Source: Nitrospirota bacterium (GTDB taxonomy: Bacteria > Nitrospirota > Nitrospiria > Nitrospirales > Nitrospiraceae). From it: a stretch of DNA of 36,980 nucleotides. The stretch lies in NCBI GenBank assembly GCA_028876065.1, contig JAGWTI010000029.1:1-36980 (forward strand), given 5' to 3'. The translations under genes were made by a program, and so were the position numbers. Of this stretch, positions 1 through 36,980 are shown piece by piece. How positions within the stretch are numbered: position 1 is the first letter of the stretch; the number at the start of each line of letters is the position of its first letter. The notes beneath the pieces are model-generated. The model saw only the letters and a list, made by a program, of their open reading frames with translations, did not search any database and was not told the DNA's origin.

Positions 1-150
1 CGGCAGGCGGTGCGCCGAGTTGGTCGTGGCCTTGAACGTGCGCCTTTGCTTGCAGCGCAGGCCGAGTGTCTTGCGCAGGCGCTTGATGCGCCCGATACCA
101 GCCGTGATCCCTTCGGCCTTCAGTTCCTCGTGCAGACTGGTGGCTGCACT
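1..150 (-). pseudogene. IS3-family transposase (OrfB) remnant, partial
   Basis: Read on the minus strand, 150 to 1 is open and gives about 50 residues: a LHEELKAEGI stretch, then GRIKRLRKTLGLR, then RRTFKATTNSAH. This is the pattern of the helix-turn-helix (HTH_21) segment that precedes the DDE catalytic core in IS3-family OrfB transposases. The reading continues off the left edge, so the catalytic part cannot be seen. Nothing upstream of about position 150 resembles the expected OrfB N-terminus or an OrfA frame, so the element is truncated at this end. Its coding overlaps the 3' tail of the broken gene at 120-944. The fragment is small but the family resemblance is fairly specific. Confidence 0.55.
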
Positions 151-944
151 TCTGGAAAACACTGAATCATGCGTCCACAGAGAACCGTGAGGTAGCATTG
201 GCCCTGGATTGCAATCTCATCACACAATACAGGGTTACCTAGGATTTTGCTGACTGCGTAACCAAGATCGCCGTCGCCGAGGGAGACTAGAACCTATCTC
301 AAAATTGACCAAGCGTTGCCGTGGAGAAGGTTGTGCTGCAACAACATGCTATCTTGCCCCCGAATTTCCAAGGAAATCGGCGCTTCGTTGAGGCCTTGCT
401 ACAAGGTGGGCACGTTCACAATTCGTGAAATTCGATTTTGAGATAGGTTCTAGGTTTGACTCGGCCCCGACGGGATCACCGTGGACAATGTGGCCATACT
501 CTTCACATATCCTCTTTGCTATTTCCGGATTAGCCTTGCCCGCCATAGCGTCAAGCATCGTAGACAGGGGAGGTCGCTCTCGAAAACGCCAACCGCGCTT
601 CCAAATATCGATGGCATCTTCATGGAGGGAAATATAGGAAATGATAGCGGCCCTCTCTATCAGAGGACGCATGAGCACAAGAGCACCAAAGAGATAGCCC
701 TGACGGATAAGCTCTCTAATACTCAGAGCTAGTGAGATGCCCTGCGGAACGATCTGACAAGTTGCACGCTGGAGCGCGGAAAGCGTCTCGCTATTTGCTC
801 GTGTATACGCCGCAATATAATATATTGGTTAACGTAGAGGGTGAAGCTGATCTGCTGATCAAAGGCCAGCACAGAAGCACGACCGAGATAAGGCTCGTTA
901 TCAGGCGTATACACGAGGGGGTGAGCACTTTCTTGATCTGTCAT
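120..944 (-). pseudogene. Broken gene for an uncharacterised protein (DUF5677-like)
   Basis: The start is ATG at 944, after a strong Shine-Dalgarno AAGGAGGT at 953-960. The frame begins MTDQESAHPLVYTPDNEPYL and runs to about 830. It must then shift by one base near 812-832, in the AT-rich TATATTATATT, to reach the conserved-looking part (AAYTRANSETLSALQ, RELIRQGYLFGALVLMRPL, EDAIDIWKRGW). A 163-bp MITE-like insertion (287-453) interrupts it again. Removing one insertion unit joins GAESNL to VSLGDGDLGYAVSKIL in frame and gives about 220 residues, ending with a stop at 120-122 where the IS3 remnant begins. The true C-terminus may therefore be lost. The RPL-ER and EDAIDIW features recall DUF5677-type proteins of unknown function; that link is from memory. 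No function is assigned. Confidence 0.6.
287..453. mobile_element. MITE-like insertion with 19-bp terminal inverted repeats
   Basis: The 19-bp sequence CTAGAACCTATCTCAAAAT at 287-305 is repeated as a perfect inverted copy at 435-453. The interior has no transposase gene. The outer CTAG on both sides is the likely 4-bp target duplication; CTAG/TAG targets are typical of the IS5 superfamily. Deleting one 163-bp unit (element plus one CTAG) restores an open frame across the host gene, which supports a simple insertion. The current stop codon of the host reading (near 349) lies inside the element. The assignment to IS5-type ends is inference. Confidence 0.8.
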
Positions 945-964
945 TTTGGGCAACCTCCTTTTTC

Positions 965-1048
965 CAGGATGCTCAAAAAGGCCAGCCAACGAGGCCGCAG
1001 GGAGACATGCGACCGAGAACGAAGTTGGGGGCCTCTTTCAGCATCCTG
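965..1048. repeat. Long imperfect palindrome directly after queA; possible terminator or REP-like repeat
   Basis: CAGGATGCTCAAAAAGGCC at 965-983 pairs with GGCCTCTTTCAGCATCCTG at 1030-1048, with only isolated mismatches. The loop is about 46 bases and is itself GC-rich. The right arm abuts the queA stop codon (1049-1051), so the hairpin would form at the end of the long ilv-leu-queA transcript and could end it. Its size and symmetrical arms look more like an interspersed palindromic element than a simple terminator. Whether it is repeated elsewhere cannot be seen here. Confidence 0.6.
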
Positions 1049-2068
1049 CTACAGAATCAGCATCGCGTCGCCGTAAGAATAGAACCGATACTTCTCTCTG
1101 ACCGCCTCCGCATAGACCTCCCGCAGCCGCTCCAAACCGACGAAGGCCGAGACCAGCATGGCCAGCGTCGTGCGGGGCAGATGAAAGTTGGTCATCAGCG
1201 CGTCCACCACGCGAAACCGGTAGCCGGGGGTAATAAAGAGCGCCGTGTCGCCGGTCATGGGCCGGACCTGTCCCGCCTCAGCGGCTGAAGCCTCCAGCGT
1301 CCGCACGACGGTCGTTCCCACCGCCACCACTCGCCCGCCCGATGCCTTCGCCCGTTTGATCGCCTCGACCGTTGCTTCCGACACCTCGAAACGCTCCGGA
1401 TACATGACATGGTCCTCGATCCGGTCGGCCGTCACCGGCCTGAAGGTGCCCGGCCCGACGTGTAACGTTACCGCGGCAAGCCCGATCCCCCGCGCGCGCA
1501 ACGCCGCACTGAGCCCCTCGGTAAAATGCAGGCTCGCCGTTGGCGCCGCGATCGAGCCTTCCGGCCGGGCAAAGATCGTTTGGTACCAGGTTCGGTCCTG
1601 CTCGACCGGCTCTCGTTTGATGTAGGGCGGCAAGGGCATCTGTCCGAGCCGGCTCATCACATCGGAGGCCGGCTGCGCAGAGGAAAACTGCACCGTACAA
1701 CCAGCCGGTCCCTGCGCCAGGACGGTCACGCTCGTCCGGGCATCCAGGTCGATCACTTGGCCTGGTTTCATCCGCCCCTTGATCAAGGCTTCCCAGGTAT
1801 CGGGGCCAAGCGGCCGCACCAGAAGCAGCTCGACGCGCCCCCCGCCCGGCCGCTTCCGCCCGGACAACCGAGCCGCCAAGACCCGACTGTCATTGACGAC
1901 CAAGAGATCGCCGGGGGCCAGCAGTCCCGGCAAGTCCGTGACTTTCTTGTGGGCCAACGACCCGCCGGATCGTGGCGCAACCAACAGGCGGGCTTGGTCC
2001 CGCGGCTCGACAGGACGCTCAGCAACGAGAGACGCATCGAAGGGAAGGTCGAATTCAGCGAGATGCAT
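1049..2068 (-). CDS. queA: S-adenosylmethionine:tRNA ribosyltransferase-isomerase QueA
   Basis: Transfers and isomerises the ribose of S-adenosylmethionine onto 7-aminomethyl-7-deazaguanine in tRNA, giving epoxyqueuosine, the penultimate step of queuosine synthesis. The 339-residue product has the family start (HLAEFDLPFDASLVAERPVE), the DLLVVNDSRVLAARL block near residue 50, GPDTWEALIKG, ASLHFTEGL and the C-terminal TNFHLPRTTLAMLVSAF segment. The ATG at 2068 is preferred over upstream in-frame starts because it begins at the conserved N-terminus. It also overlaps the stop of the preceding spoIID-like gene by one base (TAATG), implying translational coupling. No other queuosine genes are in view. 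It is the last gene of the block. Confidence 0.95.
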   Translation of the reverse strand: MHLAEFDLPFDASLVAERPVEPRDQARLLVAPRSGGSLAHKKVTDLPGLLAPGDLLVVNDSRVLAARLSGRKRPGGGRVELLLVRPLGPDTWEALIKGRMKPGQVIDLDARTSVTVLAQGPAGCTVQFSSAQPASDVMSRLGQMPLPPYIKREPVEQDRTWYQTIFARPEGSIAAPTASLHFTEGLSAALRARGIGLAAVTLHVGPGTFRPVTADRIEDHVMYPERFEVSEATVEAIKRAKASGGRVVAVGTTVVRTLEASAAEAGQVRPMTGDTALFITPGYRFRVVDALMTNFHLPRTTLAMLVSAFVGLERLREVYAEAVREKYRFYSYGDAMLIL

Positions 2069-3270
2069 TAGAAAGGGGAATAGGGCTGGGGGCGGGAGAG
2101 TTGAGCCGTGGCACGCCACGTCTTGAGTTCCGTACCGGGGAAATAGTAGCGCAGGATCGTGTCGAACCGATAGCCGAGGTCGGCCATTTCTTTCGCTCCC
2201 CATTGGCACAAGCCGACCGCATGGCCTGCGCCTCGCCCGGAAAGGACCACCGTCTTGCCGATAGACTCGACTTCGAATTGTGTGCTCTGGATCACCCCAT
2301 AGCCCACCAGCCGCCGCAGGTCCTCACCGCGCAGCACCAGTTCACCTTGAGAATGGAGAATACGCAGCCTGGCCACACGACCGGCGGAACTGTACGCCAG
2401 CGGAGCCAGGTTCGCGATCGTACCGATGGCGAGGCCCTGTCGGTTGAGCTTGTCCTCCAAGTCTTGCAGCTTGAACTCGGCCCGCCATTGGTAGTAGGGC
2501 GAATTGGCGTCGAACGGACAGTCCACGCCTTTTAAATAGGGCACATCCTTGGACCAAACGTTCATCGCATCTTCGGTCGGGCCTGCCGCCGTCGAGGAAA
2601 AGGCGGCCAAGATCGGCTCATTCTGGTAGGTCAGCGTCAGATTCTTGGTGGACTCCACGGCATCCTGGACCCGCTGATCGACCCCCTGGCGGCCTCGATA
2701 GACCTGGTCTTGCGTGCTTGCAGCCACGTCGTACTCCCGCTCCCGGTTCGCCTGACGTTGGTACAAGGCATAGGTCCTGGCGACCACGGCCTGCACCTTC
2801 AGCGCTTCGGGATGCCAGGCCGCATTCATCTCGGCCGGCACCACGCCTTTGACGTATTCTTCCACCTCCACGTGATTGACGACGGCCAGCCCGCCGGGAC
2901 TCTTTCCGCGCAGAACCCGCAAGGTGCCGCTCATGGCAAGAGGGGGGGCGTACGATTCGCCTCCTTGCCCCACGCTCAACAGCAGTCCTCCGCCACCGCT
3001 CGACACCGTCAACCCGGCGATCGAGGAGACCGGTTCACCGTTGAGGCTCACGGTCCCATCCGGCGCGGCAATGATCGTGACGGGGGCCGCAAAGACCAGC
3101 TCCTGGCCGCTTCCTCCTCGCACCGACAGCCGCCGCTCGGCGGAGATCTGGATTCGCGGCACATCCTGGGCCAACAGCACACGAATGACATCGTCCGCTT
3201 GAGCGGAGACGGGCAGGACCGCTCCAACCAGCGACCAGACCAGCAGGAGGACGATGGATCGGGCCATCAT
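2068..3270 (-). CDS. SpoIID/LytB domain protein
   Basis: Predicted 400-residue exported protein. The N-terminus MMARSIVLLLVWSLVGAVL followed by PVSAQADD is a signal peptide with a likely cleavage site after SAQA. After a beta-rich region (about 30-150) comes the SpoIID/LytB domain: VNHVEVEEYVKGVVPAEMN, HPEALKVQAVVARTYAL, FSSTAAGPTE and the signature GRGAGHAVGLCQWGAKEMA near the C-terminus. In spore formers SpoIID is a lytic transglycosylase acting on peptidoglycan; in non-sporulating Gram-negatives the family is common but poorly studied, so a cell-wall role is inferred. The start ATG at 3270 overlaps the stop of the DUF2905 gene (ATGA), and the stop overlaps the queA start. Confidence 0.88.
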   Translation of the reverse strand: MMARSIVLLLVWSLVGAVLPVSAQADDVIRVLLAQDVPRIQISAERRLSVRGGSGQELVFAAPVTIIAAPDGTVSLNGEPVSSIAGLTVSSGGGGLLLSVGQGGESYAPPLAMSGTLRVLRGKSPGGLAVVNHVEVEEYVKGVVPAEMNAAWHPEALKVQAVVARTYALYQRQANREREYDVAASTQDQVYRGRQGVDQRVQDAVESTKNLTLTYQNEPILAAFSSTAAGPTEDAMNVWSKDVPYLKGVDCPFDANSPYYQWRAEFKLQDLEDKLNRQGLAIGTIANLAPLAYSSAGRVARLRILHSQGELVLRGEDLRRLVGYGVIQSTQFEVESIGKTVVLSGRGAGHAVGLCQWGAKEMADLGYRFDTILRYYFPGTELKTWRATAQLSRPQPYSPF

Positions 3271-3518
3271 CGTTTGGAAAACAGATAGAGCAGAAGGGTG
3301 ACCACCACACTGATCAAGAGGCTGGTGGCCAGGGGAAAGTAGAACGTGACGTGCTCCCGCTTGATCAGAATATCCCCGGGAAGTTTGCCGAACCAGCTCA
3401 ACCAGCCCGGACTGTCCTCCGCGGACCATTTCCCGGCCGCCATCAGCAATGCCCCGATCAGCGCAAGCAGGCCGCCCCAGACCAGCAGCACTTTGCCCAG
3501 GCTGCTCCAGTCTTGCAT
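3267..3518 (-). CDS. DUF2905 family small membrane protein
   Basis: An 83-residue protein with two predicted membrane helices: VLLVWGGLLALIGALLMAAG (about 10-29) and a C-terminal TFYFPLATSLLISVVVTLLL. Between them is WFGKLPGDILIKREHVTFYFP, the hallmark of DUF2905 proteins, whose function is unknown. The start ATG at 3518 lies 2 bases after the asd stop codon and the stop overlaps the spoIID-like start, so it is part of a tightly packed operon. A longer in-frame reading upstream is rejected because it runs into asd and lacks family similarity. Confidence 0.85.
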   Translation of the reverse strand: MQDWSSLGKVLLVWGGLLALIGALLMAAGKWSAEDSPGWLSWFGKLPGDILIKREHVTFYFPLATSLLISVVVTLLLYLFSKR

Positions 3519-3520
3519 CG

Positions 3521-4534
3521 CTATCGCACCAACAGTTCGGCAATCTGGACGGCATTCAGCGCCGCTCCCTTCCGAAGGTTGTCCGCCACCACCCACAGGT
3601 TCAGCCCGTTGGGAATGGACTCGTCTTCCCGGATGCGGCCCACGTAGACGTCGTCCTGTCCGGCCGCGAGCAGCGGCATGGGATACAGGGCGTGAGCCGG
3701 GTCGTCGTAGAGCTGCACGCCCGGGGCCGTCGAGAGGATGGCGCGCGCCTCGTTGGCCGTGAGCTTGCGTTCGGTCTCGATATTGACCGCCTCCGAATGG
3801 CCGATGTAGACCGGCACCCGGACGGTGGTGGCCGTGACCCGGATGGTCGCATCCCCCATGATCTTCCTGGTCTCGTGGAGCATCTTCATCTCTTCTTTCG
3901 TGTACCCCGTCGGCAGGAACTCGTCGATATGGGGAAGGCAGTTGAACGCAATTTGATAGGGATAAACCTTCGGCTCCGGATGCCCGAAACTGAGGAGCGC
4001 CTTGGATTCCTCCATCAATTCTTCCATGGCTTCCTTGCCGGTCCCCGACACGGATTGAAACGTGGTGACGACGATGCGCTGGATCCGCGCTTCGTCATGC
4101 AACGGCTTCAACGCCACGACCATCTGGATGGTGGAGCAGTTCGGGTTCGCGATGATGCCCTTGTGCCAGGCCAGGTCGTGGGGATTCACTTCCGGCACCA
4201 CGAGCGGCACATCCTTGTCCATCCGCCAGGCGGCGCTGTTGTCGATCACCACCGCGCCGGCTTTCGCCGCGATCGGCGCATATTCCCTGCTGACGTCGCT
4301 GCCGGCCGAGAAGAGCGCGATATCGATGCCGGCAAACGAGTCCTTCGTCAGTTCCTTGACCGTCACGTCGGAGCCACGGAATGACACCGTACCGCCGGCC
4401 GAACGGGACGAGGCCAGCGCATGCAACGTTTCCACCGGGAACTTCCGTTCCTCCAGCACTTGGATCATCTCGGCTCCGACCGCCCCGGTCGCGCCGACCA
4501 CCGCCACTTGATAGGCCGCTTTTTTCTTCAGCAT
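3521..4534 (-). CDS. asd: Aspartate-semialdehyde dehydrogenase
   Basis: Makes L-aspartate semialdehyde from aspartyl phosphate with NADPH, the branch point to lysine/diaminopimelate, threonine and methionine. The 337-residue length is normal. Visible are the nucleotide-binding GATGAVG (about 14-20), the active-site NPNCSTIQ with Cys133, the substrate-binding FQSVSGTGKEAMEEL segment and RVPVYIGHSEAVNIE with the catalytic histidine. The start at 4534 follows an AGAAGGA ribosome binding site. It lies in the leu block, fitting the link from aspartate to isoleucine through threonine, although no thr genes are seen. Confidence 0.96.
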   Translation of the reverse strand: MLKKKAAYQVAVVGATGAVGAEMIQVLEERKFPVETLHALASSRSAGGTVSFRGSDVTVKELTKDSFAGIDIALFSAGSDVSREYAPIAAKAGAVVIDNSAAWRMDKDVPLVVPEVNPHDLAWHKGIIANPNCSTIQMVVALKPLHDEARIQRIVVTTFQSVSGTGKEAMEELMEESKALLSFGHPEPKVYPYQIAFNCLPHIDEFLPTGYTKEEMKMLHETRKIMGDATIRVTATTVRVPVYIGHSEAVNIETERKLTANEARAILSTAPGVQLYDDPAHALYPMPLLAAGQDDVYVGRIREDESIPNGLNLWVVADNLRKGAALNAVQIAELLVR

Positions 4535-4570
4535 ACTGTTCCTTCTGCCCTACACGTCCATCCTATACGC

Positions 4571-5776
4571 CTACACGGCGATGACACGAATGCGATGATT
4601 GAAGGTATCGGCGATGTAGACGTTGCCTCGTTCGTCGACCGCCACACCGAAGGGATAGTTGAGGCTGCTCTCCTGCGGCGGCCCCCCATCCCCGTGAAAC
4701 CGAGCCAGGCCGTTGCCTGCCACGAGCGTGATGATCTTTTTCCGACGATCCCACCGCCGGATCAGATGGCTATCCGAATCCGTGACCAGGATATGGCCCT
4801 CCCGATCCAGGGCGATCCCATAGGGGCGGGAGAGGCTCGTCGAGAACTCTTGCGGATGTCCTTGATACCGATACTCCCCCCCGTCCCCGGCCACGGTCGA
4901 GATAAGGCCGGTGGACAGATCGATCATGCGAATCCGCCCGTTGAACGTATCGGCCACGTACAGCATACCATCAGGACCGAAAGCCAGGCCACTGGGCCCA
5001 GCCAAGCCCGAGTCCGTCGCCGGCCCCCCGTCTCCTGTGTAAGCTGCTTGCCCGGTCCCGGCGATCGTGGTGATCACGCCGGTGACGGCATCCACCCGTC
5101 TCACCCGGTTATTGCTCTGGTCGGCGATGTAGAGATGGCCGTCATCGTCCACCACCAACGCCGAGGGCTCGTTCAAACTGGCGGCGGTAGCCGGCCCCCC
5201 GTCCCCCGAGCAGCGATGCTGGCCCGTGCCGGCCACGGTGGCGATGATGCCGGTCTGCGCATCCACCCGCCGCACCCGGTGGTTCATCGTGTCGGCAATG
5301 TAGAGGTTGCCCTGCCGATCCAACGCCACCGCGGAGGGGAAATTCAGCGTCGCCTTCGTCGCAGGCCCCCCGTCCCCTTCGCACCGGCCGGCTTTGGGCA
5401 CAGTGCCCACCACGAACCGCACGGTCCCGCTGAGATCGCCCAGTTGAGCGAACTTCTCCGGCATGGCTTGGCTTGGTCCGCCAAGCGGGTCGTCGTCGAA
5501 CGGGGCCTCGTCTGCAGCCGCCGCATCGGCAGGAGCGGCCAGGGTCGCGTCCGGACGACCGGCCACGGTGCTGATCAGTCCGTTCGCCAGATCGACCTTG
5601 CGGATCACATGGTTCTCACTGTCCGCAATGTACAGACAGCCCCGGCCCACCGCGAGACTCTTGGGTTCGTTCAAACAGGCCGAAACCGCGGCCCCCCCGT
5701 CCCCCGCATGGCCAGGCTCCCCCGTACCCGCTACGGTTCCGATTGTCCCGGATTTGGCACCGGCAAGCATCACCAT
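4571..5776 (-). CDS. NHL-repeat beta-propeller protein
   Basis: A protein of about 401 residues made almost wholly of NHL repeats, each with the pattern GDGGPAT, LN-P-GVAVD, GN-YIADT-NHRIRR and TVAGTG. About six blades can be counted, enough for one propeller. No signal peptide, membrane segment or catalytic domain is seen, so it is probably a cytoplasmic or non-classically exported binding scaffold; its ligand is unknown. The ATG at 5776 has AAGGG nine bases upstream; an in-frame GTG at 5782, directly after the leuB stop, is the alternative. One blade is stretched by an insert rich in Ala and acidic residues (AAPADAAAADEAPFDDDP). Its place between leuB and asd is unusual and does not reveal its role. 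Confidence 0.88.
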   Translation of the reverse strand: MVMLAGAKSGTIGTVAGTGEPGHAGDGGAAVSACLNEPKSLAVGRGCLYIADSENHVIRKVDLANGLISTVAGRPDATLAAPADAAAADEAPFDDDPLGGPSQAMPEKFAQLGDLSGTVRFVVGTVPKAGRCEGDGGPATKATLNFPSAVALDRQGNLYIADTMNHRVRRVDAQTGIIATVAGTGQHRCSGDGGPATAASLNEPSALVVDDDGHLYIADQSNNRVRRVDAVTGVITTIAGTGQAAYTGDGGPATDSGLAGPSGLAFGPDGMLYVADTFNGRIRMIDLSTGLISTVAGDGGEYRYQGHPQEFSTSLSRPYGIALDREGHILVTDSDSHLIRRWDRRKKIITLVAGNGLARFHGDGGPPQESSLNYPFGVAVDERGNVYIADTFNHRIRVIAV

Positions 5777-5782
5777 GCTCAC

Positions 5783-6859
5783 TTACCCTTGCAGAAAGTT
5801 CTTGAGGATGGCATCGCCCATTTCGACCGTGCCCACCAATGTGGTCCCTGGTCCTTGAATATCCTTTGTCCGATAGCCCTGCTCCAGCGTCTTCTGGATC
5901 GCGCGTTCGATCGCCTCCGCTTCCTTGTCCAGGCGGAGTTGGTACGACAGCAGCATGGCGGCGGAGGCGATCGTCGCGATGGGATTTGCCAGGTTCTTGC
6001 CCGCAATATCCGGCGCGCTGCCATGGATCGGCTCATACATCCCGGCTTTCGTGCCGATACTGGCCGAGGGCAACATGCCGATGGAGCCGGTCAGCATCGC
6101 CGCCTCGTCGCTCAAGATGTCCCCGAACAAGTTGGTGGTCACCAGCACATCGAACTGCCTGGGATTGCGGATCAACTGCATCGCGCAGTTGTCCACGTAC
6201 ATGTGGCTCAACTCGACATCCGGATAGTCCCGGTGCACATCGATCACCACCCGCCGCCACAGTTCTGAGGACTCCAGCACATTGGCCTTGTCCACGGACA
6301 TGACTTTCCGCCGTCGTTTCCTGGCCGCCTCGAAGGCCACCTTGGCAATGCGTTGGATTTCATGGGTCGTATAGACTTCCGTATTGACGCCCCGTTCTCC
6401 CTCCGCGGTTTTTTCGATCCCTTTCGGTTTCCCGAAATAGATCCCGCCGGTCAGCTCGCGCACGACCAACAGGTCGATCCCCTCGATGACCTCGCGTTTC
6501 AAGGTCGAGGCCTCGCTCAACATCGGGTAGAGCTTGGCGGGACGGAGGTTCGCAAACAGTCCCAACTGTTCGCGCAGCCCGAGCAGCGCCCGCTCCGGAC
6601 GGATCGTATAGTCCAGCCCTTCCCACTTGGGTCCGCCCACGGCGCCCAGCAACACCGCATCGCTCGACTTGGCCAGCGCCAGGGTGTCGTCGGGCAAGGG
6701 CACGCCAATCTTGTCGATCGCCGCGCCCCCCACGTCGGCCGGCACGAACGTCAACGTATGGCCGAACTTCTCCGCCGCCGCCCGAAGCAATTTCACCGCT
6801 TCGGGGACGATTTCCTTTCCCACGCCGTCGCCGGCCAAGACCGCAATCTGCGCTTTCAT
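5783..6859 (-). CDS. leuB: 3-isopropylmalate dehydrogenase
   Basis: Oxidises and decarboxylates 3-isopropylmalate with NAD+ to 2-ketoisocaproate, the third step of leucine synthesis. The 358-residue protein has the family start ([21 protein letters not shown]), AVGGPKWEG, the [11 protein letters not shown] loop typical of IPMDH, the Lys-containing [13 protein letters not shown], the metal-binding [14 protein letters not shown] and [14 protein letters not shown]. The start at 6859 follows AGGAGTGAAG. It lies 58 bases after leuA. leuC and leuD, needed for the step between, are not in this window. Confidence 0.97.
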
Positions 6860-6917
6860 GTCTTCACTCCTCGTTCGACGCAGGACCTGCGTGATCCGGC
6901 GCCACTGTACCGTCGCA

Positions 6918-8471
6918 CTATTCGTAAATCAAGCCGGCTTTCCGCTCCGGATCGAAATGCTTGGAGGCCCAGAACGCCAGCTTATTCAAGCCGTTGAGAT
7001 AGGCCCGGGCGGAAGCCACGATGATGTCGGTATCGGACCCGTGCCCGCTGGCCGTTTTGCCGTTCTCCTGCAATCGCACGGACACTTCGCCTTGCGAATC
7101 GGTTCCGCCGGTGATCGCCTCCACCGAATAGCCCAGCAGGCAACTCTTGGTTTGGGTCATCGCGGCAATGGTGCGATAGGCTGCGTCCACCGGCCCGTCC
7201 CCCGTGCCGGTCTGTTTCACCGGCTTCCCGTCGATCTCCAGCTCGACCGTCGCCGTGGGCACCTTGTTGGTGCCGCTCTCGACGTAGAGCGACTTGAGGA
7301 CGTATCGCTCCGGAATGCGGGCGATTTCCTCGGACACGATGGCCTGGAGATCTTCTTCGTACACTTCTTTCTTCTGGTCCGCCAGCCGCTTGAATCTCGC
7401 GAAGGCGTGATTGACCTCCTCGTCCGACAGCTTGTATCCCAACTCTTCCAGTTTCTGCCGGAAGGCATGCCGGCCCGACAACTTCCCCATGATGAGGTTG
7501 CTCTGAGTCAGCCCCACCGACTCGGGACGCATGATCTCATACGTGCTCTTCTCTTTCAGAAGACCGTCCTGGTGAATGCCGGAGGTATGGGCGAACGCGT
7601 TCGCGCCCACGATGGCCTTGTTCGGCTGCACCGCCATCCCCGTGATCTTGCTGACGAGACGGCTGGTCTTGATAATCTCCTCCGTGCGGATATTGGTGTC
7701 GGCCTGGTAGAAGTCCTTGCGGGTCCGCAACCCCATCGCAATTTCCTCCAGCGACGCATTGCCCGCCCGCTCGCCGATCCCATTGACGGTGCACTCCACC
7801 TGCCCCGCTCCTTCCAAAATAGCCGCCAGGGAGTTGGCCACGGCCAGCCCCAGGTCGTTGTGGCAATGCACCGAGATGACGGCCTGGCTGCTGTTCTTGA
7901 CCTTCTCGCGGATCCCACGGATCAGGCGGCCGAACTCCTGCGGCGTCGTATAGCCCACCGTATCGGGGATATTGACTGTACCGGCGCCGGCGGCGATGAC
8001 CGCTTCGATCACCTCGTTCAGATAGGTCGGGTCGGAACGGCTGGCATCCATGGGAGAGAACTCCACGTCCTGGACGTAGCCCCGTGCCCGCTGCACCATC
8101 TCCACGGCCCGCTTCAAGGCCTCGTCCCGGCTCATCCGGAACTGATGCTTCAAATGGATGTCCGAGGTCGAGAGGAACGTATGGATGCGCACCTTCGGAG
8201 CCCCCTTCAGCGCCTCCCAGGCCCGATCGATGTCTTCGGGTCTCGCCCGAGCCAGGCTGCAGACCGTAGGCCCCTCCACTTCTTGCGCGACTCGTCGGAC
8301 CGCCTCAAAGTCACCCGGCGAGCTATAGGCAAAGCCCGCTTCGATAATATCGACGCCCAGGCGGGCCAGTTGCTTCGCCACCATGAGCTTCTCTTCCAGG
8401 TTCATGCTCGCCCCTGGCGACTGCTCTCCGTCCCGCAAGGTGGTGTCAAAGATCCGAATCATGCGCGTCAT
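6918..8471 (-). CDS. leuA: 2-isopropylmalate synthase
   Basis: Condenses acetyl-CoA with 2-ketoisovalerate, the committed and leucine-inhibited step of leucine synthesis. The 517-residue length fits bacterial LeuA. The N-terminal HMGL-like barrel shows [13 protein letters not shown] near residue 8, [16 protein letters not shown] with metal-binding histidines and [13 protein letters not shown]. The C-terminal part (about 380-500) matches the LeuA allosteric domain, with [22 protein letters not shown]. The start ATG at 8471 is chosen because GGAGGAG lies nine bases upstream; the in-frame reading further upstream is the T-box leader. The leader predicts transcriptional control by uncharged tRNA-Leu. 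Confidence 0.97.
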
Positions 8472-8489
8472 GGTCTGGCCCTCCTCCAA

Positions 8490-8745
8490 TAAAAAAAGCC
8501 TTCTCCCTTGCTTCAGGGACGAAGGCTTCACGCGCTCCGTGGTACCACCCTGCTTCAGCGACGGAGTTTCCGGTGGAAACCCCGACACCCTTCATTGAAC
8601 CCGTTTCGTGGGTCAGGCGGAGCCCCTTACTCTCCGAACGATTTCACGGGCTCGGCTCCGAGGCGAGTTCGGCGGCCGACGGGCTGATTTGCACCACCCA
8701 CCAGCTCTCTCGGTCCGTCGGGACCGCCTACTACTCCTCTTCGAC
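8490..8745 (-). promoter_or_regulatory. T-box riboswitch, leucine (CUC specifier), upstream of leuA
   Basis: On the minus strand the leader shows all main T-box parts in order. A basal stem GAGG (8739-8736) pairs with CCTC (8663-8660). The specifier loop has AGTAGTA on the 5' side and GAACTCG on the 3' side, with the leucine codon CTC at 8667-8665. A distal stem I carries GAGAGAGCTGG and GGTGGTGCAAA. The T-box sequence GAAGCAGGGTGGTACCACGG (8556-8537) sits in an antiterminator built from CTCCGT (8566-8561) and ACGGAG (8540-8535). A terminator hairpin follows, then the leuA ribosome site. Uncharged tRNA-Leu(GAG) should favour read-through. It begins about ten bases after the pssA stop. Confidence 0.93.
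8493..8530 (-). terminator. Regulated intrinsic terminator of the leuA T-box leader
   Basis: On the minus strand AAGCCTTC (8528-8521) pairs with GAAGGCTT (8503-8496), with an inner TCCCT/AGGGA stem, and a run of T residues follows. It is the alternative structure to the antiterminator and ends transcription before leuA when tRNA-Leu is charged. Confidence 0.85.
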
Positions 8746-8754
8746 GCCGCTCGA

Positions 8755-9552
8755 CTACGACTCTTTCGACTCCAACGCCGGTTGCTCGGCCGCGCTTCGC
8801 TTGCCGAACGCCCTGGCCATCACGCTCCACGCTTTTTCAAGGGGCCCCAGCGCCGCATAGCCGGCAAAGACCAGGAACAGCATCAACTGCGGCCAGGCGA
8901 TCACGAGCATGATGCCCAGAATCGCCCACACCAGATAGTTGAAGTGATGGCCGGGCCTGAATTTGAGGTCCTTGAAACTCCGGTACTTGACCGTGCTGAC
9001 CATCAAGAACGCCAGCAGCAACGCCAGCACAAACACCAGCCGAGACTTGTAGTCCACGGCCAGACCGACGACGTAGTGATCGAAAATGATCAGCGTCGCG
9101 ACCACGCTGGCTGCCGCCGGAATCGGCAGGCCGGTAAAGTACTTGCTCTCGCTGGTGGACGCCATCACGTTGAACCGGGCCAACCGCAACGCGCCGCAGG
9201 CGACGAACGCGAACATGACCGCCGCGCCCAACATCCCATGAGCCTTCAGCCCCCACCCATAAATCAAGAGCCCCGGCGCCACGCCGAAGGCGACCAGATC
9301 GGCCAGCGAGTCATACTCCACCCCGAACTGGCTGGTGCTGTTCGTCCAACGCGCGGACTTCCCGTCCAGCATGTCGAAAATCAGCGCCACCAGGATGGCC
9401 ACCGCCGCCGCCAGATAGTGCTCGCCGAAGACCGCCAGGATCGCGAACAGACCGCTGAACAGATTCCCGGTGGTCAAGAGGTTGGGGATCAGATAAACGG
9501 CTCGTTTGCGCTTCGATTCTTTGGCCACCGGCTTGTAGTCCTTGTCTTTCAT
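8755..9552 (-). CDS. pssA: CDP-diacylglycerol-serine O-phosphatidyltransferase
   Basis: Makes phosphatidylserine from CDP-diacylglycerol and serine at the membrane. The 265-residue protein has several hydrophobic helices and the full CDP-alcohol phosphotransferase signature: DGKSAR, eight residues, then GVEYDSLAD, which holds the metal-binding aspartates. The N-terminal YLIPNLLTTGNLFSGLFAI is typical of the short PssA form. Its product is the substrate of the psd gene just upstream, so the two form a phosphatidylethanolamine module between ilvC and leuA. The stop codon lies directly before the leuA T-box leader. Confidence 0.94.
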   Translation of the reverse strand: MKDKDYKPVAKESKRKRAVYLIPNLLTTGNLFSGLFAILAVFGEHYLAAAVAILVALIFDMLDGKSARWTNSTSQFGVEYDSLADLVAFGVAPGLLIYGWGLKAHGMLGAAVMFAFVACGALRLARFNVMASTSESKYFTGLPIPAAASVVATLIIFDHYVVGLAVDYKSRLVFVLALLLAFLMVSTVKYRSFKDLKFRPGHHFNYLVWAILGIMLVIAWPQLMLFLVFAGYAALGPLEKAWSVMARAFGKRSAAEQPALESKES

Positions 9553-9577
9553 GAAGGGCCCCCGTATGACGGTTTCC

Positions 9578-10225
9578 CTACGCCAACTCGGCGAGAATGG
9601 TCTCGCCCCCCTTTACGTGCATGCCGACACCCACCCGCACTTTGGTGCCGGCCGGCAGGAACATGTCCATCCGCGACCCGAACCGGATCAGACCGTATCG
9701 TTCGCCGCAAGCCACAGTCTCGCCGGGAGACACCCAGCACACGATCCTGCGGGCAATCAACCCCGCCACCTGCACGCAGAGCACTTTCGCCCCCTCCGCG
9801 GTCCGGATCATCAAGGCGTTCTGCTCGTTCCGCAAGGTCGCATCCGGACGGTTGGCCGGAACGAACTTCCCCGGCTGATAGGCGATGTCCTCGACAACCC
9901 CGTTGCACGGAATGCGATTCACATGCACGTTGAACACGTTCAAAAAGATGCTGATCCGGACCCCTTGATCCTTCAGGAATCGCGGCTCAAATTCCTCGGT
10001 GACCGCGATCACCTTGCCGTCTCCTGGTGCCACGACTGCGTGGGCCGACGGAGGCGCCACCCGCTTCGGATTGCGAAAGAACCAGGCGGTGAACAACGTC
10101 GCCAGACCCAACGCCAGCGCCGGGCCGGTCCATCCGAGTCCGGCCGCCAGGACGGCCGGGCCGCCGGCGCCCGCAACGAACGGGAGACCTTCTTTGACGA
10201 TCGGGATGCCGACGGCGCGGTCCAT
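9578..10225 (-). CDS. psd: Phosphatidylserine decarboxylase (short form)
   Basis: Converts phosphatidylserine to phosphatidylethanolamine. The 215-residue length matches the short, archaeal-type proenzyme family. Visible are two N-terminal hydrophobic stretches (about 17-50), FFRNPKR, VVAPGDGKVI, FLNVFNVHVNRIPCNG with the conserved histidine, and the self-cleavage site RFGSRMD, where Ser184 would become the pyruvoyl group. AGAGG lies seven bases before the ATG at 10225. pssA follows after 25 bases. Confidence 0.94.
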   Translation of the reverse strand: MDRAVGIPIVKEGLPFVAGAGGPAVLAAGLGWTGPALALGLATLFTAWFFRNPKRVAPPSAHAVVAPGDGKVIAVTEEFEPRFLKDQGVRISIFLNVFNVHVNRIPCNGVVEDIAYQPGKFVPANRPDATLRNEQNALMIRTAEGAKVLCVQVAGLIARRIVCWVSPGETVACGERYGLIRFGSRMDMFLPAGTKVRVGVGMHVKGGETILAELA

Positions 10226-10264
10226 TCACAAGCCTCTGGAGCAAACAGGTCGGGCCATCCCCCG

Positions 10265-11350
<1,086 letters not shown>

Positions 11351-11869
11351 TTATTCTTTGGCGACGCGCTTCGGTTGCATCGCGGCCGGACGAAGCGGTT
11401 CCCGCGCGATCGCCACGCGGCCGGTCCTGGCCAGTTCCTTGATGCCCAGCGGCTGCAACAAGTTGATGATCGCCTCGATCTTGTTGACGTCGCCGGTGAT
11501 CTCGATCGTGTAGGTCGTCGGCGTGGAGTCGATCACGCTGGCGCGGAAAATGTCCGCGATCCGCAGGGCCTCGGCCCGGTCCTCCGGCTTGGTGTGGACC
11601 TTGATCAGCGCGGTTTCGCGCTCGACGAACTCGCTCTCGTTGAGGTCCACGACCTTGATCACGTCGATCAGCTTGTTGAGCTGTTTGACGATCTGCTCGA
11701 TGATCCGATCGTCGCCCGTGGTCACGATCGTCATCATGGACATGGAGGGGTCCAGCGTGGGCGCCACCGAGAGACTCTCGATGTTGAAGCCTCGGCCGCT
11801 GAAGAGACCCGCCACCCGAGACAGGACCCCGAACTTGTTTTCGACGATGACGGAAATGATGTGGTCCAT
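11351..11869 (-). CDS. ilvH: Acetolactate synthase small (regulatory) subunit
   Basis: The regulatory partner of IlvB, which raises activity and gives valine feedback control. The 172-residue protein starts HIISVIVENKFGVLSRVAGL and continues GRGFNIESLSV, the N-terminal ACT domain; the C-terminal half (about 80-160) is the second conserved domain, with RETALIKVH and YTIEITGDVNKIEAIINLL. The start is ATG 11869, with only a weak ribosome binding site. It is separated from ilvB by a 94-base spacer holding short inverted repeats and lies 72 bases before ilvC. Confidence 0.96.
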   Translation of the reverse strand: MDHIISVIVENKFGVLSRVAGLFSGRGFNIESLSVAPTLDPSMSMMTIVTTGDDRIIEQIVKQLNKLIDVIKVVDLNESEFVERETALIKVHTKPEDRAEALRIADIFRASVIDSTPTTYTIEITGDVNKIEAIINLLQPLGIKELARTGRVAIAREPLRPAAMQPKRVAKE

Positions 11870-11883
11870 AATAACCCAATGTC

Positions 11884-11956
11884 GAACGATGAACGCGGAA
11901 TGATGAACGGAGGATTATCCCCTCAACTCATCATTTCTCTCTCATCGTTCATCATT
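11884..11956. repeat. Short inverted repeats in the ilvB-ilvH spacer
   Basis: GAACGATGA (11884-11892) and AATGATGAACG (11899-11909) face TCATCGTTC (11942-11950) and CGTTCATCATT (11946-11956) as inverted copies. The spacer can therefore form more than one hairpin between two genes whose proteins form one complex. The GATGAAC-type units look like a small interspersed repeat; that is an impression, not tested. Confidence 0.5.
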
Positions 11957-11963
11957 GTCCTTT

Positions 11964-13739
11964 CTACGCGGTCAGCACGGTGTCCTTGTCTTCGCCCGCC
12001 ACTTTCGAGCCGGCCGGCTGCTTTTTCTTCAATTCCGGCGGATCGGTCAGGATCATTTCGTGGTTGCAGCCCCCGGCCGGAATCATCGGGTAGCAATTTT
12101 CATATTGATACACGGGCACATCGACCAGGACCGGCTTGTCCACGGCGATGGCCTCGCGGATCACGTCGTCCACCTCGGACACCTTGCTTGCGCGCAGCCC
12201 CACGGCCCCGTAGGCCTCCGCCAACTTGATGAAATCGGGAGTCGCGTCCAGGTAGCTCGAGGCATAGCGGCCTTCATAGAACAAATCCTGCCATTGGCGG
12301 ACCATCCCATGGAACCGGTTGTTGACGATGAACACCTTGACCGGCAACTTGCTCACCACCGCCGTGGCCAGTTCCTGAGTGTTCATCTGGAAGCTGCCGT
12401 CGCCCGCGATGCACAGCACCAGCTTGTCCGGAAAGGCCGCCTGTGCGCCCATGGCGGCCGGGAAGCCGAACCCCATCGTGCCCAACCCACCGGAGGTCAA
12501 CCACCGATTCGGCTTGGCCAGTTTGAAATACTGGGCCGACCACATCTGATGCTGGCCGACGTCGGTCGCCACGATCGGGTCCCGGTCCTTCGTGAGCTCG
12601 AAGACCCGCTTGATCAGGTGCTGGGGCTTGATGGCTCCGTTCGGGTCCTGTTCGTACGCCAACGGATGGGACCGCTGCCACTCGCGGATCTGCTCCAGCC
12701 AGGGCTTTCGCAGGTCCTTTTGATCCCCGTTGACCGTGGCCCGAAGAATCTGGGTCAACTCCCGCAACACCGATTTACAGTCTCCCACGATGGGGATGTC
12801 CACGTTCACATTTTTGCGGATGGACGTCGGATCGATATCGATATGAATGACCTTGGCGTGCGGACAGAACTCCGACACTTTGCCGGTCACGCGGTCGTCG
12901 AACCGAGCGCCGACCGCGATCACGAGGTCCGAGTGGTGCATCGCCATGTTGGCCCAGTAGGTGCCGTGCATGCCCAACATGCCCATCGACAGCGGATGTT
13001 CTCCCGGAAACGCCCCCAACGCCATGAGGGTCATGTCCACGGGGATATGGGTCAGCTCGGCCAGCTCCAGCAATTCCTCCGACGCGCCGGAGAAAATGAC
13101 CCCGCCGCCGACGTACAAAATCGGCTTCCGTGCCTTCATAATGGCTTCGGCCGCCTGCTTGATCTGCCATTTATTGCCGTCGTAGGTCGGGTTATAGCCC
13201 CGGATCGAGACGGACCCAGGGTACTTGAAGTCCGCCTTGTTCATGGACACGTCTTTCGGGATATCCACGAGCACGGGGCCAGGCCGGCCGGTGGTGGCCA
13301 CGTAAAAGGCTTCCTTGATGGTCACGGCCAGATCGTTCACGTCCTTCACGAGAAAATTGTATTTGGTGCAAGGACGGCTCAAACCGATGTTGTCCGCCTC
13401 CTGGAACGCATCGTTGCCGATCAAACTGGTCGGCACCTGTCCGGAGAAACAGACCAAGGGCACCGAATCCATGTAGGCGTCGGCCAACGCCGTGATCACG
13501 TTGGTCATGCCCGGTCCCGAGGTCACCAGGCACACACCGGCCTTGCCCGTTGCCTTGGCGTAGCCTTCAGCCATGTGGCCGGCCCCCTGCTCATGGCGGG
13601 TCAGGACCACGTTGACATCCTTCTGCTGGTGCAGAATATCGAAGATTTTCAGCACCACCCCGCCCGGCAGAGCAAAGAGGGTCTTGACCCCTTCGCGTTT
13701 GAGACACTCCAGGAATATCTCTGCGCCTGTCAACTTCAT
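11964..13739 (-). CDS. ilvB: Acetolactate synthase large (catalytic) subunit
   Basis: Thiamine-diphosphate enzyme making acetolactate or acetohydroxybutyrate, the first shared step of branched-chain synthesis. The 591-residue length is normal. The N-terminal domain has LFALPGGVVLKIFD, the catalytic glutamate in LTRHEQGAGHMAEGYAK and SGPGMTN. The C-terminal domain has the cofactor motif GDGSFQMNTQELATA followed by VFIVNN. A GAGGGGGT ribosome site precedes ATG 13739. It is the first gene of the block, with a sigma-70-like promoter about 140 bases upstream. Confidence 0.97.
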   Translation of the reverse strand: MKLTGAEIFLECLKREGVKTLFALPGGVVLKIFDILHQQKDVNVVLTRHEQGAGHMAEGYAKATGKAGVCLVTSGPGMTNVITALADAYMDSVPLVCFSGQVPTSLIGNDAFQEADNIGLSRPCTKYNFLVKDVNDLAVTIKEAFYVATTGRPGPVLVDIPKDVSMNKADFKYPGSVSIRGYNPTYDGNKWQIKQAAEAIMKARKPILYVGGGVIFSGASEELLELAELTHIPVDMTLMALGAFPGEHPLSMGMLGMHGTYWANMAMHHSDLVIAVGARFDDRVTGKVSEFCPHAKVIHIDIDPTSIRKNVNVDIPIVGDCKSVLRELTQILRATVNGDQKDLRKPWLEQIREWQRSHPLAYEQDPNGAIKPQHLIKRVFELTKDRDPIVATDVGQHQMWSAQYFKLAKPNRWLTSGGLGTMGFGFPAAMGAQAAFPDKLVLCIAGDGSFQMNTQELATAVVSKLPVKVFIVNNRFHGMVRQWQDLFYEGRYASSYLDATPDFIKLAEAYGAVGLRASKVSEVDDVIREAIAVDKPVLVDVPVYQYENCYPMIPAGGCNHEMILTDPPELKKKQPAGSKVAGEDKDTVLTA

Positions 13740-13806
13740 ATCCCGACCCCCTCTAGCAGACAGCTCGCCGGCAGCTTCTGCGACAGCTTATCTCTTCATT
13801 GGCCAA

Positions 13807-13831
13807 AGCCGGACCCTCCGCCAGTCCGGCT
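13807..13831 (-). promoter_or_regulatory. Stem-loop in the ilvB leader
   Basis: AGCCGGAC and GTCCGGCT form a perfect 8-bp stem with a 9-base loop, inside the predicted ilvB leader between the promoter and the start codon. Only a short TTT follows it, so it may be a weak terminator, a pause site or a 5' stabiliser. No leader peptide rich in Leu, Val or Ile codons and no T-box sequence was found here. Confidence 0.45.
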
Positions 13832-13879
13832 CGTCGAATGATACAAATCTCGCTGAAAAACAAGGCAAAAGGGTTTTTC

Positions 13880-13908
13880 ATGCTATCACTGGGTGCCCTT
13901 TAAGTCAA
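13880..13908 (-). promoter_or_regulatory. Sigma-70-type promoter for the ilvB operon
   Basis: On the minus strand TTGACT (13908-13903) and TAGCAT (13885-13880) are 17 bases apart. Transcription would begin near 13872, giving a leader of about 130 bases before ilvB. Apart from this promoter and the leader hairpin, nothing clear is seen in 13740-14055. Confidence 0.6.
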
Positions 13909-14055
13909 TAGGAACGCCTCGTCTGCAGCCCCTCGGCAGGCTGTCTTGGATGCGCGATGGGCCGGTCTGGTCGTCCGTGGCAATGCCGGGCTGCTTGAGC
14001 GACGATCGCAATTCGGGTACGGTACCGTGACGACGGATGGATATGGACCGGCCCC

Positions 14056-14355
14056 ATGCTTGAGCTCACGATTCTTTCGCGTCCCGATTGCCACCTCTGC
14101 GACGTGGTGCTGAAGATCGCCCGCCGCTTGCAGGACGACACCCCGTTCAACCTGGCCAAAGTGGACATCAGCGACGATGCAGACCTCGTCCGCCGCTACG
14201 GGACAAGAATCCCCGTCGTCCTGATCGACCACCATGAAGCCTGTGCCGGAAAAATCACCGAACGGGACTTGCGGAAGGCATTGAAAAAGGCGCGCTGGAG
14301 AAGACCTATAAGCCGGATTCTGTCCCGCCTCGGCTTGACGCCGCCACGGGGATGA
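14056..14355 (+). CDS. Glutaredoxin-like thioredoxin-fold protein
   Basis: A 99-residue protein starting LELTILSRPDCHLCDVVLK, with a CHLC redox motif (Cys12 and Cys15) after the first strand. RRYGTRIPVVLIDHHEA contains the cis-proline typical of the glutaredoxin fold. This is the small family close to DUF836/YruB-like glutaredoxins; the substrate is unknown. The fold appears complete by about residue 78, and the basic tail after ALKKARW is encoded by sequence that is also the 3' end of rnpB on the other strand (14290-14355). The tail may therefore be read-through rather than selected protein. It is divergent from ilvB. Confidence 0.8.
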   Translation: MLELTILSRPDCHLCDVVLKIARRLQDDTPFNLAKVDISDDADLVRRYGTRIPVVLIDHHEACAGKITERDLRKALKKARWRRPISRILSRLGLTPPRG

Positions 14356-14691
14356 TCATTTCTCTGGAGCTCGAGTTACCTCGAGCTTCGGGCGACCTAC
14401 CCGAGGACCTCGGCCGGGCCAGCCGATCCGACCTTGCGGTCGGGCGTCCTCCTATTTGGTCTTGCTCCGGGCGACGCTTACCCTGCCGTCTGTGTCACCA
14501 CAGACGCGGTGGGCTCTTACCCCACCGTTTCACCCTTACCTGATCCCTTTCGGGCCATCGGCGGTTTGTTTTCTGTGGCGCCGGTGTCGGATCGCTCCGC
14601 CTGGGAATTACCCAGCACCCTGCCCTTCGGAGTCCGGACTTTCCTCCCGCCGGCAAGCCGGCGAGCGATCACCCGGTCTACTCCAGCACGC
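14290..14691 (-). ncRNA. rnpB: RNase P RNA (bacterial class A)
   Basis: Catalytic RNA that trims the 5' ends of tRNA precursors. On the minus strand the 5' region holds the universal GGAGGAAAGTCCGGACTCC (about 14652-14634). The 3' end holds GACAGAATCCGGCTTATAGG (about 14323-14304). GGTAAGGGTGAAACGGTGGG and TAAGAGCCCACCG in the middle match conserved core regions. The ends were set by the P1 helix: GCGTGCTGGAG at 14691-14681 pairs over 11 positions, with one G-U, with CTCCAGCGCGC at 14300-14290. The length of about 402 bases is normal. The 3' end overlaps the glutaredoxin-like ORF on the other strand. Confidence 0.96.
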
Positions 14692-14697
14692 TCATGC

Positions 14698-14726
14698 AGT
14701 ATAAGCCCTCAACAGCCGGCGTGCAA
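14698..14726 (-). promoter_or_regulatory. rnpB promoter
   Basis: On the minus strand TTGCAC (14726-14721) and TATACT (14703-14698) are 17 bases apart. The predicted start falls within a base or so of 14691, the first base of the P1 helix, so promoter and RNA end agree independently. Confidence 0.7.
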
Positions 14727-14736
14727 GCCGCCCCGA

Positions 14737-14765
14737 TTGACCGCCATCGAGGCCTCTGTTACAGT
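14737..14765 (+). promoter_or_regulatory. Promoter for the RNase HIII gene
   Basis: TTGACC (14737-14742) and TACAGT (14760-14765) are 17 bases apart on the plus strand, about 45 bases before the GTG start. It is back-to-back with the rnpB promoter; the two -35 boxes are about ten bases apart. Confidence 0.5.
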
Positions 14766-14809
14766 CCGCCCGGCAAATCACCCGACCTCACCACGCACAG
14801 GCAGCACCG

Positions 14810-15478
14810 GTGACGACCGAACACCAGACCGCGGGCCAGGCCCGCATCGGCATCGACGAATCAGGCAAAGGGGATTACTTCGGCCCCCTCGTCATCGCCG
14901 CCGTCCACGTCACACCGGAATTGGAGCCGGATCTGCGTCTGATGAACGTGCGCGACAGCAAGCGCATCTCCGACGGGCGCATCCTTGAGATGGCCCCGGA
15001 CATCAAGCTCGTGTGCCGGCACAGCATCGTGGCGATCGGCCCGGAGCGCTACAACGAACTGTACAAGAAGATCAAGAATCTCAACCGCCTCCTGGCCTGG
15101 GGGCACGCCCGCGCGCTGGAGAATCTGCTGGAGCAGGTGAATTGCGACCTGGCGATCGCCGATCAGTTCGGGGACGAACGGTTCGTGCTGAACGCCTTGC
15201 AAGAGAAGGGCAAGCGCATTCGCCTGATCCAGCGCACCAAAGCCGAATCGGACCTGGCGGTCGCAGCGGCCTCGATCCTGGCCCGCGCCGAGTTCCTCCT
15301 GAGGCTCAAGCGGCTGTCGGACGACATAGGCCTCGCCCTCCCGAAGGGGGCCTCACCGCAAGTCGAGCTGGCGGGTCGTATGATTGTGAAAAAGCACGGG
15401 CAGGAGCGGCTGACGACGGTCGCGAAACTGCATTTCAAGACGACGCAGGCGGTGCTGGGGGCTCCACAGGACAGCTAA
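14810..15478 (+). CDS. rnhC: Ribonuclease HIII-like protein without the N-terminal domain
   Basis: Cleaves the RNA strand of RNA-DNA hybrids. The sequence GIDESGKGDYFGPLV (residues 14-28, with catalytic Asp16 and Glu17) is the HIII signature, unlike the DEAGRGPLAGPV of RNase HII. Asp118 in AIADQFGDERF and the RTKAESDLAVAAASILARA block complete the catalytic core. At 222 residues it lacks the roughly 90-residue TBP-like substrate-binding domain that precedes the core in Bacillus-type HIII enzymes. The GTG start at 14810 fits the promoter; no in-frame extension long enough for the missing domain exists before rnpB. Its stop overlaps the stop of the convergent gene by three bases. Confidence 0.88.
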   Translation: MTTEHQTAGQARIGIDESGKGDYFGPLVIAAVHVTPELEPDLRLMNVRDSKRISDGRILEMAPDIKLVCRHSIVAIGPERYNELYKKIKNLNRLLAWGHARALENLLEQVNCDLAIADQFGDERFVLNALQEKGKRIRLIQRTKAESDLAVAAASILARAEFLLRLKRLSDDIGLALPKGASPQVELAGRMIVKKHGQERLTTVAKLHFKTTQAVLGAPQDS

Positions 15479-16251
15479 ACCGTTTCCCCCACGTCATATT
15501 CTTCCTTCTCCAGCGAAGACGGAGCGGCTTGAGCCGTCGTGATGACCTCCCCGTCCCAGTAGAGAATCCGATGGCAGTAGGAACAGGCCAGCAAGTCTTC
15601 CTTCCGTTTGACCTCGGCGATAAGCTGGGGTGGCAGCTGCAACCGGCACCCGGAACAGATGCCGTCGCGAACCGGCACCAACGCCAAGTCCTTCTTCATC
15701 GCCTTCAGCTTCTTGTACCGCTCCATCAAGGTCTTGTCCACGGCGGCGGCCACCGTGGCCTGCTTCTGCTCCAGCTGGGCCGATTCCTTCCCCAGCTCGG
15801 CGGCGAGCGCTTCGAGCCGCTGCTTTTCCTTGGCACATGACTGTTCCGCTTCGGCGGCCTTGGCCTGCAGCTCTTTGACTTCTTTTTGCTTGGCCTCGAT
15901 CTTCTCCATCAGCACCAGAATCTGCTCTTCGATCTCGCCCTTCTTCTTGTTGGACATCTCGATCTCGAACAAATGCGCCTGATATTCCTTGTTCGTCTTG
16001 AGTTCGGAGAGGCGCGCCTTCATCTTGTCCGTCTGGGATTCGTGCGCCTCGAGGTCGCGCTCGCGATCCTTGCGCTCCTTGGTGAGCGCATCGAGGGTGG
16101 TCTTGGCTTCCTGCTGGAGACGTTGGGCTTCTTTGAGGGGGGCTTCGGCGGCCTGAATCAGTCCGGGGGATTTGCGTTGCTGCTCCCTGATCTCCGCCAG
16201 GCGGAGGTCGAGGGTTTGAAGATCGATCAGCGGCTGAAGCTGCGGGTTCAC
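15475..16251 (-). CDS. Coiled-coil protein with C-terminal C4 zinc ribbon
   Basis: A 258-residue protein. Residues about 5-175 form a long charged coiled coil, with many Glu, Lys, Gln and Leu heptads and the segment TNKEYQAHLFEIEMSNKKK. The C-terminus has CSGCRLQLPPQL and, 25 residues later, CSYCHRILYWD, a four-cysteine zinc ribbon of the zf-RING_7 type. Proteins with this plan are widespread and often annotated only as zinc-ribbon domain proteins; a nucleic-acid binding role has been suggested, but the function here is unknown. The GTG at 16251 is chosen because it has GAGG upstream and starts at the conserved NPQLQPLIDLQTLDLRLAEI segment. Confidence 0.85.
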   Translation of the reverse strand: MNPQLQPLIDLQTLDLRLAEIREQQRKSPGLIQAAEAPLKEAQRLQQEAKTTLDALTKERKDRERDLEAHESQTDKMKARLSELKTNKEYQAHLFEIEMSNKKKGEIEEQILVLMEKIEAKQKEVKELQAKAAEAEQSCAKEKQRLEALAAELGKESAQLEQKQATVAAAVDKTLMERYKKLKAMKKDLALVPVRDGICSGCRLQLPPQLIAEVKRKEDLLACSYCHRILYWDGEVITTAQAAPSSLEKEEYDVGETV

Positions 16252-16457
16252 CAGCGCCTCATGGCCGACAGAAAGGTGGACGCAAAATAGGTACCGACAT
16301 CGAGGAACACCGTAACACAAGCCTTCAAGCCGTTTCAAGGGACGGCGGCCCGACAAGCCCTATCGCGAACGACGCTTCATGCATGACGAGCCCAGGGCAG
16401 ATGCGTTGCGGGCAGGTGACGGAGCGGGAGGGCCGGGAGGCCGATCAGGAGCAGGGA

Positions 16458-17528
16458 TCAGAGGAACGAGGCGACCTCGGCGGCCACCGCAGGCAACGGC
16501 ACGAGATGTTGGACCGCGCCGCGCTTGACGGCTTCCTTCGGCATGCCGTAGACGACACAGGTCGCTTCGTCCTGGCCGATGGTCCTCGCGCCGGCCTGGC
16601 GCATTTCGAGAAGCCCCGCCGCGCCATCGTCTCCCATGCCGGTCATGATGACTCCCAGCGCATTGGGCCCGGCAAATTTCGCCACCGAGCGGAACAACAC
16701 GTCCACGGAGGGGCGATGGCGATTGACCAGCGGGCCGTCGATGACCTCGACATAGTATTGCGCGCCGCTGCGTTTGAGCAACATGTGGCGACCGCCCGGC
16801 GCCACCAATGCCCGCCCGGGAATCACCCGATCGTTGTGTTTGGCCTCCATGACTTCGACGTGACAGATGCCGTTCAAGCGTTCCGCGAACGCCGCCGTGA
16901 ATTTTTCCGGCATGTGCTGCACGATCACCATGCCCGGCGAGACGCGCGGCAACGCCGTCAGGACCGCTTCCAGGGCTTGCGTACCGCCGGTCGAGGTTCC
17001 GATCGCGACGATGCGCTCGGTCGTCTGGGCCATTGCGTGGGAGCCGGCCGGCAAAATGGCGTCCGCCGTGAGTTTCTGCGGCGGCTTGGCGGTCGAGACC
17101 ACGCTGGCCCGCAAACACTTCATGTTGGCCTGGGCGGCCGCCTTGACCGCATCGACCAGGTTGGCCGACGAATCCTCCAAAAACCGCTTCACGCCGAGCC
17201 TCGGCTTGGTGACGATGCTGACCGCGCCGGCGGCCAGCGCTTGCATGGTGGTCTCGGCGCCCGATTCCGTGAGCGATGAGCAGACCACCACCGGGACCGG
17301 GCGGGTGGCCATCAAGTGCTTGAGGAAGGAAATGCCGTCCATCCGCGGCATCTCCACATCGAGCGTGACCACGTCCGGCCATTCCTTTTTCATGTGCTCC
17401 ATGGCAAAGAGCGGATCGGAGGCCACCCCCGTCACCCGAATGCCGGGATCCTGGGCCAGAATGCCCGAGACCACCTGGCGGACCGTCGCCGAGTCGTCCA
17501 CCACCAAGACGTTGATCTTGCTGCGCAT
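16458..17528 (-). CDS. cheB: Chemotaxis response regulator protein-glutamate methylesterase CheB
   Basis: Removes methyl groups from, and deamidates, chemoreceptors to reset adaptation. The 356-residue protein has an N-terminal receiver domain ([12 protein letters not shown], phospho-acceptor Asp57 in [10 protein letters not shown]) and a C-terminal esterase domain (about 165-350). The catalytic serine is in [12 protein letters not shown], the histidine in [15 protein letters not shown] and the aspartate in [13 protein letters not shown]. It is the last gene of the che operon, 7 bases after cheD. About 200 bases between it and the coiled-coil gene show no feature. Confidence 0.97.
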
Positions 17529-17535
17529 AGGCTCC

Positions 17536-18048
17536 CTAGCTCGCGGCCCCCAGTTCGGCCGGACCCGTGCGACGTTGATGCTTCACCCACACATCCCCGC
17601 TCCATACATCGAAAATGATCGCGCGATGTCCGATGTCCCCGACATGCCGCGCGACGACCGAGCACCCCATTTGCCCCAACAGGTCGACCGCCAACGAGAT
17701 ATTGCGGACGCCGACTTCCATCGCCTTCCCCTTGCCGACCGTCGGGAACATGTTCCCTCCGCCGAACACCTTGACGTGGTAGTCGCGCGGCTTCGTCTTT
17801 CGGTCGTCGATTTCTTTCAGAAACATCAGGAGCGCTTCGTCCCCGTAACGGCCGTCCAAGTCTTTCGACATGGCGCCCTGCCGGGTGGGCAACAAGTAAT
17901 GACACATGCCGCCGACCCGCCGAACGGGATGCCACATCGTGATCGCCACGCACGACCCCAGGAGCGTCCTGATCCGCGTGTCCGCATCGCCGAAATAGAA
18001 CTCGCCTGGCTGAAGGACAATCTCGTGGCATTCGGAAGGCGCCGACAT
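17536..18048 (-). CDS. cheD: Chemoreceptor glutamine deamidase CheD
   Basis: Deamidates receptor glutamines and in some bacteria works with CheC. The 170-residue protein has the family core: [13 protein letters not shown] with catalytic Cys33, GGMCHYLLP with His50, and KVFGGGNMF. It is packed between cheR and cheB, so the three receptor-modifying enzymes are made together. No CheC is found in the cluster. Confidence 0.96.
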
Positions 18049-18051
18049 GGC

Positions 18052-18858
18052 TTACGGTTTGCGATAGATGGACGACCGCACCATTTTCAGACGATCCGTA
18101 ATCCCGTGCAGGGTTTCCGAATGGCTGACGAGAAAGTAGCCGTCCGGCTTGAGCGTATCCAGAAGACGATCGACAACCTGCCGCTTCGTCTCCAGATCGA
18201 AGTAGATCATCACGTTGCGGAGGAAAAGCACGTCGAATGTCCCGATATGCGGCAGGGCATGATTGAGATTGATCGACATGAACTGGACATGGGTCCGCAC
18301 GGACCGGTCCAGGAGAAACGTCCCCGCCTGGGCGCCGACGCCCTTCAGACAGTAGGCGCTGAGATAGCGCTGCGGGATCTTGTCGGCACGGCCCATGCCG
18401 TAATGGCCGGACCGTGCCTGGTCCAACACCCGCGAGCTGATGTCCGAGGCCAGCACGTCCCAGGCGCTCTCACCGAGCCGGTCGGCCAGCACCATCGCGA
18501 TGCTATAGGGCTCCTCCCCGCTCGAGCAGGCGGCGCTCCACGCCCGAAAGGGCTGTCCCGGCCGCTGCTCGGGCAGGATGACGTCGCGGAGGAAGTCGAA
18601 ATGCTGCGGCTCGCGGAAAAAGTACGTCTCGTTGGTCGTCAGGAGATCGAGCGCCGTCTGCAGCTCCGCCGGCTCCTGCCCGCTCATAATGAGCTGAAAA
18701 TAGTCTTTGTACGTCGGCAGCCCATAGTGGCGCAGCCGTTTCATCAACCGCCCCGACACCAGCGGTTTTTTGGCGGGAGACAGGCTGATCCCGGCCGTCC
18801 GGTACACGAACGTTTGAAAGCTCGCGAATTCCCGGTCCGTGATCGCGCACAAGTCCAT
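18052..18858 (-). CDS. cheR: Chemotaxis protein methyltransferase CheR
   Basis: Methylates receptor glutamates using S-adenosylmethionine. The 268-residue protein has the N-terminal helical domain (about 1-75, with GISLSPAKKPLVSGRLMKRL), then TNETYFFREPQHFDFL, the AdoMet site RAWSAACSSGEEPYSIAM and FDVLFLRNVMIYFD. ATG 18858 is preferred over an upstream in-frame ATG because GAGGT lies five bases before it. No C-terminal NWETF-type tether for CheR is seen at the ends of the two receptors nearby. Confidence 0.96.
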   Translation of the reverse strand: MDLCAITDREFASFQTFVYRTAGISLSPAKKPLVSGRLMKRLRHYGLPTYKDYFQLIMSGQEPAELQTALDLLTTNETYFFREPQHFDFLRDVILPEQRPGQPFRAWSAACSSGEEPYSIAMVLADRLGESAWDVLASDISSRVLDQARSGHYGMGRADKIPQRYLSAYCLKGVGAQAGTFLLDRSVRTHVQFMSINLNHALPHIGTFDVLFLRNVMIYFDLETKRQVVDRLLDTLKPDGYFLVSHSETLHGITDRLKMVRSSIYRKP

Positions 18859-18865
18859 GCGTACC

Positions 18866-19405
18866 TCACGCCCCGGCCGCAACGGTCGCGTCCACCGGCT
18901 GGCCGAGCTGGGCCATTTCGTCGATGGACAAGACCCGCGCGATGTTCAACATGATGACGAAGCGGCCCTCGACCTTGCCCATCCCCTGGATGAAGTCGCC
19001 TTGCAGGTTGGCGCCGAACGACGGCGCCGGCTCGATGTCCGCCGGAGGAATTTCGATCACCTGATTGACGGCATCCACGACGATGCCGATGTCCCGGTGC
19101 TCCCCCGCCGCCTGCGCTTCCACGATGACGATGCAGGTGCGCCGGCCCGGTTCCGTCAACGCCCGGCCGAACCGCGCCGACAGGTCCACGACGGGGACCA
19201 CGCGCCCCCGCAAATTGATCACGCCCCGCACGCACTCGGGCATCATCGGCACGGCGGTCAAGGCGCCGTACTCGATGATTTCCTTGACCCCGAGAATCCC
19301 GATGGCAAACGTTTCCTTCCCCAAATGAAAGGTCAGGTACTGTTGCTGCTCTTCGCCGACGAGTTCGGCCTCGGCGGTCCGTTCCGGCTGCATCACGGTT
19401 TCCAT
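18866..19405 (-). CDS. cheW: Chemotaxis coupling protein CheW
   Basis: Links receptors to CheA in the signalling array. The 179-residue protein has one CheW domain: YLTFHLGKETFAIGILGVKE near residue 22, VRGVINLRGRVVPVVDLSAR (about 60-79) and VSIDEM-type C-terminal strands. The start ATG 19405 has AGGAGGT upstream. It lies between mcp1 and cheR. Confidence 0.95.
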   Translation of the reverse strand: METVMQPERTAEAELVGEEQQQYLTFHLGKETFAIGILGVKEIIEYGALTAVPMMPECVRGVINLRGRVVPVVDLSARFGRALTEPGRRTCIVIVEAQAAGEHRDIGIVVDAVNQVIEIPPADIEPAPSFGANLQGDFIQGMGKVEGRFVIMLNIARVLSIDEMAQLGQPVDATVAAGA

Positions 19406-19415
19406 GGGGCACCTC

Positions 19416-21080
19416 CTAAAACCGCACGAACTGTGAGGCATCCGGTTGTGCCGCCACGGCAGGCTCGGCGCCGACGCCCGCGGGCTTCGGCGCCTTCGCC
19501 TGTCCATTCGGGGCGCCGGCCGGTCTCGCCTTCGTTTTGGCGACGGGGGCCTGGGCGTAGGGCACGTCCTTGGTTCCGACCTTGAAGAACGCGATCGCCT
19601 GCTGCAGCTGCTGCGCCTGCCCGCTCATCTCTTCGGCCGTGGCGGCCAGCTCCTCGGACGCGGAGGCGTTTTGCTGGGTAGTCTGATTGAGCTGCGTCAT
19701 GGCCGTGTTGATTTGCGAGACGCCCGACGCCTGTTCGCTCGACGCCGAGGCGATTTCCTGGACCAGATCGGATGTTTTTTGAATCGCCGGCACCATTTCG
19801 GCCAGCAGCTTGCCGGCCTTCTCCGCCATGCCGACGCTGTTGCCGGCCAACCCGCCGATTTCCTGCGCCGCCACCTGGCTCCGCTCCGCCAGCTTGCGCA
19901 CCTCGGCGGCCACCACGGCAAAGCCCTTGCCGTGCGTCCCGGCCCGGGCCGCCTCGATGGCGGCATTCAGCGCCAGCAAATTGGTCTGATAGGCGATGTC
20001 GTCGATGATGCCGATCTTGTCGGCGATCTGTTTCATCGCCTGCACGGTTTCCTGGACCGCATGGCCGCCGTCCGTCGCCTCCTTCGCCGCCTGCGTCGCC
20101 ATGCCGTTGGTGACTTTGGCATGTTCGCTGTTTTGATTGATCGAGGCCGTCATCTGCTCGATCGAAGCCGACGACTCCTCCACGCTGGAGGCCTGCTCGC
20201 TCGACCCCTGGCTCAACGACTGGGACGTGGCGCTGACTTCCTCGGACGCGCTGGCCAGCGCGTCCGCCGAATGCCGCACCTGCGAGATCACCTGCGTCAG
20301 GCTGCCCACCATCGTCTTCAAGGCCTGGAGCAGGCTGCCCTTGTCCTTCTCGTGCGTCTGAATCTCCAGCGTCAGATCGCCCTCGGCGATGCGCTTGACG
20401 CACTCGGCCGCGTAGGCCGGCTCGCCGCCCAACTGCGTCATGACCGAACGCGTAATCCAGAGGCCGATGGCCGCGCCGAGCAGCAATGCGAGCACGGTCA
20501 CGCCCACGAGCATGTTCCTCGCGCTCACGTAGGTCTCCTCCATCTCCTTGGCCTGTTTCTCGATGAGTTCCGATTGGAACTTAGCCATGTTTTCAAGCGA
20601 GCTCCAGAAGGCGTTGTTCGCCGGAGCAAACTCCGACATGATGAAGGCCGCGAGCTTCTCCCGATCATTGGCTCGGACGAGCTTCTCCGCTTCGGTGAAT
20701 TTGGCGCCCAAGACGCTCCGTTTCTCGGTAATGTCCTTGAAGAGTTCCCGCCCCTTCGGCAAGGTCAACGCTTTATCCAGCTTGTCGAGGTTCTCGCCGT
20801 TCTTTTGGCGATTGGCGGTCATTTTCTTGAACAGACCTTCGATTTCAGCTTGATCGGTGCTCAAGGCAATACTGCGAACGTGTCGAGCGTTGTCGAGCGT
20901 GCTCTTGATCGTGTCGTTCACCAGGGTAATCTTGGGGAAGCTCCACCCTACGATTTTTGCGGTTATCTCGTTGAAATTGCCCAGATTCATGATGCCGATG
21001 CCGCTGGCGACCAGCATGAGCACCAGCACCACCGCAAACCCGAGTCCCAGCCGAACTCCTAATTTCATATTCTGAAGCAT
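19416..21080 (-). CDS. Methyl-accepting chemotaxis protein (mcp1)
   Basis: A 554-residue transmembrane receptor. A first helix ([20 protein letters not shown], about 11-30), a helical periplasmic sensor of roughly 160 residues resembling the four-helix-bundle 4HB_MCP type, a second helix ([17 protein letters not shown]), then HAMP (about 215-265). The cytoplasmic signalling domain has the hairpin tip [20 protein letters not shown] and [14 protein letters not shown], with methylation-type QQ/EE pairs in the flanking helices. The last 40 residues are a Pro/Ala-rich linker ending in SQFVRF; no NWETF pentapeptide is present. The ligand cannot be told. ATG 21080 is preceded by a GGAGGAGG site. Confidence 0.93.
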
Positions 21081-21108
21081 CGCCGTCTCCTCCTCCTTGA
21101 AGAATGAA

Positions 21109-23352
21109 TTACGCCGCGTCCGAACCGACACCCGCACTCGCCGCCACGGCATGCGCCGCCGACGAGCCGCCGTGCGCGTCCTTCGTCGCCACGGTCTGGA
21201 TCAGCCCCGGCACATCCAGAATCAGCGCCACCTCGCCCGTCCCGAGAATCGTGAACCCGCTGAACCCCCGGAGCCGGCGGAAGAGCGGGCCCAAGGGTTT
21301 GATGACCGTCTGAAATTCCCCGTGCAGGGTATCCACCACCAAGCCGATCTTGCGCCCGCCGTACTGCACGACGACGATGCTTTCCCGCGAACCGGCTTGC
21401 CCCTGGAGGTCGAAAAGCGCCCGCACCCGCAGATAGGGGAGCACTTGTCCCCGAAGGTTGACATACCCCTCGCCCATGCAGGCCTGCCGCTCGGCCGGCG
21501 ACAGTTCCACGCACTCCAGCACCATCTCGAGCGGAATCACATAGCGGGCCGGCCCGACGCCGACCAGGAACCCGTCGATGATGGCCAGGGTCAGGGGCAG
21601 ACGGATCCGCACCGTCGTCCCGACCGACTCCCGGCTGGTCAGTTCCACCGTGCCGCGCAGAGCCTCGATGTTGCGCTTGACGACATCCATCCCCACCCCG
21701 CGCCCCGACAGGTTCGAGACCTGATCGGCCGTGGAGAACCCCGGTTCGAAGATGAGCCGGTGCACCTCCGCATCGGTCAGGCTCTGCCCCTCGCCGACCA
21801 GCCCCCGCTCCCGGGCCTTCTTGAGGATTTTGTCCCGCTTCAACCCGCCCCCGTCGTCGGACACCTCGATCACGATGCTGCCCGAATCGTGGTAGGCATG
21901 GAGCATGAGCCGCGCCCTGGCCGGCTTGCCCGCGGCCAGCCGGACGTCGTGCGGTTCGATGCCGTGATCCATGGCGTTTCGCACCAAGTGCATGAGCGGA
22001 TCCCCGATCTGCTCCACCACCGATTTATCCAGTTCCGTATCGCCTCCGGTAATGACCAGTTCGATGTCTTTGCCCAAGTCGCGGCTCACATCGCGCACCA
22101 CGCGCTGGAACTTCTGGAACGTCGCGCCGATCTGCACCATACGCAGGCCCAACGCATTGTTGCGGACCTCCTCGAGCAGGCGCGACAGCGTCGACGCCGA
22201 TTCGAGCACGTCGCCGAGGCCCGCCCGCTGCGCCAGCAGATGGGTCCCCGCTCCGGCAATGACCAGCTCGCCCACCAAATTGATCAACTGGTCCAGCTTG
22301 TCGGCCTCCACCCGGATGAACCGGTTCTCCTGGGCCTTGTGCTCTCTGACCTGCTGTTGCTTGTCGAGCGCGGCATGGACGACCGATTGCGCGACTCTCC
22401 CTTCCTGCACCAGGATCTCCCCCAAAGGCCGGGGAGGCGCTCCGTCGGCAACGGAGGCTGGAGCCTGCGCCGCCTCCGCGGTCTGTTGGCGGAGGCTTCG
22501 GTCCAGCTCGGCCTGCGTCAAGGCGCCGCTCTTGACCAGAATGTCCCCGAGACGCATCGTGTTTTCCGGGAGTTCTTCGATCAAGGCGATGTATTCGGAA
22601 AGTTTGCTCCGCGGAGGCAGGATCCGGATCGCGCAGTCCTCCCGGACGAATTCGAACACGCTTTCGATGGCGGCCTTGTCGGCCTGGCTCTTCAAACTGA
22701 TTTCGAATCCGAGATAGCAGGCCTCCGGGTCCATCTCCTCCGCATGCGGCAGCGCGTCCGTGATCGTGGTCAAATGGACGATATCGCCCACCGTCGCGAG
22801 GTAGCGCAGAAAGGCCAACGGGTCCATCCCGTTGCGCAACACCTCGCGGCCGAACCGCAGGGAAATATGCCAGTCGGCGGCGGCCGAGTTCGGTTCCTGG
22901 GGCTGACCGGCCGGAAGCGGCGCGGCCTCGGACGCACCGGCCTGCGGCTGAGGCTTGGCGGATGGCCCGAGGTAGCCTTCCAGCTTCTCGTGCAACACCC
23001 GCCACGTGGCGGCGAGTTCGGCGCTCAGCGGCCGCCCGCTGACGGCGTCCTCGATGAGCGCTCCGATGTGGTCGCAGCAGGCCAGCAGCAAGGCGACACA
23101 GTCCGCGTCCAGCCCCATCGCCCCGTCGCGAAGCCGGTCCAGCAGATGTTCGACCTTGTGGGTAAAGCTGACGATCCCGTCAAAACCGAACAGCCCTGCC
23201 GAGCCCTTGATGGTGTGGGCGGCGCGAAAGACGGCGTTGATGTCGTCTTTCTCGCCGGAATCGGCTTCCAGCCGCAACAGCGCCTCTTCCATGTTGCCGA
23301 GGAGTTCACGGCTTTCGGCGGCAAAGGTCTGGACTGCGGGATCGAGATCCAT
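21109..23352 (-). CDS. cheA: Chemotaxis histidine kinase CheA with two MshEN-like motifs
   Basis: The central kinase that phosphorylates CheY and CheB. Of 747 residues, 1-105 form the Hpt domain with phospho-acceptor His46 in [13 protein letters not shown]. Residues 160-255 resemble a CheY-binding P2 region ([20 protein letters not shown]). From 267 to 332 there are two 24-residue repeats, [20 protein letters not shown] and [20 protein letters not shown], each ending a few residues later in a conserved Gln. Dimerisation follows, then an ATPase with [13 protein letters not shown] (N box), VSDDGGGL and GRGVGMDVV, and a C-terminal CheW-like domain. The repeats fit the MshEN cyclic-di-GMP motif (RLG, six residues, G, then spaced L, L and Q). 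The gene is downstream of the STAS gene. Confidence 0.96.
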
Positions 23353-23363
23353 GGGCAGACTCC

Positions 23364-23717
23364 CTACGCACCCGGTCTGGTTGTGATGGGTTCGCTCGCC
23401 GGCTCGGCGCGACCCGTCCGGGGCGAGTCGAGATCGGCGGCCAGCCGGTAACAGGCGAGGACGTCCTGGACGGCGGGACTCGGCGCCGCGAGGCGGAGCG
23501 TTTTCCCCGCACGGGCGGCTTCCTGTTTCGCCAGCAACAGCAGCTGGACGCCGGCCGTATCCATTTCGGTGACCTCCGCCGCCGAGATCTCCAGTTCCCG
23601 ACAGTCGGCCAGCGCGCCCAACAGTTTCGGCTTGAGGTCGCTCGCCGAATAGATCGTCATCTCGCCGGCGATGCGCACGCGGCCCGCCGCACCGACTGTC
23701 TGCACGTCGATCTGCAT
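23364..23717 (-). CDS. STAS-domain protein (anti-sigma-factor-antagonist-like)
   Basis: A 117-residue STAS domain: VGAAGRVRIAGEMTIYSASD, then ELEISAAEVTEMDTAGVQLL, then a helix and LRLAAPSPAVQDVL. The usual phospho-acceptor position reads D-T-A-G, with threonine instead of serine, a form common in STAS proteins next to CheA. It may bind a partner in the array or act as a switch protein; the partner is unknown. ATG 23717 with AGGGAGAG upstream is preferred over a longer in-frame reading. It lies between cheY and cheA. Confidence 0.88.
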   Translation of the reverse strand: MQIDVQTVGAAGRVRIAGEMTIYSASDLKPKLLGALADCRELEISAAEVTEMDTAGVQLLLLAKQEAARAGKTLRLAAPSPAVQDVLACYRLAADLDSPRTGRAEPASEPITTRPGA

Positions 23718-23751
23718 CTGCGCTCTCCCTTCACGGTCATCCGTCACGCCG

Positions 23752-24120
23752 TCACGGCAAGATGAGCTTGGACACGGCCGTGAGCATCTGTTCCGGCTTA
23801 AAGGGCTTCACCACCCAGGCTTTGGCGCCCGCCGCCTGCCCTTCTTGTTTTTTGGCCTCTTGCGACTCGGTCGTCAGCATGATGATCGGCGTGAACTTGT
23901 AGTTGGGCAGCTTCTTGACCTCTTTGACGAAGCTGATACCGTCCATATTCGGCATGTTCACGTCGCTGATGATGAGGTGGACTTTTTGCCCCTCGAGTTT
24001 GGTCAGCGCGTCCTTGCCGTCGCACCCCTCGAGCACGTCGTATCCGGCCCCCTTCAGCGCGATGCTGACGACCTGCCGCAAGGAAGCCGAGTCATCGACG
24101 ATCAATACGGTTTTGCCCAT
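23752..24120 (-). CDS. cheY: Chemotaxis response regulator CheY
   Basis: A single-domain receiver of 122 residues: VLIVDDSASLRQ with the acidic pair at 9-10, phospho-acceptor Asp53 in ISDVNMPNMDG, MLTTES with the conserved threonine, and VVKPFKPEQM with the conserved lysine. No output domain. In the chemotaxis setting it should carry the signal to the flagellar or pilus motor; no motor genes are in the window. Confidence 0.95.
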   Translation of the reverse strand: MGKTVLIVDDSASLRQVVSIALKGAGYDVLEGCDGKDALTKLEGQKVHLIISDVNMPNMDGISFVKEVKKLPNYKFTPIIMLTTESQEAKKQEGQAAGAKAWVVKPFKPEQMLTAVSKLILP

Positions 24121-24129
24121 GGCTGCCCC

Positions 24130-25311
24130 CTAAAAAAATGTGATCTCAGACGGTTGCGATTGCCGTGATTGGTGGCCGCTATGCGTGTCGTGCTCTTCCG
24201 CCATGGTGTAGGAACTCCGCAAAGCCGACGTGATGGCCGCGATATCGTCGGCCTCCAGATTGCCGTTCAGGCCGCCGAGTCTGGCGCACAATTGATCGAT
24301 GTTCGTCTGGATATGCAGCAGCATCTGGTTCACCCGATCCTGGGCTTGCAGCTGGACGAGCGCCTCGGAAACCTCCGCCGTGATGCGCTCGCTTTCCTGA
24401 CGGAGAATCCCCGACGATTGCTCCAACCCTCTGGCGACCGCGGCGAATTCGTCGAGGACCTCGCGGATCTTGGACATCGAAAAGCCCAGGGATTTGGTGT
24501 CGCGTTCCGTCGAGGTCTCCACCATCGCCGAGGACGTGGCGATGGCGCGATTGATCGTCTCCACCTTGTCGTTCATCCGCTTGCCGTTCTCGCCGGCCCG
24601 AGTCGACAATTTGCGGACTTCATCCGCCACCACGGCAAAGCCCCGCCCGGCCTCTCCGGCCCTGGCCGATTCGATCGCCGCATTCAGAGCCAGGAGGTTC
24701 GTCTGGTCGGCGACGCTCGTCACTTCGGACGCCATCTGCTTGAGCTCGTCGATGAATTGCACCAGCTTCCTGGTCTCGCCGAGCAGCTCGCGCTTATCCT
24801 GCTGCGCTTCCGTCAACGCGCCGACGATGGTATTCAACCGCTCTTCGCTGCTCGCCAGAACCGTGACCAATCCGTTTTGCGTGGCGCCGTTCGTCCCGAT
24901 CCCCGCGGCCCGATGGGAGGCATTGACCGCATCGTTCAGCCGGCTCACGATCCCCGAAAAGCGGGCCGTGAGGGCCACGAACGCTTCGTCCATTTTCTGC
25001 CTCGAGGCTTCGATCTGCCTCGCCCACACCGGCACCACCTGCGTGTTCAGCTGCTGAAGGCTCTCGCGGAGCTTTTGATAGGCAGCCCGGTGCTCCGCTT
25101 GCAATTGCGCTCGCTGCGCATCCACCGCTCGGTCGACGGAGGCGGCATGGCGGGTCGACAGAACCCATCCCGTGGCAACGCCGAATCCGGCCAATACGCC
25201 ACCCCAGACAGTCCCCGCCCACCATGACCCGCCTTGCAGGAGCAGCGCGAGGCATCCCAGTCCGCTCGACGCCAGCGGCATCACCCAAAACACAGTCGGT
25301 TTCGATCGCAT
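24130..25311 (-). CDS. Receptor-like chemotaxis protein with CheZ-like motif (mcp2)
   Basis: A 393-residue protein. The N-terminus has two hydrophobic stretches (about 8-25 and 31-48) with a tiny loop, so it is membrane-anchored with no external sensor and no HAMP domain seen. A coiled coil leads to the MCP hairpin tip [19 protein letters not shown] and [20 protein letters not shown]. Near the C-terminus is [14 protein letters not shown], with Asp325 and Gln329 spaced as in the active site of the CheY-P phosphatase CheZ (QDxxxQ). It is the first gene of the che operon, next to cheY, and no other phosphatase gene is present. The start ATG 25311 follows AAGGAG. The phosphatase role is inference. 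Confidence 0.85.
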
Positions 25312-25448
25312 CACAGGCTCCTTGCACATGGAAGAAGAAAGGCGGCAGCAGCCGGCTACGGTTCCACTCTCACGCCACCGCCCTAGCGGCGCGGCCCCCC
25401 GGCCACTTTGATGAGCGGAAGCACGGGGTCCTCGCGTGGCAACGCTCC

Positions 25449-25479
25449 CCCTCACGCTCCCACAGGGAGCAAGTGAGGG
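25449..25479. repeat. GC-rich hairpin upstream of mcp2
   Basis: CCCTCACGCTCCC pairs with GGGAGCAAGTGAGGG around an ACA loop; only the AA at 25471-25472 is unpaired. It resembles the stem of a REP-like element, or could be a leader structure of the che transcript. Confidence 0.5.
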
Positions 25480-25677
25480 AGAGGGATGCCACTCCCGGCC
25501 TTGGTTCCTTATGGGGGGATAAGGAATAGGACCAAGAGAGAGGACCTATGACGGAGCGCACGACTAAAATTGCGAGGCATGGTCTCGATGGCCTGGGAAC
25601 CATGCTGCTTGTTGATATATCGGAGAGAAATCCGCGCCTGAAGAGCCGTTTTATGGCCCTAGACATACGGACCAATA

Positions 25678-25693
25678 GCCCTTCCGGAAGGGC
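25678..25693. repeat. Perfect 16-bp palindrome downstream of the NarL-type gene
   Basis: GCCCTTCCGGAAGGGC reads the same on both strands. It lies about 50 bases past the regulator's stop. No T run follows on either strand, so it could be an operator or a weak transcript end. Confidence 0.45.
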
Positions 25694-25744
25694 GGAGAGG
25701 ATTTCGAAGATCAGAAGGACGGCATTCTGGTCTGGAGGAACCGA

Positions 25745-26386
25745 TTAGCCCGGCAGGCGGCGGGCGAACAAGGCAACGGCTTGCGAACGGCGGGTCACGT
25801 TGAGTTTGTGAAAAATGTTGCTCAGGTAATTCTTCACCGTTTTTTCACTCAGGTCGAGGCTGGCGGCGATCTCCTTGTTCGTCCGGCCTTCCGCCAGTAG
25901 GGCCATAATGCGCCCTTCCTGCGCCGACAAGGCCGGTCCGGCCGGAGATGATTTCGTGCGCGTGAGCGCCGTTTGGGTCAACGCCGGATCGAGCACCGTT
26001 TCTCCGGCCGCCACCTTCTCGATGGCGCGGCTCAAGTCATCGATGCGGACCGACTTCAGCAGATACCCGTGCGCCCCTCCCATCATGGCCGCCAGCACGG
26101 CTTCATCGTCCATGCAGGACGTCAAGACCAGGACACGGACGGCGGGATAGTGCCTGCGAATCTCCCGACAAGCCTCGACGCCGCTGCCGTCGGAAAGCCG
26201 CAGGTCCAGCAACACCACGTCGGGCGCCAACCGGCCGGTCTCTTCGATCGCCACCGCCACCGTCTCGGCTTCTCCGATGACTTGGATGCGGCCCGACAGC
26301 CCCAATAACGTCCGCAGACCGGCCAGCACGATCGGCTGATCGTCCACGATCAGCAACCGAATCGGCTTCACCTCAGACTCGACCAC
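25745..26386 (-). CDS. NarL/FixJ-family response regulator
   Basis: A 213-residue two-domain regulator. The N-terminal receiver has LLIVDDQPIVLAGLRTLLGL, phospho-acceptor Asp in VVLLDLRLSDGSG and LKSVRIDDL. The C-terminal LuxR-type helix-turn-helix (about 145-205) has LSAQEGRIMALLAEGRTNKE and LDLSEKTVKNYLSNIFHKLN. The GTG at 26386 is chosen because AAGGAG lies seven bases upstream; a longer frame exists. It is divergent from a hybrid histidine kinase at 26862 and may be its partner or be controlled by another kinase; the targets are unknown. Confidence 0.92.
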   Translation of the reverse strand: MVESEVKPIRLLIVDDQPIVLAGLRTLLGLSGRIQVIGEAETVAVAIEETGRLAPDVVLLDLRLSDGSGVEACREIRRHYPAVRVLVLTSCMDDEAVLAAMMGGAHGYLLKSVRIDDLSRAIEKVAAGETVLDPALTQTALTRTKSSPAGPALSAQEGRIMALLAEGRTNKEIAASLDLSEKTVKNYLSNIFHKLNVTRRSQAVALFARRLPG

Positions 26387-26464
26387 GACGAGACTCCTTT
26401 CAAAAGACGAACCCGATTTCCTCTCCAACCGGCAGCTCAGATGCCCCCATCGTTACGCGTCCCC

Positions 26465-26493
26465 TCACTATCAAGATGCAGCCGCATTGTCAA
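26465..26493 (-). promoter_or_regulatory. Possible promoter for the NarL-type regulator
   Basis: On the minus strand a perfect TTGACA (26493-26488) is followed after 17 bases by TAGTGA (26470-26465), a weak -10. Start of the gene is about 80 bases downstream. Confidence 0.4.
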
Positions 26494-26615
26494 CCGGAGA
26501 CCTTGGATCTTGCTCCCGGTCGCCGCGCCATCATCGCCGCGCCCCTTGCAGGCCAGGACGCCGGCATGTCTCATCGCCCACACGACACGTCGCCCGAGCC
26601 CGATTCACTGTTTGC

Positions 26616-26644
26616 TTGACCGTTTCGCGGCTATCTGTTTACAT
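26616..26644 (+). promoter_or_regulatory. Possible promoter for the hybrid histidine kinase
   Basis: TTGACC (26616-26621) and TTACAT (26639-26644) are 17 bases apart on the plus strand, leaving a leader of about 210 bases before the kinase. The -10 match is weak. Otherwise nothing is seen between 26494 and 26861. Confidence 0.35.
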
Positions 26645-26861
26645 AAGCCTGGAGGCTTCACCTTACTGAAATACCCGCGTCGCTCAAGGCGCGATGCGCG
26701 GCGGCCGATAACGCAGTGACTCACTCGTCCCCTCGCGGGGCGGCGATTGCCGGTCGGTGCGTCCATCGCGTGGTTGCGGTTCATGGAAACGATTGCGGGA
26801 GAGCCGGCACCGGCAGGCGGCGTCCATGTCCCGCCGATGTTCCTGGAGAGTGCACCGACCC

Positions 26862-29603
26862 ATGAGCCCCGTCGCACGCAAACGCAATACCGTGGCGCTG
26901 ACAGCCATCCTGCTCGTCACCGCCGGGATCTTTCTGCTCGATCTCCTCACGCCCCTCGGCATGGCGGCCGGATCGCTCTATATGATCCCGCTGCTGTTCA
27001 CGCCGTGGGCGGTACCCCTTCGGCTGCCCGCCGTGCTGGGGGCGTTTAGCACGCTTCTGATCGTCCTCGGGGCGCTCTTCTCTCCTCCCGGAGCCTCGCC
27101 GGACATGGTCCTATTCAATCGCACGGTGGCGATCATCGCTCTCTGGGTGGCGGTCTGGATGCTCACCATGAAAAACAGGGCGGTGCAGCACCTGCACCAA
27201 GCGCAAACCCGTCTGACCGGTATCCTCGATAATGCGTTGGACGCCGTCATCGAGATGGACGAAGCCGGTCGCATCACCGACTGGAACCAACGGGCGGAGG
27301 TCATCTTCGGCTGGACGGCGCACGAAGCCATCGGACGGAAGATCGACGAGACGATCATCCCCGTCGAGTATCGCGAGGCTCATCGGCAGGGCTTGCGCCG
27401 TTTTCTGGCCACCGGAGAATCGCGGGTCTTCGACCGGCGGCTCGAACTGACCGCCTTGCGCCGCGACGGACGCCTCTTTCCCGTCGAGCTGTCGATCTTG
27501 CCGGTCAAAATCGGGGCCGAATATCGGTTCAGCGCTTTCGTCTCCGACACGACCCTGCGCAAGCAAGCCGAGGAGGAACGCCGGAAAGTCCTGCAGGATC
27601 GTCTTTTACTCTTGGAATCCACGGGCGAGGGCATCTTCGGCATCGACAGGCAGGGCCGCTGCACCTTCATCAACCGCGCCGGTGCGGCCATGCTCGGGTA
27701 CAGCGCGGACGACATGCTCGGCCGGGACATGCACGAATTGATTCACCATACCCGCCGCGACGGCTCGCCCTACCCCATTGCAGACTGCCCGATCGCCCAT
27801 GCCCGACAGAACGGAGAAAAATGCCGCCTGACCGACGAGGTCTTGTGGCGGCGAGACCGGACCTCCTTCTCGGCCGAATTCACGGCCCATCCCGTGATCG
27901 AGCATGGCCGCATCCTTGGCGCCGTCGTCACCTTTGCCGACATCACCGCACGGAAGCGTTCCGAGCAAGCCTTCCATTCGTTGGTGGAAGGAACCGCCGC
28001 CGCCGTCGGCCATGAGTTTTTCCATTCGCTGGTCCAGCATCTCGCCGCCGCCTTGGAAGTCCGCTACGCCTTGCTGGGAGAGTTCACGGACGACGCGAAG
28101 ACTCGCGTGCGCACCCTGGCGGTCTGGGACGGCGCGCGCTTCCTCGATAATTTCGAGTACCCGATCGCCGACGCGCCCTGCGAAGGGGTGCTGGACGCCA
28201 GCCAGTGGTTCTATCCCCGTGACATACGCGCCCGGTTCCCCCGCGCCCGGTTGCTTGCGGACCTGGGCGTCGAAAGCTACCTGGGCACCAGACTCACCGG
28301 CCCAACGGGGCAGACCATCGGCCTGCTCGCGGTGCTCCACACGGCGCCGATGCCCGAGGACAACATCGCGCCGGCCCTGCTGAAGGTCTTCGCCGCCCGC
28401 GCGGCGGCGGAATTGGAACGTCTCCGCATGGAGGACGCGCTGCGACGCAGCGAAGACCACCTGCGTCAGGCGCAAAAAATGGAGGCCGTCGGGCGGCTGG
28501 CCGGCGGCATCGCCCACGACTTCAACAATCTGCTGATGGTCCTGAACGGATACGGCGAAGTGCTGCTGGACAAGTTGGACCCGGCCAGTCCCTTACATCA
28601 CTATGCCTTGGAAATCACCAAAGCCGGCGAACGGGCCGCGTCCTTGACCGAGCAGCTATTGGCGTTCAGCCGACGGCAGACCGCGCATCCGCAGGTGCTC
28701 GACCTGAACGGTCGCGTGACCGCCATGCGCGACATGCTCGCACGCCTCCTTGGCGAACGGATCGAGCTGGTCGCCACGCTGGCTCCCGATCTGGCGCACA
28801 TACGAGCCGACCGAGGGCAGATCGAGCAAGTCATCATGAATTTGGCCATCAACGCCCGCGACGCCATGCCGCAGGGTGGACGATTGACCATCACCACCGC
28901 CAACACCAGCCTGGCGAAACCCTATTCCGGCTCGCACAGCCTGGTCCAACCCGGCGCCTATGCCACGCTGACGGTGCACGACACGGGACACGGCATGGAT
29001 GCCGAAACCCTGTCGCATGTCTTCGAACCCTTCTTCACCACGAAGGCCCAAGGCAAGGGTACGGGACTGGGGCTCGCCATCGCCTACGGCATCGTGGAAC
29101 AGAGCGGCGGCCACATTGACGTCCGGAGCACCACCGGCGAAGGCACCACCTTTTCGATCTACCTGCCACAAGCCACGGATATGACGGAGGCCCGGAGCAA
29201 ACCCCAGGCGGCGGGAGAACCGGCCAGGGGGACGGAGACGATTCTCGTCGTCGACGACATGGATGCGGTGCGCTTGCTCACACGCAAATGTCTGGAAGAT
29301 GCCGGCTACCAAGTCATGGAGGCCAGCCACGGCACCGAGGCGCTCACGCTCGGCAAACGCCATCCTGGGCCGATCCATCTGCTCCTGACCGACGTGGTCA
29401 TGCCGCAGATGAACGGACCCGAGCTGGCGGACAGCCTGGCCCACACCCATCCCGAAACGAAAGTGCTCTTCATGACCGGGTACACGGACGACGTGCTCTT
29501 CCAACAGGAAGGGCCGACACGCAAAGCCCCCCTCCTCCACAAACCGGTCTCCCCGGCCACGCTGATCCGAACGGTGCACGACCTGTTGGCCGCGTCTCGG
29601 TAA
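26862..29603 (+). CDS. Hybrid sensor histidine kinase (4 TM, PAS-PAS-GAF-HisKA-HATPase-REC)
   Basis: A 913-residue membrane kinase. Four hydrophobic helices lie within residues 1-100. A PAS domain begins near 117 (GILDNALDAVIEMDEAGRIT), a second near 248 (ESTGEGIFGIDRQGRCTFIN) and a GAF domain near 383. The phospho-acceptor His552 lies in LAGGIAHDFNNLL. The ATPase has NLAINARDAMPQGG near 657 and GTGLGLAIAYGIVEQSGG. The C-terminal receiver begins near 791 (ILVVDDMDAVRLL) with Asp844 in LLTDVVMPQMNG. No output domain follows, so a further regulator is expected; the divergent NarL-type gene is the nearest candidate. ATG 26862 is chosen over in-frame upstream starts because it begins the first membrane segment. 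The signal is unknown. Confidence 0.92.
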   Translation: MSPVARKRNTVALTAILLVTAGIFLLDLLTPLGMAAGSLYMIPLLFTPWAVPLRLPAVLGAFSTLLIVLGALFSPPGASPDMVLFNRTVAIIALWVAVWMLTMKNRAVQHLHQAQTRLTGILDNALDAVIEMDEAGRITDWNQRAEVIFGWTAHEAIGRKIDETIIPVEYREAHRQGLRRFLATGESRVFDRRLELTALRRDGRLFPVELSILPVKIGAEYRFSAFVSDTTLRKQAEEERRKVLQDRLLLLESTGEGIFGIDRQGRCTFINRAGAAMLGYSADDMLGRDMHELIHHTRRDGSPYPIADCPIAHARQNGEKCRLTDEVLWRRDRTSFSAEFTAHPVIEHGRILGAVVTFADITARKRSEQAFHSLVEGTAAAVGHEFFHSLVQHLAAALEVRYALLGEFTDDAKTRVRTLAVWDGARFLDNFEYPIADAPCEGVLDASQWFYPRDIRARFPRARLLADLGVESYLGTRLTGPTGQTIGLLAVLHTAPMPEDNIAPALLKVFAARAAAELERLRMEDALRRSEDHLRQAQKMEAVGRLAGGIAHDFNNLLMVLNGYGEVLLDKLDPASPLHHYALEITKAGERAASLTEQLLAFSRRQTAHPQVLDLNGRVTAMRDMLARLLGERIELVATLAPDLAHIRADRGQIEQVIMNLAINARDAMPQGGRLTITTANTSLAKPYSGSHSLVQPGAYATLTVHDTGHGMDAETLSHVFEPFFTTKAQGKGTGLGLAIAYGIVEQSGGHIDVRSTTGEGTTFSIYLPQATDMTEARSKPQAAGEPARGTETILVVDDMDAVRLLTRKCLEDAGYQVMEASHGTEALTLGKRHPGPIHLLLTDVVMPQMNGPELADSLAHTHPETKVLFMTGYTDDVLFQQEGPTRKAPLLHKPVSPATLIRTVHDLLAASR

Positions 29604-29697
29604 GCGCCCCTTCTTAGGCTCTCTGAGAACCCACGCGTCACTTGCATACATCTCACGCGAAGCTTGGAAGAACGAGACCTAGGACGTGTGGGATTGA

Positions 29698-30082
29698 GCG
29701 GCCACCCGATCGGGACATGGCCGCCACGTATGGGAACATCAAGACGAAACCCGCTGGAAGGTTCTCTCCCGTCGGCAGAAGCAATTACATGGCCGACGGG
29801 TTCGACCGAAGGTTGGTATGGGAGAGGACTACTGGAGGTGTTTAGCGGCCACACAATCGAAAGGCAAAAATGCTGGAGGTTTTTCTCCGGCGACAGCAAT
29901 TTCGATAGCACGATAACGAGCCGCCGGCTCAACCGAAGGTTGGAAGAAACACGAACACTTGAGGCGAAAAACTTCTCCGCCGCGATGTGATCGAACGCGG
30001 CGGGGCACACGCCAAGCAGAAAACCAGGAAAAGAATCACTGGAGGTGTTAGCGGCCACACTGTCGAAACGTGGCCGCCACGC
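29698..30082. repeat. Degenerate repeat array, possible insertion-sequence ends
   Basis: The motif GCGGCCAC, about 8 bases, ATCG or GTCG, then TGGCCGCCACG occurs near 29698-29728 and 30051-30081, with a partial copy near 29845. CACTGGAGGTGTTAGCGGCCACAC-type sequence occurs at 29830-29854 and 30038-30060. GCTGGAAGGTTCTCTCCCGTCGGC-type and CCGAAGGTTGG sequences occur twice (29752-29815 and 29872-29943). Arrays of such units resemble the multiple terminal repeats of IS21-type elements, but no transposase is present. Nothing else is seen between 29604 and 30092. The array stops about ten bases from the 3' end of the tRNA gene. Confidence 0.55.
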
Positions 30083-30092
30083 AAGCGCGGGG

Positions 30093-30169
30093 TGGTGGGC
30101 CCACCAGGCCTCGAACCTGGGACCAACGGATTATGAGTCCGCCGCTCTGACCAGCTGAGCTATGGGCCC
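30093..30169 (-). tRNA. tRNA-Ile(CAU)
   Basis: A 77-base cloverleaf on the minus strand. Acceptor stem GGGCCCA pairs with TGGGCCC, followed by A and an encoded CCA. The D arm is AGCTCAGCTGGTCAGAGC, the anticodon arm GCGGACTCATAATCCGT with anticodon CAT, and the T arm has GGTTCGAGGCC. The ACTCATAATC loop is typical of the isoleucine tRNA whose C34 is changed to lysidine to read AUA, rather than elongator methionine tRNA. The Ile identity is inferred from that context. Confidence 0.9.
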
Positions 30170-30191
30170 CGCTTCACCGTCAAACCTGACA

Positions 30192-30269
30192 CGTGAGGGG
30201 TGAGGACGAACCCGGGGGAGCGGGAGCGACTCGCCGTCCGCCGGCCCCGGGCGCCTGACGCCCCTCACG
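30192..30269 (-). terminator. Extended hairpin between rpoD and the tRNA gene
   Basis: CGTGAGGGG (30192-30200) pairs with CCCCTCACG (30261-30269), and inside it CCCGGGG (30211-30217) pairs with CCCCGGG (30245-30251). The nested stems lie just after the rpoD stop. There is no strong T run, so termination is only likely, not certain. Confidence 0.5.
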
Positions 30270-30274
30270 GATGC

Positions 30275-32080
<1,806 letters not shown>

Positions 32081-32110
32081 TGTGACTCCTCTGACTCCCT
32101 TACGCGGCAT

Positions 32111-33940
32111 TTACTGGGACACTTCCGGCCGCACCGCGGCTTTCTGCATGCGCAGCTCGTTGACCTGGGCGTTCAATTGGCTCGCCTCTTCCGACCGCCC
32201 CGCTCGTTCCGCCTCGCGGAGCCGGACGATCAAGTCCCGCAGCGCCGCCTCGCGCCGCTTCCGCTCCATCAGCTCCAAACACCCGCGGATGTGGGCCCCT
32301 TCGTCGTCATACTGGTGCTCCATCAAGGAGAGCTGGGTGGCCAGCGAGCCGCATTCCGCATCGGCCACGGCTTCATCCAGCACCGCCCTGGTCAGCACCC
32401 GCCCGTCCTTCCCCCGATGCTTCAGCCCCAGTTCCACCAGACGGCGGCAGGCCGGCACCGTAAACGCCGACGGATCGAGGGCCCGCAACTGCTCGGCATC
32501 CAGCCGACCCTGGAGCAGGAGGAAGACCAAGTCTCGTTCTTCCGGCGTGCCCTTGAACCGGCCTTCCGACGGCGGCGCGGACGGGGCCGGCTTGCGCGTC
32601 CCCCTGCGCTCGTCGCGCGGCACCAGTTCCGGGTACCGCTCGATCAGGCGCTGCTGGCTGATCCCCAGCCGCTCCGCCACCCGGCGCAAACACTCTTCCT
32701 TCTCGATGCGATGGGTAGTCCGCTGGAGGATGCGCAGAATCTCGTCCACGCTCCTGATCCGATCCTCGATCACCCCCGAGGCAGCCTGGCGCAGGCTGTG
32801 GTCCACCGCAAAGTCCAGCAAGCTGGGCGCCCGCTCCTGCAAGGCCGCGAACCCCTCCGGCCCCGCCTTCCGGATGAAGGTGTCCGGATCGTCGCCTTCC
32901 GGCAGGGACACCACTTTCACCCCGATCCCGCTGTCCACGAACAGATCCAGCGTCCGCAGGGCGGCGCGCACGCCGGCCGCGTCCGGATCGAACAACAAGA
33001 CCAGCTTCGTCACGAACCGGCGGAGCGTGCGGATATGCTCGGGGGTCAGGGCCGTCCCGAGCGTCGCCGCCACGTTCTTGATGCCGGCCTGGTGCAGCGC
33101 GATGGCGTCGAAATACCCCTCGACGATGATCAGCGTATCGGCCCGGCCCGCCTCTTCCCGCGCCCGCTCCAGCGCATAGAGCGACCGGCCCTTGTTGAAC
33201 AGCGGCGTGTCGGGGGAGTTCAGGTACTTGGGCATCCCGTCGTCCAACACGCGCCCGCCGAAGGCGATCACCCGCTTGCGCAGATCGTATATCGGAAACA
33301 TCACGCGTCCCCTGAACCGGTCATAGTAACCGGACGACTCCTGGGGACGCCGATTCGTCTGATCCTTCGCCACGACCAAGCCGGCTTTGGCCAGTTCGGC
33401 CGTGCTAAACCCGTCTTTCGAGAGCGTCTTCAGCAATCCGTCCCAGGCCGACGGCGCCACGCCGATCTTGAACGTCTCCACGGTCTCCGTCTTGATCCCG
33501 CGCTCCATTAGATAGGTACTGGCGCCCTTGCCCACCTCCGCATCCTTCAGGTTGCGCTGGAACCAGGACGCCGCCGCCTCGTTCAACTGCTCCAGACGCT
33601 GGCGCTCCCGCTGGCTGGCCCCGGCGGCCACCCCCGCCGTTTCGGTGATCGCAATGCCGACCCGCCGGCCCAGCTCCCGCACCGTCTCGGGAAAGTCGGT
33701 GCCCTCGATCTTCATCAGGAAAGTGAAGACGTTGCCCCCTTCCCCGCAGCCGAAGCAGTGAAACATCTGCCGGGACGAACTCACCGTGAACGAGGGGGTC
33801 TTTTCCTGGTGAAACGGGCACAAGCCCTTGAGGTTCTGGCCGGCTCGGGACAAGGTCACATAGTCGCCCACGATCTGGGTGATGTCCACCCGCTCCTTGA
33901 TCTGTTCGATGATTTCTTGGGGGATCAGTCCGAGGCTCAC
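32111..33940 (-). CDS. dnaG: DNA primase
   Basis: Makes RNA primers at the replication fork. The 609-residue protein has the N-terminal CHC2 zinc finger (CPFHQEKTPSF and FHCFGCGEGGNVF; Cys41, His44, Cys62 and Cys65), then the catalytic core with RVMFPIYDLRKRVIAFGGRV, and the TOPRIM domain with TLIIVEGYFDAIALHQAG and KLVLLFDPDAAGVRA. The C-terminal helical part (about 440-609) should bind the DnaB helicase. The start is GTG 33940 with AGGAG ten bases upstream. It is the first gene of the dnaG-rpoD pair. Confidence 0.96.
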   Translation of the reverse strand: MSLGLIPQEIIEQIKERVDITQIVGDYVTLSRAGQNLKGLCPFHQEKTPSFTVSSSRQMFHCFGCGEGGNVFTFLMKIEGTDFPETVRELGRRVGIAITETAGVAAGASQRERQRLEQLNEAAASWFQRNLKDAEVGKGASTYLMERGIKTETVETFKIGVAPSAWDGLLKTLSKDGFSTAELAKAGLVVAKDQTNRRPQESSGYYDRFRGRVMFPIYDLRKRVIAFGGRVLDDGMPKYLNSPDTPLFNKGRSLYALERAREEAGRADTLIIVEGYFDAIALHQAGIKNVAATLGTALTPEHIRTLRRFVTKLVLLFDPDAAGVRAALRTLDLFVDSGIGVKVVSLPEGDDPDTFIRKAGPEGFAALQERAPSLLDFAVDHSLRQAASGVIEDRIRSVDEILRILQRTTHRIEKEECLRRVAERLGISQQRLIERYPELVPRDERRGTRKPAPSAPPSEGRFKGTPEERDLVFLLLQGRLDAEQLRALDPSAFTVPACRRLVELGLKHRGKDGRVLTRAVLDEAVADAECGSLATQLSLMEHQYDDEGAHIRGCLELMERKRREAALRDLIVRLREAERAGRSEEASQLNAQVNELRMQKAAVRPEVSQ

Positions 33941-34017
33941 GCCACTTGCGCTCCTGTGCAGCCTGCTGCCGTGAACCGAACCGGAAGGGCTTGAAATTCC
34001 TGAACTATCGACCGGTC

Positions 34018-34047
34018 AATTTAACAGACGGGAAAAGACGAAGTCAA
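34018..34047 (-). promoter_or_regulatory. Promoter for dnaG-rpoD
   Basis: On the minus strand TTGACT (34047-34042) and TAAATT (34023-34018) are 18 bases apart, in a locally AT-richer stretch. The start would be near 34010, about 70 bases before dnaG. Confidence 0.5.
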
Positions 34048-34354
34048 TGAGGGGAAGAGGCATAAGGGACAGCCTATTCGGCCCTGTGTTCACAGAGCAG
34101 CACGACCAGAAAAAGCGCTGCTTCAGAAGGAAAATGACCGTGGCAACCTGCTCGGTCCTCTGTGCTCGCCAGAGGCGCACTATCGGAAAAAGCGACGCGG
34201 AGCGACCAGGGAATTCCCTTGCTCCCGCAGCGCGCGGCTTCGGAAAGCCCTCGCTGGACGGCCGCAGTAGGAATCCCCTGGCCGCCCCACGTTCAAGACA
34301 ATAAGGGTGGTTGCTGACTTGGCGATCGTAGTTCAGAGAGGGGGTGAGAGGGTT

Positions 34355-34385
34355 GAGGGAAAAGGCGCCTTGAGCCTTTTCCCTC
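34355..34385. terminator. Intrinsic terminator downstream of the small acidic ORF
   Basis: GAGGGAAAAGGC (34355-34366) and GCCTTTTCCCTC (34374-34385) form a perfect 12-bp stem with a 7-base loop. The arms carry A and T runs in both directions, so it can act on either strand; it lies about 20 bases after the stop of the minus-strand ORF at 34406. Confidence 0.7.
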
Positions 34386-34405
34386 ATCGGAAAAGAGCAG
34401 AAAGG

Positions 34406-34603
34406 TCAGCTATTGGAGAAGTCCGACTCCAGCGGGGCGATGTTGTACTGAAGTTCCAGGTCGAATTCGTCGATCAGCCCGTTCACTGTCCCGCCCTGCC
34501 CCGACCGCACCTTGTTGATCACCAACTCGATCGCATCAGCCGCATGCTGCCCATACTGCTCGATCGCCATCTCTATCCTCTGCCTGGCTTCTTCAAGTTT
34601 CAT
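34406..34603 (-). CDS. Small hypothetical acidic protein
   Basis: A 65-residue ORF starting MKLEEARQRIEMAIEQYGQH, with AADAIELVINKVRSGQGG and a C-terminal EFDLELQYNIAPLESDF. It is helical and acidic at both ends, with no signal peptide, membrane segment or cysteine. A good ribosome site (AGGGGAG, eight bases before ATG 34603) and a strong terminator 20 bases after the stop support a real monocistronic gene. I do not recognise the family; no function is assigned. Confidence 0.6.
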   Translation of the reverse strand: MKLEEARQRIEMAIEQYGQHAADAIELVINKVRSGQGGTVNGLIDEFDLELQYNIAPLESDFSNS

Positions 34604-34997
34604 ATCGTCAACTCCCCTATTTGCTCAGCCCTGAGGATTTTTCGCTACCATCTGCAGGAATGCGTCAAGGCCCACGAGGACCTTTATACCATTTCACTGA
34701 ACCAAAAGGCTCCTGCAGAGGCAGTGTGACATACCCTCTCGCTCAAGCACCTCCCGGAACGGCTCTTTCGGACTTTGCTAGGCGGACCCCTTCGAAAATT
34801 CTTTCGCGGACTCAGTCAGTTTCTGCTTTCCTTCCTGGCAAAGTCTCGATGGGCACCCCCGTTCCTCCGGCGAATTCCGCTCAGGGCATGCCATCCCTGC
34901 CAACAAGTCTCCCGCTAATAAAAAATAGAAAGGCATCGGGCCGCTTCCACGCCTGTCGCCTTTTCTCCGAGTTGTTCGGTGGCACCGACCCTTGCTG
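34604..34997. other. Intergenic region without a recognised gene
   Basis: No convincing ORF or RNA gene is seen in these 394 bases. A TATAAA-like box on the minus strand near 34683-34688 could belong to the promoter of the small acidic ORF, but no good -35 was paired with it. Near 34925-34970 an AAAGGC/GCCTTT stem with a large loop, followed on the minus strand by a T-rich stretch, might end the transcript of the large gene to the right. Confidence 0.4.
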
Positions 34998-36980
34998 TCA
35001 GTACTTCATTACATGAGGCTTGTTAATCGCACCGGGGTAGAACTCAAAATTCATCGACTGGTCAATCCGGACGACCGCCGTAGTATGCCAATACTGGCTG
35101 TCTCGGCTGCCAAAGCCTTTGTCGTACCGGCGCAGTATGGCGAGTACCAATAACTCCGCACGTCGCTTCAGGAGTACATCCCTCAGGAACTCGGACCTGC
35201 ATACCAGCCGTTCGGCGCTGATAGATTCTTCTTTGTCGTGCGCCGGGTTGCGTCCCCAGGCTTCCGAGCGCGCCGCCACTCGTCCTTTTGGATCAGCCCA
35301 CGTTCGCCGAAAAGGGTCCAGTGCTTTCAGCGAGCTGATCTCGTTTACTGCCTTGGCAAAAGACAGCCGCCGTACAGCGGAAACCACTCCGAGCGGGTCA
35401 GTTTCATCGAGTCCCGCTTCGATAGAAGAATAGACGATCCACGCCTTGAAAGGCTCCTTCTCAGAACGCGAGTATTCACTGCCATCGTCATACCCCTCGG
35501 CTTGCGGCAGCCACACTTGAAACGGGTCTTCTTTAGACAACTCCAGCGCCAGTTTCTTGGCGTGTTTGGGAAGTATTAGAGCCGACGTAATGTGAATTCC
35601 GATACCATCGGCCGAGCGCCAGTCACCAGCGACAACCAGTTCATCCGCTATCGATGACCCGATTTTCAGAAGGCCGAGGATTTTTGCTTTGTCGCCGGTA
35701 AGAACAAGCCCTTTCTCGCCTTTCTCATAGAGGTTTACTTGCGCGTCCACGGGCGGCCTATCAACTCCGTCAGCGAGCCACAGCCCGTCGTTCCTCGTGA
35801 GCAACTCACGTCTCAACCACTCACGCCATGAATCGTTGTCATCATATGGACGCTGAACCACCGGATACTTCGCCAGGAACTCTCCTGCCACAAGGCAGAG
35901 CGCGTGCCACCCCAGTTGTTGTCCATAGAGGTGATGCTGCGCGGTCATTCCTCGGATGCGGTCCCGTTGACGGTCAGAGCGACCGCCGCTTTCATACATG
36001 CTCGTGATCTGCGGGTCATACTTCCTCGCCCATGCGGTCATGGCATCCTTCGTTTCCCACCTTGATCTGTCGAACATGTCACTTACACTGGCGACATCCA
36101 TCTTGTCGAAATCATAGTCCAAGTGGAATTTCGGCTCCGGTTCCGGCATCGAGTCCGGACGCCCTTGGTAAAATGATTCGCGCGTGTATTCCTTCGTCTC
36201 TTTCTTCGGGAAGGGCGACTCGTTGACCTTCTTCAGCGCCTTAGCATCGGCCTCCGATAGGACGATGCTGCCGCTGCTCGCGCATACCAAGAGCGCCTGC
36301 GACGCGAAGTGGCGCATCAGGACATGCGGCGTACTCTTGTCTAACGCGATGGCCTTCAGCGCCTCCGCATACTTGGCTACGTTCTGCGGGTGATCCATCG
36401 CTACTCGGGCAATTGCGATCAGGAGCCAGAGCCGAGCGTGTAAAAAATAGAAGGGAAGCTCCGGCGCTTGATATGGATGGGCGTCCGTGGAAGGGAATCT
36501 CCCGATGAGCGCGCCGATGACTTCCCACTTTCCGAACCGCGCGAAGCACCGGATGCTGTGAGCGGCCCTCCATCGACAGGCCGCGGAAGGCGAGCCAAGC
36601 GTGAGCCACACTAGCCCGGCTGCGATGTCCATCTCTCCGCTTTTTGGATAGAGGCCCTCTTTCCACACGCCATCAACCACCGTGGAAGCCCACTTCGCAG
36701 AGCTGCTGTTCAGCAATCGCTTGAGCGCGATTTGACCCTCGCCCTGCTTGCTCCCCTCACAAATGATTGCCGCAAGGCCCATCCAGATGGATGCAGGCAA
36801 GTGTGAATCCGGCGCTGCGAATATCGTGATTAATTCGAGCGCCAGTACCGGCATTTGAATGCCGGATAGGTCGGCAATCTTCTTCAAGTTGGAGCCGGAC
36901 AGGTAGTCATGATGAACGAGGTCATCTGCGTGAATCTGGATAAGAGGCACTCCGATATCGCGGAATATGTTTCCCAGGGC
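34998..36980 (-). CDS. C-terminal part of a large uncharacterised protein, possibly a defence-type ATPase (partial)
   Basis: The minus-strand frame is open from the window edge (36980) to a stop at 34998, giving about 660 residues; the start lies outside. The first 240 residues look like helical repeats (LALELITIFAAPDSHLPASI, CRWRAAHSIRCFARFGKWEV, LRHFASQALLVCAS). The middle has DYDFDKMDVASVSDMFDRSR and YGQQLGWHALCLVAGEFLA, then DNDSWREWLRRELLTRNDGL. The last third is beta-rich, ending NFEFYPGAINKPHVMKY. No transmembrane segment or nucleotide-binding motif lies in this part. The plan recalls the sensor ends of very large STAND-like ATPases with antiviral roles, but this is an impression from memory. 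Codon use seems less GC-extreme than in the core genes. Confidence 0.7.
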   Translation of the reverse strand, partial: ALGNIFRDIGVPLIQIHADDLVHHDYLSGSNLKKIADLSGIQMPVLALELITIFAAPDSHLPASIWMGLAAIICEGSKQGEGQIALKRLLNSSSAKWASTVVDGVWKEGLYPKSGEMDIAAGLVWLTLGSPSAACRWRAAHSIRCFARFGKWEVIGALIGRFPSTDAHPYQAPELPFYFLHARLWLLIAIARVAMDHPQNVAKYAEALKAIALDKSTPHVLMRHFASQALLVCASSGSIVLSEADAKALKKVNESPFPKKETKEYTRESFYQGRPDSMPEPEPKFHLDYDFDKMDVASVSDMFDRSRWETKDAMTAWARKYDPQITSMYESGGRSDRQRDRIRGMTAQHHLYGQQLGWHALCLVAGEFLAKYPVVQRPYDDNDSWREWLRRELLTRNDGLWLADGVDRPPVDAQVNLYEKGEKGLVLTGDKAKILGLLKIGSSIADELVVAGDWRSADGIGIHITSALILPKHAKKLALELSKEDPFQVWLPQAEGYDDGSEYSRSEKEPFKAWIVYSSIEAGLDETDPLGVVSAVRRLSFAKAVNEISSLKALDPFRRTWADPKGRVAARSEAWGRNPAHDKEESISAERLVCRSEFLRDVLLKRRAELLVLAILRRYDKGFGSRDSQYWHTTAVVRIDQSMNFEFYPGAINKPHVMKY

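Follow-up and report, generated by a model that had tools for sequence, protein, structure and literature searches.

The window, by which we mean the whole stretch of 36,980 nucleotides of Nitrospirota DNA analysed here, carries on its minus strand a run of amino acid and phospholipid genes in the order ilvB–ilvH–ilvC–psd–pssA–leuA–leuB (Table 1). A sequence-only reading had put forward an ilv–psd–pssA–leu gene run at this place, and NCBIfam models confirm it, naming asd above the cut-off as well; between leuB and asd lies a gene for an NHL-repeat-like protein (weak matches). The intergenic gaps from ilvB to pssA are short. The genome, which had been taken for probably Nitrospira-type, indeed belongs to the Nitrospiraceae, a family with nitrite-oxidising and comammox bacteria, and a contig of the same genus matches Nitrospiraceae bacterium F1-60-MAGs110 without a difference over 1612 bases. 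Elsewhere in the window are an RNase P RNA of class A (14684–14293, minus strand) and a tRNA-Met (CAT) gene (30169–30093, minus strand).

A leucine T-box leader occupies the junction between pssA and leuA. The pssA stop codon ends at position 8755, and the leader begins 1 nt past it; this internal placement after pssA had been recognised from the letters, and the limits then proposed, 8490–8745, locate the element and cut off its first 8 nt. The individual parts named at the time (a CTC specifier, the T-box sequence, an antiterminator and a T-run terminator) were each found, at 8670–8491 on the minus strand.

Table 1. Genes and leader features at the leucine locus of the window
Feature	Position	Strand	Basis
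ilvB, acetolactate synthase large subunit, presumed operon start	11964..13739	-	TIGR00118 over cut-off
ilvH/ilvN, acetolactate synthase small subunit	11351..11869	-	NF008864 over cut-off
ilvC, ketol-acid reductoisomerase	10265..11278	-	NF004017 over cut-off
psd, phosphatidylserine decarboxylase family	9578..10225	-	NF003678 over cut-off
pssA, CDP-diacylglycerol--serine O-phosphatidyltransferase	8755..9552	-	TIGR00473 over cut-off
Leucine T-box leader	8512..8753	-	cmscan RF00230 match and covariation
Stem I AG bulge (GAGAGAG)	8705..8711	-	sequence
Stem I distal loop GGTGGTG	8692..8698	-	sequence
Specifier codon CTC (Leu), after invariant GAA	8665..8667	-	sequence; GAACTC at 8670-8665
T-box sequence AGGGTGGTACCACG, UGGU bulge for tRNA acceptor end	8538..8551	-	sequence
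CTTCGTCCCT, antiterminator 3' strand, common to terminator	8515..8524	-	sequence
Intrinsic terminator with T-run	8491..8527	-	sequence and folding
leuA, 2-isopropylmalate synthase, first gene past the switch, ATG at 8471	6918..8471	-	NCBIfam NF002086/TIGR00973 over cut-off
leuB, 3-isopropylmalate dehydrogenase	5783..6859	-	TIGR00169 over cut-off

The minus-strand search with the Rfam T-box model that the sequence-only reading had suggested gives a full-length match: positions 1–219 of RF00230 align end to end with window positions 8753–8512 at 78.5 bits (E 1.8e-17; local covariance-model search). Against the whole 3.4 Mb genome the match has an E value of 3.2e-17, and no second T-box appears there when the limit is relaxed to E 10. 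Rfam sets the curated gathering score for RF00230 at 93 bits, and because 78.5 bits falls under it, a default gathering-score Rfam scan of the window reports RNase P and one tRNA, and no T-box. By Rfam's own rule, then, the element fails strict membership; every structural feature tested is present. Specifier CUC, UGGU bulge, antiterminator and T-run terminator are in place, and the T-box is structurally intact. Across our alignment A1 the AG bulge is conserved except in four rows from another Nitrospirota family (f9) and one Nitrospiraceae row (L087); the distal loop is conserved throughout apart from the four f9 rows, and AGGGTGGTACCACG is invariant save for the A of ACG, which is A or G.

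To examine covariation we aligned 68 distinct homologues with MAFFT and imposed the structure given by the Rfam match, with shuffles and slid structures as controls. Standard pairs fill 92.0% of pair cells, versus 82.2% in shuffles and 34–47% in the slid versions. Changes on both sides occur in 30 of the 44 pairs, and double-change cells number 328; shuffling yields 94 such cells and sliding no more than 106. Kinship among the sequences inflates the shuffle control, so the comparison with slid structures is the more reliable. The distal helix of Stem I is paired in 98.2% of cells, with all six of its pairs co-varying, and the antiterminator helices (AGGG/CCCT and ACGGA/TTCGT) are paired in 100%. 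Hardly any variation, if any, occurs in the core, in the antiterminator strand or in the GAACT at the specifier.

These features make the claim of a complete leucine T-box a sound one, and the specifier and the tRNA complement bear it out. Wherever the specifier could be located in a homologue it is nearly always CTC, with CTG in two genera, a change that preserves leucine; readings of it as ACU or UCG are ruled out by its fixed position after GAA. A gene for tRNA-Leu(GAG) is present in the genome, and its GGCACCA end gives a discriminator A (A73) that matches the UGGU bulge. To our knowledge discriminator A is common to all tRNA-Leu, so that this match is a weak test of specificity. Folding of positions 8489–8560 gives a minimum free energy of −27.9 kcal/mol for the terminator region; the platform comes to −26.1 kcal/mol with the terminator versus −7.6 for the bare antiterminator. 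In these folds the two structures are mutually exclusive by way of their common strand, CTTCGTCCCT. A partial transcript that ends at the terminator loop adopts the antiterminator unaided, and the full platform favours the terminator.

The element is a regular feature of its family. Of 395 evenly sampled Nitrospirota genomes, 125 match RF00230 at E up to 0.001, 58 of them above the gathering score and 67 below it. All four genomes of the window's own genus carry the T-box (one passes the gathering score), as do 108 of the 110 sampled Nitrospiraceae (f1); records named Nitrospira lenta also carry it. There is one match per f1 genome, except for one assembly in which the match is split at contig ends. 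We do not count the two match-free f1 genomes as losses: in one, leuA is truncated by the start of a contig, and the other yielded no leuA proper. Beyond the family, 17 genomes of five other Nitrospirota families (f6, f9, f15, f16 and f19) have the T-box. It sits at the pssA/leuA junction in nearly all loci for which both neighbours were retrieved, usually behind ilvB–ilvH–ilvC–psd. T-boxes of Chloroflexota and Bacillota were considered as close relatives and rejected, the psd–pssA–leuA context occurring in 0 of 30. Some loci vary in form. In f9 (L095–L098) Stem I is very short and has neither AG bulge nor distal loop, the CTC specifier and terminator being kept; and in one f16 genome (L102, G025) the T-box and leuA lie about 0.8 kb apart, with a possible short coding sequence in between.

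All this makes it very probable that the element in the window is a leucine-specific, transcription-attenuating T-box riboswitch with a long Stem I, lying inside an ilvBHC–psd–pssA–leuA–leuB transcript. For tRNA binding, the response to charging, termination and co-transcription we infer the following course. Polymerase arriving from upstream would transcribe the leader directly past pssA, and the CUC specifier in Stem I would pair with the tRNA-Leu(GAG) anticodon. Were this tRNA uncharged, its free ACCA end would pair with the UGGU bulge and stabilise the antiterminator (AGGG/CCCU and ACGGAG/CUUCGU); while this held, leuA and leuB would be transcribed. If it were charged, the terminator would form and transcription would end ahead of leuA, with ilvBHC, psd and pssA still expressed. 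Because the T-box sits inside the operon, leucine demand would thus gate leuA–leuB only, and the genes for valine and isoleucine precursors and for phosphatidylethanolamine would keep running.

A scan for the sigma-70 consensus finds a promoter-like site upstream of ilvB, at 13908–13880, and none from 8753 to about 11856, hence none between pssA and the T-box; promoters of this phylum may not fit that consensus. Such sites are no commoner than in shuffles, for which reason we treat the operon as presumptive. Since no promoter-like site separates pssA from the T-box, it is a reasonable inference that the T-box uncouples leuA from the ilv, psd and pssA genes upstream. The competing view, which we consider unlikely, is that the T-box is genuine and that leuA–leuB have a promoter of their own, just upstream or within pssA, the T-box then being a plain 5' leader rather than a valve within an operon. 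The four f9 T-boxes lend it something, belonging to a different family in the same class and having a TTGACA...CATAAT/CATAGT-like promoter immediately upstream; at one of these loci (L097) pssA was not found near leuA. Sigma-70 scans may also misdescribe the promoters of this phylum, leaving room for one inside pssA. Against it stand the empty stretch from 8753 to about 11856 and the close packing of the junction in the family, where, at 24 of the 37 Nitrospiraceae loci, no more than 8 nt separate the pssA stop from the estimated 5' end of the T-box. The other 13 have an insert of about 10–160 nt between pssA and the T-box, in some cases resembling a dispersed repeat, and a separate promoter could lie in these inserts.

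Two further accounts concern the nature of the element itself. It might be a decaying relic that has lost its response to tRNA, as the score below the gathering cut-off and the want of a detectable T-box in the sister family would allow; but the specifier, the GGTGGTACC core and the antiterminator are near-invariant while the helices co-vary across the family, and we regard decay as very improbable. It is hardly credible, too, that the leader is a leader-peptide attenuator, or some other cis element that merely resembles a T-box. The sister family does appear to use leader-peptide attenuation at this junction, but in the window Stem I, complete with specifier, distal loop and AG bulge, takes up the space past pssA, and the covariance match runs from end to end.

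The sister family, f2, of the same order, has no T-box match in the 395-genome survey, and an Rfam scan of 12 of its loci for T-boxes and known leader families gave no match at E up to 1. Its leuA is 75–79% identical to that of the window at most full-length loci, and a quick, midpoint-rooted LeuA tree joins f1 and f2 (SH-aLRT 99) with the T-box-bearing f6, f9 and f19 outside. Of 31 f2 loci, 13 (g20, g21, g23 and g27) have a short pssA–leuA gap with nothing recognisable in it. The other 18 have a terminator and antiterminator remnants at the junction, preceded in 16 by a short, mostly leucine-rich ORF in the position that leader-peptide attenuation calls for; the loci with ORF, terminator and antiterminator in the place of the T-box are L236–L239, L265–L271, L234, L235, L258, L259 and L262. 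In 11 of them (g16 and g17) an ORF of 29–35 codons starts 4–6 nt past the pssA stop, reads mostly MDQWQGKGR-TLLLGD--LTLAGLL, and is followed in most by CCGAAACAGGT and a GCCTTCACC/GGTGAAGGC terminator with a T-run. In five (g19) the ORF has 28–30 codons, with endings such as QCLFLLGKV, and stops about 9–10 nt before a GATCGGG that can pair with the CCCGATC inside AGCCTTCGTCCCGATCGGG...GAAGGCTTTTTT. At L240 and L254, AGCCTTCGTCCCC and the terminator are kept and the ORF is doubtful; we rejected both as leader-peptide attenuators, the terminator relic being clear and the ORF and antiterminator unconvincing.

At the other 16 junctions, ORF, terminator and antiterminator together probably make up leader-peptide attenuators that contain relics of a T-box platform. 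From 32 Nitrospiraceae T-box platforms, each taken from the GAA-core to the T-run, we built a model; it matches the junction in all 18 f2 device loci (E at most 0.001 in 16), and among 37 loci scored device-free its best match has E 0.009 and lies away from the junction. Genome-wide, the leuA junction ranks top in G139, G379, G135 and G083 and second in G127; in the device-free genome G252 no platform match falls below E 0.2. The platform score is in part that of a generic terminator, so that the telling figure is the lead over other terminators, about 6 to 9 bits for the four genomes where the junction ranks top. As for the ORFs, a leucine cluster (LLL, LL.L or L.LL) occurs in 14 of 16 tested, these being from related and not independent genomes. 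The total leucine excess over shuffled ORFs reaches P at most 0.036 in 10 of 11 g16/g17 ORFs and in one of five from g19, and the rare leucine codons CTA, TTA and CTT are over-used relative to neighbouring genes. A codon-position test on eight g16/g17 ORFs gives a pN/pS of 0.60, with differences spread over positions; it weakly supports coding, and being weak it is not a ratio from which alone we would claim it. Folding with an assumed ribosome footprint, at the g16/g17 and g19 loci examined, leaves the terminator when the ribosome is at the stop codon, and the antiterminator competing with the terminator when it is stalled at the leucine codons. These tests are consistent with one another rather than independent proofs, since we picked the regions with the sequences already in view and the genomes share ancestry.

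Retention of the platform suggests an in-place conversion, and on balance we favour such a history: an ancestral leuA T-box in f2 would have become a leucine leader-peptide attenuator by losing its sensing half and keeping the terminator and part of the antiterminator, the other f2 genera having lost the whole device. The half lost would be the part that binds tRNA (Stem I and the UGGU bulge), and an ORF with leucine codons would have taken over the sensing. If this is true, a swap of sensor from T-box to ribosome can be seen at one syntenic site, where the states before and after and the inherited platform are all preserved. The family offers a test case for the exchange of an RNA sensor with unchanged output, at one conserved junction and with outgroups that keep the T-box.

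Leucine T-boxes outside the Firmicutes are not new in kind. A typical T-box lies upstream of leuA in Geobacter sulfurreducens and Pelobacter carbinolicus (PMC2494555, 2008), and the window's element, likewise a leuA T-box in a non-Firmicute phylum, adds to that known kind. It differs in its phylum, in being near-universal in its family and in having its pssA–leuA placement shown. The leuA locus of Geobacter presumably has the same gene order as the window. In Bacillus subtilis a T-box heads the entire ilv–leu operon, whereas the switch in the window has ilvBHC–psd–pssA upstream and only leuA–leuB and what follows downstream. The B. subtilis element, as described in PMC5794164, responds to tRNA-Leu and serves branched-chain amino acid genes. 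According to the same paper (Kaiser et al. 2018), Staphylococcus aureus has at ilvD, in place of the T-box found in B. subtilis, a leucine-rich attenuator peptide; the 5'UTR there is loosely T-box-like and without the Stem I motifs. This attenuator is comparable to the f2 state, in a different phylum, and the accessible part of PMC5794164 reports no in-place conversion with a retained terminator. Sensing systems have been exchanged at the same gene before, including leader peptides that replace T-boxes in Firmicutes (PMC2965389, Genome Biol. 2010); unlike the f2 case, no retained expression platform is traced between both states in the accessible part of that article. In the literature that we searched, no publication describes a Nitrospirota T-box. 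What seems new is a family-wide T-box in Nitrospirota, together with the apparent in-place conversion with retained platform. Leucine T-boxes are extended to Nitrospiraceae as a near-universal feature, of which the gathering cut-off hides about half (67 of the 125 matched genomes).

Two observations lie to the side. In family f25, the 230 nt before leuA at L277 hold no T-box; they contain a strong terminator, AAAAGCCACGGAAAAACCCCGTGGCTTTTTTTT, with a possible competing pairing upstream, and this leader may be yet another leuA attenuator. Many relatives of the window have, just past the T-box terminator, a copy of a dispersed element of about 116 bp, or a similar sequence. The element has the ends TGCTGAAA...TTTGAGCA, and the copy at L030 is G058:C1:979397-979512; sequences similar to it lie between the T-run and leuA in L012, L015, L019, L024, L078 and others. 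None was found in the two f2 genomes searched. G079 has at least 40 copies, G058 has 25 and the window's genome three.
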